From Candidatus Omnitrophota bacterium (GTDB taxonomy: Bacteria > Omnitrophota > Gorgyraeia > Duberdicusellales > 4484-171): a DNA stretch of 59,325 nucleotides. Each line of letters begins with the position of its first letter. Within the stretch, counting starts at the first letter, position 1. Location: contig JAMXCX010000003.1 of NCBI GenBank assembly GCA_024542985.1, positions 1 through 59,325 on the forward strand. The letters run 5' to 3'. Below, in pieces: positions 1 to 59,325 of this stretch. Below the pieces are notes generated by a model. That model had not been told where the DNA came from and made no database searches. It saw nothing but the letters and a program-made list of their open reading frames with translations. The position numbers were made by a program, and so were the translations under genes.

Positions 1-165
1 TGTCCTTTTCTTGAATTTTTCCCTCGTTCGGATTGGCAGCCGGAAACTGCAACAAGAGACGAAATTCTGGACTTTCCCATCAGGAGCTTTCAATTTGAAC
101 CTCGTTCAGCAGGAAAAAATATTTATTATTTTGATTGCGTAAAGTTAGTTAGGGTTAAAAGATAG
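1..165 (+). CDS. C-terminal end of an unidentified protein (cut by window start)
   Basis: An open frame runs from the first base and ends at TAG 163-165, giving the last 54 residues of a protein whose start lies outside the window. The segment alternates hydrophobic and polar residues (for example FPIRSFQFEP, then GKNIYYFDCVKLVRV), which looks like the closing strands of a beta-sandwich. I do not recognise the family. The stop codon directly abuts the ATG of the metallopeptidase gene at 166, so the two are probably co-transcribed and translationally coupled. That tight junction, and the lack of any stop in the frame, are the reasons for calling it coding. Confidence 0.6.
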   Translation, partial: CPFLEFFPRSDWQPETATRDEILDFPIRSFQFEPRSAGKNIYYFDCVKLVRVKR

Positions 166-1218
166 ATGGCCGTTACAAAGATTAATCTTTCAAAAATTTC
201 ACCGGCAGAGCTTCTTAAAACTAGAATCTGCGATTTGCCCCTAAACATAGAAGGGACTTGGCTTAAAGGATGTATAAAAACTTTATATCAAGAGCTAGAC
301 TCTAAAGGAATTCGATTTAGGCCTACCTATTATCTAGCTGATGAATGGCTTAGCCCGGATGAGGAACCGCTGGTGGGAATACCTTTTTATTTAGCTCACC
401 CCTCACTTATGAAATTGGAAAAAAAGATGATGCTTGATGTGGAAGGCGGTACCCGCTCCTGGTGTATGAAGCTGCTTAGGCATGAAACCGGTCATGCTAT
501 AAATTATGCCTATAAATTACACAGAAGAAAGAAATGGAAAAAAATTTTCGGCCGCTTTTCTAAAGAATACACTGATACTTATAGATTTCGTCCTTACAGT
601 AAGAATTTTGTAAGGCACTTAGAAGATTATTATGCTCAATATCATCCTGATGAGGATTTTGCCGAGACTTTTGCGGTTTGGCTTACCCCGGCCTTAAATT
701 GGGAAAAACAATATAAAGGTTGGAAGGCAATGATAAAGCTTAATTATGTCGATGCCCTAATGCGCCAAATCGGGCCAAAAGGACCTTTGGTAAAAAAAGG
801 CAAAAAATACTGGGAAGCTGCCCGTACACGCACAACTTTAGAGAAATTCTATAAAAAGAAAAGGTATTTCCATGCTGAGGGTTTTCCCGATTTTCATGAT
901 TCTAATTTAAAGAGAATATTTAGTTTGCAGTCAGAAATTTTTCCTGCAGCGAAGAAGGATGCAGATTTAATCTCGGCCGTTGAGATTATCAAGCGCTATA
1001 AAAATAGCATACTTAAAAACGTGGCTGTTTGGACAGGTGAGAAAAAATATATTATTGCCGATCTTATAGATACATTGATTTTAAGATGTAGACAGCTACG
1101 TTTATCTACAGATAGGGCCGAGGCTTTAGTTTTACTTGAGATTTCTGCCTATGTTACAGCCTTGGTTATGAATTACTTGTATACCGGAGCTTTTAGAAGA
1201 AAAAGATGCGCAAATTAA
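166..1218 (+). CDS. Putative zinc-binding metallopeptidase (gluzincin-like)
   Basis: The 350-residue protein has a clear zinc-protease signature, HETGH at residues 106-110. About 55 residues later comes DEDFAETFA (162-170), which would supply the third, glutamate ligand. This layout is that of the uncharacterised putative zinc-binding metallopeptidase families (COG4307-like). No signal peptide or membrane segment is visible, so it is probably cytoplasmic. The C-terminal 120 residues are helical and lysine/arginine-rich. It starts immediately after the stop of the upstream gene and overlaps the following ATP-grasp gene by 13 bp, so a joint role is likely: the ligase forms a peptide-like bond and the peptidase trims one. 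The substrate is unknown. Confidence 0.8.
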   Translation: MAVTKINLSKISPAELLKTRICDLPLNIEGTWLKGCIKTLYQELDSKGIRFRPTYYLADEWLSPDEEPLVGIPFYLAHPSLMKLEKKMMLDVEGGTRSWCMKLLRHETGHAINYAYKLHRRKKWKKIFGRFSKEYTDTYRFRPYSKNFVRHLEDYYAQYHPDEDFAETFAVWLTPALNWEKQYKGWKAMIKLNYVDALMRQIGPKGPLVKKGKKYWEAARTRTTLEKFYKKKRYFHAEGFPDFHDSNLKRIFSLQSEIFPAAKKDADLISAVEIIKRYKNSILKNVAVWTGEKKYIIADLIDTLILRCRQLRLSTDRAEALVLLEISAYVTALVMNYLYTGAFRRKRCAN

Positions 1219-2222
1219 AGGTACTACTTCTTTTTGACAGCCCTTATTTTAAACCCCGGGACTATGACTTTAAGAAGGAATTTCAGGATTTAGACTGGGT
1301 CACAGAGGACGATGTCTATAAGGCCCTTTGCGATAATGGCCACCAGGTTAAATTGCTGGGATTACATAACGATATAAGTATCCTTCTTGAAGAAGTTAAA
1401 GAAAACAAACCCGATGTAATATTTAATCTTGCCGATGTGTTCAATCAGAAATCGCATTTGGATAAAAATGTTGCCGGAGTTCTGGAAATGTTAGATATAC
1501 CTTATACCGGAGCTTCTCCGGCAACTTTATTTATTTGCAGCAATAAAGCCTTGTGTAAGAAAATCTTAAGATTTCACAGAATAAAGGTCCCGCGGTTTTA
1601 TACTTTTTATCGGAATTTCCGTATCTGGCTGCCGAAACGCCTCAGGCTTCCTTTAATTGTTAAACCTCTTCGCGAGGAAGCATCGCGAGGCATATCTCAA
1701 GCCTCAGTAGTCGATAGTGAAGACGCTTTAGTTGAAAGAGTAAAATTTATCCAGGAAAGTATGAAGATGGATGTAATAGCTGAGGAGTACATAGACGGCA
1801 GAGAGTTTTATGTAAGTGTTCTAGGTAACAAAAGAATTAAAGTCTTGCCTTTACGGGAGATGAAGTTTGGCGAGTTTTCTGAAGATGAGCCGCGCATAGC
1901 AACTTATAAGGCCAAATGGAATTATGATTACCGCCAGAAATGGGGGATTAAAAATGTTTTTGCCGGCAGGATACAGGATGGTTTAGCCGAGCAAATTGAA
2001 GAAGTTTGTAAGCGGGCCTATAGAGAGCTCAATATGGAATGTTATGCCCGTTTTGATATCAGGGTGACTCCTGATTCGAGAATTTATATTATAGAAGCCA
2101 ATGCTAACCCTTGTCTGGCTATGTATGACGAGTTAGGCCAATCAGCAGAGAAAGCTGGAGTTTCTTATAGTAAATTAATTCAAAAAATACTCCTGCTTGC
2201 TTTTAAAAGGACAAAAATCTAG
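1206..2222 (+). CDS. ATP-grasp ligase, D-alanine--D-alanine ligase-like
   Basis: A 338-residue ATP-grasp protein related to D-Ala-D-Ala ligases. The N-terminal half has a Rossmann-like pre-ATP-grasp domain. The motif YTGASPATLFICSNK (about residues 98-112) matches the family's substrate/ATP entry segment. LIVKPLREEASRGIS carries the ATP-binding lysine, and the C-terminal IEANANPCLAMY supplies the metal-binding Glu/Asn pair. True Ddl enzymes usually have a more conserved GSS loop and omega loop, so this may join other amino acids or peptides. It overlaps the metallopeptidase gene by 13 bp, which implies translational coupling. The product is cytoplasmic. Confidence 0.8.
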   Translation: MRKLKVLLLFDSPYFKPRDYDFKKEFQDLDWVTEDDVYKALCDNGHQVKLLGLHNDISILLEEVKENKPDVIFNLADVFNQKSHLDKNVAGVLEMLDIPYTGASPATLFICSNKALCKKILRFHRIKVPRFYTFYRNFRIWLPKRLRLPLIVKPLREEASRGISQASVVDSEDALVERVKFIQESMKMDVIAEEYIDGREFYVSVLGNKRIKVLPLREMKFGEFSEDEPRIATYKAKWNYDYRQKWGIKNVFAGRIQDGLAEQIEEVCKRAYRELNMECYARFDIRVTPDSRIYIIEANANPCLAMYDELGQSAEKAGVSYSKLIQKILLLAFKRTKI

Positions 2223-2247
2223 ATATTGACACCGGGATTTTATTTCC

Positions 2248-2275
2248 TTGGTTTTGGAGTATATTTAGATATAAT
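2248..2275 (+). promoter_or_regulatory. Predicted sigma70-type promoter upstream of 2308
   Basis: A -35-like TTGGTT (2248-2253) and a perfect -10 TATAAT (2270-2275) are separated by 16 bp. They lie 33 bp upstream of a gene that has a good ribosome binding site (AAGGAG). Confidence 0.5.
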
Positions 2276-2307
2276 GACACATAGGCAATTTTAAAATAAG
2301 GAGCAAT

Positions 2308-2562
2308 ATGCAAGCTGATTTTTTCGTGAAACAGTGTTATGATGTCGGAGGCGTGAGTCTCATGCTTGCCGGGAATGTAGAGTCTGGTGAAATAGCAGAA
2401 GGCTCAATAGGTGTAACTTCTAAAGGTAAAAGATTTACTGTGGTAAAAATCGAAAAAGATGGCGATAGAATTCCGGTAGCCTTGAGGAAAGACAAGGTAA
2501 ACCTTTCGATTAAGAATGTTACCCGAGTAGATATACGAGTCGGTGAAATTATCCATTTTTAG
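2308..2562 (+). CDS. Small EF-Tu domain-2-like beta-barrel protein
   Basis: An 84-residue protein that is almost entirely beta-strand in pattern. The stretch GNVESGEIAEGSIGV (about residues 22-36), followed by alternating hydrophobic residues and a final RVGEIIHF, resembles the translation-factor domain 2 barrel, in which a regulator of the form G-x-V-x-S-G-x-I-x-x-G is typical. Such stand-alone barrels are usually annotated as elongation-factor-Tu-like proteins of unknown role. An AAGGAG ribosome binding site 6 bp before the ATG and a promoter-like element upstream support the start. It is not obviously linked in function to either neighbour. Confidence 0.65.
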   Translation: MQADFFVKQCYDVGGVSLMLAGNVESGEIAEGSIGVTSKGKRFTVVKIEKDGDRIPVALRKDKVNLSIKNVTRVDIRVGEIIHF

Positions 2563-2622
2563 CCTGCCCAACAGGCCGGAGGCCTACTCTGGGTGGTCTG
2601 TTGACCTAGGGAAACTCAGGCT
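2561..2622 (+). promoter_or_regulatory. Nested inverted repeat between two genes, next to the next start codon
   Basis: Three nested complementary pairs fill the 62-bp gap: AGCCTG (2561-2566) with CAGGCT (2617-2622), CAACAG (2569-2574) with CTGTTG (2598-2603), and GGCC (2574-2577) with GGCC (2581-2584). The outer arm ends 2 bases before the ATG at 2625, so a folded transcript would bury the ribosome-binding region of the Memo-AMMECR1 gene. No clean Shine-Dalgarno is visible there. It could be a translational control hairpin or a small dispersed palindrome of the kind seen elsewhere in this window. Confidence 0.5.
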
Positions 2623-2624
2623 TT

Positions 2625-4085
2625 ATGTCTAAATTTTTTGTTTTAATTTTATTTTCGTCCCTTATTTCTAATCCTGCTATTTGTGAAAATATCAAAGAAG
2701 CCGACCTTTCAGGAACTTGGTACCTAGCTGATTCTCGTAAACTATATAAGAAGATTAATAGCTACTTGCGAAGCGCTAAAGCGCAAAATATCGAAGGAGA
2801 GACAATAGCTATTATTTCTCCTCATGCGGGAATCATTTTTTCCGGCGAAGTGGCTGCTCATAGCTTCGAACCGCTCAGGGATAAAGGTATAAAAACTGTT
2901 GTTTTAGTGGGTTTTAGCCATAGAAAAGATTACGATGGCATAGCTGTTTTTGATAAAGATGGTATTAGAACCCCTTTGGGAGTACTCTATTCAGATAAAG
3001 TCTTGGTAAAAAAAATAACCTCAGCCCATAAGAAGATTTTCACTTATCTGCCGGCCTTTTCTCAGGAAAATTCCCTTGAGCTTATTCTACCCTTTATACA
3101 AGTCGCTTTAGGCAATCCAAAAGTTTTACTTTTGGCTATCGGCAGGCAGAGTTTGGAAAATTGCCGGATTTTGGGAGAAACCCTTTATCAAATATTAAAA
3201 AATAAAGATAATTTTCTTATAATTGCCAGTACGGATATGAGCCATTATCTGTCTGACTTTGAGGCAAGGAAGATAGATTCCAAGACTGCCGAAGCAATAA
3301 CCCAAATGCAACCAAAAGAATTGTTCTTACGGTGTTATGGGAAAAAGCGCATGTGTGGATTAGCAGCGGTTGTATCCACAATGATTGCTGCAAAGAAATT
3401 AGGGGCCAAAAAGGCTCAGATATTAAAAATGGACACTTCTGCTAAGGGCAGCGGAGATAAGGGAAGGGTTGTTGGTTACTTGAGCGCCGCTTTCATCCGC
3501 GAAAAACCAATAAAGGAAAAGGAGCGTGTTAAGATGAGAGAATTTCTTACGCCAAAGCAAAAAAAGGAACTCTTAAAGATAGCTCGGGATACGATTAATA
3601 GTTATGTAAAACAAAAGAAAGTTTTAGATGTAGAAACCAATGACCCTATCCTTAAGGAAATCATGGGTGTTTTTGTTACTTTGCGTAAAGACGGCCAGTT
3701 ACGGGGTTGTATCGGAAATATTATCGGCAGAGAACCGCTTTATCTTGGGGTGCGAAACATGGCTATTGCTGCTGCTGCCCAGGACCCGCGTTTTAGCCCG
3801 GTGAGGTTTCATGAACTTAAGGACATAGAAATTGAAGTTTCTGTACTTACTCCTTTAAGAGAAATTTTCGATCCCGATGAGATAATCTTAGGTACACACG
3901 GAGTTTTAGTGCGGGATGGGTTTAGAAGCGGGGTATACCTGCCTCAAGTGGCCACTGAAACCGGCTGGAGCAAGGAAGAATTTATGAATAGCCTTTGCGG
4001 CCAAAAAGCCCATATGGAAGTTGACGCCTGGAAAACAGGTAAGTGCGAAATACACGTCTTTACCGCCGAAGTATTTGGAGAGTAA
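2625..4085 (+). CDS. Exported AmmeMemoRadiSam protein B-A fusion (Memo-like + AMMECR1)
   Basis: The 486-residue protein has two recognised domains. Residues about 28-290 form a Memo-like domain: SGTWYLAD at the start, ISPHAGIIFSGE, and STDMSHYL in its second half. Residues about 304-480 form an AMMECR1 domain, with LRKDGQLRGCIGNI, AAQDPRFSPVRFHEL and IEVSVLTPL. This is the A and B halves of the AmmeMemoRadiSam system in one chain. The N-terminus (MSKFFVLILFSSLISNPAICE) looks like a Sec signal peptide, so the protein should be periplasmic or secreted. The matching radical SAM component lies 52 kb downstream at 56231. The biochemical role of the system is not established. Memo proteins are structurally related to metal-dependent dioxygenases. 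Confidence 0.85.
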   Translation: MSKFFVLILFSSLISNPAICENIKEADLSGTWYLADSRKLYKKINSYLRSAKAQNIEGETIAIISPHAGIIFSGEVAAHSFEPLRDKGIKTVVLVGFSHRKDYDGIAVFDKDGIRTPLGVLYSDKVLVKKITSAHKKIFTYLPAFSQENSLELILPFIQVALGNPKVLLLAIGRQSLENCRILGETLYQILKNKDNFLIIASTDMSHYLSDFEARKIDSKTAEAITQMQPKELFLRCYGKKRMCGLAAVVSTMIAAKKLGAKKAQILKMDTSAKGSGDKGRVVGYLSAAFIREKPIKEKERVKMREFLTPKQKKELLKIARDTINSYVKQKKVLDVETNDPILKEIMGVFVTLRKDGQLRGCIGNIIGREPLYLGVRNMAIAAAAQDPRFSPVRFHELKDIEIEVSVLTPLREIFDPDEIILGTHGVLVRDGFRSGVYLPQVATETGWSKEEFMNSLCGQKAHMEVDAWKTGKCEIHVFTAEVFGE

Positions 4086-4280
4086 TTTTTATCTCCAAAA
4101 TTAAAAGAACTAACTCGCAGGCTATTCTGAGAATTATCGCAACCGAAGGCGAGCATAATTATTTTATAGAAACCTTAGGATTTTAACTTAAAGGGTGGTT
4201 TCCTTCTGTGATATAATGAAAAGAGTTTCCACCATAAACTGGCAAAAGAGTAGAATTAGACTTAAGATAAGGTTTATATT

Positions 4281-5075
4281 ATGCAGGAAAGATACCAGCG
4301 TTTAAACTTTGGGTCCTCGATGAGCAGTACCGTTAAGGTATTGATTATTATTAATGTTGTTGTATTCATCATCATTAATCTTTCACGTACATTTCCTTGG
4401 GCCGATATCTTTGGGATGGTGCCTGTTTTCATCGTAAAAAAGTTTTGGCTTTGGCAGTTTTTTACTTACATGTTTTTGCATTATGGCTTGTGGCATCTTG
4501 TTTTAAATATGCTTATGCTGTATTTTTTCGGGCCGGCAATAGAGCAAGCCTGGGGCCGAAAGGAGTTTCTAACTTATTATTTCTTTACCGGAATAGGCGC
4601 GAGCCTTTGTAGTTTTCTGATTTCTCCGGGTTCTCTTACCCCAACTATAGGGGCCTCAGGGGCTATATTCGGGATATTGGTTGCTTATGCAGCAATGTTT
4701 CCCGATAGTGTCATCTTATTATTTCTTATTTTTCCCATGAAGATGAAATATGCAATATTTGTTTTGGCCGGGATAAATCTTTTAGGAGCAATTTCAAACC
4801 CGGGCAGCGGCATTGCTTACTTTGCCCATTTGGGAGGGGGGCTGTTCGGTTACTTATACTTAAAGAATGAGTGGCTTAAATTTAAACTCTTGAATTTTAG
4901 CCTGGCTAATTTTAAACAAAAAAGTAAGATTAGGCCCTCACAGCGAAAAAAGCCACAAGATAAAAGCCTGGATAAGAAAGTTGATGCTATTTTAGATAAA
5001 ATCTCCCGACAAGGAGTGGGGAGTTTAACCAGTCAGGAAAGAAAGATTCTAGAGCAAAAAGGCCGCATGAAATGA
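4281..5075 (+). CDS. Rhomboid-family intramembrane serine protease
   Basis: A 264-residue polytopic membrane protein with about six transmembrane segments between residues 17 and 195. The rhomboid catalytic motifs are intact: HLVLN (His72, Asn76), GASGAIFG with Ser126 as nucleophile, and FAHLGG with catalytic His183. The cytoplasmic C-terminal tail (about 195-264) is basic and ends in a helical segment, VDAILDKISRQGVGSLTSQE, found at the end of many bacterial rhomboids (DUF6576-like). It would cleave transmembrane helices of unknown client proteins. A TATAAT at 4212-4217 may be its -10 box, but no good -35 accompanies it. The ATG has only a weak ribosome binding site. Confidence 0.9.
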   Translation: MQERYQRLNFGSSMSSTVKVLIIINVVVFIIINLSRTFPWADIFGMVPVFIVKKFWLWQFFTYMFLHYGLWHLVLNMLMLYFFGPAIEQAWGRKEFLTYYFFTGIGASLCSFLISPGSLTPTIGASGAIFGILVAYAAMFPDSVILLFLIFPMKMKYAIFVLAGINLLGAISNPGSGIAYFAHLGGGLFGYLYLKNEWLKFKLLNFSLANFKQKSKIRPSQRKKPQDKSLDKKVDAILDKISRQGVGSLTSQERKILEQKGRMK

Positions 5076-5207
5076 AGGGGCTAAAGTTTATAGTTAAAAA
5101 TAAGCCTTAAATTAACTTCGGACTAACTCGCCATTTTTATTGTTCCTTATGCCTTAAGAGAGCTTCGATAGCTTTCGCCACTTTTTTTAGAACTTTCATG
5201 AAGCCAC

Positions 5208-5236
5208 TTGACTTTTAGCTAATTATATTTTATACT
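5208..5236 (+). promoter_or_regulatory. Strong predicted promoter of the MarR-TolC-RND operon
   Basis: TTGACT (5208-5213) and TATACT (5231-5236) are separated by exactly 17 bp, close to the sigma70 consensus. The MarR start codon is 47 bp downstream. Confidence 0.7.
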
Positions 5237-5244
5237 TTAGTCGG

Positions 5245-5270
5245 TTAATAGTTAACATACTTAATAGTTA
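5245..5270 (+). promoter_or_regulatory. Putative MarR operator: direct repeat of TTAATAGTTA
   Basis: TTAATAGTTA occurs twice, at 5245-5254 and 5261-5270, with a 16-bp period. It lies between the -10 box and the ribosome binding site (AGGAGG) of the MarR gene. The first copy also contains the palindrome GTTAAC. The placement just downstream of the transcription start is that expected of an autorepressor site. Binding by the adjacent MarR protein is inference. Confidence 0.5.
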
Positions 5271-5282
5271 GGAGGATTAATT

Positions 5283-5756
5283 ATGGCTAAGCAATCAAAT
5301 CTTTCTTCGTTTGCCGCAGAGCTGGCGCAGGCCATACCTTATTTGGCTCGTTTCTCACGGGCGATGCTGGGGCAGCGTTCAGATCCTCTCAGCGCCGGTA
5401 AAATTACCCTTCCTCAATACATTGCCCTTAATGTACTCGGCGTTAAAGAGTCAATTAAGATGAAGGATATTGCCAGAGCAATGCGGATAAGCCTTCCGGC
5501 AGTTACCGGCTTAGTTAATAGGCTTGTGCGGATGAAGATGGTTAAAAGAAGCTATGATGCAAAAGACCGCCGGGTAATTTATGTAGTGCTTACTTCCTTA
5601 GGAAAAAAGACCGTTGAAAGTGTAACTTTGGGCCGCCGGAGGGTGATTGAGGAGCTATTCAGCGATTTGAGTGACAAAGAGCGTGAAATCTATATAACCA
5701 TTATCCGTAAGGTAAAAAAGATTGTTTATGAAAAAAGCGAAAAGGCTAAACAATAA
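5283..5756 (+). CDS. MarR-family transcriptional regulator
   Basis: A 157-residue winged-helix regulator. The helix-turn-helix and wing are visible at about residues 60-105: MKDIARAMRISLPAVTGLVN, then KRSYDAKDRRVIYVVLTSLG with the typical DxRxxxxxLT wing. MarR proteins bind DNA as dimers and usually repress efflux or stress genes until a small ligand binds. It is first in an operon with a TolC-like channel and an RND pump, so it probably represses this operon. The ATG follows an excellent AGGAGG site, and the 3' end overlaps the start of the next gene by 29 bp. Confidence 0.9.
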   Translation: MAKQSNLSSFAAELAQAIPYLARFSRAMLGQRSDPLSAGKITLPQYIALNVLGVKESIKMKDIARAMRISLPAVTGLVNRLVRMKMVKRSYDAKDRRVIYVVLTSLGKKTVESVTLGRRRVIEELFSDLSDKEREIYITIIRKVKKIVYEKSEKAKQ

Positions 5757-7302
5757 AGGGGTATCCATTTTGCTTTTATCAGCTGCCCTTACCGTAGCTA
5801 TGAATGCAAAAAGTGTTCTGTTTGCATACCAGTTTTCTCATCAAAAGCAAAAAATTCAAACAGGAAATAAGGGGAAAGCTTCCCGGCCTGATAAGGGGGG
5901 AGCCGTTGCTCCTTCTTCCCTAGAGCTATCTCTTAAGGATGTAACCAATATTGCCTTAGATAATTCTTTGGATATTCAAATCGCAAAGCTTGACGTTTAC
6001 ATAGAGAGATTATCTTTAAAAAAAGAGAATTCAATATTTGATACTTTTTTAAGTGCCAGCATAACTTATAACCGGGATAAGAGGATGCAGGCAAGCACTG
6101 TTTTCGGCACAGAGACAAAAGAGCATGAGTTTTCTTTCGGCTTAGAAAAGAAGACATCCACAGGAACAACAGTTTCTCTGGACACAATCGGTACTAAAAA
6201 GAGGACCAATAGTATTTTCAGCACTTTGAATCCTTACAACGAAGCCCGGATAGAGCTTTCCATAACCCAGGAATTAGGAAAGAATTTTTTTGGCTTGGCT
6301 GACCGTTCTAAGATTAAAGTTACAAAAATCGATATTGAAAATTCAGAGTTTACTTCTTTAGATGACATAGAGGATATTTTATCCAGAGTGCAGAAAGCAT
6401 ACTGGCGCCTCGTATTAGAAGAAGAGCAGCTAGGAATAAGGAAAGATATGCTTTTTGAGGCTGAAAAATTATACAAAATATATAAAGATAAATTTTCCCT
6501 GGGGTTGGTTGAGGAAAGTGAGTTACTGGCGGTTGAAGCTGTGGTATATACCAGAAAGGCGAGTGTTTCCATAGCCGGGCTTAAGCGCCAGACTGCTAAA
6601 AATAACCTTCTTTTTTTGATAAATAAAGGAAATTTTAAGCAGGAAATTAAGCCAAAGGAAGAATTGTCTTCAACAAGTCAGAAGGTTGATTTAGCCCAGG
6701 CTCTTATCAAAGCTATAGCCTCCCGGCGCGACTACCGGAGGGCTATTAATGAAATTAAAAAGAATAATATCGATTTAGTTGTGAAGGAAAATGCTTTATG
6801 GCCCCAAATAGATTTAGAAGCTTCTTTAAACCGTAATAATCTTAATTTAAACCGCCTCCAAGCCTGGGAAGATGCTACCCGTCAGAGCAATGATGAGGTT
6901 TTTGTAGGTTTAACTATTAAGATACCTTTTGAGAATACTGAGGCTAAAGCAGAGCTAAAGGAGGCAGAATTTAATAAGAGAAAAGTATTGCTTGAGCTAA
7001 AGCGTGTAGAGAGGCTTATTTTGAAAGAACTTAATAATAAGGTCAGCCGGGTAAATGTAATACAAAATCAAGTCCAGCTCTATGAAGGAACAGTAAAAAT
7101 ACACGAAAAAAAACTTAAACATCAGATAAAACGCCTAAAGTTCGGGCGTTCGGATTCAGATACGCTCCTTCGCTATGAAGAAGATTTATTAAACACTCGC
7201 TTAGAACTGGTGGATTATTTATTTCAATATAAAGTGAGTTTTATTGAGTTGGAGCTAGCGCAAAACACCTTGCTGGATAAATATTGGAAGGATTCACTAT
7301 AG
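5728..7302 (+). CDS. TolC-family outer-membrane efflux channel
   Basis: A 525-residue outer-membrane factor. An N-terminal signal sequence (hydrophobic core SILLLSAALTVAMNA) is followed by the two outer-membrane-efflux repeats. The first starts near ELSLKDVTNIALDNSLDIQ, the second near VDLAQALIKAIASRRDYRRA. Long coiled-coil helices are rich in Lys, Glu and Leu. It forms the trimeric exit duct for the RND pump encoded 9 bp downstream. I place the start at the ATG at 5728, which overlaps the end of the MarR gene. A TTG two codons upstream is also in frame but less likely. Confidence 0.88.
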   Translation: MKKAKRLNNKGVSILLLSAALTVAMNAKSVLFAYQFSHQKQKIQTGNKGKASRPDKGGAVAPSSLELSLKDVTNIALDNSLDIQIAKLDVYIERLSLKKENSIFDTFLSASITYNRDKRMQASTVFGTETKEHEFSFGLEKKTSTGTTVSLDTIGTKKRTNSIFSTLNPYNEARIELSITQELGKNFFGLADRSKIKVTKIDIENSEFTSLDDIEDILSRVQKAYWRLVLEEEQLGIRKDMLFEAEKLYKIYKDKFSLGLVEESELLAVEAVVYTRKASVSIAGLKRQTAKNNLLFLINKGNFKQEIKPKEELSSTSQKVDLAQALIKAIASRRDYRRAINEIKKNNIDLVVKENALWPQIDLEASLNRNNLNLNRLQAWEDATRQSNDEVFVGLTIKIPFENTEAKAELKEAEFNKRKVLLELKRVERLILKELNNKVSRVNVIQNQVQLYEGTVKIHEKKLKHQIKRLKFGRSDSDTLLRYEEDLLNTRLELVDYLFQYKVSFIELELAQNTLLDKYWKDSL

Positions 7303-7311
7303 AGATAAGTT

Positions 7312-10300
7312 ATGAAAATTGCTGAATATTCGGTAAAACATTCGCTTTTAGTAAACCTTATTTCGGTTTTTATCCTTATAGCCGGTTTTTATACTCTTTT
7401 TATTTTCAAAATTCCCCGTGAGGCCTTTCCTGAAGTTTCACGGGATATAGTAATCATACAGACTGCATATCCGGGAGCTCCGCCCCAGGATTTGGAGAAG
7501 TTAGTTACTATTCCTATTGAGAAAGAAATTAAAGGAATTGGAGGGGTTGAGGAAACTCAGTCTACTTCCCAAGAAAATATCTCGACTATAAGGGTGGATA
7601 TAAGCCAGGATGTAAAAGATAAACGTAAAGTAGTCGATGATATCCGGCGGGCAGTGGAGAGGGTGCAGGATTTACCCAGAGAAGTTGAAAAGCCGATTGT
7701 AACTGAAATTACTTCGGGCATGATACCGGTAATTCAGGTAGCTTTAAGCGGTGATTTAGATGAAGCTGTGCTGCAGGAATATGCAGAAAATTTGGAAGAC
7801 ATACTCGAAGATATCCCCGGAGTATCTAGTATTTCCCGGGGAGGTTGGAGGAATAAGGAGGTGTGGGTTGAGGTAGACCCCGGTAAAATGCGTGATGTGC
7901 ATGTGAGCCTGGAAGAAATAATGCTGGCTTTAAAGAAAAGAAATACTAGTATTCCCGGAGGAAAAATCCGCGCTCAAAAAGAATTCAGTATTCGTACTAC
8001 CGGTGAATTTTACACGACTGATGAAATCGAAAAAGTAGTTATTAGGGCTAATGAAGCCGGAAATTGGTTGCGGATAAAAGACGTAGCCAGGGTTAAATTT
8101 GGCTTTGAGGATGAAGACGTTATCAATAAAAGTTATGGTACGCGTTCAATTAATCTTACTGTTATTAAACGGGAAACAGCAGATGCAATTAAAATTGTCG
8201 ATCAGGTTAAAAAGGATACTAAAGATTTTCTTGAGTATGCCGATTCTAAGTTAAAAGTTTCCTACATAAGAGATATGTCCTTTTATATTAAACGCCGGCT
8301 GGGAGTGCTGAAGAATAACGGAATTATCGGCTTGTTTTTGGTTTGCTGTGTTTTGATGCTCTTTTTGAATTTCCGTATAGCCTTGTTAACAGCTTTAGGC
8401 CTTCCTATTGCTTTTTCTGCTACCATAACAGTGATGGGTTTTGTAGGATTAAGTATAAACCTTATTACTATGTTCGGGTTAATTATAGTTCTGGGCATGC
8501 TGGTGGATGATGGAATTATTGTAGCTGAGAATTGCGCCCGTTACTTGGAAGAAGGCCTTAATCCACGCCAGGCGGCTATCGTGGGTACACAGGAAGTGGC
8601 TAGGCCGGTTACCGCAACTATTATCACTACCATTGCTGCTTTTTTCCCACTTCTATTCATGGAAGGAATGTTGGGTAAATTCATCTGGGGCATACCCTTG
8701 GTAGTTGGTATTGCTTTGAGCGCATCTTTATTTGAGGCTTTGGTTATTTTACCTTCACATTTCGCTGATTTTGTTAGGGTAAGTAAGAAGTTTAGATCAA
8801 GGAAGGAGTTGCCTTGGTTTAAGAAACTGATTAGTTTTTATACTCGTATTCTTAACAAGGCTCTCAAGCGGCGTTATTGGGTATTATCCGGTTTGCTTAT
8901 CGCATTTTTTTTAACTATTCTTCTGGCAAAAAGCATGCCGTTTATTCTTTTTGGTTCCCAAGAAGGTATCGAGCAGTTTTATATTCGCGCCGAAGTTCCC
9001 TTAGGCACAAATATTTATACCACCAATAAATTGGTACGCCGGATAGAAGAGAAAGTTGAACAATTACCTAAAAACCAAGTAGCGACTTACACTACTCAGG
9101 TTGGCTTAACCAGCGGAAGGAGGATGTATGACCCTTACAGCAAGTCCGGGAGTCATGTCGCTCAAGTTGTGGTGTATCTTAATCCTTATTCTGAACGTAA
9201 GCGAAGGGTAAGTGAAATTATTGAAGATTTGAGGGAGAAAACTAAAGATATCCAAGGTTTTGATAAGATTTACTTTGAAAAACAACGTGCCGGGCCGCCG
9301 GTAGGAAAAGCCGTAGCTGTTAAAGTGCGGGGTGAGGATTTTTCTGTACTCCAGGAGATTGCCGGTAATATAGAGAATTTTTTAAAAGACAAGAAAGGAG
9401 TTTCTGATATTGCCTCTGATTATGAAATAGGCCGGGGAGAAATCCGGGTAGTTATTAATCAGGACGAGACCGCTCGTGCCTTTCTCTCAGTAGGTGAGAT
9501 TGCGGCTTCCATACGTAATGCTTTTCGGGGAGGAATAGCTACTACGATTAAGCCGGTTAAAGCTGAAGAAGAAATTGATGTTATAGTGCGTTTTCCTGAA
9601 AAATACCGCAATAAGAGAGAGACTTTTGATGAAATTCTAATTCCTAATAAGTTCGGACACCTCATTTCTTTAAAAAAGGTAGCCCATCTAGAGGATAAGT
9701 TATCAGTAGCCCGTATCCGGCATCTAAACGGTAAAAGGGTGATTACTATTAGAGCTGGTGTGGATAATAAGAATATGACTTCTTCAAAGGTAAATGAGCT
9801 CTTAAGCCAAGAATTTAAGGGTATATCAAGAAAATATCCCGGATACCGCATAGAGTATGGAGGAGAGCAGGAGGAAAACATAAAATCTAGGCGCAGCTTT
9901 ATAAGGGCTTTCGGTTTCGCTTTCTTTTTGATTTTTCTTATTTTGGCAGCTAATTTTAATTCTTTAGTTCAGCCTCTGGTTGTAATGATGGCAATTCCGT
10001 TTGGATTGATTGGCGTTATCTGGGCTTTTTTCTTCCATGGGGCTGCGATAAGCTTTTTTATGATGATGGGTGTTATTGGGCTTAGCGGTATTGTGGTTAA
10101 TGATTCTATTGTTTTAGTTGATTTTATTAATAATCTACGCCGCAAGGGAGTTGCCAGAAGGGATTCAATTGTTCAGGCCGGTCAACTACGCTTGAGGCCG
10201 GTTATACTTACTACCATTACCACAGCTCTCGGACTTACGCCTACTGCTTACGGCATTTGGGGAGGTGACCCCTTCTTAAAACCCATGGCACTTACTATTG

Positions 10301-10440
10301 TTTGGGGTATTATCTGCGCTACTGTGCTTACTTTGATCGCTCTTCCCTGTATCTATGCCATTATTGATGATATTGCACTTAAAATTTCCGGCCACGCTAT
10401 TGTGATAAGTAATAACAATAAAGAGAATAATAAGACTTAA
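7312..10440 (+). CDS. RND-family efflux transporter permease (HAE-like)
   Basis: The 1042-residue protein has the size and duplicated plan of AcrB-type pumps: TM1 near residues 10-32, a large periplasmic loop, TM2-6 around 335-480, a second transmembrane helix near 525, a second large loop, and TM8-12 from about 865. The TM4 acidic pair of the proton relay is present in GMLVDDGIIVAEN. In the second half the usual TM10 lysine region reads GIVVNDSIVLVDF, so the AcrB lysine is replaced, as in several HAE subfamilies. It should export small molecules through the upstream TolC protein. No periplasmic adaptor (membrane-fusion protein) gene is found in this operon, which is unusual for a tripartite pump. 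Confidence 0.92.
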   Translation: MKIAEYSVKHSLLVNLISVFILIAGFYTLFIFKIPREAFPEVSRDIVIIQTAYPGAPPQDLEKLVTIPIEKEIKGIGGVEETQSTSQENISTIRVDISQDVKDKRKVVDDIRRAVERVQDLPREVEKPIVTEITSGMIPVIQVALSGDLDEAVLQEYAENLEDILEDIPGVSSISRGGWRNKEVWVEVDPGKMRDVHVSLEEIMLALKKRNTSIPGGKIRAQKEFSIRTTGEFYTTDEIEKVVIRANEAGNWLRIKDVARVKFGFEDEDVINKSYGTRSINLTVIKRETADAIKIVDQVKKDTKDFLEYADSKLKVSYIRDMSFYIKRRLGVLKNNGIIGLFLVCCVLMLFLNFRIALLTALGLPIAFSATITVMGFVGLSINLITMFGLIIVLGMLVDDGIIVAENCARYLEEGLNPRQAAIVGTQEVARPVTATIITTIAAFFPLLFMEGMLGKFIWGIPLVVGIALSASLFEALVILPSHFADFVRVSKKFRSRKELPWFKKLISFYTRILNKALKRRYWVLSGLLIAFFLTILLAKSMPFILFGSQEGIEQFYIRAEVPLGTNIYTTNKLVRRIEEKVEQLPKNQVATYTTQVGLTSGRRMYDPYSKSGSHVAQVVVYLNPYSERKRRVSEIIEDLREKTKDIQGFDKIYFEKQRAGPPVGKAVAVKVRGEDFSVLQEIAGNIENFLKDKKGVSDIASDYEIGRGEIRVVINQDETARAFLSVGEIAASIRNAFRGGIATTIKPVKAEEEIDVIVRFPEKYRNKRETFDEILIPNKFGHLISLKKVAHLEDKLSVARIRHLNGKRVITIRAGVDNKNMTSSKVNELLSQEFKGISRKYPGYRIEYGGEQEENIKSRRSFIRAFGFAFFLIFLILAANFNSLVQPLVVMMAIPFGLIGVIWAFFFHGAAISFFMMMGVIGLSGIVVNDSIVLVDFINNLRRKGVARRDSIVQAGQLRLRPVILTTITTALGLTPTAYGIWGGDPFLKPMALTIVWGIICATVLTLIALPCIYAIIDDIALKISGHAIVISNNNKENNKT

Positions 10441-10464
10441 AACTTACAATATATCATTTCGTAT

Positions 10465-10493
10465 TTGTTTTTATTGGCTGGATAAAGTATAAT
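10465..10493 (+). promoter_or_regulatory. Predicted promoter of the HD-domain gene
   Basis: TTGTTT (10465-10470), a 17-bp spacer and a perfect TATAAT (10488-10493), with the ATG 29 bp further downstream. Confidence 0.55.
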
Positions 10494-10521
10494 TTTATAG
10501 GTAGAGCCAGAGTAGATAATT

Positions 10522-11661
10522 ATGATTCAGAAACCATTTTTATTAAAAATTTACGAAGCTGCCAGTATGCAGCGCTGGAATGACCAAATACGCACAGTAG
10601 AACTTACAGAATTAGATAAGCAAGCCCATAAAATGATAATTGCTTATGTGTTGGGTAAGTGCGAAGAAGATTTTGGCACAAAAGGATTTGATTGGATAGA
10701 GGTTATAGAGGCCGGAATATTCGAATTTTTGCAGCGCATAGTAGTTACGGATTTAAAACCGGCATTATTTCACAGGATAAAAGAGGATAAGAAAAAATAT
10801 GCTCAGTTAAATGAGTGGGTTTATGAGAAAATAAACCCAATCATATCTCCCTTGGGAGAAGATTTTTGCAGGAGTTTTAAGAGCTATCTTCACGATACCA
10901 AACGGAACTTAAACCGCAGGATTATCAGCGCTGCCCATTTTTATGCCACAAAATGGGAGTTTGATATAATTGAGCGCGCCAATCCCAAAGGGTACTTAAT
11001 CAAGGAAATCAGAAAAGATATTAGGGAGAAGCAAAAGAGATATCACGATTTAAAAAGCATGCAGTTTTTGCTTAATTCGCCGCGTCTAAAATATTTTATA
11101 AATATATGCGGCCAGCTTCGTTTTCAGATACGCTGGAGCCATTTGCATCGGGCACCAAAAACTTCTGTTTTGGGGCACATGCTGCTAGTTGCAATGTTGT
11201 CATATCTTTTTTCCTTGCAGATAAAAGCTCAAGGCCAGAGATGTGTAAATAATTATTTTACCGGTCTTTTTCATGATTTGCCGGAGGTTCTTACCCGGGA
11301 TATAATTAACCCGGTAAAGCGCTCTGTTGAAGGTTTAAGTGAGTTAATCAAAGAATATGAATCTCAAGAAATGCAGAGAAAGATTTATAAGTTGATTCCT
11401 CGCTCTTGGCACGCTAGCATGCATATGTTTACCGAAAATGAGTTCGCTGATCTTGTTTCAAAAGAGGGCCTTATCCAAAGGGACGGAAGGTTAATTAAAG
11501 CTACAGATGAGTTGACCGCTTTTCTAGAGGCCTACCTGGCTTTATGCAACGGTATACAAAGCGAAGCTTTCAAAAATGCGAAACAGGACATTAAGAATCG
11601 ATATCATTCAAAGGTTATATCCGGGGTTAATTTCGGACAAATTTTTTCAGCTTTTGATTAA
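10522..11661 (+). CDS. HD-domain phosphohydrolase-like protein (YfbR-related)
   Basis: A 379-residue soluble protein with HD-superfamily metal-binding elements. DKQAHKMI (about 33-40) occurs in the N-terminal half. In the second half there are GHMLLVAMLSYL (about 218-230), FHDLPEVLTRDI (HD pair, about 250-262) and ATDELTAFLEA (about 334-344) with the last aspartate. The FHDLPE...D arrangement resembles 5'-nucleotidases of the YfbR group. The N-terminal half may be a second, degenerate HD-like helical unit. The substrate is unknown; nucleotides are plausible. It is a single-gene unit with its own promoter and a strong terminator about 60 bp after the stop. Confidence 0.75.
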   Translation: MIQKPFLLKIYEAASMQRWNDQIRTVELTELDKQAHKMIIAYVLGKCEEDFGTKGFDWIEVIEAGIFEFLQRIVVTDLKPALFHRIKEDKKKYAQLNEWVYEKINPIISPLGEDFCRSFKSYLHDTKRNLNRRIISAAHFYATKWEFDIIERANPKGYLIKEIRKDIREKQKRYHDLKSMQFLLNSPRLKYFINICGQLRFQIRWSHLHRAPKTSVLGHMLLVAMLSYLFSLQIKAQGQRCVNNYFTGLFHDLPEVLTRDIINPVKRSVEGLSELIKEYESQEMQRKIYKLIPRSWHASMHMFTENEFADLVSKEGLIQRDGRLIKATDELTAFLEAYLALCNGIQSEAFKNAKQDIKNRYHSKVISGVNFGQIFSAFD

Positions 11662-11717
11662 GAAAGGTGTTTCCTTTTATTGGTAGTAGAAAAGACAAGG
11701 TTAAAGATAAAGAATAA

Positions 11718-11748
11718 AAAAAGACAGGGAAAAAATCCCTGCCTTTTT
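11718..11748. terminator. Bidirectional intrinsic terminator
   Basis: The hairpin CAGGGA (11725-11730), loop AAAAA, TCCCTG (11736-11741) is extended by AAAAAG on the left pairing with CTTTTT on the right. The tract is T-rich read in either direction. It lies between two convergent genes, the HD-domain gene (+) and the RRM gene (-), and can serve both. Confidence 0.85.
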
Positions 11749-11763
11749 AATTTCACAATAAGA

Positions 11764-12141
11764 TTATCTTTTAAATCTGCCGCCGCCGCCAGAATATCCG
11801 CCGCCGCCGCCAGAATATCCGCCGCCGCCGCCAGAATATCCGCCGCCGCCAAATCCACCTCTTGGGCCTCTGTCGGTACGAGGTTTCATTTTCTGAGCTT
11901 TGTTTACTTTTAGTGTTCTTCCATTTAGCTCCACACCGTTTAAGGCATCTATTGCTTTATTGGCATCTTCCTCGGTTTCAAACTCTGCAAACCCGAAACC
12001 TTTGGCTCTGCCAGTATTTCTGTCTGATATGAGTTTTACTTCTTTTACGGTTACTCCCTTTTCTTCGATGGCTTTGCGTACGTCCTCTTCAGTTAAATCA
12101 TACGCTAAATTACCCAGATAAATCTTCTTTTCTTCTTCCAT
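11764..12141 (-). CDS. Glycine-rich RRM RNA-binding protein
   Basis: A 125-residue protein. An RNA-recognition motif spans about residues 5-80: KIYLGNLAYDLTEE contains RNP2 and KGFGFAEFETEEDA contains RNP1. A basic linker is followed by a C-terminal tail made of YSGGGGG repeats ending in RFKR. Such proteins are cold- or stress-responsive RNA chaperones in cyanobacteria and many other bacteria. I start at the ATG at 12141, which has an AAAGGAG site 7 bp upstream. An in-frame ATG 33 bp earlier lacks one. It lies 58 bp downstream of rpsU on the same strand, so the two probably form a translation-linked operon. The terminator at 11718 ends the unit. Confidence 0.9.
   Translation of the reverse strand: MEEEKKIYLGNLAYDLTEEDVRKAIEEKGVTVKEVKLISDRNTGRAKGFGFAEFETEEDANKAIDALNGVELNGRTLKVNKAQKMKPRTDRGPRGGFGGGGYSGGGGGYSGGGGGYSGGGGRFKR
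11780..11850 (-). repeat. In-frame 21-bp tandem repeat encoding YSGGGGG
   Basis: The block beginning AGAATAT recurs at 11791, 11812 and 11833 with an exact 21-bp period and flanking (CCG)n runs. The units are identical in DNA, not only in protein. This indicates recent slippage expansion of the glycine tail. Confidence 0.85.
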
Positions 12142-12199
12142 TACATTTACTCCTTTTGAAAAAAATTCATACAAAAAATATCCCTTTTAGTAACGTTTA

Positions 12200-12364
12200 T
12201 CAACGTTTTTTGTTTTTCGCTTTTTCCCTCCTTTTTTGAGATGGTTTTGTGTAATATTGGCGTTCACGGCATCTTTTTATAATGCCTTCTCTTTTGCATT
12301 GTAATTTGAAACCCCGTAACGCCTTTTCAAAGTCCCTATTTGTTTCAATCTTTACTTCTGCCAT
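12200..12364 (-). CDS. rpsU: 30S ribosomal protein S21 (bS21)
   Basis: A 54-residue ORF beginning MAEVKIETNRDFEKALRGFK, followed by KREGIIKRCRERQYYTKPSQ and a lysine/arginine tail. This is the bS21 family at normal length. bS21 sits near the anti-Shine-Dalgarno of 16S rRNA and helps initiation. GGAGAGGATAAATG gives a textbook ribosome binding site. It is short and easily missed. It leads an operon with the RRM protein and has its own promoter (12392-12419). Confidence 0.95.
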   Translation of the reverse strand: MAEVKIETNRDFEKALRGFKLQCKREGIIKRCRERQYYTKPSQKRREKAKNKKR

Positions 12365-12391
12365 TTATCCTCTCCTTTTTTCATTTTGGTC

Positions 12392-12419
12392 ATTCTATCA
12401 TACTTTTCGATTTTAGCAA
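12392..12419 (-). promoter_or_regulatory. Predicted promoter of the rpsU-RRM operon
   Basis: Read on the minus strand, TTGCTA (12419-12414), a 16-bp spacer and TAGAAT (12397-12392) lie 28 bp before the rpsU start. Confidence 0.5.
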
Positions 12420-12445
12420 GAAGAAAAAATCAAGGGTTGGACTAC

Positions 12446-12473
12446 TTGATTTTTCTGCAGATAATGGTATGAT
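12446..12473 (+). promoter_or_regulatory. Predicted promoter of fxsA
   Basis: TTGATT (12446-12451), a 16-bp spacer and TATGAT (12468-12473). The -35 sits in the right arm of a small hairpin (AAAAATCAAG 12425-12434 with CTTGATTTTT 12445-12454). A second inverted repeat, TAATCAC...GTGATTA, follows the -10 box. Either could be an operator. Confidence 0.45.
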
Positions 12474-12527
12474 AATCACCAAGAGAAGTGATTAAGCTAA
12501 TGTTTTCAAAGCTTAAATAGGCCTATC

Positions 12528-12932
12528 ATGCTCATATATCTAATTTTGTTGTTTACTATAGTACCGGTTATAGAACTTGCTCTCTTGCTGAAAGTAGGCC
12601 AGTTTATGGGGGTGGTTAATACTATTGCCATTGTCATTATCACCGGTATAACCGGTGCCTTGCTTGCAAAATTACAGGGTCTGCGTATATTACACAGGGT
12701 TGAAGCTGATATTAATCAGGGCAAAATGCCGGCGGATAAACTTTTTGACGGAGTCTTGATTTTGTGTAGCGGTTTATTATTATTGACCCCCGGATTTCTT
12801 ACTGACTTAATCGGCTTTGCAGGATTAATTCCTTTTACAAGAGGTTTATTTAAAACGTTACTTAAGCGAAAAATAAAGAATATTATTGCTGAAGGTAAAA
12901 TCATTACCCTTGCGTCTTTTAGGTCTCGGTAG
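12528..12932 (+). CDS. fxsA: FxsA-family inner-membrane protein
   Basis: A 134-residue membrane protein with hydrophobic segments at about 1-20, 25-45 and 70-95. It carries the family core KMPADKLFDGVLILCSGLLL followed by TPGFLTDLIGFAGLIPFTR. FxsA from E. coli interferes with exclusion of phage T7 by F plasmids when overproduced; its cellular role is unknown. The start fits the family, in which the first helix begins at once, although no strong ribosome binding site precedes it. It is transcribed divergently from rpsU. Confidence 0.88.
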   Translation: MLIYLILLFTIVPVIELALLLKVGQFMGVVNTIAIVIITGITGALLAKLQGLRILHRVEADINQGKMPADKLFDGVLILCSGLLLLTPGFLTDLIGFAGLIPFTRGLFKTLLKRKIKNIIAEGKIITLASFRSR

Positions 12933-13015
12933 GGTCATTTTTAGTATAATTACCGGGTATTTTGTTCTAAAATAAGTCTTTTGTTTATGAAATCTTTCTC
13001 TAATCACTGCAATCA

Positions 13016-13036
13016 GGGACTGTATTTCGCAGTCCC
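13016..13036. other. Perfect hairpin after fxsA
   Basis: GGGACTG (13016-13022), a 7-nt loop and CAGTCCC (13030-13036) form a perfect stem in the gap after fxsA. No T-tract follows, so it is a poor terminator. It may stabilise the mRNA 3' end or be a dispersed palindrome. Confidence 0.5.
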
Positions 13037-13054
13037 AAAATAACGGTTTAGAAC

Positions 13055-13083
13055 TCGACATAAGCAGTATTTTTTGGTATAAT
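13055..13083 (+). promoter_or_regulatory. Predicted promoter upstream of 13160
   Basis: TCGACA (13055-13060), a 17-bp spacer and a perfect TATAAT (13078-13083). The sequence around it (CTCGACATAAG, later a T-run) closely resembles the promoter at 24340-24368. Confidence 0.6.
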
Positions 13084-13159
13084 TTTGCATTGCAAAAATA
13101 TAGATTTTTCCTTATAGTTCTAGGGATAAAAGGTTAAGCAAAGTCAGGAGAAAATACGT

Positions 13160-13489
13160 ATGTCAGTTAAAGAAATTATCAAAAAGTGCAGTAGGCTAAG
13201 TGTTTATGAGCAGCGTGTCGTTAAGGATGATTATGCAGAGTTAGTGTTTTTTAGCAAAGATGTAGTTGCGTGGGGGGAAAATATTGCTGAGGCTTTAGGC
13301 CCCGCGATCAAATCCGCAGAAGCAAAACCAACCAAGAACGCTTTAGATTTAACAAAAGACCATGGGGGAATCTGGGATAATCAAACATTATTTGGGAAAG
13401 AGTTTAATGGTTACAGTATTATAGCTATGTTTTGTCCCTGGCAGGATGAAGTCCACACAACCTTGAAGATAATTTGTTTGAAGAAATAA
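13160..13489 (+). CDS. Conserved small protein of unknown function
   Basis: A 109-residue soluble protein I cannot assign to a named family. It is acidic and basic in patches. The central region ALDLTKDHGGIWDNQTLFGKE leads into FNGYSIIAMFCPWQDEVHTT, and a final strand ends the protein. The pattern suggests a compact alpha/beta fold without membrane segments. A ribosome binding site (AGGAG) 11 bp before the ATG and a near-consensus promoter support it as a real gene. It stands alone between fxsA and a zinc-ribbon gene. Confidence 0.6.
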   Translation: MSVKEIIKKCSRLSVYEQRVVKDDYAELVFFSKDVVAWGENIAEALGPAIKSAEAKPTKNALDLTKDHGGIWDNQTLFGKEFNGYSIIAMFCPWQDEVHTTLKIICLKK

Positions 13490-13583
13490 AGATAAGCTAT
13501 TTTTAAATTCCTATTCCCTGATTTTGTCGGGAGTACACCATTTTCTAAGCCGCATTTCCAAGATTTAACATAAAAGTAATTAG

Positions 13584-13979
13584 ATGGATTGTCCAGTTTG
13601 CCGGAATGCTATGGTCGTTTTCGAACTCGATGAGGTAGAAATTGACCATTGTTTGGGTTGTAGAGGTATTTGGCTTGATTCAGGAGAACTTGAGCTTTTG
13701 CTGGAAAGCGTCCAAGAAAAAAACCAGGTGTTAACTTCTTTTGAAATTGATAAAACCAGCCATGAGAAAAAACGCAAGTGCCCGATATGCCTAAAAAAAA
13801 TGGACAAAGTATCTTGGGGAAAAGATAAAAAAGTTTTAATTGATAAATGCCGTAATGGTGACGGGATTTGGTTTGACGCCGGTGAGCTCTGTGAAGTTAT
13901 TGATACAGTAAGTATAGATAGGAATAATAAGATTATATCTATGTTAAAGGATGTATTCAGAAACAGTTTAACAAAATAA
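13584..13979 (+). CDS. Tandem TFIIB-type zinc-ribbon protein
   Basis: A 131-residue protein made of two zinc-ribbon units of the zf-TFIIB type: MDCPVCRNAMVVFELDEVEI then HCLGCRGIWLDSGELE (about 1-40), and KCPICLKKMDKV then CRNGDGIWFDAGELCE (about 65-110). In the second unit the usual CxxC knuckle reads CRNGDG, so one cysteine is lost and that site may be weak. Proteins like this are widespread and of unknown function; nucleic-acid or protein binding is presumed. The LemA gene follows about 80 bp later. Confidence 0.8.
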   Translation: MDCPVCRNAMVVFELDEVEIDHCLGCRGIWLDSGELELLLESVQEKNQVLTSFEIDKTSHEKKRKCPICLKKMDKVSWGKDKKVLIDKCRNGDGIWFDAGELCEVIDTVSIDRNNKIISMLKDVFRNSLTK

Positions 13980-14062
13980 ATGAAGCTGTTGCGGGCTAGC
14001 ACCCGTAGTATCTTTATTTTTCCTAGGCTGTTGTGAGCTTCGGAGAAAAAGGGGGTCTAAAG

Positions 14063-14620
14063 ATGATGTTTCTAGGAGTGTTTTTAGCAATTGCTATCTT
14101 GGGGGTGTTGTATCTTGTGGGTATATATAATGTGCTTATTCGGTTGAGAAACAGGGCTAAGAACGCCTGGTCTCAGATTGATGTCCAACTTAAAAGAAGG
14201 CATGATCTTATTCCTAACTTGGTAAAAACAGCAAAAGGTTACATGGCTCATGAGAGAGAGACCCTAGAAAATATTACAAAAGCAAGGAGCCAGGCCATGG
14301 GAGCCGGAAGTGTGAGAGAGAAGTCAAAAGCCGAAGGTGAGTTAAGCGGCGCTATGAGTAAATTTTTCCTAGTTGTTGAGAATTATCCTGACCTCAAGGC
14401 AAACCAGAATTTTCTGGCCCTTCAAGAAGAATTGACATCGACAGAGAATAAAATAGCATTTTCCCGGCAGGCTTATAATGACCAGGTTCTTTTCTTTAAT
14501 AATAAAATACAGATGTTCCCTTCGAATATAGTCGCTCAGAGCTTTAATTTTAAGACAGAAGAGTTTTTCGCGATAGAGGATAAGCAGGAAAGAAAAGTAC
14601 CTAAAGTAAACTTTTCATAA
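14063..14620 (+). CDS. LemA-family membrane protein
   Basis: A 185-residue LemA protein. One N-terminal transmembrane helix (about residues 4-25) is followed by the family core VLIRLRNRAKNAWSQIDVQL, RRHDLIPNLVKTAKGY and the C-terminal AFSRQAYNDQVLFFNNKI. The rest is a helical bundle outside the membrane. I chose the ATG at 14063, which follows a GGGGG site by 8 bases. An in-frame GTG at 14033 would add ten residues. LemA is often encoded beside an M48/HtpX peptidase, as here (gap 32 bp), and the two are thought to act together in envelope quality control. Confidence 0.9.
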   Translation: MMFLGVFLAIAILGVLYLVGIYNVLIRLRNRAKNAWSQIDVQLKRRHDLIPNLVKTAKGYMAHERETLENITKARSQAMGAGSVREKSKAEGELSGAMSKFFLVVENYPDLKANQNFLALQEELTSTENKIAFSRQAYNDQVLFFNNKIQMFPSNIVAQSFNFKTEEFFAIEDKQERKVPKVNFS

Positions 14621-14652
14621 ATATACTCCCAATTTAGTCCTATCGTTTAGTT

Positions 14653-16056
14653 ATGTGGGAATTAATCAAAGAGAACGAAAGGAAGTCATGGATTCTCTTT
14701 ATAAGCATGGGGTTTTGCCTAAGCCTGCTAGGATATGTTATTGGCCGGGTATGGTTTGGGCCTGACGGGGGATTGGCAGGTACATTACTCGCTTTATGCC
14801 TATGGTTTGGGTTAGCTTTACTGAGCTATTTTAAGGGAGATTCCATACTCCTTCTTAGCAGCCACGCCAAAGAAATAACCTATGATATTCATCCTCAGCT
14901 TTTTAATATTGTTGAGGAGATGAAGATAGCGGCAAATCTTTCCTCAATGCCGAGAATATATATGATTGATGACCCTTCTCCTAATGCCTTTGCTACGGGG
15001 AGAAGTTTAGAAAAAAGTTCCATAGCAGTAACAGCAGGATTAATTTCCCGGCTTAACCGCGATGAACTTCAGGGCGTAATCGCTCATGAGATGTCCCACA
15101 TAATCAACAGAGATGTTCTTTATATGACTTTTGCCGGTGTAATGCTGGGGAGCATTGTCATGCTTTCTCAAGTCTTTTTGCGCAGCATGTGGTATTCTTC
15201 AGGGTCTTCACGAAGATACCGGGCTAGCTCTTCAAAAGGCGGGGGCCAGGCTCAACTTATAATACTTATTGTAACTATTGCTTTTGCCATATTGGCCCCG
15301 ATATTGGCCCGCATTTTTTATTTTGCTTTATCGCGCAAGAGAGAATATTTAGCAGATGCCTCAGCCGTACGGTTAACCCGCTACCCTGAAGGGTTGGCTT
15401 GCGCACTCAGTAAAATTTCCGGTTCAAATACTGAGTTGCGTGTGGCTAATAAAATAACCGCCCCGATGTATATTACCAATCCTTTAAAGAGAAAAAAAAT
15501 TAAAGCTGTCGGCCTATTTAGTACGCACCCCCCTATAGAGGAGCGGGTAAGGATTTTAAGAGATATGATGGGAGGGGTTAATTACTCTGATTACCAGAAG
15601 TCATTTTCTAAGGCTAAATCAGGGACGCCTGCCATTATGCCTGCTTCTGCTCTGGATGATCCCGCTTTTATTTCTATTCGTAAACCGATTAAGGATAGTG
15701 TTAAAGCGCAAACTAAAAAGCAAAAAGCAAGAGATATAGGCGATTTGATGAGAGCCTTAAATAAGTATATCTTTTTAGTGTGTCTTTGCGGTCTTAAGAT
15801 AAAAGTTCCTCCTAATTTTAAAAAACCAAAAGTGTCCTGCCCGCGCTGTAAGCGCCAAATCGATGTACCTCTCACAGACTTAAAAACAGCTGCTTCAGTA
15901 GATATAAAACCTCAAGTGTATATTAGAAAGACTAAAAGTTGGGAGACTTTTAAGTGTTCTTGCGGTAAATTACTGCAGGTTTCCCCGCGCTTTGGGGGTT
16001 CACGAATTACTTGTTACGCCTGCAAAAGAAAAATCGAAATTAAAAGCTCAAATTGA
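14653..16056 (+). CDS. M48-family membrane metalloprotease with C-terminal zinc ribbons
   Basis: A 467-residue peptidase. Two transmembrane helices at about 13-60, the M48 motif HEMSH (145-149), two more helices (about 157-225), and KREYLADASAVRLT, which contains the third zinc ligand. The catalytic part resembles HtpX. From about residue 375 there is an extension with two cysteine knuckle pairs: CLCGLKIKVPP with CPRCKRQIDVP, then CSCGKLLQVSP with CYACKRKIEIK. Typical HtpX proteins (about 290 residues) lack this tail, so it may be a substrate-recruiting module. It pairs with the LemA gene upstream. Confidence 0.88.
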   Translation: MWELIKENERKSWILFISMGFCLSLLGYVIGRVWFGPDGGLAGTLLALCLWFGLALLSYFKGDSILLLSSHAKEITYDIHPQLFNIVEEMKIAANLSSMPRIYMIDDPSPNAFATGRSLEKSSIAVTAGLISRLNRDELQGVIAHEMSHIINRDVLYMTFAGVMLGSIVMLSQVFLRSMWYSSGSSRRYRASSSKGGGQAQLIILIVTIAFAILAPILARIFYFALSRKREYLADASAVRLTRYPEGLACALSKISGSNTELRVANKITAPMYITNPLKRKKIKAVGLFSTHPPIEERVRILRDMMGGVNYSDYQKSFSKAKSGTPAIMPASALDDPAFISIRKPIKDSVKAQTKKQKARDIGDLMRALNKYIFLVCLCGLKIKVPPNFKKPKVSCPRCKRQIDVPLTDLKTAASVDIKPQVYIRKTKSWETFKCSCGKLLQVSPRFGGSRITCYACKRKIEIKSSN

Positions 16057-16151
16057 GGATACTTAGTAAGTATCGTTTGAAAAGATGGTTAAAATGTGTT
16101 TTTACCCGATAGGAGAAAACCAGAGAAATAGACAGGGATATTTTGGTATCG

Positions 16152-16174
16152 GCTTGCCTGCCGAAAGGTCAGGG
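16152..16174. repeat. Dispersed GCCTGCCG-type palindrome, degenerate copy
   Basis: The stretch contains GCCTGCC, GAAA and GGTCAGG, a small hairpin like those at 21553 and 44491. It lies between two convergent genes. Confidence 0.4.
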
Positions 16175-16183
16175 ATTGTACTT

Positions 16184-16621
16184 TTAACTATCCGGAGTTT
16201 TTTCAAGCCTATCTAATAATTCATTAACCCTATTTACCAGGGGTAAGAATTTATCGCCTTCTCTCAAATTAATATGACCTTTTTTCTCACCTCTTAGATG
16301 CTCGTCAAGTTCCCGGATTATCCTGTCGAAAGGGCCAAGTATTGCAAAGGTGATTTTGTGAGCTATGATGAGTATTACGATTATGCTGATAGGCAGGGCA
16401 ATTGCCAGGATTAGAAAAACTTTTTCAGCTGCGGGGAGGATATTGTAGGCAATTACTTCAGGGATGCTGAGTTGGTCTGCCATCACTCCGAAGATTAGAT
16501 AATAGAGGCAGATAGTGGTGATGACTGCCGGTAAAGCCCCGGCTATAAAAACCAAAAATACAGTTTGGCTATGGAGTTTATTTGCGAAAAGTTGTTTTCT
16601 TTTATTCTTTGGTTTGTTCAT
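16184..16621 (-). CDS. Small HAMP-like membrane protein
   Basis: A 145-residue protein with two transmembrane helices (about 18-45 and 68-90), followed by a HAMP-like linker: HKITFAILGPFDRIIRELDE and a final amphipathic helix VNRVNELLDRLEKT. No kinase or other output domain follows, so this is a stand-alone membrane HAMP unit. It overlaps the upstream DUF3047 gene by 20 bp and is surely co-transcribed with it. The pair may sense an envelope ligand, the DUF3047 protein being periplasmic, but this is inference. Confidence 0.65.
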   Translation of the reverse strand: MNKPKNKRKQLFANKLHSQTVFLVFIAGALPAVITTICLYYLIFGVMADQLSIPEVIAYNILPAAEKVFLILAIALPISIIVILIIAHKITFAILGPFDRIIRELDEHLRGEKKGHINLREGDKFLPLVNRVNELLDRLEKTPDS

Positions 16622-17288
16622 TCTTATACCTCACTTTTATATTTGTATATTGGGCCTCGGCAGTAGAAAGGGTGTTGTCGGTATCGGTCATTAAGGCTAT
16701 GGCTCCGACCCAGCCCGGCCGTCTGCCAAAAGCTTTCAGGTAGTCTTGGTAGATATTTCTTTCTTCTTTAACCCATTTGTTTTTGTTTTTTATACCTGAT
16801 TCAGCGACGATTAACTTAATATTTCTAGAGTAAGGGCTGGTTATTATAGTGCCTTCAGGCAGGGTTTCGTCCCAGATATATTCGATGCATTTTATCTTGA
16901 AAAATATCCAACTGGGGAAAATAACATATACCCTGGCTGCGTAATCATCTTTTTCTAGCCACCCCCCTTTGGCAACTTTGTTTGTGCCTTTTTCAGGAAA
17001 TTTAGATACTTTCCATTGCCAGCTTATCATGGGGAACTTTTTAGGGTGAAATTTTATTCTGTACAAAAGGCTGGAACAGGCTTGCTCACTTTTAGCTGAG
17101 AGGTAGCCGCCTTTTTCTTCTGTTTTAACTATATACAAGACTCTGTTTTTGAATATTTTTTCTTGCCATTCATTTAGAGCGTTATCATTATTAAAAGGAA
17201 ACCATTTCGGAAGGCCATAAGTATAAGAGTAACATGTAAAAGAGAAAACTATTACTAAGAAAACAATTGATAGTTTGTTTTTTTTCAT
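16602..17288 (-). CDS. DUF3047 domain protein, exported
   Basis: A 228-residue protein with an N-terminal signal peptide (KLSIVFLVIVFSFTCYSY). The body fits DUF3047: ISWQWKVSKFPEKGTNKVAK, a DDYAARVYVIFPS segment, and the C-terminal GWVGAIALMTDTDNT then TAEAQYTNIKVRYK. The fold is expected to be an all-beta sandwich of the carbohydrate- or lipid-binding type. Function is unknown; location is periplasmic or outer-membrane associated. It heads a two-gene unit with a HAMP-like membrane protein and has a well-placed promoter at 17332-17360. Confidence 0.82.
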   Translation of the reverse strand: MKKNKLSIVFLVIVFSFTCYSYTYGLPKWFPFNNDNALNEWQEKIFKNRVLYIVKTEEKGGYLSAKSEQACSSLLYRIKFHPKKFPMISWQWKVSKFPEKGTNKVAKGGWLEKDDYAARVYVIFPSWIFFKIKCIEYIWDETLPEGTIITSPYSRNIKLIVAESGIKNKNKWVKEERNIYQDYLKAFGRRPGWVGAIALMTDTDNTLSTAEAQYTNIKVRYKNEQTKE

Positions 17289-17331
17289 ATCTAATAAAAA
17301 GATATTGACTTAGATTTTTTGTGACTTTTTA

Positions 17332-17360
17332 ATTTTACCTCTCATTTTATAGATAGTCAA
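17332..17360 (-). promoter_or_regulatory. Predicted promoter of the DUF3047 operon
   Basis: Read on the minus strand, TTGACT (17360-17355), a 17-bp spacer and TAAAAT (17337-17332) lie 44 bp before the ATG. Confidence 0.6.
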
Positions 17361-17476
17361 TATATTATATAACATAATAGTCGATTGAAGCTTAAAAATA
17401 GCAGTAGCCACATTCATCTAGAAAAAGTGTATAAAATGTTTAAAAGAGTCCAATTAATTGGGGAATTTTTAAATTT

Positions 17477-17504
17477 TTGTGGTTGTAGTAGTTTCTGGTA
17501 TAAT
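17477..17504 (+). promoter_or_regulatory. Predicted promoter of the aldolase operon
   Basis: TTGTGG (17477-17482), a 16-bp spacer and a perfect TATAAT (17499-17504). The first gene starts at 17799, so the long leader contains the palindromic repeat at 17555-17765. The rest of the 510-bp gap (17289-17798) is A/T-rich without other recognisable features. Confidence 0.5.
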
Positions 17505-17554
17505 GTTTTTCTAAAAGCGCTTATAACTGTTGCTATTTTTGAAGTATAAGATAC

Positions 17555-17765
17555 TGTCAAAATTTATATGAAAATTACAAATTCCAAGCATCAAATAACA
17601 AATAATTACCAAATTCCAAGCATCAAATAACAAATAATTACCAAATTCCAATTTATAAATACCCAAAACATTAGTATCTATTTTAATGTTTTGAATTTTG
17701 GTCATTGAATATTGGAATTTATTTGGGATTTGGAAATTGATATTTGGGATTTACGTAAACTTTTG
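17555..17765 (+). repeat. Dispersed imperfect-palindrome repeat (MITE-like), copy 1
   Basis: This 211-bp block is nearly identical to 24422-24600. It starts TGTCAAAATTTATATG and ends AAACTTTTG. Its left and right halves are imperfect inverted repeats, closing on a perfect core CAAAACATTA...TAATGTTTTG. This copy has one extra 32-bp unit (AAATTCCAAGCATCAAATAA and on), tandemly duplicated. It carries no gene; the ORFs predicted across it are spurious. Identity stops sharply at both ends, as expected for a mobile miniature element, yet both copies lie in the same orientation inside presumed leaders. Confidence 0.85.
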
Positions 17766-17798
17766 ATAATACGAAGTATAACAAGGGGAGGCAATAAT

Positions 17799-18749
17799 AT
17801 GTACAGAGAAAAGATTAAGGTCTTAGATTGCACTATCCGTGACGGAGGGCTCATAAATAACCATGATTTTGATCATCGTTTTGTCCGCCAAGTATATAAA
17901 GCGATATCAGCAAGCGGTGTTGATTATATGGAAATCGGTTATAAGAATTCCAAGGAGCTTTTTTCACCGTCAGAGTATGGTTCATGGAAATTTTGCGATG
18001 ATGAAGAAATAGCTAAAGTAATAGAAGGAGTAGAATCAAAGACAAAAATTTCAGTAATGGTGGATGTAGACCGGGTTAATCTCCAAGACATAAAGCCCGC
18101 GGATAAAAGCCCGGTCGATATGATACGAGTTGCTTCTTACGTGAAAGATATTGATAAAGCAATATACATGGTCAATCATTTCGCTGATAAAGGCTATGAG
18201 ACAACTATCAATATTATGGCTATTTCTCGAGATCAGGGCTTAGAGTTGGATGAAGCCCTGAAACAGATAGAAAAAGAAAGCCGGGTAAATGTAGTGTATA
18301 TAGTGGATAGTTTCGGATCTTTATACCAGGAAAACATTGAGTATTTGGTAAAAAGGTTTAAAAAGTCATTGAAGACTAAGGAGATAGGTTTTCACGGACA
18401 TAATCATCAACAGCTAGCTTTTGGAAATACTATCGAAGCTATTATTCACGATGCAAATTACCTTGATGGTACGGTATATGGTATTGGCCGGGCAGCGGGA
18501 AATTGTCCTTTGGAGCTCTTAATCGGATTTTTAAAAAATCCCAAATTTGATATACGTCCAATTCTGGATTTGATATCTTATGAATTTATTCCTTTGCGGG
18601 AGAAAATCGAGTGGGGTTATATTATTCCTTATGCAATAGCAGGAATGATGAATGTGCATCCCCGGGCAGCTATGGCTTTGCGTAAAAGCGATAAAAAAGA
18701 AAATTATCGTGAGTTTTACGAAAGTCTGGCTAATGCAGAGATAGATTAA
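17799..18749 (+). CDS. HMGL-like/DmpG-like aldolase
   Basis: A 316-residue TIM-barrel protein of the HMG-CoA-lyase/4-hydroxy-2-oxovalerate-aldolase superfamily. The N-terminal VLDCTIRDGGLINNHDF carries the catalytic Arg-Asp and metal aspartate. GFHGHNHQQLAFGNTIEAI gives the metal-binding histidine pair, and YGIGRAAGNCPLELLIG the C-terminal family motif. Such aldolase-domain proteins are often found in sugar or capsule gene sets. I start at the ATG at 17799 (AGGGGAGG site). An in-frame ATG at 17712 starts inside the repeat and would add an unrelated N-terminus. The KDPG-type aldolase follows after 38 bp, so both may act on 2-keto acids. Confidence 0.85.
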   Translation: MYREKIKVLDCTIRDGGLINNHDFDHRFVRQVYKAISASGVDYMEIGYKNSKELFSPSEYGSWKFCDDEEIAKVIEGVESKTKISVMVDVDRVNLQDIKPADKSPVDMIRVASYVKDIDKAIYMVNHFADKGYETTINIMAISRDQGLELDEALKQIEKESRVNVVYIVDSFGSLYQENIEYLVKRFKKSLKTKEIGFHGHNHQQLAFGNTIEAIIHDANYLDGTVYGIGRAAGNCPLELLIGFLKNPKFDIRPILDLISYEFIPLREKIEWGYIIPYAIAGMMNVHPRAAMALRKSDKKENYREFYESLANAEID

Positions 18750-18787
18750 CTAACAGCAAAGGAAGCAATGGCGAGACAAGATTAAGT

Positions 18788-19411
18788 ATGGATATAGGAA
18801 AATTTAGACAACTTCCCCTTATAGGTATATTGCGGGGCATAGAAAAAGATGTGGTTAAGCCTCTCATCGGAGCTGTTATATCAGCAGGATTACAGACAAT
18901 TGAAATCACCATGAATACTCCGGCCGCACCAAAGCTTATCCAAGATGCTATAAAATCGGCTCAAGGAAAACTCACAATAGGGGCGGGAACTGTTTTAACC
19001 AGGGATGATTTAGGGAAGGCCTTGGATTCCGGTGCCACTTTTATTGTTTTACCTACTTTAGTTACTGAGGTAGTAGAGTATTGTGTAAAAAAATCCATTC
19101 CGGTATTCGCCGGCGCATTAACGCCTCAGGAGATATATAAGGCCTGGTCTATGGGTGCTACCATGGTAAAGGTGTTTCCGGCCAAATTTTTTGGTCCGGA
19201 ATACTTTAAAGAAATAAAGGGGCCTTTTGGACAGATAGAACTTCTTGCCTGCGGAGGTATAACTGCAGATAATATTCAAGATTTTTTTTCCTGCGGAGCA
19301 TCTGCGGTTGCTTTTGGCGGGAGTATTTTTAGAAAAGAATGGCTGGCTTTGAGAGAATTCTCTCGTATTGAAGAAGACATAAAAGCCCTTATCGCTGGCT
19401 TTAGAGGTTAA
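18788..19411 (+). CDS. eda: 2-keto-3-deoxy-6-phosphogluconate / 4-hydroxy-2-oxoglutarate aldolase
   Basis: A 207-residue class I aldolase of the KDPG/KHG family at normal length. Key segments: PLIGILRGI at the start, QTIEITMNTP with the catalytic glutamate, IGAGTVLTRDD, MVKVFPAKFFGP with the Schiff-base lysine, and LLACGGI followed by GASAVAFGGSIF for phosphate binding. It cleaves KDPG to pyruvate and glyceraldehyde-3-phosphate (Entner-Doudoroff) or the C5 analogue to glyoxylate and pyruvate. No edd gene is in view. It is probably co-transcribed with the preceding aldolase. The ribosome binding site is weak. Confidence 0.9.
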   Translation: MDIGKFRQLPLIGILRGIEKDVVKPLIGAVISAGLQTIEITMNTPAAPKLIQDAIKSAQGKLTIGAGTVLTRDDLGKALDSGATFIVLPTLVTEVVEYCVKKSIPVFAGALTPQEIYKAWSMGATMVKVFPAKFFGPEYFKEIKGPFGQIELLACGGITADNIQDFFSCGASAVAFGGSIFRKEWLALREFSRIEEDIKALIAGFRG

Positions 19412-19464
19412 GGTTTAGCCGCTGCCTTAGGCTGCTATCTTATTTTTGATTTTAATTATTTCCC

Positions 19465-21375
19465 ATGATTTACCTATACGACATTTCCAAAAGTTATGGC
19501 CGAAAAGACCTTTTCAAAAACCTTTCTTTAAGTATTAACAGAGGTGAGAAAATTGGATTAGTTGGCCCTAATGGTGCGGGAAAATCTACACTTTTTTTTC
19601 TTATCTTAGGACAAATTGAGGCTTGCGCAGGGAATATACAAATTAACAGAGGAGTCCGGATTGGATACCTTCCTCAAGAGGCTAGATTTGATTCCCAAAG
19701 CACAGTCTTGTCAGAGGTGCTTGGAGGTGATGAGAGCATTAGGAAACTTGAACAAGAGAAAGAATCATTGGAGCTAAACCACAAGGCAGGCTCAAGGCGC
19801 TATGGAGAAGTTTTGCATGATTTAGAGTTTCTAGGGTATTTCGACTTAGAGCATAGAACAAAAAAGATTCTCACCGGTTTAGGTTTTAAGCCTAAAGATT
19901 TCAATCGCCCCGTATGCCAGATGAGCGGCGGTTGGCAAATGCGGACTTTATTGGCGAAATTGCTGGTTTATCATTATGATATTTTGCTTCTTGATGAGCC
20001 CATGAACCATCTTGATTTAGTAGCTACTCTTTGGTTTAAGGATTATTTAGCCAATTTTAAAGAGTCATTTATTATGATTTCTCATGATAAAGACTTTTTA
20101 AACGATGTCACAAATTATACCTTGGTGTTAGAACAGGGTATTTTAACTAAGGTTAGAGGCAACTACGATGATTACCAGAAAATAATGGATGAGAAACGCT
20201 CATTTTTACAAAAGCAGTTTAATGAACAGCAGAAGAAGCGCGAGCAATTAAAGACATTTATTAGCCGTTTTCATGGTCAGCCTAATAAGGCTGCTCAGGT
20301 CCGGGCTAAAAAAAGAATGTTAGATAGGATGGCTGAAATTATAGTTCCTCCTGACAGGCGTGAAAGTATAAGGCGTTTTAGTTTTCCTCAAGCCAAGGCA
20401 AGCGGTTATCAAGTTATTGAGTTGAAAAATATTTCTAAGTTTTACGGAGATATTCAGGTGTATAAGGATTTCGATTTTGAAATAATCCGGGGGGAAAAGG
20501 GAGTATTCGTCGGAGAAAACGGAGCAGGCAAATCAACGTTGCTTAAAATTTTAGCCGGTGTTACTGATATTGATTCCGGCCAAAGATGCCGGGGTTATAA
20601 TACTGATATTGGCTATTTTTCGCAAACGCGCATGGATATTTTAAATCCCTACAATACGGTATTTGAAGAGGCCTATTCAGCTTCCGCGGGAAGAGTTCCC
20701 CCGGGAGATATAAGAACTATATTGGCAGTATTTTTATTTAGCGGTGATGATGTTGATAAAAAAGTTAGTATTCTTTCCGGAGGCGAAAAAAGCCGGCTCA
20801 TTTTAGCTAAGCTTTTAATCAATCCTCCGAATTTGCTCCTTTTAGACGAACCAACAACACATTTAGATGTGGACGCAGTTGATGCTTTGATTAAGGCTTT
20901 GACTGACTACACGGGAACTCTGGTATTTATCAGCCACGATATTCATTTTGTCAGGTCTGTAGCCAATGCTGTTTTTGAGGTTAAAGACGCAAGGGTAAAG
21001 AAGTTTCCCGGCAATTTCGATTATTATTGGCAAAAGACTAAGGAAACTCCGGCCCCAAAAGACGATTTTAAAAATCAGAATAAAAATAAATCTTTTGATA
21101 GTCAGAGGCCTAAGCCGAAAAAGATATCTGCCGGGGCCCGGGAAAGAGAACGCACAAAACACAACAGTGCAATTTCCAAGAAAATACGCGAGTTACGAAA
21201 AGAATTGGGAAAAATAGAACTTGAGCGCAATGTTAAAGCCCGGATTTTATCTAACCCTCGCAGTTATCATAATAAAAAAATGGTTATAGAATATGGCCGT
21301 ATTCTTAAGCAAATAGAACAGCGGATATCCGAGATTAACTTAAAGATAAAAAAGCTGAAAGATTCATTTATCTAA
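19465..21375 (+). CDS. ABC-F family ATPase
   Basis: A 636-residue soluble protein with two ABC cassettes and no transmembrane segment. Walker A motifs: GPNGAGKST (about 35-43) and GENGAGKST (about 351-359). Signatures: MSGGWQMR and LSGGEKSR. Walker B: DILLLDEPMNHLD and NLLLLDEPTTHLD. The inter-cassette linker (about 240-310) contains the basic helix PNKAAQVRAKKRMLDRM. The C-terminal coiled coil (about 565-636) is very Lys/Arg/Glu-rich. ABC-F proteins act on the ribosome E-site; the C-terminal coil suggests the Uup-like branch, which can also bind DNA. The first codon agrees with family starts despite no clear ribosome binding site. Confidence 0.93.
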   Translation: MIYLYDISKSYGRKDLFKNLSLSINRGEKIGLVGPNGAGKSTLFFLILGQIEACAGNIQINRGVRIGYLPQEARFDSQSTVLSEVLGGDESIRKLEQEKESLELNHKAGSRRYGEVLHDLEFLGYFDLEHRTKKILTGLGFKPKDFNRPVCQMSGGWQMRTLLAKLLVYHYDILLLDEPMNHLDLVATLWFKDYLANFKESFIMISHDKDFLNDVTNYTLVLEQGILTKVRGNYDDYQKIMDEKRSFLQKQFNEQQKKREQLKTFISRFHGQPNKAAQVRAKKRMLDRMAEIIVPPDRRESIRRFSFPQAKASGYQVIELKNISKFYGDIQVYKDFDFEIIRGEKGVFVGENGAGKSTLLKILAGVTDIDSGQRCRGYNTDIGYFSQTRMDILNPYNTVFEEAYSASAGRVPPGDIRTILAVFLFSGDDVDKKVSILSGGEKSRLILAKLLINPPNLLLLDEPTTHLDVDAVDALIKALTDYTGTLVFISHDIHFVRSVANAVFEVKDARVKKFPGNFDYYWQKTKETPAPKDDFKNQNKNKSFDSQRPKPKKISAGARERERTKHNSAISKKIRELRKELGKIELERNVKARILSNPRSYHNKKMVIEYGRILKQIEQRISEINLKIKKLKDSFI

Positions 21376-21433
21376 ACGATTAGCAAAAAGTTAAACTACA
21401 AAGTAAAACAAGGCAAGGGGCAGGCTATTTTTC

Positions 21434-21461
21434 TTGTTTATTGATTATTAATTAGTATAAT
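21434..21461 (+). promoter_or_regulatory. Predicted promoter upstream of the response regulator
   Basis: TTGTTT (21434-21439), a 16-bp spacer and a perfect TATAAT (21456-21461). The leader to the ATG at 21632 is about 170 nt and contains GC-rich hairpins. Confidence 0.5.
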
Positions 21462-21505
21462 TATTTTATATAGTATTATCTGTATTATCTAATTTTGAAG
21501 AAAAT

Positions 21506-21620
21506 GGAGCCCCACCCGGGCTGAAGTCCGGAGTTCCCTTAGGTGCGGAATCCCTGCCTACCGGCAGGCAGGCGACCCGCCTCCATCCTCGGTCTAAAGA
21601 GCGAGGTTTTGTGGCGTCGG
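21506..21620. repeat. GC-rich mosaic of small palindromes in the response-regulator leader
   Basis: This block is much richer in G and C than its surroundings. It contains CCTGCCTACCGGCAGGCAGG (21553-21572), the reverse complement of the element at 44491-44512. It also has a CCTCG...CGAGG stem followed by TTTTG. These look like dispersed repeat elements, not a gene. The predicted minus-strand reading frame across it is spurious. Confidence 0.55.
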
Positions 21621-21631
21621 GATAAAATAAT

Positions 21632-22018
21632 ATGAAAAAAAAGAGAATAATGCTTGTGGATGACGAAAAAGATTTCGTTGATATGCTTAAGAAAAACTTA
21701 GAGCGAAAGAATGAATTTGAGGTGTTAGTTTGCAGCACAACCAAGGGTTTCCTAGAACAGGTTAATATGTATAAACCGGATTTGATATTGCTTGATCTTC
21801 TTATGTCGCCAATCGGGGGTTTAGAGATTTGCGAAATGTTAAATGAAAACCCTGAAGCTAGAAAAATTCCCATTATTATTGTATCGGGCCTAGAAAAAGA
21901 AGTTGATAAGTTAAAGGCTTACAAGCTGGGAGTTTTGGACTACCTGGTAAAGCCAATAGAGTTGGATAATTTAGTTTTTAAGATAAAAAAAGCTTTAGAG
22001 TATAAAAATATTTTTTAA
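21632..22018 (+). CDS. Single-domain response regulator (CheY-like)
   Basis: A 128-residue receiver domain with no output domain. The acidic pocket is MLVDDEKD (Asp11-Asp12). The phospho-acceptor is in PDLILLDLLMSP, the conserved Ser in IIIVSG, and the lysine in YLVKPIE. It should act by protein-protein contact or phosphotransfer. No kinase is adjacent; the two histidine kinases in this window, at 26913 and 38835, are possible partners. It heads a run of four same-strand genes with short gaps. Confidence 0.9.
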   Translation: MKKKRIMLVDDEKDFVDMLKKNLERKNEFEVLVCSTTKGFLEQVNMYKPDLILLDLLMSPIGGLEICEMLNENPEARKIPIIIVSGLEKEVDKLKAYKLGVLDYLVKPIELDNLVFKIKKALEYKNIF

Positions 22019-22052
22019 GAAGAAGCCATAAATAACCGGTAAGAGATATTGC

Positions 22053-22559
22053 ATGAAAAAGAAATTGGTATTTAAAGGAAAATTACTCAAGCTTTTTACC
22101 CAGAGGAAAAAGCTCCCTAACGGCTATTTAGCGAATCTAGAGATTATTGAGCATCCGGGAGCAGTGCTTATTATACCGTTTCTTTCTAAAGAAAAAGTAA
22201 TTCTGCTTAAACAATTCAGGCCGGTAATAAATTCCTATATCTATGAACTTCCCGCAGGGACGCTTGATGATGGCGAACTGCCTCTTAGCTGTGCCAGGAG
22301 GGAAATAATAGAAGAAATAGGCTACTCGGCTAAAATCATGAAAAGGCTGGGTGTAATTTTTCCGGTTCCCGGCTATTCCACAGAAAAAATTACTGTTTAT
22401 AAAGCTCAAAAGTTAAAAAAAGAAAAAATAGATTCTCAAAAAGATGAAGTAATCAGCTCTTTTGTGGTCACGCGCAGAAATGTAAAGGAGCTTTTTAAGA
22501 AAGGAAGATTAGTTGATTCGAAAACGATATCGGCTTTCTGCATGTGCGGGTGGCTGTAG
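22053..22559 (+). CDS. Nudix hydrolase, ADP-ribose pyrophosphatase-like
   Basis: A 168-residue protein with a complete Nudix box, GTLDDGELPLSCARREIIEE then IG (about residues 69-90). Upstream of it is EHPGAVLIIPFLSKEKVILL, and a proline-containing loop IFPVPGYSTEKI follows. This agrees with the ADP-ribose pyrophosphatase (NudF) subgroup, which splits ADP-ribose to AMP and ribose-5-phosphate. The nearby macro-domain protein (23069) also handles ADP-ribose derivatives, so the two may work on the same metabolite pool. Confidence 0.85.
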   Translation: MKKKLVFKGKLLKLFTQRKKLPNGYLANLEIIEHPGAVLIIPFLSKEKVILLKQFRPVINSYIYELPAGTLDDGELPLSCARREIIEEIGYSAKIMKRLGVIFPVPGYSTEKITVYKAQKLKKEKIDSQKDEVISSFVVTRRNVKELFKKGRLVDSKTISAFCMCGWL

Positions 22560-22580
22560 CTATATTGGACAAAATAAAAT

Positions 22581-22997
22581 ATGTTAAAAAATACAAAAAA
22601 GTTTTTGACTAAGATAAATTCTCACAAAAAACTTTTGATATTTATCTTAAGCATAGGCGGTATATTTTTAGGCCATAATTTATTTTGGTTTTTTCATGAT
22701 AATTATGCAAATGTGGGCCTGGCGTCTTATTACGGCAAAGCATTCCACGGCGGGAAAACTGCAAGTGGTCAAATTTATAATATGAATAAATTGACAGCAG
22801 CTCATCGCCGGTTGCCTTTTGGAACAAAACTAAAAGTAATCAATCTCAAGAATAACCGGGAAGTTATAGTAAGAATAAATGATAGGGGCCCCTACAAAAC
22901 AGGAAGGATTATAGATTTATCAAAAGCAGCAGCCCGCAAGCTAGGTATGTTAAAAAACGGTATAGTCAAGGTGAAGATAAAAAAACTAGACAAATAA
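22581..22997 (+). CDS. RlpA-like double-psi beta-barrel protein
   Basis: A 138-residue protein. One N-terminal hydrophobic segment (about 18-38) acts as a signal anchor. The RlpA double-psi barrel follows, with ASYYGKAFHGGKTASGQIYN, LTAAHRRLPFGTKLKV and VRINDRGPYKTGRIIDLS. The GPY and the final hydrophobic motif are typical. RlpA proteins are septal lytic transglycosylases acting on denuded glycan, although single-domain versions may not be catalytic. There is no lipobox cysteine and no SPOR domain. It lies in the cluster with the Nudix and macro-domain genes. Confidence 0.88.
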   Translation: MLKNTKKFLTKINSHKKLLIFILSIGGIFLGHNLFWFFHDNYANVGLASYYGKAFHGGKTASGQIYNMNKLTAAHRRLPFGTKLKVINLKNNREVIVRINDRGPYKTGRIIDLSKAAARKLGMLKNGIVKVKIKKLDK

Positions 22998-23068
22998 AAC
23001 GCTAATTTTAATCTGCTTGATATCTAACCGATGCAAAACAGTTAAGAGTGTAAAAAGCATTTTAGTTT

Positions 23069-23608
23069 ATGCAAAAAAATATTCACGGGATAATAGTTGA
23101 GTGTTTAGGAGGTAATATAGCCGCCCAAAGCGATGCTGATGCAGTAGTAAATGCCGCCAATGCCCAGCTGCGCATTGGGGGAGGTGTCGCCGGAGCAATA
23201 CATAGAGCTGCGGGTCCGGGCCTTGAGATTGAATGCCGTCCGCTTGCGCCGATTAAACCCGGAGAGGCAGTTATAACCAGCGGACAGGGTTTGCCAAACG
23301 CCTATTGCATACATTGCCTGGGGCCGATTTATGGCCGGGATAAGCCCGAAACTACACTATTGTCAAGCTGTTACCGCAAGGCCTTAGCTTTAGCAGAAAA
23401 ACATAAAATTAAAATTATTGCTTTTCCGGCGATTTCAGCCGGTGCCTTTGGCTATCCTCTAGAGGAGGCGGCAAAAGTTGCCTTGAAAACAGTCATTGAG
23501 GAAGCTTCCCAATTGCAACAGGTAAAAAAAATTCGCTTTGTCCTGTATGGTCTGAAAAGTCTAGAAATACATCAAAAGATTTTATCCGATCTGACTTCGA
23601 ATAGCTAA
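23069..23608 (+). CDS. Macro-domain protein (ADP-ribose derivative hydrolase)
   Basis: A 179-residue macro domain. Signature elements: ADAVVNAANAQLRIGGGVAG (about 22-41) with the ADP-ribose-binding Asn and Gly loop, then AIHRAAGPGL, and IIAFPAISAGAFGYPLEEAA, which binds the phosphates. This is the TTHA0132/YmdB-like group, predicted to hydrolyse O-acetyl-ADP-ribose or remove ADP-ribose from proteins. The upstream Nudix protein could degrade released ADP-ribose. It is the last gene before the 1-kb repeat region. Confidence 0.9.
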   Translation: MQKNIHGIIVECLGGNIAAQSDADAVVNAANAQLRIGGGVAGAIHRAAGPGLEIECRPLAPIKPGEAVITSGQGLPNAYCIHCLGPIYGRDKPETTLLSSCYRKALALAEKHKIKIIAFPAISAGAFGYPLEEAAKVALKTVIEEASQLQQVKKIRFVLYGLKSLEIHQKILSDLTSNS

Positions 23609-23634
23609 AATACCACAATTCCTTTTTTTAGTAA

Positions 23635-23746
23635 ACCCCGTTAGAGAACTTCGTCCTTTTACCCCGTTAGATAGTAAACATCTAACGGGGTCAGCTTCAA
23701 TCGGTAATGACCACCGATTAAAATCGGTGGCTTTCTCTAACGGGGT
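23635..23746. repeat. Nested inverted-repeat element (cruciform/multiloop), IS200-end-like
   Basis: Outer arms ACCCCGTTAGAGA (23635-23647) and TCTCTAACGGGGT (23734-23746) are perfect 13-bp complements. Inside lie two further perfect hairpins: ACCCCGTTAGAT with ATCTAACGGGGT (23661-23672 and 23680-23691), and CCACCGAT with ATCGGTGG (23711-23718 and 23723-23730). The whole would fold as a three-way junction. Hairpins such as CCACCGAT..ATCGGTGG resemble ends of IS200/IS605-type elements, so this may be a non-autonomous relic. No transposase is present. Confidence 0.75.
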
Positions 23747-23800
23747 AAAAGCAGGCTTTAACCAGACCGTATTAGAGCCTAAATTCATTTCTAATACATT

Positions 23801-24224
23801 TGACTAGTCATTTTGAAATAAAAGTTTCTAATGAAGACGATAAATAAAGGATATTTTCTATATATTTGACTAGTCATTTTGCAAGTATGAATAGCAGCAT
23901 TTAAGGGGGAGGAGCAAAGAAAGAAGATGAGCAAGGCTGTTTTTCTTGGCATTTCAACTCTAAGGAAGAGCAACCAAATTCCAAATATACATTTGACTAG
24001 TCATTTTGAAATATATTTTTGCCCAATGCTTTGTTTAGAGGAGCGAGGACATATATATTTGACTAGGCAAATTGAAATATATATATAGGGAGCATAGACT
24101 TATTTTTGTGTATTTATAAGGAGAGTAGTCTCTTATGAGATAGTGTATTACTAGCATTTGACTAGTCAAATGCTAGTATAATTTCAGAATTAGTATAGTT
24201 ACTGTCTATATATCTGACTAGTCA
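23801..24224. repeat. Cluster of six TGACTAGTCA palindromes
   Basis: The 10-bp palindrome TGACTAGTCA occurs at 23801, 23867, 23994, 24159 and 24215, with a one-base variant TGACTAGGCA at 24060. Start-to-start distances are 66, 127, 66, 99 and 56 bp. The first four copies share flanks close to ATATTTGACTAGTCATTTTG followed by AAATA. Copy five is embedded in a 30-bp perfect palindrome. The sequence between copies is A/T-rich and unrelated. The block has no credible ORF. It may be a cluster of operator sites, a protein-loading site or a degenerate repeat family. Confidence 0.85.
24149..24178. repeat. 30-bp perfect palindrome
   Basis: TACTAGCATTTGACT is followed directly by its exact reverse complement AGTCAAATGCTAGTA, with no spacer. 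The centre is the fifth TGACTAGTCA of the cluster. A spacerless perfect palindrome of this length suits a dimeric DNA-binding protein or a recombination/resolution site. Confidence 0.85.
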
Positions 24225-24339
24225 TATAGCAAATAGATTAGTTTTCTGAGGCTCCTCAAAATAGGGCTTAAGGGTCGCATATCTCTTTTGGGGCTTTAGT
24301 GAAATTATTGGATTGACCTAAAAGGATAAATATCCGCAC

Positions 24340-24368
24340 TCGACTTAAGGCGGACTTTTTGTTATAAT
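24340..24368 (+). promoter_or_regulatory. Predicted promoter of the NYN-nth operon
   Basis: TCGACT (24340-24345), a 17-bp spacer and a perfect TATAAT (24363-24368). The nearest downstream gene starts at 24658, so repeat copy 2 would lie in the leader. Confidence 0.55.
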
Positions 24369-24421
24369 AGTTTTAATTTTCTGTTGGGCATGTTTTAAAA
24401 CTTTGTATATTCAAAAGGTAA

Positions 24422-24600
24422 TGTCAAAATTTATATGAAAATTACAAATTCCAAGCATCAAAGAACAAATAATTACCAAATTCCAATTTATAAATACCCA
24501 AAACATTAGTATCTATTTTAATGTTTTGAATTTTGGTCATTGAATATTGGAATTTATTTGGGATTTGGAAATTGATATTTGGGATTTAAGTAAACTTTTG
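24422..24600 (+). repeat. Dispersed imperfect-palindrome repeat (MITE-like), copy 2
   Basis: This 179-bp copy matches 17555-17765 almost base for base, apart from the 32-bp unit duplicated in copy 1. It begins TGTCAAAATTTATATG and ends AAACTTTTG. The two halves are imperfect inverted repeats around CAAAACATTA...TAATGTTTTG. As in copy 1, it sits about 50 bp after a predicted -10 box and ends a few tens of bases before a start codon. Confidence 0.85.
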
Positions 24601-24657
24601 GCAATAGGATTCAAAAAATAAGTAGATTAGTCATGGACAATTAACATAGGAGGATTA

Positions 24658-25206
24658 ATGAGCCGGATAATGTTATTTATGGATGCTGAATATGTGGTTC
24701 AAAAGTTGAGGGAAATTCGCAAGGGGCGTAAGATAGTGCGTCGTAAAGATATCCAGTGGGCTAATATGATAAAGTGGATAGTAGGGAGGGAAAGGCTAAC
24801 CCGTTGTTATTATTATTCTTCAGAGTTGAACAAAGATGAAAATAGCCAGACTTATCAAGAGCAGCAAGAATACCTAAAGAGCCTTAAGCTGAGCATTCCC
24901 TATTTTGAAGTTAAGTTAGGCCGATTAGTGCGTGTCCATGATGGCTGGGTTCAAAAAGGAGTCGATGTGAAAATTTCCTTGGATATGTTTTCCAAAGCTG
25001 TTTTAAACCATTACGATATTGCCGCTCTTGTTTCCGGAGATTCTGATTTTGCCGAGGTTATAACCGAAGTAAAAGAAAGATACGGAAAGCATGTAGAGCT
25101 TTATACCTTTGACAGCACGATTCATGATGCCTTAAGGCTTGCTCCGGATAAGCACATAATAATTGATAGCCAAACTGCACGTAGAAATAATTTTTGGTCT
25201 GATTAA
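24658..25206 (+). CDS. NYN-domain protein (LabA/DUF88-like PIN-fold nuclease)
   Basis: A 182-residue NYN-domain protein. The fold's acidic residues are visible: MLFMDAEYV near the start (Asp9), KGVDVKISLDMF in the middle, and ALVSGDSDFAEVI with two aspartates. These build the metal site of PIN-like ribonucleases. LabA/DUF88 proteins are predicted RNases with regulatory roles. The ATG follows an AGGAGG site 5 bases upstream. The nth gene follows after 9 bp, so the two form an operon. Its promoter region holds the TGACTAGTCA cluster and a MITE-like repeat, so control may be unusual. Confidence 0.85.
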   Translation: MSRIMLFMDAEYVVQKLREIRKGRKIVRRKDIQWANMIKWIVGRERLTRCYYYSSELNKDENSQTYQEQQEYLKSLKLSIPYFEVKLGRLVRVHDGWVQKGVDVKISLDMFSKAVLNHYDIAALVSGDSDFAEVITEVKERYGKHVELYTFDSTIHDALRLAPDKHIIIDSQTARRNNFWSD

Positions 25207-25215
25207 GTTAAGGCC

Positions 25216-25854
25216 ATGCTTAAAGAAAAAGCCTTAAAGGTTGTAAGCCGGCTTAAAAAAGAATATCCAGCTACAAGAACCTTCCTCAATTTTAAAAATC
25301 CTCTCCAGTTATTAGTGGCGACTATTCTTTCTGCCCAGTGCACTGACCGACAGGTCAATTTAGTGACTTCTCAGCTTTTTAGGAAGTATCGAAGCCTTAA
25401 AGATTATGCGAGAGCAGATTTAAATAAATTAAGGCGAGAAGTCCATTCTACGGGCCTCTTCCGCAATAAAGCTAGAAACATTTTAATGGCTGCTAAGAAA
25501 ATATTGGATGATTTTAACGGAAAAGTTCCTGATTCTCTGGATAAATTAGTGCAGCTCCCGGGGGTGGCTAGAAAGACAGCCAACATTGTTCTTTATAATG
25601 CTTTTGGAAAAGTTGAAGGCATAGCAGTGGATACTCATGTCAGCCGCTTAAGCCAGAGACTTGAGCTTAGCGATAATCAGAACCGGGATAAGATAGAAAA
25701 AGATTTGATGTGTCTTTTACCTCAGAAAGAATGGGGCTGTCTAAATCATCTTTTAGTGCAGCATGGTAGAGAGATTTGCCGTTCGAGAAAGCCAAAATGC
25801 TTACAGTGTGTGCTTAAGAGTATTTGCCCCGGGAAGAAAGCATTTTTCTTTTAG
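25216..25854 (+). CDS. nth: Endonuclease III
   Basis: A 212-residue DNA glycosylase/AP lyase that removes oxidised pyrimidines. Helix-hairpin-helix LPGVARKTANIVL contains the catalytic Lys120, and VDTHVSRLSQRL the catalytic Asp139. The C-terminal [4Fe-4S] cluster is complete: Cys188, Cys195, Cys198 and Cys204, with the canonical 6-2-5 spacing. Length is normal. It is co-transcribed with the NYN gene and overlaps ispH tail-to-tail by 41 bp. Confidence 0.95.
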   Translation: MLKEKALKVVSRLKKEYPATRTFLNFKNPLQLLVATILSAQCTDRQVNLVTSQLFRKYRSLKDYARADLNKLRREVHSTGLFRNKARNILMAAKKILDDFNGKVPDSLDKLVQLPGVARKTANIVLYNAFGKVEGIAVDTHVSRLSQRLELSDNQNRDKIEKDLMCLLPQKEWGCLNHLLVQHGREICRSRKPKCLQCVLKSICPGKKAFFF

Positions 25855-26692
25855 AGTTAATTCTTTGTATATATTTAATTATATTTTTTGTTGTAGAGTC
25901 AGGAGTTGACGCCCCGGCAGTTATTCCTACGGTTTTTGTGCCGTTAAACCACTTAGGCTTTAAGCCTTTTTTTGACTGTATCCAGAAGGTAGAATTGTTT
26001 AATGATTTTGATATCTCATAGAGTCTTTTAGTATTGGCACTTGACTTTGAGCCAATGATAATCATGATATCGTTTTTAAGAGGCATTATTTTTATTTCTT
26101 TCTGTTTTATTTGAGTGGGGCGGCAAATTGTATTAAAAAAGGTTAACTTGAAGGTATATTTTTTTAAGGCCTTAACTATCCGGAGAGTTTTTTGAAGATT
26201 TTGGGTTGATTGAGCCACGACTGCCGCTTTTTTAATTTTTTTAAATTTTTTGAAAGAATTATTTTTGACCGGGTCGATAATTATTGGTTTGTTCTTTAGC
26301 TGTCCGCTTATACCTTGGACCTCGTCGTGTTTCTGGTCACCTATGATAATGATTGCATAGCCTTTGCGTTCGCATTCTCTGACTATTTTATGTATTTCGC
26401 AGACCATAGGGCAGGTGGCGTCGATTATTTCATAGCCGCAATTTTTAGCTTTATTGAATGTTGCAAGAGATGTCCCGTGAGCACGAATAAGGAGTGTCTT
26501 GTCCTTAGTCTTTTTTAAATGCTTAATTTTTTTTATACCTGTTTTTTCTATTTTTTTTACCACTTCTTCGTTATGCACAATATCACCAAGCATGCATATT
26601 TCTTTCTTGGTATTTGCTGCTTTGAGAGCCACATCGAGGGCTCTTTTGACCCCAAAGCAAAATCCTGCAGATTTAGCTAAATTAATTTGCAT
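25814..26692 (-). CDS. ispH: 4-hydroxy-3-methylbut-2-enyl diphosphate reductase
   Basis: A 292-residue IspH, the last enzyme of the MEP isoprenoid pathway, producing IPP and DMAPP. The three cluster cysteines are in place: Cys12 in GFCFGVKRAL, Cys94 in DATCPMV and Cys190 in FNTICRPTQIKQ. Substrate-binding histidines appear in LGDIVHNEEVV (His40), AHGTS (His72) and GDQKHDEV (His122). It overlaps nth by 41 bp in convergent orientation. A promoter-like pair is found at 26749-26776. Confidence 0.96.
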   Translation of the reverse strand: MQINLAKSAGFCFGVKRALDVALKAANTKKEICMLGDIVHNEEVVKKIEKTGIKKIKHLKKTKDKTLLIRAHGTSLATFNKAKNCGYEIIDATCPMVCEIHKIVRECERKGYAIIIIGDQKHDEVQGISGQLKNKPIIIDPVKNNSFKKFKKIKKAAVVAQSTQNLQKTLRIVKALKKYTFKLTFFNTICRPTQIKQKEIKIMPLKNDIMIIIGSKSSANTKRLYEISKSLNNSTFWIQSKKGLKPKWFNGTKTVGITAGASTPDSTTKNIIKYIQRINSKRKMLSSRGKYS

Positions 26693-26748
26693 AAGTACTA
26701 TCGGCGGTTAATATTTTTAGAAAAACTTTTGCAAAAAACACCAGGGTT

Positions 26749-26776
26749 ATTGTAGCAGATTTTTTATTTTTTCCAA
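26749..26776 (-). promoter_or_regulatory. Predicted ispH promoter
   Basis: Read on the minus strand, TTGGAA (26776-26771), a 16-bp spacer and TACAAT (26754-26749) lie 56 bp before the ispH start. Confidence 0.45.
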
Positions 26777-26876
26777 TAGGCATGTGTGCCAAGCCGAATT
26801 ATTGCTGTAGGTTAATAAAATAGCAAGGTTTTTAAAGGAATAGCCGAAGATAGAGCCTTATTTTCGATAGCTCAAG

Positions 26877-26904
26877 TTGACTTTTTCGGGATGTATAGTA
26901 TTAT
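26877..26904 (+). promoter_or_regulatory. Predicted promoter giving a nearly leaderless kinase mRNA
   Basis: TTGACT (26877-26882), a 16-bp spacer and TATTAT (26899-26904). The kinase ATG at 26913 is only 8 bases beyond the -10 box and has no Shine-Dalgarno. Transcription would begin at or next to the start codon. Confidence 0.45.
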
Positions 26905-26912
26905 CGAATTAT

Positions 26913-28895
26913 ATGAAATCCAGGAAGAAAACAAGAGTAAAAATAAAATTAAGACCAAAGCAAAAGATAATCAGCTTCAGGGATTTAGAACGTAAACACC
27001 GCTTTATATTTGAGCTCATCGACAGCATTCCCGACCTCATATATTTTAAAGACAAAAAGGGAAAATTCGTTTTAGTAAATAAAGCCTGCGCAAGCTGGCT
27101 GGGCCGAAAGCCGGAAGATCTTATCGGGAAGACTTATTTTGATATTTTTACCCCAAAACAAGCTCGGCTGATGACAAAGGATGATTCGCAGGTGTTAAAG
27201 CTTGGCAAGCAGATAGTTGATAAAATTGAACGAGACATACGTCCTGAGGGTATTAGTACCTATTTATCTACAACAAAAGTACCTCGCCGTGATGACAAAG
27301 GTCGGATAGTGGGTTTAATGGGCATTAGCCGGGATATCAGCTATCGCATACAATTTGAACATCTAAAAAGGGAAAACGAGCAAATGGAGAGAAAAATAAA
27401 GTCTTTAGCTGAATTGAGCCAGCTTAAGTCTGAATTTGTTGCAGTTATCTCTCATGAGCTGGAAACTCCGCTGGCAATTGCCAAGGAGACGCTTGGTTTG
27501 ATTTCTGACCAAATAGCCGGGCCGATTAATAAAAGGCAGAAGGAATTGCTTCAAGAAATAAAGGGGAGTATGGAGCGTCTTAACCTTATGATATATGATT
27601 TACTTGATATGTCAAGAATCGAAGCTAGAAAACTTACGCTTCACTATTCTTTGGTTAACCTGAATGATTTGTTTGCTAATTTCTCTGGCTTTTTTGAAAA
27701 ATGGGCCCGGGAAAAAGGCATAGATTTTGAATGCAATTTGCCTAAGGAGCAAATGAACATTTTCGTTGACACCGAAAGAATAAATCAGGTTATTTCAAAT
27801 CTGGTGAATAATGCGATAAAGTTTACCAATAAAAACGGTAAAATCAGAATAGAGGTTAAAGTCTTTGCTACTAAGGTCAGGGTGGGGATTATTGATACAG
27901 GTATTGGAATACCCAGGAAGGAATTACCCGGGGTATTTGACAAGTTCCGTCAATTAACAAGAAGGCATAGTCAAAAAGAGAAAGGAATAGGCTTAGGCCT
28001 TTTTATTGTAAAAGAGTTAGTAGATAAACACGGCGGGGAAATCTGGGCTGAATCTAAGGTTGGCGAAGGGAGCAGATTTTATTTTACTCTGCCATTATTT
28101 TATACTACAAAAATTCTCGGTACCGGCATTCGTTTCAAGATAAATAATCTATTGCATCAGGGTAAATCAGTATATCTGATTAATTTACTGATTGTTAATC
28201 TTAAAGAGTTTAAAAAGAGAATCAAAGTCAAGCCTGAAAGTTTATTCAGAGCTTTAAAAACGGCTATTGAGACAGCTTTGGGAGAGTTCCGTAAGACAGG
28301 AAAGGGCTGGCCTCAGATAATTCTAGAAGATTATCGTTTTGGAGAGTGGAGCATTCTTTTTCCTGAAGCTTCCCAGCGCGACACTACTAAATTATGCGTG
28401 TTTATTAAGGATAAGATAAAGGCTTATTTCGCTGATAGAAATATTGAGAATATTTTTATAAATTTAGGGATTTTAGCATATTCTCACAAAAGGCAAAATA
28501 TGCTCACAAGGGAATTTTCTACCAATCTTCATATCCAGAATATATCTATCGGCCCCAACACCAGGCGGTATAAAAGAATCAATTATAAGGCTAATTTTGA
28601 AATCTCTTCTTCTGATGATAAGGTTAAGAGTTTTCAGACTATGGACATCTCTGAGGGGGGAATATGTTTTATATCTCCGGAGACTCTAGAAACAGATGCC
28701 AATGTTGACATTGCTTTAAGGTTACCTAAGGAGAAAACTGCGATTGTTTTTAAAGGGCGAGTCGTTTGGATAAAAAATATTGATGAACCTCTAGGAGGTT
28801 TATCTAAGAAATATAAAATAGGGTTAGAGTTTGTCGACTTGGAAAATAAAAAAAGAAGAAAATTGATTAAGTTTATTAAGGCATTTTCTTCATAA
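26913..28895 (+). CDS. PAS-domain sensor histidine kinase with C-terminal PilZ domain
   Basis: A 660-residue soluble kinase. A PAS domain spans about 30-145 (SIPDLIYFKDKKGKFVLVNK). The HisKA domain has phospho-acceptor His181 in ISHELETPLA. The HATPase domain (about 280-395) has NLVNNAIKF, DTGIGIP and GIGLGLFIVKEL. Residues about 400-540 may be a degenerate GGDEF-like fold without the GG[D/E]EF motif. The C-terminus (about 550-660) is a PilZ domain, with RRYKRINY and DISEGGICFIS giving the c-di-GMP-binding RxxxR and D/NxSxxG motifs. I start at the ATG at 26913; the in-frame TTG at 26877 is part of the promoter. A receiver protein follows at 29022. Kinase output probably responds to c-di-GMP. 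Confidence 0.85.
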   Translation: MKSRKKTRVKIKLRPKQKIISFRDLERKHRFIFELIDSIPDLIYFKDKKGKFVLVNKACASWLGRKPEDLIGKTYFDIFTPKQARLMTKDDSQVLKLGKQIVDKIERDIRPEGISTYLSTTKVPRRDDKGRIVGLMGISRDISYRIQFEHLKRENEQMERKIKSLAELSQLKSEFVAVISHELETPLAIAKETLGLISDQIAGPINKRQKELLQEIKGSMERLNLMIYDLLDMSRIEARKLTLHYSLVNLNDLFANFSGFFEKWAREKGIDFECNLPKEQMNIFVDTERINQVISNLVNNAIKFTNKNGKIRIEVKVFATKVRVGIIDTGIGIPRKELPGVFDKFRQLTRRHSQKEKGIGLGLFIVKELVDKHGGEIWAESKVGEGSRFYFTLPLFYTTKILGTGIRFKINNLLHQGKSVYLINLLIVNLKEFKKRIKVKPESLFRALKTAIETALGEFRKTGKGWPQIILEDYRFGEWSILFPEASQRDTTKLCVFIKDKIKAYFADRNIENIFINLGILAYSHKRQNMLTREFSTNLHIQNISIGPNTRRYKRINYKANFEISSSDDKVKSFQTMDISEGGICFISPETLETDANVDIALRLPKEKTAIVFKGRVVWIKNIDEPLGGLSKKYKIGLEFVDLENKKRRKLIKFIKAFSS

Positions 28896-28943
28896 TTTGT
28901 TCATTAACACCTTTCTACCTGACATTTTTTTGAAAAAAAATAT

Positions 28944-28971
28944 TTGCAACTGCACGATGTTGGCTTATAAT
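28944..28971 (+). promoter_or_regulatory. Predicted promoter of the response regulator at 29022
   Basis: TTGCAA (28944-28949), a 16-bp spacer and a perfect TATAAT (28966-28971), 50 bp before the ATG. Confidence 0.6.
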
Positions 28972-29021
28972 TAAACTAGGGCTATATGTATAGATAGGAT
29001 TTATTCCCCAAAGAGTAAAAA

Positions 29022-29408
29022 ATGGCTAAAACAAGAGTTTTGTTGGTTGATGACGAAAAAGATTTCCTGGATGTCGGCATTGAAAGGATAAATAGCTGGG
29101 GCTACGAGGTAAGAGCAGTTCGTAGCGGGCCCGAGGCTATTGATATTGCAAAAAATAAAGGTGCCGATATTATAGTGCTGGATTACATTATGCCTGACAT
29201 GGATGGTGTTTTTGCATTGAAACAAATAAGGGAAATTGACCCAAAAATTCCGGTAATTATGTTTACCGCATTTCCTGATGAAAGATCCATCGAAGGAACA
29301 GAAAAACTAGGAGTTAGTGTATTTATTCCTAAATTGAGCGCTTACGCCGACCCTTGGTCTGCTTTAAGAACAGCTTTGGATATCGTGGAGAAAAATCTTA
29401 AAGTTTAA
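29022..29408 (+). CDS. Single-domain response regulator
   Basis: A 128-residue receiver domain: VLLVDDEKDFLD with the acidic pair, IIVLDYIMPDMDG with the phospho-acceptor aspartate, VIMFTA with the conserved threonine, and FIPKLSAY with the lysine. There is no output domain. It follows the PAS-kinase-PilZ gene on the same strand and is a likely partner, although it has its own promoter. The loop after the lysine (KLSAYADPWSA) departs from the usual KP motif, which may alter its signalling surface. Confidence 0.88.
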   Translation: MAKTRVLLVDDEKDFLDVGIERINSWGYEVRAVRSGPEAIDIAKNKGADIIVLDYIMPDMDGVFALKQIREIDPKIPVIMFTAFPDERSIEGTEKLGVSVFIPKLSAYADPWSALRTALDIVEKNLKV

Positions 29409-29623
29409 GACAATCCTAAATAGAGCTAACCCTAAACGGAATTAGTACTCTTTTTAAAAGTCATTCCAAAACACTGCTTTTATCTATCCTAGCTTAAAGG
29501 ACATTAGTTTATAAAAAAAGCTTGATTTATTTGATTTTTTCATTAAAATAGCAGTTTATTTTTATATTTGCACTAGTTGTTTCAAAGACGAGTAAATTTT
29601 TAACCTAAGGAGAGCGAAATACT

Positions 29624-31726
29624 ATGTCTCGTATGGTTGATCTAGACAAAGTAAGAAATATCGGGATTATGGCCCATATCGATGCCGGTAAAACCACCCT
29701 TACCGAGAGGATCCTTTTCTATACCGGCCGTTCCCATAAAATAGGCGAAGTTCATGATGGAGCAGCCCAGATGGATTGGATGAAACAGGAACAGGAGAGA
29801 GGTATCACTATCACCTCAGCCGCAACTACTTGTTTTTGGAAGGATTGCAGGATTAATATAATCGATACCCCGGGCCACGTTGATTTTACAGTAGAGGTTG
29901 AAAGGTCTTTACGGGTTCTAGACGGGGCAATAGCTGTTTTTTGCGCTGTAGGAGGGGTTGAACCCCAGTCAGAAACAGTCTGGCGTCAATCCGATAAATA
30001 TAAAGTTCCTAAGCTCGCTTTTGTTAATAAGATGGACCGTGTCGGGGCTAATTTTTTTGAAGTTATAAAAAACATAGAAACTGACTTGGGCGCTAACGTT
30101 ATTCCTTTACAAATACCAATCGGCTCAGAGGATATTTTTAGAGGAATTATAGACCTCATGGAAATGAAAGCATATATATATGACGATGAGTCATTGGGTA
30201 AGAATTTCCATATCGAAGACATACCCGATGATTGCAAGAAAGAAGCCGAGAAGTATCATCATATTATGCTTGAGAAGGCTGTAGAGCTAGAAGATTCTCT
30301 CATGGAGAAATATTTGGAGTCAGAAGATGCCATCCCAAAAGAAGAATTAATGCTGGCAATTCGCAAAGGAACTATCGGTAATAAAATAGTTCCTGCTTTG
30401 TGCGGTTCGGCTTTTCGCAATAAAGGCGTACAAAAATTGCTCGATGCCATAACATATTATTTACCTTCGCCTGCTGATCAGCCCCCAGTTGAAGGAATTA
30501 ACCCCGAGAATACTGATGAAATACTTAAAAGAGCTCCTAAAGATAGCGAACCTTTTTCTGCGCTTGCTTTTAAAGTTCAGTCCGACCCCCACATGGGTAA
30601 GTTAGTATATTTTAGAGTTTATTCGGGACAATTAAATGCCGGTTCGTATGTGCTTAATGTTACCAAGGATAAAAAAGAGCGGGTTGGTAGAATTTTGCAG
30701 ATGCATGCAAACCAGAGAGAAAATCGTCCGGTTATTTATGCCGGTGATATTGCGGCTGCGATAGGCCTTGACCGTACTGTAACCGGAGATACGATATCCG
30801 ATTTGGATAATCCTATATTGCTTGAAGCAATTGAGTTTCCGGCTCCGGTTATATCGATCAGTGTTAAACCTCAAAGCAGAGGAGACCAGGAGAAGATATC
30901 TAAGGCCCTAATAAAGCTTTCAGAAGAAGACCCTACCTTTACAGTGCATACGGATATAGAAACAGATGAGACTATTATTTCCGGTATGGGGGAACTTCAT
31001 TTAGAAGTTATTGTGGATAGGATGAAACACGAGTTTGGTGTTATCGCAATTGTAGGGCAGCCCAAAGTAGCTTATAAAGAAACAATATTAAGCCCGGTAA
31101 AAGAGGAGTATAAACACGCAAAGCAGACCGGCGGAAGAGGCCAATACGGGCATGTAGTTATGAAAATTACCCCTACGAATGCCGGTCAAGGATTTGAATT
31201 TAAAAATAGCATTGTAGGAGGAAAAATTCCCAAAGAATACATTCCGGCCGTAGAAAAAGGTGTGATTGGAGCCATGCAAAGAGGGATTTACGCAGGCTAT
31301 CCTGTAGTTGATGTTAAAGTCGAGCTTGTTGACGGTTCCTATCATGATGTAGATTCTTCAGAGATGGCATTTAAATTGGCCGGTAGTGGGTGCTTTAAGA
31401 AGGCTTTTATGAAAGGAGCTCCGATATTACTTGAGCCGCATATGTCCTTAGAAATTACGACGCCTGAAGAATATGTAGGCAATGTAGTAGGTAATATTTG
31501 TTCCCGTCGCGGCAAGGTCTTAGGAATTGAAGCTAAGGCTAGCCACCAAATTATTTCTGCCGAGGCTCCTCTTTCAGAGATGTTTGGCTATGCTACATCG
31601 TTACGGTCCTTAAGCAGCGGCCGGGCCACATATACTATGCATTTTGAAAAATACGTTGAAGTTCCTTCGGCTATTTCTGAAAAAATTATTGAAGAAAAAC
31701 AGCAAAAAATGAAGCCCCGCGGCTAA
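29624..31726 (+). CDS. fusA: Elongation factor G
   Basis: A 700-residue translocase GTPase at full length. G1 is [10 protein letters not shown]2 is [11 protein letters not shown]3 is DTPGHVDFT and G4 is NKMDR. Domain IV/V features follow, with the segment [15 protein letters not shown] and the C-terminal [17 protein letters not shown]. It moves tRNA and mRNA through the ribosome. It is not next to rpsL, rpsG or tuf here, unlike the str operon of many bacteria, so this could be a second paralogue or a relocated single copy. An AAGGAG site precedes the ATG. Confidence 0.96.
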
Positions 31727-31740
31727 AGCCCGCGATTTTA

Positions 31741-31878
31741 TCACCTCGGGATGAAAATAATTAGTCTAGCTGCGATGCTGATAAATAGTTTTTTGTAATT
31801 TTTCTTCTCAAGCAATTCTTTTATTTCCCCTGATTTTTCAGGCAAAAGGTCACCTTTGCCCTTATCTCTAGCAAGCAT
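31741..31878 (-). CDS. Possible small protein, 45 residues
   Basis: A minus-strand frame in the 260-bp gap between fusA and the antiporter gene encodes MLARDKGKGDLLPEKSGEIK, then a Lys/Glu-rich helix, then a hydrophobic end (ISIAARLIIFIPR). The composition looks like a real amphipathic protein, and the frame is open for nine further codons upstream of the ATG. AAGG lies 8-11 bases before the start. I do not recognise a family. It could also be a gene remnant. The remainder of the gap shows nothing else. Confidence 0.3.
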   Translation of the reverse strand: MLARDKGKGDLLPEKSGEIKELLEKKNYKKLFISIAARLIIFIPR

Positions 31879-31986
31879 TTCAAATAACCTTGCAATCCGT
31901 TTTAAAAATCATACAATATTATAGTTACTATTTGGAAGTTTTTTTTAGTTATTTTATTACCAAAATAATTATCTAGGGAGTGAGGC

Positions 31987-33684
31987 ATGTTCGAGCAAAT
32001 CAGTTATATTTTAACTAAAATATCTTCTGTCCATTTGAATATATTGTTTCTTTTAGGGTTGGCTTTATTCGGCGGAGTTTTGGGAGGAAGACTGTTCCAG
32101 AAACTACGCATTCCTCAAGTTGTCGGTTATATAGTCATAGGAATAATAATTGGCGAATCTTTCCTGAAAATTATCGGGCACGATACAGTTGTGGCTTTGC
32201 AGCCTTTTAACTACTTTGCTTTAGGGTTAATCGGCTTTATGATAGGCGGGGAGTTAAAAAAGGAAGTCTTTGCTAAATATGGCAGACAGTTTTTTAAAAT
32301 CTTATTTTTTGAGGGTATTACCGCATTCTTAGCAGTTTCTATTTTTATAGGAATGCTAGGTACATTGCTTTTTGGAGATTGGAAATTTGCCTGGGCTTTA
32401 GGTTTATTATTAGGCGCTATTGCTTCAGCCACAGCTCCTGCTGCAACTACTGTTGTCTTACGCGAATACAAAACCCGAGGGCCCCTAACTAGAACAATAT
32501 TAGGTATTGTTGCTTTAGATGACGCCTTGGCACTTTTGCTCTTTGCCGTTGCTTCTAGTATTGCCGGCAGTTTAACCGGCCGCCTTCAGCAAGGAGTTTT
32601 AAAAGCCTTCATTGCCCCTATATACGAGATAGGGATGTCTATAGGCATAGGTCTGGTAGCAGGAATAGTTCTTAATAAGATTTTTAAAAAATATTCTGAG
32701 AAGGAAAGGCTTTTGGCCTTTTCCGTGGGGGCAGTGCTTTTTGTTACCGGTTTATCTTTGCTAATACATGTTGATATGCTTCTGGCAGCAATGACCTTAG
32801 GAGTTGTTGTTGCTAATTTTGCTCCTCGTAAAAGCCAGGATGCTTTTAAGTTGGTAGAGGGATTTACGCCTCCTATCCATGTTATTTTTTTCGTGCTCGT
32901 GGGGGCGAAATTGAATATACATCATATGACATTACCGATAATTCTGCTGGCAACAGTTTATCTTATTGCAAGGAGTGCAGGAAAGGCAATCGGTGCAAAC
33001 GTGGGAGCACGTATATCAGGTGCAGCAAAGTCTGTACAAAAATATCTGCCTTTGTGCCTTTTTAGTCAAGCCGGAGTTGCTATTGGTTTATCTATTTTGG
33101 CTAGTCATTATTTTCCCGGCCGGATAGGTAACATGATAGTTATCATCGTGACTGCTACGGCCTTGATTTTAGAAATTATTGGCCCTGCTCTTGTTAAAAT
33201 AGCGGTGACTAAAGCCGGTGAGGTAGGTTTGAATGTAACCGAAGAAGATTTAATTGACAGTACGAAAGCTACAGACCTCATGGATAAAAAACCACCTTTA
33301 ATATCTAAGAATATGTCCTTGTCGGAAATTTTGGATATTTTTAGCAAGAGCCCTAACCTGTATTATCCGGTAGTAGATACGGATAAGAAGTTATTAGGCG
33401 TTATAACTGTAGACAGCATCAAGAACATTTTTATGGAAACAGGGCTTAGCTCTTTGCTCTTAGCCATAGATGTTATGGAGGAGCCGGTGGCTTCGGTTAA
33501 TCCGGAGTCATCGTTGTTGTCAGTGAAAGAACTCTTAGATAAATATAATCTTGAATATTTGCCGGTAGTAACAAGCGATAATGTAATGAAGGGTTTCATC
33601 GAAAGACGGATACTTGCTAAGTTAATTTCGACTAAAATTTTGGAATTACAAAGACAAGCTGATTCTTTGGAAGGGGTTTCCTAG
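31987..33684 (+). CDS. Cation:proton antiporter (CPA2-type) with C-terminal CBS domains
   Basis: A 565-residue protein. About twelve transmembrane segments (residues 15-405) form a Na+/H+ exchanger domain. It contains RIPQVVGYIVIGIIIGE near the start and LLGAIASATAPAATTVVLRE, then ALDDALALLLFAVA with the paired aspartates of the ion-binding site. After the membrane part, two CBS domains (about 430-555; DLMDKKPPLISKN then VMEEPVASVNPESSL) form a cytoplasmic sensor likely to bind adenine nucleotides. KefB/NapA-type proteins usually have TrkA domains instead. The ATG follows AGGGAGTGAGGC. Confidence 0.88.
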   Translation: MFEQISYILTKISSVHLNILFLLGLALFGGVLGGRLFQKLRIPQVVGYIVIGIIIGESFLKIIGHDTVVALQPFNYFALGLIGFMIGGELKKEVFAKYGRQFFKILFFEGITAFLAVSIFIGMLGTLLFGDWKFAWALGLLLGAIASATAPAATTVVLREYKTRGPLTRTILGIVALDDALALLLFAVASSIAGSLTGRLQQGVLKAFIAPIYEIGMSIGIGLVAGIVLNKIFKKYSEKERLLAFSVGAVLFVTGLSLLIHVDMLLAAMTLGVVVANFAPRKSQDAFKLVEGFTPPIHVIFFVLVGAKLNIHHMTLPIILLATVYLIARSAGKAIGANVGARISGAAKSVQKYLPLCLFSQAGVAIGLSILASHYFPGRIGNMIVIIVTATALILEIIGPALVKIAVTKAGEVGLNVTEEDLIDSTKATDLMDKKPPLISKNMSLSEILDIFSKSPNLYYPVVDTDKKLLGVITVDSIKNIFMETGLSSLLLAIDVMEEPVASVNPESSLLSVKELLDKYNLEYLPVVTSDNVMKGFIERRILAKLISTKILELQRQADSLEGVS

Positions 33685-33689
33685 ATTCT

Positions 33690-33797
33690 ATGAAGCACTC
33701 GTTTAAGGTAGGTTTTAGTTTTGGCGTGACTTCCGGAATAATTACGACCTTAGGGCTAATGATAGGTTTATATTCGGGCACTTATTCCAGGGGCTAA
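33690..33797 (+). pseudogene. Truncated VIT1/CCC1-like N-terminal fragment (35 codons)
   Basis: The short frame encodes MKHSFKVGFSFGVTSGIITT, then LGLMIGLYSGTYSRG and a stop. The stretch GFSFGxTSGIITTLGLMxGL is the first transmembrane region of VIT1/CCC1-type iron/manganese transporters, which normally continue for well over 150 residues. Here two stop codons follow at once and no continuation is seen. It is most likely a decayed transporter or recombination remnant, though a one-helix micro-protein cannot be excluded. It starts 5 bp after the antiporter stop. Confidence 0.5.
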
Positions 33798-33821
33798 TAA
33801 TATATTTATAAGTTAGATAGT

Positions 33822-34247
33822 ATGCAAAAGCTAAAAATTTTATTTGTTTGCGTGCATAACTCTGCTAGGAGTCAGATGGCCGAAGCTTTGTTAAGGAATA
33901 TAGCTTCTGATAAGTTTGAGGTAGAAAGTGCCGGGTTAGAGCCGAGGACCTTAAATCCTTTGGCGGTTGCGGCAATGAAGCAAATAGGTATCGACATTTC
34001 GCAAAACAAAACTCAAAGTGTTTCTGATTTAATTAAGCAGGGCAAAACGTATGATTATGTAGTAACAGTGTGCGATGAATCTAGTTCCCAGAGGTGCCCG
34101 TTTTTTCCTGGGGAATCAAAAAAATTGCACTGGGGGTTTGTTGATCCGGCTTCTTTCTCAGGGTCGGGAGAGCAAAAACTAGAAGAGACGGTAAAGGTAA
34201 GAGAACAGATAAAACAAAAAATTCAAGCCTGGCTTAAAACATTGTAG
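33822..34247 (+). CDS. arsC: Arsenate reductase, thioredoxin-dependent (low-MW phosphatase fold)
   Basis: A 141-residue protein of the low-molecular-weight phosphatase superfamily. The P-loop FVCVHNSARSQMAEA has nucleophile Cys10 and Arg16. Cys84 and Cys92 in VTVCDESSSQRCPFFPG are the relay cysteines of the thioredoxin-linked ArsC type, and WGFVDPASFSG holds the general-acid aspartate. It would reduce arsenate to arsenite. No arsenite pump or ArsR is adjacent. A plain tyrosine phosphatase role is less likely given the extra cysteines. Confidence 0.88.
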   Translation: MQKLKILFVCVHNSARSQMAEALLRNIASDKFEVESAGLEPRTLNPLAVAAMKQIGIDISQNKTQSVSDLIKQGKTYDYVVTVCDESSSQRCPFFPGESKKLHWGFVDPASFSGSGEQKLEETVKVREQIKQKIQAWLKTL

Positions 34248-34263
34248 CTCCTGGCGCAGGAAT

Positions 34264-34875
34264 TCATTTTTCCGGGACTGCAGTAATGTTCCATTGAATT
34301 AGGATATTGTTTCTGACCAGAAGCCCTCCTTTATCAAATAATTTGCTCCAGACAACTTTGAATTTTTTCCTATTCACAAAACAGCTTCCTTTTGATATTA
34401 GGTGAGAGATTCTTGATTTTTTTTCTGCGAATTCTTTAATTGTAAATGCGAAAGATACCTCTTGTTTTATTCCGTGTAAGTCTAAAATTCCCTTTATATA
34501 ATATTTACCTTTTTTTTGCGTTACAGATTTACCGGCAAAAGTTATTTCGGGGTGTAATTTTGAGTTCAACATCCTTTTGGACCGGATGAGGCGGTTGATA
34601 AAAGGTTTTTTCGTCTCGATACTGGCAGTTTTAATTTTTATAAATACCGAGCTTTTGGTAATATCTTTGGGATTGTAATGAATTACACCGGAGAAGTCTT
34701 TGAATTCACCTTTTAATTTAGTAGCTACAAGGTAGCCTACCGAGCAGGTAATTGCAGAGTTATCAGGTTCAATAGTGTATTTATCTTGGCCATTTGACGG
34801 CAGGATGAACGCAACATTTATAAGTAGCAGGAGGGCAAAAATTGATTTTTCTTTAATCTTCGGGTTTTTTATCAT
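34264..34875 (-). CDS. YceI-family periplasmic lipocalin-like protein
   Basis: A 203-residue protein. The signal peptide core is SIFALLLLINVAFILPSNG. The YceI beta-barrel follows: YTIEPDNSAITCSVGYLVAT, FSGVIHYNPKDITKSSVFI, LNSKLHPEITFAGKSVTQKK and LDLHGIKQEVSFAF. YceI proteins bind isoprenoid quinones or lipids in a hydrophobic barrel and are induced by base or oxidative stress. It is transcribed alone from a promoter at 34915-34943, convergent with arsC. Confidence 0.88.
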   Translation of the reverse strand: MIKNPKIKEKSIFALLLLINVAFILPSNGQDKYTIEPDNSAITCSVGYLVATKLKGEFKDFSGVIHYNPKDITKSSVFIKIKTASIETKKPFINRLIRSKRMLNSKLHPEITFAGKSVTQKKGKYYIKGILDLHGIKQEVSFAFTIKEFAEKKSRISHLISKGSCFVNRKKFKVVWSKLFDKGGLLVRNNILIQWNITAVPEK

Positions 34876-34914
34876 ATAAGCTTAACCGGCGGTTTATATT
34901 TGTGCTGCTTATTC

Positions 34915-34943
34915 ATTCTAAATCATTTTTTAAAAAACATCAA
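34915..34943 (-). promoter_or_regulatory. Predicted promoter of the YceI gene
   Basis: Read on the minus strand, TTGATG (34943-34938), a 17-bp spacer and TAGAAT (34920-34915) lie 40 bp before the ATG. Confidence 0.5.
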
Positions 34944-35040
34944 TTAATTTTATGATTGAGAAAAATAGTTTTTTTGGTTCTTATATTTTTTTGATATTTT
35001 GTTATAATAAATAGTATAAGGTAAACATTGATTATAGCCT

Positions 35041-35631
35041 ATGTTACGAATATTTTCTTTTAGCATTATCTGTGTCTCGGTTTTCGTGATTACTGCTTTT
35101 TTTATGCCCTGGGTAAGCGGCAGGGGTAGTATTTTAGAACCTTTAGATGATTCCACAAAGTTCATCCAGAAAATCGAAATTACCGGTACGTTTAAAGGAG
35201 CTGTTGAGATAGCAAAAAAAACCGCAGATGCTCTCACTTACGTTTTTACACATAAAAGACTTAATAAGACTATCAAGGGATTTCAGATACCTCTGCTTAT
35301 GGCTAAAAGCATGGGGATTCGGGTGTATATGTTGTATGGGGTTCCGATTGCGGCAACATTATTTTGTTTTTTAACCCTTGCCGGTAATCGCTGGAGACGC
35401 TTTGACATAATTGTGGTTTTGCTGGCACTAGGCATATTCTTTATGCTTTATAGGCAAGAGCGTCTTTTTAATCAGGAAAAGCTATTTATAAATATTCAAG
35501 CTCGATGGGGTTTTATAACTACTGTGTATTCATTTTTAGCTATAAGCTGTCTTTCTTTGCTAAAATTAACAATTAGCCGAAAAGCCTACCGGTTCAAGAA
35601 AAGAAGGCAACCAAAAATGCATAAGAAGTAA
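35041..35631 (+). CDS. Membrane protein of unknown function, four TM segments
   Basis: A 196-residue protein I do not recognise. Hydrophobic helices lie at about 7-25, 100-122, 126-142 and 155-176. The first is followed by a PWVSGRGSILEP segment, then an extracytoplasmic loop of about 70 residues (IEITGTFKGAVEIAKKTADA). The C-terminus is very basic (KAYRFKKRRQPKMHKK), consistent with a cytoplasmic tail. A TATAAT at 35003-35008 may be its -10 box. It is divergent from the YceI gene. Confidence 0.65.
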   Translation: MLRIFSFSIICVSVFVITAFFMPWVSGRGSILEPLDDSTKFIQKIEITGTFKGAVEIAKKTADALTYVFTHKRLNKTIKGFQIPLLMAKSMGIRVYMLYGVPIAATLFCFLTLAGNRWRRFDIIVVLLALGIFFMLYRQERLFNQEKLFINIQARWGFITTVYSFLAISCLSLLKLTISRKAYRFKKRRQPKMHKK

Positions 35632-35717
35632 GAATAATCAATATTCCGCTATTTCGATAGGAATGATATTTAGCTTTTCAGGCGCCCGTCTTGCCTTTCC
35701 AATCTTTTTAGTAATTC

Positions 35718-36122
35718 TTAGTATATTATACGCAATAACCAGAAAATAATCATTAGTATTAGGATTGTAAGGTGCAGAGTTCGATGTTTTTTACCTAAAA
35801 GGATTTTTCCCGGCAAAAGACACAGAACCATGGCTAAGAGTAAAGGCAGAGAAAAAAGATTAAGCGCAAGTGCTTTAAGAATTTTTAACTGTCCTAAATG
35901 CAGCATGGCTCTGGTCATGCCGCATCCGGGACAGGGGATGCCTGTAATGGCCCGAAAAGGACAAATTGAAAAGTGCGGCAGGTAATTAGTAAAATCTATG
36001 CCAAATAAATAAAGATAGACGCCGCAAGATATAATTATGGCTAGGGTAAGAATTACAAAAGCTCGCAAGATGAAATCCGGGCTCTGATAATAGGCTCTTG
36101 CGGACTTTTGCCTAAAGGGCAT
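35718..36122 (-). CDS. DUF2752 membrane protein
   Basis: A 134-residue protein with three transmembrane helices. The DUF2752 signature is clear: FRAITGIPCPGCGMTRAMLH, with the conserved CPxCGxxR pattern. Function is unknown. I start at the ATG at 36122, which has AGGA 8 bases upstream and lies 10 bp after the stop of the DUF4234 gene. An in-frame ATG at 36185 lies inside that gene. The two genes form a small operon; this pairing of DUF2752 with TM2/DUF4234-like proteins is common in bacteria. Confidence 0.82.
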   Translation of the reverse strand: MPFRQKSARAYYQSPDFILRAFVILTLAIIISCGVYLYLFGIDFTNYLPHFSICPFRAITGIPCPGCGMTRAMLHLGQLKILKALALNLFSLPLLLAMVLCLLPGKILLGKKHRTLHLTILILMIIFWLLRIIY

Positions 36123-36132
36123 TTTATAGTTC

Positions 36133-36528
36133 CTATTGGCTGATGAGTTTATTGATTTCATTCTGGTGAATACAATCGACAACAATAGATAATCCCAGAA
36201 TTGTGACTATTACGCTGATTATTGGCAGGTTATCAAATACAGCTTTGTTTCTATCTCTTTGAATTTCAACAAGAGCTGAGCCCATTTTATATTGGTAAAA
36301 AATATGGTAGATGCCGCAGGTGATGATGCTAAGGAAAAACCAAAGCCAAAAACTGAATTCTTCTCGTTTTAAGAATTCATTGCAAGCTTGCATTTGACGG
36401 CAGTTCCAGTATATATTAAATAAGCCGCAGGTTAGGATTGTTACAATGAGATATAGGGCGATGTTAAGATTGTGCCGGCTTTCCGGGAAATTAGCAGATT
36501 CTTGAGGAACTTTTTCTAATTCGTCCAT
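36133..36528 (-). CDS. DUF4234 membrane protein
   Basis: A 131-residue protein with three hydrophobic helices. It has two copies of the DUF4234 hallmark: YLIVTILTCGLFNIYWNCRQ and WFFLSIITCGIYHIFYQYKM. The function of the family is unknown. It has a good AAGGAGG ribosome binding site, a near-consensus promoter (36566-36594), and is followed by a DUF2752 gene. Confidence 0.85.
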   Translation of the reverse strand: MDELEKVPQESANFPESRHNLNIALYLIVTILTCGLFNIYWNCRQMQACNEFLKREEFSFWLWFFLSIITCGIYHIFYQYKMGSALVEIQRDRNKAVFDNLPIISVIVTILGLSIVVDCIHQNEINKLISQ

Positions 36529-36565
36529 ATTAACCTCCTTATCTAACAGTTAATAATTTATTCTA

Positions 36566-36594
36566 ATTTTACCATTTTTTTATTTTAATTGCAA
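36566..36594 (-). promoter_or_regulatory. Predicted promoter of the DUF4234-DUF2752 operon
   Basis: Read on the minus strand, TTGCAA (36594-36589), a 17-bp spacer and TAAAAT (36571-36566) lie 38 bp before the ATG. Confidence 0.6.
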
Positions 36595-36646
36595 AAATAT
36601 GTATAATTAATTGTATTGATTATTAAGATTCAGCTTATTGCCTGAC

Positions 36647-36688
36647 TTTGCAAGATAGTCTTTTAATATTTAAATGGCGTCTTGCAAA
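36647..36688 (+). promoter_or_regulatory. Inverted repeat upstream of the LD-carboxypeptidase operon
   Basis: TTTGCAAGA (36647-36655) and TCTTGCAAA (36680-36688) are perfect 9-bp complements separated by 24 bp, 64 bp before the start codon. It may be a hairpin in the leader or an operator. Confidence 0.4.
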
Positions 36689-36751
36689 ATGCTGATATTG
36701 ATGATAAATTAAATTTGAAACTAAAACAAATTTAGGATTGCATACTTTGAG

Positions 36752-37687
36752 ATGGGCAAGCCGAAAATTACCAAACCTCAACGTCTTAAAAAGGGGGATA
36801 CTATAGGTATTGTAGCCCCGGCTAGTTCATTTGATATTGATAACTTTAAAAATGGAATTAAAATGCTGCGGAAAATCGGCTACAAAGTAAAGTATGAACG
36901 GGCTATATTTAATGAGTGCTGGTCTAGGCCCGGTCACGATAGACAACGGGGAACGCAGATTAACCGTATGTTTGCCGATAAAGAGGTCAGAGCTATATTT
37001 TGCGCTAAAGCCGGCTATGGTTCAATTGAGACTCTACCGTATTTAGATAAAGAAGTCATACGCAATAATCCTAAAATTTTTGTCGGCTACAGCGATATAA
37101 CTATTTTACTTTTAGATTTACAAAGAATCGCAAACATGGTTATTTTTCACGGGCCGGTTGTTTCTGATGAAATATATGACGGCATGAACCAGCAGACCTT
37201 AGAATACCTGTTGGGCCTGATTTGTGAGCCTTCAGCTTTTAAGACGCTTACATTCAGGCAGCTTATTTCATTTGAGCCCGGAAAAGCAACAGGCATATTA
37301 GTAGGTGGGAACATGTCTTTAATAGTCGGTGCAATCAACACACCTTACGATATAAACACAGATAATAAAATTTTATTTCTAGAAGATATAGGCGAGAATT
37401 TAGATGTAATCAAAAGCTACCTTATTAGCTTAAAAGATGCCGGAAAGTTTAAGAAGGTAAGAGGAATAATTTTTGGAAAAATGGTAGATTGCTTTGATGA
37501 GCAGCGTAATATCCGTGCTATTGTTAATGAGGTGTCTGCTAAATCTCGCGTGCCGGTGCTTTTTGGATTTCCTTCAGGCCATACCGGTAAAAGAGGGGCC
37601 TTGCATGTTACCTTGCCCCTGGGAATACCGGTAACTATTGATGCTGATAATCTGACTATAAAAATTAACGAGCCGGCGGTTCAGTGA
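36752..37687 (+). CDS. LD-carboxypeptidase (peptidase family S66)
   Basis: A 311-residue S66 serine peptidase. The N-terminal domain has KKGDTIGIVAPASSFD, and GYGSIETLPYLD ahead of the nucleophile Ser114 in VGYSDITILLLD. The C-terminal domain has Glu211 in LFLEDIGEN and His277 in GFPSGHTGKR, completing the Ser-Glu-His triad. The family includes cytoplasmic murein LD-carboxypeptidases (LdcA), which trim the terminal D-Ala from recycled tetrapeptides, and the MccF self-immunity enzymes. No signal peptide. The ATP-grasp gene follows 54 bp later. Confidence 0.9.
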   Translation: MGKPKITKPQRLKKGDTIGIVAPASSFDIDNFKNGIKMLRKIGYKVKYERAIFNECWSRPGHDRQRGTQINRMFADKEVRAIFCAKAGYGSIETLPYLDKEVIRNNPKIFVGYSDITILLLDLQRIANMVIFHGPVVSDEIYDGMNQQTLEYLLGLICEPSAFKTLTFRQLISFEPGKATGILVGGNMSLIVGAINTPYDINTDNKILFLEDIGENLDVIKSYLISLKDAGKFKKVRGIIFGKMVDCFDEQRNIRAIVNEVSAKSRVPVLFGFPSGHTGKRGALHVTLPLGIPVTIDADNLTIKINEPAVQ

Positions 37688-37741
37688 ATATATGAAGTTA
37701 GGCAGATTTTCAAAAAGGTATTAAAATAAGAGGTGATTTTT

Positions 37742-38803
37742 ATGAAGCAATATGATTTTGCCATTAATTGGAGCGGAAACGTAAAGGAAAAATTCGTTGA
37801 TTTTATCAAGACCGCATGTAAGCAAAGTCAGCTTTCTTTTTTTTGGATTTGCGATGATAATGCTAAAGACGTGGCCCGGGAGTTAGAAAATAATCAGATT
37901 GCTATAAAGGTTTTGCTGGATACAGAAGCAACCTATAATAAAAAAAGCGATTTTTATGCGCGTATTTGCTATGCAGTAAAAGATTCAGGCGGTATTGTTA
38001 TCAATGATCCGGATAGGGCAAAGGCGGCGGTAGATAAATCTATTACCCATTATGAATTGATGAATATAGGTATTGTTCTTCCCTATACGGTTGTTGTGCG
38101 TAATTGGGAACCAAATAATTTTAAGTTGACTGAGGAAGAGCGCAATAGTTTAGGTGTCCCTTTTGTGATAAAGCCGGCCTTAGGATACGGCCGAGGAGGA
38201 GTCATACAGGATGCTCGCGGTTCAATACGCGAGATTGCAACTGCCCGTAATTTTGACCGGGGAGATAATTTTTTACTTCAGGAGAAAATCACGCCAATTG
38301 AATTAGGCAACAGGCGGGCTTGGTTTCGGGTTTTTAATGTTTTTGGTACTATAATTCCTTGTTGGTGGGATGATCAGAACCATATATACAAGCATATAGG
38401 GTATGAGGAATTTAATAGTTATCGCTTGTTTCCTCTTGCGAAGATTGTTTCTAAAATTGCCGCAGTTACCCGCATGTCCTGGTTTTCAACCGAAATAACA
38501 ATTGACAATAAAGCTGAAAAGATGCGTTTTGTTGCCATTGATTATGTGAATGATCAGTGTGATATGACTACGCAATCCGAAGCTGAGGATGGAGTCCCTG
38601 ACGCGATAGTAGAGTATACCGCCAGCTATATTGTTAATGCTGCTTCTCAGTTAATTAACAATGAGAAGCTTAGCAAAAAATATACTATTTGGCTTGAAGA
38701 TGCAAGTATTGAAATAAGAGGTCTGGGGATTTCTCCGGATGTGCTTACTCAAGCAACTTCTAAGATTTTATCTCCCCAGGATAAATCAGAAACAGTTTCT
38801 TAG
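37742..38803 (+). CDS. ATP-grasp family protein of unknown substrate
   Basis: A 353-residue ATP-grasp enzyme. VPFVIKPALGYGRGGVIQDA carries the ATP lysine and glycine-rich loop, NFLLQEKITPIEL the adenine-contacting acid, and FVAIDYVNDQCDM the metal-binding acidic/Asn segment near the C-terminus. The N-terminal part (KQYDFAINWSGNVKEKFVDF) is conserved in a widespread but uncharacterised group. I use the ATG at 37742 (AAGAGGTGAT site); a GTG at 37733 is also in frame. Its gene neighbour is an S66 peptidase. The pair could build and break a peptide or amino-acid conjugate, possibly in cell-wall recycling. Confidence 0.75.
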   Translation: MKQYDFAINWSGNVKEKFVDFIKTACKQSQLSFFWICDDNAKDVARELENNQIAIKVLLDTEATYNKKSDFYARICYAVKDSGGIVINDPDRAKAAVDKSITHYELMNIGIVLPYTVVVRNWEPNNFKLTEEERNSLGVPFVIKPALGYGRGGVIQDARGSIREIATARNFDRGDNFLLQEKITPIELGNRRAWFRVFNVFGTIIPCWWDDQNHIYKHIGYEEFNSYRLFPLAKIVSKIAAVTRMSWFSTEITIDNKAEKMRFVAIDYVNDQCDMTTQSEAEDGVPDAIVEYTASYIVNAASQLINNEKLSKKYTIWLEDASIEIRGLGISPDVLTQATSKILSPQDKSETVS

Positions 38804-38834
38804 AATGATATAACTCCAATGGAAGGAAAACGCT

Positions 38835-40916
38835 ATGAAGGAACGAAAAGATTTAGAAAGTAAGCTTTCAAAGGTATTGGGCCAATGGTGTGCGGCCGAA
38901 AATAAACGCAAGTTTTACGGTTTCTTGCGTCCCCAGGCTAAAGAAGCCCGGCTCGAACTTATCCGGACACTTCAAGAAATTCTGCGCCTAATACCGGAAT
39001 TCTTAATTCTTAAAAAGGGAAAGGAGATAGAACTAAAAGGCTTGAGTTTTAGCCTGCCGGCAGATACTTTACAGGCCAAAGGTGTTATTGGGGTTATTGC
39101 CGATAGTTTTAATAGCTTAAATATAAGCAGTATTACTTTTCGGCGGAATATATCCTCCGGGGAATTGGATGAATTGTTTTTAGGATTGAATACACCGCTT
39201 GAAGAATTAGAAAAGCAAGGTGGTTTGGGAGGGTTTCTGGAGAAGAAAAATGTTGTAAATATTCAAGTTAATCAAATGCGTTTTGCGCTATTAGAGGAAG
39301 GTCAGGTTCTAGAAGGGCAAAACAGAGAAGGCCAGGGTATGAAAGGTCAAAGTAAAGAAGGCGGCGTTTGGATATTAGATGAAGGCGAGGCTGTATCAGG
39401 CGAGGCTGCGTCAGATGAAAAACCAAAAAGACAAATTTCTAAAAAATCTTCGGCAGTAAACAAAAAAGAATTTTCGTCTACCTGGGAAAAATATTTCCAG
39501 GCTGAGCCTGCGGGACAAGATATTATCAGTGACCAGCAAGATTTATTAGAGGCAGCTAAGAAAAACCCAACTGAATTGCTAAAAGTTATAAACCGAGTCG
39601 CAAAAAAGCAAAGGGACATAGAGGCTTTTCTTGCGGATATACAAGATAAACTGGCCGATTTAGGATTGGAACCAAAAGTATTAGATGAGATAAGGAAAAA
39701 ATTTAATCAACAGATAAAGGTCAGCATTGCTAAGGATGAATTGGAGCGCTTGAGAAGACTTGAGAAAGATTTCGAGAATACACTGGAAGATAGAGTGGAG
39801 AAGGCTTCAAAAGAAGCAAAAAAGATAAACAAGAAATTACTTGATGAAAAAGAGAAAATGAATATCCTTCTGCGTCAGAGCAGTCAAGGAGTTATTGTCA
39901 TTAATAAAGAAGGAAAGGTATTAAGCCTGAATAATTTGGCTGAAAAAGCCCTGGGTGTAGCCTTGAAAGAAGCTCAGCAGAAGATGCTAAAGGATTTGGT
40001 GAAGAGCGGCCGGATGTTTTCTATAACTTCTGGCTGGCAGAAGGAAACAGAGGAGTTTACTCCTAAAAAGGTGCAAGTTTTCTCGCCGGATAAACAATCC
40101 CAGGATGTTATTGCCGAATCATCGGCAGTAGTTGAGAATGAAGACGGGAAAACCATAGGAACGGTTTTCTCATTGCCGAGCACAGTTGAGCAAGAGCAAC
40201 TAAAGAAACAAAGAAGCGACATTATGGATATGCTGGCGCATGATGTGAGAACACCTATTTACAATGCGAAGCACAGCCTGGAAGCTTTAACGACGGCTAA
40301 AAAATTCACTAAAACTTTAAGTGAACAGCATAAAAAAATGCTAACAGTTTGTCAGAGAAATATTGAAAGAATGGAAAAGTTAGTGCATACAATAATGGAC
40401 GTAAGGCAGCTTGAGACCGGAAAGATAACCCTGAAAAAAGAAAATGTTAATATAGGTGAGCTGCTGAAGGAATCCTTAGATTCTTTGAAAGCCTGGGCTG
40501 AAAGCAAAAATATAAAGCTTGTTTCTGACATCAAAAAGGTACCTGTTATTGACCTAGACCCGGAGCGGATTTATCAGGTTGTTACTAACCTTATTAGCAA
40601 TGCTTTAAAATTCACACCTTCCGGCGGGCGTGTTGAAATTAAACTTAATAGAGAAAAAACTAGTTCAGGAAATTTTGCGAAAATTGTTGTAATTGATTCC
40701 GGAATAGGCATAAAAAAAGATGACCTAGACAGGATATTCAAAAAATACGAGCAGGTGCGTTTAGAGTCTCCTAAAGGTGAAAGCGGATTAGGACTCGGGC
40801 TTTCCATTTGTAAGGCTATTGTAGAGCTCCACGGCGGAAAAATTTTGGCCGAAAGCGAAGTCGGAAAAGGGAGCGCTTTTATTTTTACCTTACCGTCTGG
40901 GCTCGTGAAAAAATAA
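38835..40916 (+). CDS. Cytoplasmic PAS histidine kinase
   Basis: A 693-residue kinase with no transmembrane helices. The N-terminal helical/beta domain (about 1-160) includes IELKGLSFSLPADTLQAKGV and LFLGLNTPLEELEKQG, a segment also seen in HD-domain and HEAT-like regulators. A low-complexity linker rich in Glu, Gly and Gln follows, then a coiled coil (about 240-340), a PAS domain (about 345-450; SSQGVIVINKEGKVLSLNN), and HisKA with His469 in MLAHDVRTPIYN. The HATPase domain has NLISNALKFTPSGG, DSGIGI and GLGLGLSICKAI. No response regulator is adjacent; the single-domain receivers at 21632 and 29022 are possible partners. Confidence 0.88.
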   Translation: MKERKDLESKLSKVLGQWCAAENKRKFYGFLRPQAKEARLELIRTLQEILRLIPEFLILKKGKEIELKGLSFSLPADTLQAKGVIGVIADSFNSLNISSITFRRNISSGELDELFLGLNTPLEELEKQGGLGGFLEKKNVVNIQVNQMRFALLEEGQVLEGQNREGQGMKGQSKEGGVWILDEGEAVSGEAASDEKPKRQISKKSSAVNKKEFSSTWEKYFQAEPAGQDIISDQQDLLEAAKKNPTELLKVINRVAKKQRDIEAFLADIQDKLADLGLEPKVLDEIRKKFNQQIKVSIAKDELERLRRLEKDFENTLEDRVEKASKEAKKINKKLLDEKEKMNILLRQSSQGVIVINKEGKVLSLNNLAEKALGVALKEAQQKMLKDLVKSGRMFSITSGWQKETEEFTPKKVQVFSPDKQSQDVIAESSAVVENEDGKTIGTVFSLPSTVEQEQLKKQRSDIMDMLAHDVRTPIYNAKHSLEALTTAKKFTKTLSEQHKKMLTVCQRNIERMEKLVHTIMDVRQLETGKITLKKENVNIGELLKESLDSLKAWAESKNIKLVSDIKKVPVIDLDPERIYQVVTNLISNALKFTPSGGRVEIKLNREKTSSGNFAKIVVIDSGIGIKKDDLDRIFKKYEQVRLESPKGESGLGLGLSICKAIVELHGGKILAESEVGKGSAFIFTLPSGLVKK

Positions 40917-40948
40917 AGCCCAAAAAATTCCGATACCCCAATATATTC

Positions 40949-40977
40949 TTGACAAAAGGAAAAAAATAGTGTATCAT
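40949..40977 (+). promoter_or_regulatory. Consensus-like promoter of the metal-response operon
   Basis: TTGACA (40949-40954), a 17-bp spacer and TATCAT (40972-40977). A GATACCCC half-site 12 bp upstream of the -35 resembles half of a CsoR-type operator. The start codon at 41022 follows an AAGGAGG site. Confidence 0.7.
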
Positions 40978-41021
40978 TATAGTGGTAGAGAGTATAAGTA
41001 TATTGCAAGGAGGTTTTCAAT

Positions 41022-41318
41022 ATGGCTCAGAAAATAGGCTGTATCACCAAGGAGAGGAAAAAAGCCATACTTAGCCGTTTGAATCGTATAAAGGGTCAGG
41101 TTAACGGCATGCAAAGAATGCTGGAAGATGACAGATACTGTCTTGAAATATTACAGCAGCTATCTTCGACTCATGAAGCTCTTCGAGGCGTTAGCAAGGT
41201 ATTGATGAAAAATTACTTGGAGGTTTGTGTTACTAAAGCTATCCAGTCAAAAAGAAAGGAAAGACAGGATAAGATTTACAGTGAGTTAATGGATGTTGTT
41301 TACAAATTTGCTAAATAG
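41022..41318 (+). CDS. CsoR/FrmR-family repressor, Cys-Cys (CstR-like) type
   Basis: A 98-residue all-helical DUF156 regulator: RKKAILSRLNRIKGQVNGMQ and MLEDDRYCLEILQQLSST are diagnostic. The family's sensing residues are usually Cys-His-Cys. Here Cys40 and Cys69 are kept with the normal 29-residue separation, but the position of the copper-binding histidine (four before the second Cys) is Tyr65. A two-cysteine site is the pattern of the persulfide sensor CstR; it could also bind mercury(II). It is first in an operon with a thioredoxin-like protein, a MerT-MerP fusion and a Cys-rich protein, which it probably represses. Confidence 0.88.
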   Translation: MAQKIGCITKERKKAILSRLNRIKGQVNGMQRMLEDDRYCLEILQQLSSTHEALRGVSKVLMKNYLEVCVTKAIQSKRKERQDKIYSELMDVVYKFAK

Positions 41319-41339
41319 CCAAGTAAGGGGGTGTTAAGC

Positions 41340-41579
41340 ATGGGGAAAAGAATTGAAGTATTTAGTGCAGATTGTCCTCTCTGTAGAGATACTCTTGGCT
41401 TGATAAAGCAGGAGGCTCCCAAAGAGTGTGAGATAATTGAGCGTAAGTGTTCCGGGGATGAATGTTGTCAGCCGGCTAAGGATTATGATATCAAGGCGGT
41501 TCCCACTGTTGTTGTCGATGGCAAAATTGCCTTTGTGGGAAAGCCCACCTTAGAACAGGTAAAACAGCTATTTGTTTAA
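41340..41579 (+). CDS. Small thioredoxin-like protein, cysteine-rich
   Basis: A 79-residue thioredoxin/glutaredoxin-fold protein with the redox motif CPLC near the N-terminus and the cis-proline segment KAVPTVVVDGK. It also has three extra cysteines in KCSGDECCQPAK, unusual for such a small protein and well suited to soft-metal binding. It has no signal peptide. I start at the ATG at 41340 (GGGGG site 8 bases upstream); a GTG at 41331 is in frame. It may reduce or ferry metal ions between the membrane transporter and cytoplasmic thiols. Confidence 0.8.
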   Translation: MGKRIEVFSADCPLCRDTLGLIKQEAPKECEIIERKCSGDECCQPAKDYDIKAVPTVVVDGKIAFVGKPTLEQVKQLFV

Positions 41580-41587
41580 TATTAAGG

Positions 41588-41621
41588 GAAGAGGTAAGGC
41601 CTAATTTTTCCTTACCTCTTC
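41588..41621 (+). terminator. Strong hairpin inside the metal operon (attenuator or mRNA processing site)
   Basis: GAAGAGGTAAGG (41588-41599), a 10-nt loop and CCTTACCTCTTC (41610-41621) form a perfect 12-bp stem between the thioredoxin-like gene and the MerT-MerP gene. There is no T-run after the stem, so it is not a classical terminator. It may lower expression of the distal genes or protect the upstream mRNA. Confidence 0.55.
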
Positions 41622-41644
41622 TCGCTAAAAAGGCAGGGACGTAT

Positions 41645-42211
41645 ATGAAATCAATAAAGATGGGGATATTGTCTGCAATTAGCGCTTCTATATGCTGTAT
41701 AGGGCCGATAATTTTAATCGCTTTAGGCTTTGGGAGCTTGAGCCTGGGCGCAGTAATAAATAAATATCATGGGGCATTTTTGACTGTCGGCATATTACTT
41801 ATTCTTTTTTCTTGGATAAGATATATTAAAGAAAAAAAGAATTGTCATATTAAAAAATGCCAGATGGAGAACAAAAAAATAACTTTAATTACATTAATAA
41901 TAACTACAAGTATAGTTTCGTTTTTCCTGATACTGAATTTTTATACTTATGCAGCTAGGCCTCTTGTTGTGGATTCGTTCACTCTCCTTGCTGATACAAA
42001 AACAGTTTTAATTCCTGTTAAAGGTATGACTTGCTTTACTTGTGAGGTTTCAGTTTCGTCAGCCTTAAAGAGAGTAAATGGCGTGATAAGTGTTAGGGCT
42101 TCCGCTAAGGAGGGTATTGCTTTGGTTAATTATGAGCCTGACAAAACCGGCTTGAGCCAACTAATCAAGGCAATAAATAATACCGGTTTTAAAGCGTCTT
42201 TACCGGAATAG
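41645..42211 (+). CDS. MerT-MerP-like mercury transport fusion
   Basis: A 188-residue membrane protein. The N-terminal part resembles MerT: the first helix carries the vicinal cysteines in ASICCIGPIILIALGFGS, a second helix follows at about 46-62, and the loop KKNCHIKKCQ holds another Cys pair. A third helix lies at about 78-98. After it, residues about 118-188 form a heavy-metal-associated (MerP/HMA) domain with the GMTCFTCE motif. MerT and MerP are normally separate proteins, but fusions are known. It should take up mercuric ions or a related soft metal. No merA reductase or merR is in the window. Confidence 0.85.
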   Translation: MKSIKMGILSAISASICCIGPIILIALGFGSLSLGAVINKYHGAFLTVGILLILFSWIRYIKEKKNCHIKKCQMENKKITLITLIITTSIVSFFLILNFYTYAARPLVVDSFTLLADTKTVLIPVKGMTCFTCEVSVSSALKRVNGVISVRASAKEGIALVNYEPDKTGLSQLIKAINNTGFKASLPE

Positions 42212-42242
42212 TTAATATTGAAAAACAAAGAGAGGTGAAAAT

Positions 42243-42425
42243 ATGACCCTAGCTAATATTAAGTGTCCGGAATGCAAGCATGTTCAGAAAATTGAAATTC
42301 CTAAAGGAAGTTGCCTGCCCTTTTATAAATGCGATGGCTGCAAAAAGGTCATCTTTGCCCCTAAAAATATCTGTTGTGTGATTTGCGCCTATTCTGATAA
42401 AAAATGCCCGGTTGCGCATAATTGA
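42243..42425 (+). CDS. GDCCVxC-type cysteine-rich small protein
   Basis: A 60-residue protein with nine cysteines: a CPEC knuckle (8-11), Cys24, a CDGC knuckle (30-33), the NICCVIC segment (42-48) and KKCP near the end. The order matches the GDCCVxC-domain (seleno)proteins, in which the last Cys of the CCVxC motif is sometimes selenocysteine; here it is Cys. These small proteins are repeatedly found next to mer-type transporters and are presumed to bind or relay the metal. An AGAGGTG site precedes the ATG. It is the last gene of the operon. Confidence 0.85.
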   Translation: MTLANIKCPECKHVQKIEIPKGSCLPFYKCDGCKKVIFAPKNICCVICAYSDKKCPVAHN

Positions 42426-42514
42426 AACCACAAAAATAATCTAACCTTAATTGGTTCAAATTCTTATAGAAGTTTTTAACTATCTATTGTATAATAAAAT
42501 CTAAGTAGGTTTTT

Positions 42515-42994
42515 ATGGGGAGAAAATCTAAAGCTATATCCGAGTCAATAACAACTCTGTCTCAGGTGATGATGCCGATACATACAAATCATTACGGCAA
42601 TGTTCACGGCGGAACCATACTGCGAATAGTTGATGAAGCAGCTTATGTGACCGCAACTAAACACGCAAGGAAGAATGTGGTGATAGCTTCCATGGACCAT
42701 ATCGTATTTAAACACCCGGTTCATATCGGAGATATACTTAACGTAAAAGCGCGGCTTTGTTATGTGGGTAGAACTTCGATGGAGGTTGAAGTTACAATTG
42801 ATACAGAAAGACTTAAAATTGGCAAGACGCTTCAAATTGGTTCAGCCCAGCTTACTATGATTGCTTTAGACGAATATGGCCGGCCGACAGAAGTTCCTAA
42901 AATCACCCTAAAAACCAAACGCGATAAATTAAAAAGCCGACAGGCTCTTGCTACGAGGAAGGTGAGGTTGACAAAGGGTGAACAAAAAAAATAA
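42515..42994 (+). CDS. Acyl-CoA thioesterase, hotdog fold (YciA-like)
   Basis: A 159-residue hotdog protein. QVMMPIHTNHYGNVHGGTIL contains the family's N-terminal catalytic-asparagine region, followed by IVDEAAYVTATKHARKNVV with the catalytic aspartate. The core continues with VFKHPVHIGDILNVKARLCY. It hydrolyses acyl-CoA to free acid and CoA. The 3' end overlaps the AMP-ligase gene by 17 bp, so a ligase and a thioesterase are coupled in translation, suggesting control of one acyl-CoA pool. It is the first gene of the lipid operon. A TATAAT at 42490-42495 may be its -10 box. Confidence 0.88.
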   Translation: MGRKSKAISESITTLSQVMMPIHTNHYGNVHGGTILRIVDEAAYVTATKHARKNVVIASMDHIVFKHPVHIGDILNVKARLCYVGRTSMEVEVTIDTERLKIGKTLQIGSAQLTMIALDEYGRPTEVPKITLKTKRDKLKSRQALATRKVRLTKGEQKK

Positions 42995-44477
42995 TATTTT
43001 ATTTCGTCCCTGGAAAAAGCTTAAACGCCTGCAAAATGAAAAATTGCGTTTTTTTATTACCCGCCACTTGTATCCCTTTAGCCGGTATTATCGTGAACTT
43101 TTCGATAAAAATAAAATAAAACCAAGCGCTATACGGACTGTTGAAGACCTTCAGAAACTGCCCTTTACCTCTAAGAAAGATTTTATAACTTTAATTAAAA
43201 GAAGTCCTGATCGAAGTAATTTTGCTTTTCTTCTTGAGCCCAATGAGGAGCTGATCAGAAAATTTCTTCCTAAAAGTGAACTTCTGAAATTTTTCCTTTT
43301 AGGCCTGTTCAAAGGAAAAGCTTCCCTAAAGGCTAGCTTAGATAAAGAATACCGGCCGATTTTTCTTACTGCTACCGCCGGTACTACCAATCAGCCTATA
43401 CCATTTCTTTATACCAGTTACGATTTAGATAATTTAAAAATTTGCGGTAAGAGAGTTATAGAAATAATGGGTATTAATAAAGAGCAGAGAGCGATGAATG
43501 TATTTCCTTATGCGCCGCATTTAGCTTTTTGGCAGACTGTTTTTGCCGGTTTTGCAGCTAACATATTTATCATCAGCACCGGCGGAGGAAAAACCGTAGG
43601 AACTAAGGGAAATATACGCACTCTTCTTAAGGTAAAGCCGCGATTTTTAATCGGAACGCCCAGTTATGTTTATCACATATTAAAGACAGCGCGGGAGAGA
43701 AATTTAAATTTAAGCTTTCTTAACCGGATTATATTAGGAGCTGCGCGCGTTCCTAAAGGTTTTAAATTGAAGATTTCTAAGCTCCTTACTCAAATGGGCG
43801 CCCAAGAGATAAGAGTATTTGGCACTTATGGTTTTACTGAATCCCGTTGTGCCTGGGTTGAGTGCCCGGCGGATATTGGAGCAGCCAGCGGTTATCATAC
43901 TTTTCCTGATAAAGAGGTATTTGAAGTTATCGATCCCTTAACCGGCCAAGTTAAAGGTGAGGGCCAAGACGGGGAATTAGTGTATACCAAAATAGACGGC
44001 CGGGGTAGTTGTGTTTTGCGTTATCGTACCGGAGACATAGTAAAGGGAGGTATTGTTTATTCTCCTTGTCCTCATTGCGGCAGAACTGTCCCGAGAATTT
44101 CTAATGATATCGTTCGTGCCGCTAACGTAAAAAATATCCAGCTTTCTAAAATCAAAGGCACAGTAGTTAACCTAAATACTCTGGAATATATTTTGGATAA
44201 TAATGAGGCAATAGATGACTGGCAAATTGAGATTATGAAAAAGGATAATGACCCTTATGAAGTTGACGAACTAATACTTAATGTCAGCCTTTTAGGGGGA
44301 GTCAATAAGGATGAATTCATTAGCTCTCTGAACCAAGAAGTTAGCGCTAGCGCCGAGGTATCCTTTAACAGAGTTAATTTTGTTTCTTCCCTGGAGATTC
44401 AGCAAATGCTGGAGGTAGAGTCAGCAGTCAAGGCAAAGAGGATTGTTGATAAACGGGGAAAAATAAGTAATACTTAG
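42978..44477 (+). CDS. AMP-forming acyl-CoA ligase, phenylacetate-CoA ligase-like
   Basis: A 499-residue ANL-superfamily enzyme of the PaaK-like branch. It shows YYRELFDKNKIKP near the start, the phosphate-binding loop TATAGTTNQPIPFLYTS, then VFGTYGFTESRCAWVECP with the Glu of the acid-binding region, RYRTGDIVKGG with the ribose-binding Asp, and a C-terminal subdomain. A CPHCG segment after the RTGD motif is typical of PaaK-like proteins. The carboxylate is activated through an acyl-adenylate. Its neighbours point to a fatty or aryl acid entering beta-oxidation. The start is GTG, overlapping the thioesterase gene. Confidence 0.85.
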   Translation: MNKKNNILFRPWKKLKRLQNEKLRFFITRHLYPFSRYYRELFDKNKIKPSAIRTVEDLQKLPFTSKKDFITLIKRSPDRSNFAFLLEPNEELIRKFLPKSELLKFFLLGLFKGKASLKASLDKEYRPIFLTATAGTTNQPIPFLYTSYDLDNLKICGKRVIEIMGINKEQRAMNVFPYAPHLAFWQTVFAGFAANIFIISTGGGKTVGTKGNIRTLLKVKPRFLIGTPSYVYHILKTARERNLNLSFLNRIILGAARVPKGFKLKISKLLTQMGAQEIRVFGTYGFTESRCAWVECPADIGAASGYHTFPDKEVFEVIDPLTGQVKGEGQDGELVYTKIDGRGSCVLRYRTGDIVKGGIVYSPCPHCGRTVPRISNDIVRAANVKNIQLSKIKGTVVNLNTLEYILDNNEAIDDWQIEIMKKDNDPYEVDELILNVSLLGGVNKDEFISSLNQEVSASAEVSFNRVNFVSSLEIQQMLEVESAVKAKRIVDKRGKISNT

Positions 44478-44490
44478 GTTAGAGATGTAG

Positions 44491-44512
44491 GCCTGCCTGC
44501 CGGTAGGTAGGC
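44491..44512. repeat. Dispersed GCCTGCCTGCC palindrome
   Basis: GCCTGCCTGCC is followed directly by GGTAGGTAGGC, a near-perfect palindrome with two G-T positions. Its reverse complement matches 21553-21573. It lies in the gap before the thiolase gene and is not followed by a T-run. Confidence 0.6.
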
Positions 44513-44596
44513 TGTTTTAAGGGGATATTGAAACTGGGACTAAAGTGTCAGCCTTAGCGGTTAAGTTTTTCGGGCTGTTTTTAAGGAGAAGAACCT

Positions 44597-45877
44597 ATGG
44601 GAAGAATAGCTATAGTTGAAGGAGTAAGAACGCCTTTTATTAAAGCCTGGACACTTTTTGAAGATATACCGGCTCAGAAGTTAGGAGCTATTTGTGTTCG
44701 TGAGCTTATGGAACGCCTTAGCCTTAAACCCGGCTCAGTGGATGAAGTTATTCTGGGGGCAGTAGCCCAGCCTCCTGAGGCTTCCAATGTCGCGCGGGTA
44801 GTGAGCCTTTATGCCGGTATACCTAAGGAAAAAAGGGCTTATACTATAAGCCGAAATTGCGCTTCAGGATTTGAATCTGTAACCAGCGCTTGGGAGAAAA
44901 TAAAGTGCGGATTAGACAAAATTGTAATTGCCGGCGGCACAGAGTCTATGTCTAACATACCGTTATTTTTTGGAAAAGATATAACTAAAATATTTACCCG
45001 CCTGAACAAAGCTAAAACTTTAATCGATAAAATTAAACTTATTTGTTGTATAAGGCCCAGGCATTTTAAACCTATACCCGGGCTTCTTTTGGGGCTTTCT
45101 GATCCGGTTTGCGGTTTGAATATGGGCCAAACTGCAGAAGTTTTGGCTAAGGAATTCGGTATAACCCGCGAGGAACAGGATGAGTTTGCCTTAATGAGCC
45201 ATAAAAGAGCAGTTGCAGCCCGGGCAAAGCTCAAAAAAGAAATTGTCCCGGTTATTGTGGCTCCGCCAAAATTTGATACTACAGTTGAAGATGACAATGG
45301 TCCCCGGCAAAATCAAACCCGAGAGGCTTTGGCTAAGTTAAGGCCTTATTTTGATCGGTATACCGGCACAGTTACAGCCGGCAATTCTTCTCAGATTACA
45401 GATGGGGCTTGTGCGCTCCTGGTCATGAAAGAAGAAATGGCTGATTCTTTGGGTTATAAACCCTTAGGATATATACGGGCTTATACCTATATAGGGTTAG
45501 AGCCTAGTAAAATGGGACTTGGGCCGGCTTATGCCGTACCGAGAGTTTTAGATATGGCCGGCCTTAAATTAAAGGATATGGATTTAATTGAAATAAACGA
45601 AGCTTTTGCTGTCCAAGTCCTAGCTTGCATAAAATTGCTGGCCTCTAAGAAATTCGCCCAAGAGAATTTTTCCCGCTCAGAAGCCATAGGAGAGATCAAT
45701 ATGGATAAACTTAATGTTAACGGCGGGGCAGTAGCTTTGGGGCATCCTGTGGGTTCAAGCGGAGCGAGATTGCTCTTAACTTTGCTAAAGGAGATGAAAA
45801 GAACCAATAGCAAATTCGGCCTGGCATCTTTATGCGTAGGCGGCGGACAGGGAGGAGCAATTATTTTGGAGAGATAG
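44597..45877 (+). CDS. Thiolase (acetyl-CoA acyltransferase)
   Basis: A 426-residue thiolase. The nucleophilic Cys is in SRNCASGFESV (about residue 88). NVNGGAVALGHPVGSSGARL contains the catalytic His, and ASLCVGGGQGGAIIL the second active-site Cys. DLIEINEAFAVQVLA is the NEAF motif. The long insertion between the first catalytic segment and AEVLAKEFGITREEQDEFAL is FadI/trifunctional-protein-like. It performs the last step of beta-oxidation, releasing acetyl-CoA. An AAGGAG site precedes the ATG, and the FadB/J-like partner starts 2 bp after the stop. Confidence 0.93.
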   Translation: MGRIAIVEGVRTPFIKAWTLFEDIPAQKLGAICVRELMERLSLKPGSVDEVILGAVAQPPEASNVARVVSLYAGIPKEKRAYTISRNCASGFESVTSAWEKIKCGLDKIVIAGGTESMSNIPLFFGKDITKIFTRLNKAKTLIDKIKLICCIRPRHFKPIPGLLLGLSDPVCGLNMGQTAEVLAKEFGITREEQDEFALMSHKRAVAARAKLKKEIVPVIVAPPKFDTTVEDDNGPRQNQTREALAKLRPYFDRYTGTVTAGNSSQITDGACALLVMKEEMADSLGYKPLGYIRAYTYIGLEPSKMGLGPAYAVPRVLDMAGLKLKDMDLIEINEAFAVQVLACIKLLASKKFAQENFSRSEAIGEINMDKLNVNGGAVALGHPVGSSGARLLLTLLKEMKRTNSKFGLASLCVGGGQGGAIILER

Positions 45878-45879
45878 AA

Positions 45880-48009
45880 ATGAGCAATTTTAATTTAAAG
45901 ATAGAAAAGAAAATCGCTATCCTTGAGTTTGATCAGCCGGATTCTAAAGTTAATGTCTTGAATACACAAGTAATGCAGGAATTAGCCTCAATAATAGAGG
46001 AGCTGGCTAAGAAAAGCTGTTCTCAAGAAGTCAAAGCCCTGCTTATTACCAGTAAAAAGGATAATGTTTTTATCGCCGGCGCAGATATAAAAGAAATTGA
46101 AAATATCACTTCATCTCAAGAAGCTAAAGAGAAAGCCGAGAGCGGTAAGCGAATTCTAAATAATCTTGCCGGTTTAAATTTAATCACTGTAGCCGTAATC
46201 GACGGAGCCTGCCTGGGCGGTGGATTTGAATTAGCATTGGCCTGTAAGTACCGGGTAGCTAGTTTTAATGATAAGGTGAGAATTGGGCTTCCGGAGGTGA
46301 ACCTAGGAATAATTCCCGGTTTTGGCGGAACTCAGAGACTCCCGCGGCTGGTTGGACTTACTAAAGCCTTGGTTATGATTCTTTCCGGTCAGATGATTCC
46401 CGGCAAAGTTGCTTTAAGGTATGGAGTAGTAGATAAATTGTTTCCCCAAGTAAGGCTTATTGACGATTCCCTTGATTTTGTTAATAGTTTGCTGGAAGGT
46501 AAGATAAAAATAAACAAAAAAAAGAAAAAGTTTTTTCAAAAGTTTCTCGAAGATACTCACCTGGGCCGGCTCATTGTTTTTAGCCAGACCAAAGAAAAAA
46601 TTCTTAAAAAAACAAAAGGCTTTTATCCTGCCCCGCTTAAGGCAATTGAATTAATAAAGCGTACTTACCGGGGCAATATTCGTAAAGGTTTCTTTTTAGA
46701 AAGCGAAGCTTTCAGTAAACTGGCAGTAACCGAGGTATCAAAGAATCTGATAAAAGTATTTTATCTCTATGAAGAATTTAAAAAATACCCTTGGGTTGAT
46801 TCTAAAATAAAACCCGGCCCAATTAACAAGTGTGGTGTTTTAGGTGCCGGAGTAATGGGCGGAGGTATAGCTCAATTAATAAGCTGCCGGGATATACCGG
46901 TAAGATTAAAGGACATAAATTACCGGGCTTTACAGACTGCCTTTAGAACAGCAGCCGGTCTTTTTGCTTACGCTCAAAGAAAAAGAAAATTTAAACCGCA
47001 TCAGGTTACTTATAAATTTGGATTGATATCTCCGACAACGACCTACCGGGGTTTTGAAAATTCAGATATCGTTATCGAGGCAGTAGTAGAGGATTTAGGC
47101 ATAAAACAGAAGGTATTTAAAGAGTTGAGCCAAGTCGTATCTGCCAAAACCATATTAGCATCAAATACTTCTGCTCTTCCAATAACAAAAATGGCTCAAG
47201 TCACCAATTCGGCGGATAGGGTTGTGGGTTTACATTTTTTTAATCCTGTTCACCGCATGCCCCTGGTTGAAGTAATAAAGTCGCCTGAAACCAGTGAGCA
47301 AACTTTGGCCGGAGCTATAGCCTTTGCCAGAAGTTTAGGTAAGGTTGTGATTGTAGTAAAAGATGTGCCGGGATTTTTGATAAATAGAATTCTTCTTTCC
47401 TATCTCAACGAAGCCGGATTTTTAGTTGAAGAAGGTATTAAAATAGAACATATTGACAGGATAGCCTTAAAGTTCGGTATGCCTATGGGGCCGATGGAGC
47501 TTATTGATGAGGTAGGTATTGATGTGGGGCATAAGGTGGCCAAGATATTGGAAGAGGCTTATGGCTCTCGAATGCAGGTTTCAAGACTGCTGGATAAAGT
47601 TAAAGAGAAAGGCTTGCTTGGCAAAAAGGCAAAGCTGGGGTTTTATATCCATAAAAAAAAGAAAAAAATACCTAATCCCGATATCTATAAACTCATTGAA
47701 TCTTTCCCAAAGAAGTCTATTTCTGACGATATTGCTTTTAAAAGAATGATTTATGTGATGATAAACGAAGCCGCCAGGTGCCTGGAAGAAAGAGTGGTTG
47801 ATAATCCTCAAACAATTGATATCGGCATGATTATGGGAACTGGTTTCCCTCCTCATCGAGCGGGGCTCTTGAGGTACGCTGATACCTTAGGAATTGATAA
47901 TATAGTTAAGGAACTTGAAGTACTGGAGCAGAAATTTAAAACATTAAGATTTAAGCCCTGCAATTATCTGCTGGATATGCAAAAGAGGAAAGACAAGTTT
48001 TATCATTAA
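45880..48009 (+). CDS. Fatty-acid oxidation multifunctional protein (FadB/FadJ-like)
   Basis: A 709-residue bifunctional enzyme. Residues about 1-190 form an enoyl-CoA hydratase: FIAGADIKEIENI, then GACLGGGFELALACKYRVA and LPEVNLGIIPGFGGTQRLPR. From about 315 comes a 3-hydroxyacyl-CoA dehydrogenase with NAD-binding GVLGAGVMGGGIAQL, SNTSALPITKMAQ and VVGLHFFNPVHRMPLVEV. Two C-terminal helical dehydrogenase domains follow. It hydrates and oxidises acyl intermediates and should form a complex with the thiolase upstream. I place the start at 45880, two bases after the thiolase stop, with a GGAGAG site; the upstream in-frame ATG at 45832 lies within the thiolase gene. Confidence 0.92.
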   Translation: MSNFNLKIEKKIAILEFDQPDSKVNVLNTQVMQELASIIEELAKKSCSQEVKALLITSKKDNVFIAGADIKEIENITSSQEAKEKAESGKRILNNLAGLNLITVAVIDGACLGGGFELALACKYRVASFNDKVRIGLPEVNLGIIPGFGGTQRLPRLVGLTKALVMILSGQMIPGKVALRYGVVDKLFPQVRLIDDSLDFVNSLLEGKIKINKKKKKFFQKFLEDTHLGRLIVFSQTKEKILKKTKGFYPAPLKAIELIKRTYRGNIRKGFFLESEAFSKLAVTEVSKNLIKVFYLYEEFKKYPWVDSKIKPGPINKCGVLGAGVMGGGIAQLISCRDIPVRLKDINYRALQTAFRTAAGLFAYAQRKRKFKPHQVTYKFGLISPTTTYRGFENSDIVIEAVVEDLGIKQKVFKELSQVVSAKTILASNTSALPITKMAQVTNSADRVVGLHFFNPVHRMPLVEVIKSPETSEQTLAGAIAFARSLGKVVIVVKDVPGFLINRILLSYLNEAGFLVEEGIKIEHIDRIALKFGMPMGPMELIDEVGIDVGHKVAKILEEAYGSRMQVSRLLDKVKEKGLLGKKAKLGFYIHKKKKKIPNPDIYKLIESFPKKSISDDIAFKRMIYVMINEAARCLEERVVDNPQTIDIGMIMGTGFPPHRAGLLRYADTLGIDNIVKELEVLEQKFKTLRFKPCNYLLDMQKRKDKFYH

Positions 48010-48039
48010 TTTGAAAGCATAAGAATGGAGGGGTAAATT

Positions 48040-49911
48040 ATGAGTATGTTTGATAAAAGTATAAGTAAGGAAGAAAGAGCGTCTTTAGAGCTGGCCGAAG
48101 ATTCGCGTCAGGATGAATGGATACATCCCAGCTTTGCTTCGCGTTTATTCCAGGGTAAAGTAGAATGGAATTTAATCTGGCCTTTTCAAGGACAATCTAA
48201 GGAGGACAAAGAAGAAGGAGATAAATTTTTAAGCAAACTGGAAAAATTCTTAAAAGAGAATTTAAACCCGGATAAGGTGGATGAAACAAGAGAAATACCG
48301 GATAAAGTTATCAAAGGGTTATTTGGAATGGGGGCTTTTGCGATTAAAATTCCTAAAGAATACGGAGGTTTAGGACTAAACCAGATAAATTACAACCGGG
48401 CAGTGCATCTTTTGGGAAGTTACTGCGGTTCAACAGCAGCGCTTATTTCAGCTCATCAGAGCATAGGCGTGCCTCAGCCGCTTATAAATTTTGGGACCCC
48501 GGAACAAAAAAAGAAATTTCTTCCCCGATTTAGAGAAGGGTCTATTTCCGGATTTGCCCTTACCGAGGCCGAGGTAGGCTCAGATCCCAGAAGAATAAAA
48601 ACTACAGCTACACCCATTGAAGACGGCAAATATTTCCTTATTAACGGCGAGAAACTATGGTGCACAAATGGAAACATTGCCGATATTTTGATAGTTATGG
48701 TTCAGACACCGCCGAAAATTGTCAGGGGGAAAGAGAAAAAACAGATAACCGCTTTTATCGTTGAAAGTAAGACTCCCGGTTTTGAAGTAGTGTATCGTTG
48801 CGACTTTATGGGCTTAAAGGCAATTCAAAACGGCCTTATCAAATTTAATAATGTTAAAGTCCCTAAAGAAAATATTGTTTTAGGAGAAGGCCAAGGTTTA
48901 AGACTAGCGCTCACAACTCTTAATACCGGCCGTCTTAGCTTGCCTGCGGCTGTCACCGGAACCAGCAAATGGTGTCTTTATGTTGCAAGAAGCTGGGCTA
49001 AGGAGCGCAAGCAATGGGGAGCTTCTATTGGTGAACATGAAGCTGTAGCTTCAAAACTTTCTAATATGGCCAGTACAATTTTTGCCATGGATGCAATGAC
49101 TTGGCTGGTATCTTACATGGCTCAAAATAAAAGATTTGACATACGATTAGAGGCGGCAATGGCAAAACTCTTCTGCACAGAAGAGAGCTGGAAGATTATT
49201 TATGAGGCTATTCAGATAAGAGGAGGCCGGGGCTATGAAACCGCACCTTCGCTTTGCGGCCGGGGCAAGCCGGATTTTGCCTTAGAGCGGGCTATGCGCG
49301 ACGCAAGGGTAAATACCATTCTTGAAGGTTCAAGTGAAATCATGCACCTTTTTATTGCCCGAGAAGCCCTGGATTTTCATTTACAACCTACAAAAGCTCT
49401 TTTTGACTCTCGAGCTTCAATAGGTAAAAAGATAAAAACAGTTTTATCAGTGGGAGTTAACTATTTATTTTGGTATCCTAGATTATGGATTCCTTGTTTT
49501 TGGCCGGCTAAAATAAAAGCAGCCAAGGCGCTTAAAAAACATACTCGATTTATAAAACAAGCATCTCGGCATTTGGGAAGAGAGATTTTTCATAAAATGA
49601 TGTTTTATCAGAAGAAACTTGCCAGCAAGCAGAATATATTGAATAGGTTCGTTGATATTGGCGTAGACCTTTTTGCTATGTCTTGTGCCTGTTCTTATGC
49701 CGATAGCCTGGCTGCTAAAGGTGAGGGCGAGGAAAATTCTGTAGAGCTGGCAGATTTATTTTGCCGCCGGGCAAGAATGCGGATAAAAAGAAATTTTAGC
49801 CAAAATCATCACAATCAGGATAAGATGTCTAGCTCTATTGCCGGAAAGTTGCTTAGCGAAGAATACAAATGGCTGGAGAGCGACATTATTAAAAATACCG
49901 ATAAAACATAA
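48040..49911 (+). CDS. Acyl-CoA dehydrogenase, long form
   Basis: A 623-residue flavoenzyme. The N-terminal helical domain is followed by the FAD/substrate-binding middle domain (FALTEAEVGSDPRRIKTTAT, then WCTNGNIADILIVM). The C-terminal domain has RGGRGYETAPSLCGRGKPDF and LEGSSEIMHLFIAREAL. The extension after about 450 makes it longer than the usual 380-residue enzyme and similar to the very-long-chain/FadE-like types. It introduces the trans-2 double bond. The electron-transfer flavoprotein it would need is not in the window. An excellent GGAGGGG site precedes the ATG. Confidence 0.9.
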   Translation: MSMFDKSISKEERASLELAEDSRQDEWIHPSFASRLFQGKVEWNLIWPFQGQSKEDKEEGDKFLSKLEKFLKENLNPDKVDETREIPDKVIKGLFGMGAFAIKIPKEYGGLGLNQINYNRAVHLLGSYCGSTAALISAHQSIGVPQPLINFGTPEQKKKFLPRFREGSISGFALTEAEVGSDPRRIKTTATPIEDGKYFLINGEKLWCTNGNIADILIVMVQTPPKIVRGKEKKQITAFIVESKTPGFEVVYRCDFMGLKAIQNGLIKFNNVKVPKENIVLGEGQGLRLALTTLNTGRLSLPAAVTGTSKWCLYVARSWAKERKQWGASIGEHEAVASKLSNMASTIFAMDAMTWLVSYMAQNKRFDIRLEAAMAKLFCTEESWKIIYEAIQIRGGRGYETAPSLCGRGKPDFALERAMRDARVNTILEGSSEIMHLFIAREALDFHLQPTKALFDSRASIGKKIKTVLSVGVNYLFWYPRLWIPCFWPAKIKAAKALKKHTRFIKQASRHLGREIFHKMMFYQKKLASKQNILNRFVDIGVDLFAMSCACSYADSLAAKGEGEENSVELADLFCRRARMRIKRNFSQNHHNQDKMSSSIAGKLLSEEYKWLESDIIKNTDKT

Positions 49912-49925
49912 TCGGTTTATTAAAG

Positions 49926-51983
49926 ATGCAGGAAGTCACAGATTTTGTAAATAAGAGTGAAATAATAAAACAAATACCCCTATTTTCAGACTTAAACTGG
50001 ATTGAATCTTGGGTTATTCTGCCTAAATTAGCATTTTTTGAATACAAAAAAAATGAAATTATTTACACCGCAGGTGACCCGGGAGATGCATTCTATCTTT
50101 TGCTTTCAGGCCGCTTGCAAGTATCTAAGAAGCTTTCCGGCGGACAGGAAAAAACTCTGGATTATTTAACCCGCAATAAATATTTTGGAATAATTTCTCT
50201 TTTGTCCGGTGAATCTCATTCCGGAACGGTAAAGGTTATAAACGATTCTTTTATCTTAAGAATAAAAAAGGAAGATTTTAATAATATCTTGCAGAAAATT
50301 CCTAAGTTAGCAGTACATATGAGCAAGTCTCTTTCTAGGCGCTTAAGAAGAAGACGTCTTCATCCCGAAGATATTTTTGAAACTAAAATTATATCAGCAT
50401 TAAGTGTTGCAGCCCGAGTGGGAGTAAGCAGGTATCTGGCGAATTTATCAATATCTTTGAAAAAAGAGACAACCAAACAAGTAATACTTATAGAGATTAA
50501 TTCTGCGCCAAACAGCATTTTTAAAAATTTAGGCCTTAGTTCAGAGGTTTATTCTTTAAACCTCAACCATACTAATCTTAATAAAGCGCAACTAAAGGAA
50601 AATATAACTACTCATACTTGCGGTATTGATTTGTTATCTGTTAGTTATAATCTCAAGATGGAAAATGGACAAAACAGTATAGCTTATCTTTTAGGGATGT
50701 TGATGGAAGATTATAGTTATATAGTTATTGATCTTCCTAAAAGCCCGGAGCCAATAGTAAATGAAGTTCTTGGGCAATCTGATTTGATCCATATTGTAAC
50801 CGATGACCAAGAAGATAATTTGAAGGCAACGAGGATATTTATCGAGAAATTAAGAAATTCTGTTGAAGAAATAGAGGATAATATATTTATAGTCGTAAAT
50901 GAAGTGGAATCCAAAAGAGTGAGGCTTTCTAGCAAGCAAATAAGGAATATTCTGAATGACAGAGTCTATGTTAGCCTGCAGCATTTTACAGACCCGTTAA
51001 TTAAAAGGAGCGGCTTTATACAGGTATTAGAATGCCCTGACGCAAAGTATGCCCTGGCAGTAAGAAATGTGGCCCGAGAAATAGGAGAGGTATTAATAGG
51101 GCTGGCATTAAGCGGCGGAGCTTCTTTCGGTCTTGCCCACATAGGAGTGCTCAAGGTTTTAGAGAAGGAAAACATCAACATTGATGTTGTTGCCGGTACA
51201 AGTATGGGGGCATTTGTCGGAGGGCTTTGGGCTTCCGGAGTTTCAGTCGCAGGATTAGAAAAAATTGCTTTAGGTTTTAGGAATAAACTTAGAGTTCTCA
51301 GGCTTTTTGATTTTGTTTTTCCTAGGAGAGGTTTAATTTTAGGAAGGTATATATTAAAGCTGCTCAGGAAGCATTTGAAAGTTAAAACTTTTCAGGAGGT
51401 AAAAATTCCTTTTCTAACTGTTGCTTGCGATTTGGAAAGCCGGCAGGAGGTTATATTGGATGAAGGAGATTTAGCTAGAGCCATAAGGGCAAGTATATCT
51501 ATACCGGGAGTATTTATTCCTTTAGTTGATGAGGGAAGATTCTTAATGGACGGAGGGATCTTACAGCCATTACCTATCCAGCTTCTTATCCGCAAGGGGG
51601 TAAGCAAAATAATTGCCGTAGACGTCTTGCCTAGCCAGTTAGACATAAAAAAGGCCTATCAAAGATACAGAAAAACAGAAGATGAGAAATTAGAGATAAT
51701 AAAGAAATCAAATATTTTTAAGAAATTATTTTATTGGCTCGGGAAAAAAATCCACCGAATGTTTTTTCCTAATATTTTTGATGCCATTGTTATTGCCATG
51801 CAGGCTTCTGAAGCTATATTAGCCGAAGCAAGCCGTAAACAAGCAGACGTTTACCTGCATCCTGACCTCTCGGAAATCAGCTGGTTTGAATTTTATCGGG
51901 CAGAAGAGCTAATAAAATCCGGAGAAAAGGAAGCGCGTAGGCTCCTGCCCCAGATAAAACAAATATTGGCTAATAAAAATTAA
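49926..51983 (+). CDS. Cyclic-nucleotide-gated patatin-like phospholipase with a pseudo-MinD middle domain
   Basis: A 685-residue three-domain protein. Residues about 14-135 form a cNMP-binding domain (EIIYTAGDPGDAFYLLLSGR). Residues about 155-385 align with MinD/ParA ATPases, but the Walker A site reads SVAARVGVSRYLANL where KGGVGKTT is expected, so nucleotide binding is probably lost. YIVIDLPKSPEP and LIHIVTDDQEDNLKATR preserve the rest of that fold. Residues from about 388 form a patatin phospholipase: ALSGGASFGLAHIGVLK, GTSMG with Ser426, and DGG with Asp near 542, completing the Ser-Asp dyad. The C-terminal stretch is helical. It lies 14 bp after the acyl-CoA dehydrogenase gene and would release fatty acids for the operon. 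Confidence 0.85.
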   Translation: MQEVTDFVNKSEIIKQIPLFSDLNWIESWVILPKLAFFEYKKNEIIYTAGDPGDAFYLLLSGRLQVSKKLSGGQEKTLDYLTRNKYFGIISLLSGESHSGTVKVINDSFILRIKKEDFNNILQKIPKLAVHMSKSLSRRLRRRRLHPEDIFETKIISALSVAARVGVSRYLANLSISLKKETTKQVILIEINSAPNSIFKNLGLSSEVYSLNLNHTNLNKAQLKENITTHTCGIDLLSVSYNLKMENGQNSIAYLLGMLMEDYSYIVIDLPKSPEPIVNEVLGQSDLIHIVTDDQEDNLKATRIFIEKLRNSVEEIEDNIFIVVNEVESKRVRLSSKQIRNILNDRVYVSLQHFTDPLIKRSGFIQVLECPDAKYALAVRNVAREIGEVLIGLALSGGASFGLAHIGVLKVLEKENINIDVVAGTSMGAFVGGLWASGVSVAGLEKIALGFRNKLRVLRLFDFVFPRRGLILGRYILKLLRKHLKVKTFQEVKIPFLTVACDLESRQEVILDEGDLARAIRASISIPGVFIPLVDEGRFLMDGGILQPLPIQLLIRKGVSKIIAVDVLPSQLDIKKAYQRYRKTEDEKLEIIKKSNIFKKLFYWLGKKIHRMFFPNIFDAIVIAMQASEAILAEASRKQADVYLHPDLSEISWFEFYRAEELIKSGEKEARRLLPQIKQILANKN

Positions 51984-52063
51984 GATAAGCTAATCTTTTC
52001 CAGGCCAGGTGTGTTTAGATGATTTGTAATTTAGAGGCTTTGAACTATATCGGAGCTGATTGA

Positions 52064-53428
52064 ATGAGAGTAGTTTTATCATTCTCTTTCCTTTGTTTAC
52101 TTTTACTAACGGGAAAATTCTTAAGAATCAGGATAAAGCTGTTTCAAAAGCTCTATCTTCCTTCTTCAGTTATTGCTGGTTTTTTAGGATTAGTAATCTT
52201 GCAGATTTTTGGTTCTCATATTCCCGCAGATTGTACTGCCGGATGGTCTAAGCTGCCGGGTTTTCTTATCAATATCGTTTTTGCCGCCTTGTTTCTCGGC
52301 GTTTCTATTCCGCCGCTTTCGACTATATGGCAAAAATCAGGCCCTCAGTTTGTATACGGCCAGATTGTTGCCTGGGGGCAGTATGTCGTTGGTATCGGAG
52401 TTGCCGTTCTTATTCTCAAGCCTCTTTTTTCTGTGCCGGGTTTTTTTGGAACACTTATCCCGGTCGGGTTTGAAGGAGGCCATGGCACTGCTGCCGGATT
52501 AGGAAAAACTTTTGAAACGCTTAATTGGAGCCAAGGCCTGGATTTTGCCCTCGCTTGCGCTACAGCCGGCATTGTTTCGGCAGTTATAGTAGGAATGATA
52601 CTTATCAACTGGGCAGTGCGTAAGAAGATTACTAAAGCAGCGCAAAATTTTGAATCTATTCCTGAAAGTAATGTGGTTGGTGTCTATAATATTGAGGAAA
52701 GACCCATAGCAGGATATCAAACAGTTTCTGCAGATTCTATAGATAGCTTAGGGCTGCATCTGGCTATTATCGGGGTAAGTATTTTAATAGGGTATGGATT
52801 ACGAGAATTACTATTGACTTTAGAATACCTTTTTCCGGTATTAGCTAAAACTAAGTTACTTGCGGCCTTTCCGCTTTTTCCTCTTTGCATGATAGGGGGG
52901 TTGATTGTTCAGCTTGTTCTTTCACGTATTGTAAAAATTAACCTCATTGACCACCAGCTTACCCAGCGCCTTTCCGGAACAGCCCTGGATTTTCTAGTGG
53001 TTGCAGCTATATCAACAATACGTTTATCGGTCATTATGAAAGGCTTTTTGCCTTTCGCTATCTTAATTGCTGTGGGTATTGGCTGGAATGTCTTTTGTGT
53101 ATTATTTTTAGCTAAAAAGCTTCTGCCGGATGCCTGGTTTGAAAGATCGATTGCTGAGATGGGCCAATCCATGGGAACAACAGCTACCGGTCTTATGCTT
53201 TTGCGAGTTGTTGACCCCGAAGCCAAGACCCCGGCTTATTCAGCTTTCGGGTATAAACAGCTTTTACATGAACCATTCATGGGAGGAGGGTTGTGGACCT
53301 CCATAGCAATACCGCTGGCAATTATCCGGGGGCCGGGAATCGTCTTTTTTATAAGCCTAGCAGCAATTTTGCTATGGGGCTGTTTCTGGTGGTGTGCTTT
53401 TCGTAAAACAACAGCATCCGCAAAATAA
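52064..53428 (+). CDS. gltS: Sodium/glutamate symporter-like transporter (GltS family)
   Basis: A 454-residue integral membrane protein with about eleven helices. The GltS-type repeats appear as IPVGFEGGHGTAAGLGKTFE and, in the second half, MGQSMGTTATGLMLLRVVDP, the paired GxGT re-entrant loops. The central cytoplasmic loop (about 190-230) is polar. GltS proteins import glutamate with sodium; the true substrate here is uncertain. It begins 80 bp after the patatin gene, with a CGGAG site, and precedes a membrane protein of unknown function by 37 bp. Confidence 0.85.
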   Translation: MRVVLSFSFLCLLLLTGKFLRIRIKLFQKLYLPSSVIAGFLGLVILQIFGSHIPADCTAGWSKLPGFLINIVFAALFLGVSIPPLSTIWQKSGPQFVYGQIVAWGQYVVGIGVAVLILKPLFSVPGFFGTLIPVGFEGGHGTAAGLGKTFETLNWSQGLDFALACATAGIVSAVIVGMILINWAVRKKITKAAQNFESIPESNVVGVYNIEERPIAGYQTVSADSIDSLGLHLAIIGVSILIGYGLRELLLTLEYLFPVLAKTKLLAAFPLFPLCMIGGLIVQLVLSRIVKINLIDHQLTQRLSGTALDFLVVAAISTIRLSVIMKGFLPFAILIAVGIGWNVFCVLFLAKKLLPDAWFERSIAEMGQSMGTTATGLMLLRVVDPEAKTPAYSAFGYKQLLHEPFMGGGLWTSIAIPLAIIRGPGIVFFISLAAILLWGCFWWCAFRKTTASAK

Positions 53429-53465
53429 CTTCAAGGTAAGTAATATTTAAAAGGGGAGGTATAAA

Positions 53466-53969
53466 ATGCAGGATGAATTTCGCTATAACCTCGTGTTGGC
53501 TCTATTGGTTATGTCCCTGGGAGGATTACTCTTGCATTTTAGAATACACCCTGTGTTTACCGGCGGGGATTTTAGATGGGTAAATCTAATACCGGTCGTT
53601 ATCGGGCTGGTAAATGTAATTATTATTCCTTTGCTTTTTTTAAATAAAAATACTGTCACTTGTGCCTATCTTTTAACCGGTTTATCTGTAATCTTGGGAA
53701 TTATAACCATGAGCCATTTATCCATTTTTAAACTGGGGAGAGAAATTACTTTTTTTAGTATTTTACTTAAAGCCACACTGGCTGATTCCTTGATACTTTT
53801 TGGTAAGTTCTTTATCGCAAAAGTTATATTTGATTCTTACTTTCCCCAAAAAGCTCAGTTTAATTATAAATTTCCCCAAACATTTAGATTTTTATTTCCC
53901 GGATGGTGGCTGGTTCATTTTATAGGGATTGCAATCGTATATTCGTTAGGTGTAAGTATTTTTTCATAG
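53466..53969 (+). CDS. Membrane protein of unknown function, six TM segments
   Basis: A 167-residue protein with hydrophobic helices at about 8-26, 40-58, 66-82, 86-100, 105-122 and 142-162. It begins MQDEFRYNLVLALL. I do not recognise a family. The first helix is followed by HFRIHPVF, and the last by a short tail. It has a very good GGGGAGG ribosome binding site and sits 37 bp after the GltS-like gene, so it probably belongs to the same transcript, perhaps as an accessory subunit. Confidence 0.65.
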   Translation: MQDEFRYNLVLALLVMSLGGLLLHFRIHPVFTGGDFRWVNLIPVVIGLVNVIIIPLLFLNKNTVTCAYLLTGLSVILGIITMSHLSIFKLGREITFFSILLKATLADSLILFGKFFIAKVIFDSYFPQKAQFNYKFPQTFRFLFPGWWLVHFIGIAIVYSLGVSIFS

Positions 53970-54029
53970 AGCGCTCTACGTCAAATGAAAAATTATATTA
54001 ACTTGGATGTATCCCGGCTCGCTGGAGAT

Positions 54030-54113
54030 GTTGGGTAATTTTATTCTAAAATTACCCAACGCTCGCTCGGGATCAATTCGACTAATCCCGATTTAATGAT
54101 AATTAAATCGGGA
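54030..54113. repeat. Two perfect long hairpins in the gap before the redox cluster
   Basis: GTTGGGTAATTTTA (54030-54043), loop TTC and its exact complement (54047-54060) form a 14-bp stem. TCCCGATTTAAT (54086-54097), loop GATA and ATTAAATCGGGA (54102-54113) form a 12-bp stem. An ATCCCG...CGGGAT pair (54011-54016 and 54068-54073) brackets the first hairpin. Neither stem has a T-run. They look like small dispersed palindromic elements and may end the upstream transcript. The remainder of the 347-bp gap (53970-54316) contains only the small ORF at 54135. Confidence 0.7.
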
Positions 54114-54134
54114 AAGTCTCATTGAGCTAGGTAT

Positions 54135-54239
54135 ATGAAAATTATTAATTATTTTAAGATCGGAAAACTTTGGTTTTGGATATTACATATTATCGTTATA
54201 TTGTTAATTTTTATCTTAGCTTCCAAGATTAAATTTTGA
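54135..54239 (+). CDS. Possible 34-residue single-span membrane peptide
   Basis: A short frame encodes MKIINYFKIGKLWFWILHII, then VILLIFILASKIKF. It has a basic N-terminus, one hydrophobic helix and a basic end, the plan of bacterial single-pass micro-proteins. The ribosome binding site is weak (TAGG). It may be real or chance in A/T-rich DNA. Confidence 0.35.
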   Translation: MKIINYFKIGKLWFWILHIIVILLIFILASKIKF

Positions 54240-54302
54240 AAAAGTAGTCAGAGTAATTTTTTATCCAGGCCAAAACCACTCCTCAAACCTTTTATTTCCT
54301 GC

Positions 54303-54308
54303 TATAAT
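54303..54308 (+). promoter_or_regulatory. TATAAT box 8 bp before the redox-cluster start codon
   Basis: A perfect TATAAT (54303-54308) stands 8 bases before the ATG at 54317 and there is no Shine-Dalgarno. If used, the mRNA would be leaderless or nearly so. No clear -35 is seen at 17 bp. Confidence 0.35.
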
Positions 54309-54316
54309 GTCTGTCT

Positions 54317-55450
54317 ATGAAAATATATATTAAAATATTAAGTTGCTTCGCTGCATTCTTTATATTTTTTAACGCCGGAGTTTTATTCGCTAAAAGGGGG
54401 CCAAAAATTAGTATCGATACGAAATATTGGGATTTTGGCACAGTGAAGGAAGGGGAAATAAAAGAAAAGGGTTTTGTAGTGGTAAACATCGGTGATGAAG
54501 ATTTAATTATTCGTAAAGTATTTACCGATTGCGGCTGCACCAGGGCAAATATTTCCTCTAAGCGGATAGCTCCCAAGGGGAAAGCTGAGCTAAAAGTAGT
54601 TTACAGCACAAAAGGAAAATCTCTCGGTAAAGACACCAAAGATATTTATATCGTTTCCAATGACCTTTTGAATTCTAAGATAAAAATTACCATTACGGCA
54701 ATAATTACATCCCCTGATGAGCCAATTTCAAAGCGCAGGTCATCGAGCATTCCCACACTTACTTCCCAAGAGCTATTTGACAGGCTAGAGGCAGGAGAAG
54801 ATATTACTATTTTAGATGTGCGGGAAGAGAATGAATATATAGAGCGTCATATTCCTGAAGCAATTTGGTTTCCTAAAAGTAAGTTTGACCGCAACGATAA
54901 GGAAGTCCTAGCGAAATTAGAGAATTTGGATAAAGACAAGCTTATAGTTTCTTATTGCGGGGCCGGCCATAGAAGCAGTTTTGTAACCAAGAAGTTGCGG
55001 GAAAAAGGTTATAATGTTTATAATCTTGATGGAATTTCTTTTTGGGAGAAAAGGGGCTATCCTCTTATCCGTGGCCCAAAGCTTCCTTCCAGCCAAGAGC
55101 CGGCTATAGTTTATCTCCAAGAGGCTTATGAGCACTATTTTTTGTTATTTAGGGATATTGTTTGGATTGATGTTAGGAATAGAGACGATTATAATAAAGG
55201 GCATGTTAAAGGTGCCTTGGGAATTCCCCTTTCTGACTTAGAATACAATCTTAATAAAATTCCCAAAGATAAAGAAATTGTCTTTTACTGTGAAGGGACT
55301 TGGGATGGAGGCAAATGCGATGCTAGCATGAGTGCCGGGCGGATATTAATAAAAAACGGCTTTAAACCGGGAAAAATCAAGGTTTTTGAGGACGGCTATG
55401 GAGCCTGGGAAGATGCCGGTTATCCCGTAGAAAAAAGGAGAAGAAGATGA
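54317..55450 (+). CDS. Exported DUF1573 protein with two rhodanese domains
   Basis: A 377-residue protein. A signal peptide (core LSCFAAFFIFFNAGVLF) precedes a DUF1573 Ig-like domain (about 28-135; YWDFGTVKEGEIKEKGFVVV and VFTDCGCTRANIS, with the usual CGC). Rhodanese domain 1 (about 145-255) has Cys214 in VSYCGAGHRS. Rhodanese domain 2 (about 268-372) has Cys325 in VFYCEGTWDGGKC. Both catalytic cysteines are present, so it may carry persulfide sulfur in the periplasm. The gene overlaps the next one by 4 bp. Promoter-like TATAAT lies just before the ATG. Confidence 0.88.
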   Translation: MKIYIKILSCFAAFFIFFNAGVLFAKRGPKISIDTKYWDFGTVKEGEIKEKGFVVVNIGDEDLIIRKVFTDCGCTRANISSKRIAPKGKAELKVVYSTKGKSLGKDTKDIYIVSNDLLNSKIKITITAIITSPDEPISKRRSSSIPTLTSQELFDRLEAGEDITILDVREENEYIERHIPEAIWFPKSKFDRNDKEVLAKLENLDKDKLIVSYCGAGHRSSFVTKKLREKGYNVYNLDGISFWEKRGYPLIRGPKLPSSQEPAIVYLQEAYEHYFLLFRDIVWIDVRNRDDYNKGHVKGALGIPLSDLEYNLNKIPKDKEIVFYCEGTWDGGKCDASMSAGRILIKNGFKPGKIKVFEDGYGAWEDAGYPVEKRRRR

Positions 55451-56136
55451 TTAGAAAAATAAAAATTACTATTTTTATGTTACTTATTGCATTTTTCAAT
55501 ATTACCGCTTTCGCCGGTACCAAGGAAGATATTTATTCTAAATTAAAATGCTGCAATTGCGGCAAGCCATTCACTCCTTGCGTTTGTGTGCACGCTAAAG
55601 AGATAAAAGGATATATAGATGCTCTTTTGGAAGTAGGATTAGGCAAGGAAGAGGTTTTTGTAAAGATAGCAAAAAAATACACCCTAGATACTATTATAGA
55701 TACTGCATTGAGAGAAACGGTTGAGAAAAAAATAATAACCGAAGCCGGTGAGAATCGGCCCCAGATTTTCATTAAGCCCTTATCGTATAATTTAGGAAAA
55801 ATTAGCAAAAGGCGAGGTAAATTAAAATTAAAAGTAAAGTTGCAAAATAAAGGTAAGGAAGTATTAAAAATAACAGATTTAAAAACAACCTGTGCCTGTA
55901 CTACAATTAAATTAAAAATAAAGAGATATGCGAGCCCTGCTTTTAGCACTGAAGGCGCAACGCCGGGATGGGAGGCAAGTATTAAGCCTGGAGGCAAAGG
56001 CACACTTATCATAGTTACTGATTTAAGCCACGCCCATGTTCATTTAGGGCAAATGCTAAGAACAGTTGAGATCAAAAGCAATGATCCTCTAAGGTCTTTA
56101 ATCAAGGTAGAATTTGAGGCCGAAATAGTTAAATAG
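55447..56136 (+). CDS. Exported Cys-rich (CcmH-like) plus DUF1573 protein
   Basis: A 229-residue protein with signal peptide (ITIFMLLIAFFNITAFAG). Next is a cysteine cluster, KLKCCNCGKPFTPCVCVHAK, and a helical region EIKGYIDALLEVGLGKEEVF with KIAKKYTLDTIID. This layout resembles CcmH-type thiol proteins that handle apocytochrome c, though the exact CcmH motif is not kept. Residues about 100-229 form a second DUF1573-like beta domain with TTCACTTIK. It overlaps the rhodanese gene by 4 bp, so the two are translationally coupled and presumably act together on periplasmic thiols or sulfur. Confidence 0.75.
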   Translation: MIRKIKITIFMLLIAFFNITAFAGTKEDIYSKLKCCNCGKPFTPCVCVHAKEIKGYIDALLEVGLGKEEVFVKIAKKYTLDTIIDTALRETVEKKIITEAGENRPQIFIKPLSYNLGKISKRRGKLKLKVKLQNKGKEVLKITDLKTTCACTTIKLKIKRYASPAFSTEGATPGWEASIKPGGKGTLIIVTDLSHAHVHLGQMLRTVEIKSNDPLRSLIKVEFEAEIVK

Positions 56137-56230
56137 TCGTTTAATTTGATTTAATATTGATGAATTAAGTACGGAGTAAATACAGATAAAATGAAACACC
56201 CGCATAGGCCAAAACAAATCTCATCAGCGG

Positions 56231-57484
56231 ATGATTTATTTGAATATCGTTCCTAAGATGCGAAGAGCCAGGTTTAAGAAAATTTCCCGGAGAAAGTTTT
56301 GCAAAATATGCTTTTTAAGCGGAGCAAGTTTAGTCTTTTCCCCTTTGCTTATCGATTTGCTTAGAGAGTCTGCGCAGGCTGCCCGGCCAAAAGGCGGTAT
56401 GGGTTTCATCAATCCCCGAGAGGCCATGTTTTATAAAAAGTTGGATAAAAATACAATTCAATGCCAGCTTTGTCCCAGATACTGCACGCTTAAAAATGGG
56501 ATGAGAGGACTTTGCCGGGCCAGAGAGCCCCGGGACGGTAAACATTATAGCCTGGTATATGCAAATCCCACGGCAATTCATGTTGATCCCATTGAAAAAA
56601 AACCCCTTTTTCATTTCTTGCCTGCCACCGCTGCCTTTTCTATCGCTACGGCCGGCTGCAACTTTCGCTGCAAATATTGCCAGAATTGGGAGATTTCCCA
56701 ATTCAAGCCTGAGGAGACAGTAAATCATTATTTGCCGCCTGAAGAAGTAGTCAAGAAAGCAGTTCAATATAATTGCTTAACAATCGCGTATACTTATACT
56801 GAACCGTCTATATTTTATGAGTATATGCTGGATACAGCTAAGATTGCTAAAGCTAAAGGCGTAAAAAACATCTACCATTCAAACGGTTCACTTAATCCTG
56901 ATCCGGCTGCGAAACTTGCGGTTTATCTTGACGGGGCTAATATTGATTTAAAAGGATTCAGTCAGGATTTCTACAGTGAAGTTAGCCAAGGCCATTTAGA
57001 AACGGTTTTAAATACTCTCAAGACTCTCAAAAAAAATAAAGTTCATGTAGAAATTACTAATTTAATAGTCCCCCCTTTAAATGATGATATGGCTATGATT
57101 AAAAAGATGTGTATTTGGATTAGGGATGAGTTAGGAAAGGACGTTCCCCTGCACTTTTCCCGATTTCATCCCACCTATAAGTTGAAAAATCTCACTCCCA
57201 CTCCGGTAAAGACTTTAGAAGAGGCAAGAAATACTGCCCTAAGCCAAGGCCTGGAATACGTTTACATCGGAAATGTTCCCGGACACCAGGCCGAGAATAC
57301 TTATTGCCCTAAAGATAATAAAGTTGTGATTAAAAGAATAGGTTACAGAGTGCTCGAGAATAATATTGTAGACGGGAAATGCAAATTCTGTGGCACCCGG
57401 ATTCCCGGAGTCTGGAAAAAGGATCCCCTCCTCGACAAACAATCAAAATCATCCTCTAAAAAATTAAGCAAATATTTAGGATAA
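56231..57484 (+). CDS. amrS: AmmeMemoRadiSam radical SAM enzyme with Tat signal
   Basis: A 417-residue radical SAM protein. The N-terminal SRRKFCKICFLSGASLVFSP followed by an ESAQAA cleavage-like region is a twin-arginine export signal. CQLCPRYCTLKNGMRGLCRA is an auxiliary Cys motif of this family. The radical SAM motif is CNFRCKYC (Cys143, Cys147, Cys150 with this start). AYTYTEPSIFYEYMLDTAK and a C-terminal YCPKDNKVVIKR with CKFCGTRIPG complete the AmrS pattern. Substrate unknown. An in-frame ATG at 56258 would give a more typical short Tat n-region. The Memo-AMMECR1 partner is at 2625. The next gene overlaps by one base (TAATG). Confidence 0.88.
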   Translation: MIYLNIVPKMRRARFKKISRRKFCKICFLSGASLVFSPLLIDLLRESAQAARPKGGMGFINPREAMFYKKLDKNTIQCQLCPRYCTLKNGMRGLCRAREPRDGKHYSLVYANPTAIHVDPIEKKPLFHFLPATAAFSIATAGCNFRCKYCQNWEISQFKPEETVNHYLPPEEVVKKAVQYNCLTIAYTYTEPSIFYEYMLDTAKIAKAKGVKNIYHSNGSLNPDPAAKLAVYLDGANIDLKGFSQDFYSEVSQGHLETVLNTLKTLKKNKVHVEITNLIVPPLNDDMAMIKKMCIWIRDELGKDVPLHFSRFHPTYKLKNLTPTPVKTLEEARNTALSQGLEYVYIGNVPGHQAENTYCPKDNKVVIKRIGYRVLENNIVDGKCKFCGTRIPGVWKKDPLLDKQSKSSSKKLSKYLG

Positions 57485-59325
57485 TGAAAAAGCGTATTAT
57501 TTTTGCTCTTGGGCTGGTTGGCTTTACTTCTATGGCTTCCCAGATAGTTTTAATGCGGGAGCTTTTAGTAATTTTTTACGGCAATGAGCTTTCTCTGGGA
57601 ATTACCTTATTTTGTTGGTTATTCGGCATAGCTTTGGGAAGTTGGGTTTTAGGTAAATGGCTTATAAGTAGATTTAAGTCCCAAATAGCTGTTTTTTGTT
57701 TGGGGCAGATAGTTCTGGTTTTTATTTTGTTTCTAAGTGTTCTGGGGGTAAGATTCATACCCAGTCTGTTTAAGTTTTCACCGGGTGAGATTATCGGAAT
57801 CCTACCTATAAGTATAGCTACCTTTGTATTGCTTTTTCCGGTTTGTATTTTGGTCGGATGTCTTTTTGTCGTAGGTTGCGAAATCCATAAAGGCAGCTTA
57901 AAGGGCGCGGTAAAAATAGGCCAAGTATATATCCTGGAGGCCATAGGGGCAGCTATCGGAGGCCTGATAACCAGCCTATTTTTAATTCGGATATTGAGCC
58001 CTCTCTATATAATAAGTTTATTAGGATTATTAAATTTATTCTCAGCATTTTTACTTTTATGGAAAAAAAGAATATGGGCTTTATGCGTAGGCCTGCTGAG
58101 CTTGGGATTTATTTTCATCATATTTTCAGGCAAGATAAATATTCTCCGTGATATCTCTTTGCGTGAACAGTGGAGGGGTTATGAGCTTCTTACGTCTTTT
58201 AATTCAATCTATGGAAATATCGCAGTAACGAAAAGAGAAAATCTCTATAGTGTATTTGTTAACGGCCTTTATGATTTCAGTGTTCCCGATGAGCGAACTT
58301 CCGAAATGAGCGTTCATTTTCCTCTCCTGGAACATCCCAACCCTAAGGATATTTTGTTTATAGGCGGAGGTTTAAGCGGCCGCCTTAAAGAAGCCCTAAA
58401 ACATCCGGTAAATAGAGTTGATTATGTAGAGCTTGATCCGGAATTAGTTAAGGTAACAAAAAAGTATTTACCGCTAAATGAAGCTTTGAACGATAAAAGA
58501 GTCAGGGTGATAACTAATATGGACGGAAGGCTGTTTATTAAAAGAACTAAGCAAGCCTACGATGTAGTAATTATAAATTTGCCCGAGCCTTATACTGCCC
58601 AGCTCAATAGATTTTATACTGAGGAGTTTTACAAAGAAGTAGAGCGAGTGCTGAAAGATAAGGGAATTTTGTCCTTTTCTCTAACATCTAACCCGAATTA
58701 TATTAGCCAGGAGCAGGCTCAATTATATATGACCTTAAAAAATACGCTGAGCAGCGTTTTTGCTGACGTAATAATTACCCCGGGTGAAACGAATTACTTT
58801 CTAGCTTCAAAGCAAAAAAATCTCCTTAGCTTAGACTGGCGTATTCTAATTGATAGATTGAATAAAAGAAGTATAAAAGCCAAATATATGAGGGAGTATT
58901 ATCTTTATAGTGAGTTATCTCAAGAACGAATAGATTTCTTTGAGGATAGATTAAAGCAATCACGATTTGCAGCCATAAATAGAGATTTTCAACCTATTGC
59001 CTATTACTACGATATGGTTCTCTGGAGCAGTTTTTTTAAGTATAGCTTAAAGAAGGTATTCAAAACTGTAAGCCCCGGAAAAATCTATATTGTTTCGGTA
59101 TTACTTTTTATATTCCTGTTTATTCCCGTAGGGTTTAGAAAAATAAGAAGAAAATTTCCTAATTGGCCGGTTTTGCTGTGCGTAACTACTACCGGATTTG
59201 CTGAGATAGCTTTTCAGATAATTACCTTGCTGGCATTCCAGGTGCTTTATGGATATGTATATTATAAATTAGGAATTATTTTAACTTCCTTTATGATCGG
59301 GCTGATTTTTGGAGGGTTTTGGATT
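57484..59325 (+). CDS. Membrane spermidine synthase-like protein (cut by window end)
   Basis: The frame runs open from the ATG at 57484 to the last base, giving 614 residues without a stop. Several N-terminal transmembrane helices (about 1-215) include MRELLVIFYGNELSLGITLF. A methyltransferase-fold domain (about 225-500) has the AdoMet-binding-type loop ILFIGGGLSGRL, VDYVELDPEL and DVVIINLPEPYTAQLNRFYT, all as in spermidine synthases. A further set of membrane helices begins at about 540. Such fusions are common and uncharacterised; polyamine synthesis is not proven. The start overlaps the AmrS stop (TAATG), so the two are tightly coupled. Confidence 0.85.
   Translation, partial: MKKRIIFALGLVGFTSMASQIVLMRELLVIFYGNELSLGITLFCWLFGIALGSWVLGKWLISRFKSQIAVFCLGQIVLVFILFLSVLGVRFIPSLFKFSPGEIIGILPISIATFVLLFPVCILVGCLFVVGCEIHKGSLKGAVKIGQVYILEAIGAAIGGLITSLFLIRILSPLYIISLLGLLNLFSAFLLLWKKRIWALCVGLLSLGFIFIIFSGKINILRDISLREQWRGYELLTSFNSIYGNIAVTKRENLYSVFVNGLYDFSVPDERTSEMSVHFPLLEHPNPKDILFIGGGLSGRLKEALKHPVNRVDYVELDPELVKVTKKYLPLNEALNDKRVRVITNMDGRLFIKRTKQAYDVVIINLPEPYTAQLNRFYTEEFYKEVERVLKDKGILSFSLTSNPNYISQEQAQLYMTLKNTLSSVFADVIITPGETNYFLASKQKNLLSLDWRILIDRLNKRSIKAKYMREYYLYSELSQERIDFFEDRLKQSRFAAINRDFQPIAYYYDMVLWSSFFKYSLKKVFKTVSPGKIYIVSVLLFIFLFIPVGFRKIRRKFPNWPVLLCVTTTGFAEIAFQIITLLAFQVLYGYVYYKLGIILTSFMIGLIFGGFWI

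Follow-up and report, generated by a model that had tools for sequence, protein, structure and literature searches.

RacA of Bacillus subtilis is a MerR-like winged-helix protein, and the consensus of its ram sites is a TGAC...GTCA-type inverted repeat. The ram sites are GC-rich and have a longer centre. BldC of Streptomyces (6ama, 6amk) assembles on direct repeats in head-to-tail fashion and is not known to target a palindrome array. The ram sites serve as centromere-like elements, which are spread over the chromosome and are densest near the origin (PMC6593407). The ram half-sites fit the array analysed here. However, this array forms a single small cluster rich in A/T, and scans of the assembly with HTH_17 and the A2 profile detected no winged-helix coiled-coil protein of the RacA kind.

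The operators of GntR regulators (Sphingomonas L055 and L060, Streptomyces L041, and Streptacidiphilus L065) consist of two TTGACTAGTCAA sites at the start of a GntR/UTRA gene. They adjoin the regulator's own gene, whereas six sites with no regulator gene nearby were observed here. The arrays that accompany a winged-helix coiled-coil protein in other bacteria, hereafter the comparator protein, share the same 10-bp palindrome TGACTAGTCA in several copies within a few hundred bases, at one or a few places per genome. These arrays usually overlap or flank the gene of the presumed binder, but no such gene was found next to the present array or elsewhere in the assembly, and the copy spacing and flanks differ as well. 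The BldC fold is among the closest to the comparator winged helix.

The window, meaning the whole stretch of DNA that was analysed (59,325 nucleotides, contig C49), belongs to a MAG of 1.57 Mb in 106 contigs that is about 88% complete. The six copies of the TGACTAGTCA type reported in the first-pass annotation were confirmed. Those at 23801, 23867, 23994, 24159, and 24215 are exact, and the copy at 24060 is TGACTAGGCA, with a single mismatch. The features of the locus are as follows.

23069 to 23608, plus strand: gene for a macro-domain protein, upstream of the array; it directly adjoins the NYN gene in some relatives
23629 to 23755, no strand assigned: dispersed hairpin repeat ACCCCGTTAGA...TCTAACGGGGT, left of the array, with dozens of partial copies genome-wide
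23794 to 23820, plus strand: repeat unit 1, ATACATT TGACTAGTCA TTTTGAAATA
23860 to 23886, plus strand: repeat unit 2, ATATATT TGACTAGTCA TTTTGCAAGT
23987 to 24013, plus strand: repeat unit 3, ATACATT TGACTAGTCA TTTTGAAATA
24053 to 24079, plus strand: repeat unit 4, with one core mismatch, ATATATT TGACTAGGCA AATTGAAATA
24149 to 24178, plus strand: repeat unit 5, the centre of a perfect 30-bp palindrome TACTAGCATTTGACTAGTCAAATGCTAGTA (inverted-repeat search)
24208 to 24234, plus strand: repeat unit 6, ATATATC TGACTAGTCA TATAGCAAAT
24340 to 24368, plus strand: predicted sigma-70 promoter TCGACT-17-TATAAT with an extended -10 (TGT), a consensus match only
24415 to 24610, no strand assigned: dispersed AAATTCCAA/TTGGAATTT repeat, right of the array, with 96-97% copies at window positions 17604-17774 (17548-17774 in a wider delimitation) and on contig C19
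24658 to 25206, plus strand: gene for an NYN-domain protein, downstream of the array (PF01936, E 2.6e-20)
25216 to 25854, plus strand: endonuclease III-like (HhH-GPD) gene (E 4.7e-22)

The array was described as lying in gene-free DNA upstream of NYN and endonuclease III genes, and both statements held. No sizeable gene occurs in 23609-24657, and the two downstream genes have Pfam matches to PF01936 and HhH-GPD. The spacer measures 1,049 bp and runs from the macro-domain gene to the NYN gene, which the endonuclease III-like gene follows. In two relatives (L020 and L032), the macro and NYN genes are 12-20 bp apart versus about 1 kb here, so the spacer was probably enlarged in this lineage. The predicted promoter starts 116 bp after the last core and is a candidate for driving the NYN-nth genes. 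It is kept as a candidate because promoter-like sites in the region are no commoner than in shuffles. The GC skew was checked for signs of a replication origin or terminus; it stays positive throughout the window with no sign change, and both were rejected for this stretch.

The copies were aligned to define the repeat unit. All six are on the plus strand, and the element is ATAYATTTGACTAGTCA, often followed by TTTTGAAATA. The core is invariant in five of the six copies, and the flanking positions from -7 to -1 and from about +10 to +20 are conserved too. Conservation thus extends from about -7 to +20, as ATAYATT TGACTAGTCA and then TTTTGAAATA or a relative of it. The 10-bp palindrome described at first is the core; the full unit has a direction, spans about 27 bp, and includes conserved flanks. 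Outside the unit, the spacers do not clearly resemble one another: in pairwise comparison, nine of ten z-scores were below 1, and the pair 1-5 reached 2.4.

The proposed period of 64-66 bp with one unit missing was not borne out. No degenerate seventh copy is present in the 127-bp gap, where the best match was 6/10, and the sites lie on different helix faces (offsets 0, 3, 4, 7, 1, and 4.5 of 10.5), without helical phasing. What recurs is a pair of sites: units 1-2 and units 3-4 are each 66 bp apart, the pairs are offset by 193 bp, and their middles are unrelated. A CRISPR array was also rejected, as its repeats and spacers must have near-constant lengths and the spacings here are 66, 127, 66, 99, and 56.

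All five exact TGACTAGTCA copies of the assembly sit in the cluster. Within the window, seven matches with up to one mismatch were counted against 0.66 expected, and none of 100 shuffles reached seven. Likewise, no 10-bp palindrome exceeded two copies per 430 bp in 100 dinucleotide shuffles of the window, compared to five here. ATAYATTTGACTAGTCA with up to one mismatch occurs five times genome-wide, always within the array. TTGACTAGTCAA with up to two mismatches occurs 48 times genome-wide against 60 for the reversed control, which indicates that the motif is not scattered. The array DNA has no second copy or other match in the genome, and only the flanking elements are dispersed. A dispersed repeat or MITE was therefore rejected, and the earlier option of a remnant repeat array is weakened by the same result, although the flanks are indeed dispersed repeats. 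The palindrome cluster is real and locus-specific. Identical palindromes at one spot of a 1.6 Mb genome offer a clean target for finding a DNA-binding protein in an uncultured lineage.

The distribution of the motif was then compared among relatives, none of which came from the same genus. Among 384 genomes of the phylum, a pair of exact copies 40-70 bases apart is confined to this one; none of the other 383 has a comparable pair. In 96 relatives, seven exact TGACTAGTCA copies were found in total, at most one per genome, corresponding to a background of about 0.05 per Mb. Each lies in or overlaps a reading frame, and these single copies (L006-L012) were taken as chance and rejected as sites. 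Conservation next to the same genes had been suggested as a check. Among 24 other family members with an NYN gene, none has a nearby site at up to one mismatch in the fetched stretches of up to 1.5 kb on either side, a comparison across other genera that weighs little for a recent site. No other convincing recurring palindrome was seen in the stretches fetched at the relatives' NYN genes.

The array is best read as a set of locus-specific predicted sites of one dimeric DNA-binding protein, perhaps acting on the NYN-endonuclease III promoter, a reading in which we place somewhat better than even confidence. Of the options first offered, an operator array for a dimeric regulator fares best as a predicted binding array. 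A role in chromosome organisation, another of those options, is conceivable; the GC skew keeps one sign across the window. We infer that a protein binds these sites, that it dimerises, that binding is cooperative, and that this promoter is the target. A binding array is preferred because five of the six cores are invariant and the spacers are unrelated, the sites are at a single locus, and a predicted promoter lies downstream. The binder would be a dimer, probably of the helix-turn-helix kind; each subunit would contact one TGAC half-site in TGACTAGTCA, and the direction of each copy would come from its A/T-rich flank. Several dimers along about 430 bp could form one nucleoprotein patch, and this patch would control the promoter downstream. 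The clustering, which is absent from shuffles, and the restriction of the motif to one locus speak for a binding array. The differing helix faces speak against it, as does the 116 bp between the last site and the predicted -35 box, which is unusual in a simple operator. The array is also missing from all sampled relatives, the promoter is a consensus match, and the assembly yielded no candidate binder.

The search for that binder covered the assembly and its family. The comparator profile gave nothing better than 2.7e-5 in 37 family genomes including this one, where the best match (E 0.0012, 19.9 bits) has a different recognition helix, SILTAKKYI. Seven HTH_17 proteins scored above the family cut-off in this genome. 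The recognition helix of the comparator is absent from all of them, and none shows an evident long coiled coil, with one of the seven cut by a contig end. As the assembly is about 88% complete, a missing cognate gene is possible but not likely. Separately, the window carries a MarR-family gene followed by efflux-pump-like genes at 5283-10440, including a 1042-aa RND-like protein (assigned by eye). The MarR gene at 5283 was rejected as the binder, its upstream region having no similar site.

The same palindrome was sought in other bacteria by scanning 84,980 species for two exact TGACTAGTCA copies 44-74 bases apart, which returned 27 loci. At 17 of the 27, the array is accompanied by an ORF that carries an S..T.RR-type helix and encodes a winged helix plus a coiled coil; the helix pattern was found in 0/157 control ORFs. 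In these 17 loci, 74 of 75 exact copies are within 800 bp of the winged-helix coiled-coil gene, some inside it, a count that is partly circular because the loci were selected by motif pairs. Two checks are less circular. In Bacteriovorax G402, whose array sits between dnaA and dnaN, and in Bdellovibrionales G403, the gene lies outside the fetched array locus and matches the winged-helix domain profile at E 3.9e-10 and 3.2e-14, respectively. In addition, a protein search led to a homologue (L181) in another genome of the Peregrinibacteria class, and its 3.5-kb locus contains three exact copies, whereas the loci of a close homologue (L182) and of six diverged homologues have no TGACTAGTCA copies. 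Overall, the profile matched five of six array genomes tested (about E 4e-10 to 3e-24).

The pairing was noted at L039-L064 (17 loci), L156-L158, L162, L163, and L181, in Hymenobacter/Spirosoma plasmids, Patescibacteria, and Bdellovibrionota. In a Bacteriovorax MAG (L059:690-768), the interval from dnaA to dnaN (both assigned by eye) contains two TGACTAGTCA copies amid DnaA-box-like TTATCCACA, and a gene with an S..T.RR-like helix is on the same contig about 20 kb from the array. GntR genes were found at four array loci (L041, L055, L060, and L065), and some other loci have no evident binder; thus, the binder cannot be told from the palindrome alone. The occurrence of arrays at genes for DNA-binding proteins (17/27 winged-helix and four GntR) nevertheless indicates that TGACTAGTCA is usable as a dimer site.

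The comparator protein has an HTH_17/excisionase-like domain in several members (Pfam, NCBIfam). In its predicted model, whose quality is modest (mean pLDDT 70, eight sequences), a disordered linker separates a winged HTH at residues 5-47 from a helix at 100-146, and a short helix follows at 152-161. The nearest solved folds to the winged helix were P2 Cox, BldC, Xis, and RacA, all at E >0.01. In our reading, the aromatic and basic residues of the C-termini form a putative membrane-anchoring tail. A full-text literature search for TGACTAGTCA returned 14 papers, none of them titled on a bacterial binding site, and the winged-helix coiled-coil protein paired with these arrays is apparently undescribed. 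The broader lead is that palindrome clusters occur with one type of winged-helix coiled-coil protein across several phyla, on plasmids and chromosomes, and the pairing may represent a simple anchoring or partition system. We propose that the protein of this system, with its winged helix, coiled coil, and short amphipathic/aromatic C-terminal tail, binds small TGACTAGTCA clusters on both kinds of replicon.

A centromere-like or anchoring site, at which such a protein would hold the locus at the membrane or some other structure, was accordingly weighed for the present array. In genomes of Gracilibacteria, Peregrinibacteria, and Bdellovibrionota, clusters of the same palindrome are limited to one or a few places, and they go with a protein whose predicted structure combines a winged HTH with a long helix and a short helix at the C-terminus; array genomes encode such an HTH in five of six cases, at E 4e-10 or better. 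The present genome has no such protein, its best match having another recognition helix, and the window shows no switch in GC skew. This reading is doubtful here, and since no cognate protein was found, the array is not assigned to the anchoring system. Still less probable is that the array represents an orphan site belonging to a widespread anchoring system, so far undescribed, whose cognate gene is unassembled or on an accessory replicon. When control of the NYN-endonuclease III promoter is set against an anchoring or centromere-like role, control is the most likely, in what is nearly an even choice. Neutral local expansion, in which template switching or slippage multiplied a short quasi-palindrome inside the spacer to no function, is unlikely but deserves a little more weight than anchoring. 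The growth of the spacer from the 12-20 bp of two relatives, the two dispersed repeats it has accumulated, and the presence of the array in this genome alone all fit such an expansion, as does the duplication-like recurrence of the 66-bp pair at a 193-bp offset. Duplication would have copied the spacers too, yet identical cores stand here between unrelated spacers.

A remnant of a mobile element or integrated plasmid, with the palindromes as iterons, a plasmid centromere, or IS607/Tn7-type subterminal transposase sites, appears improbable. On Hymenobacter/Spirosoma plasmids, the winged-helix coiled-coil gene and the palindrome clusters are near a replication initiator gene, and several short repeated motifs occur in the ends of IS607-family elements (PMC6188088). 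Near the array, however, no transposase, integrase, or Rep gene was recognised among the partly annotated genes, phage and plasmid records gave only short or weak DNA matches to 23770-24260, and the genome has no second array copy. IS607-type ends had been considered because the IS607 transposase binds repeated subterminal motifs, and they were rejected with neither a transposase nor a second end seen. A plasmid iteron origin was likewise set aside, as a Pfam scan of the five nearest genes showed no replication initiator. Among viral contigs, the motif pair was met in a single contig as an unrelated 11-bp tandem repeat, and TTTGACTAGTCATTTTG gave six lone single copies; none was retained. A function at the RNA level, in which the array transcript forms hairpins or encodes a small RNA, is very improbable. 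Compared with 60 shuffles, the minus strand gives the better fold (z about -4.5, versus -2.6 for the plus strand), but mutual pairing is inherent to repeated palindromes, whichever strand is folded. Taken singly, all units but unit 5 fold weakly or moderately, and no Rfam family scored above threshold.

Elsewhere in the assembly, short A/T-rich inverted repeats, TTTACTAGTCAAA and TAGTAAAATTTTACTA, were noted at L109 (G000:C46:3380-3480) directly 5' of an acyl-CoA ligase-like gene (assigned by eye). They are perhaps the operator of another regulator.
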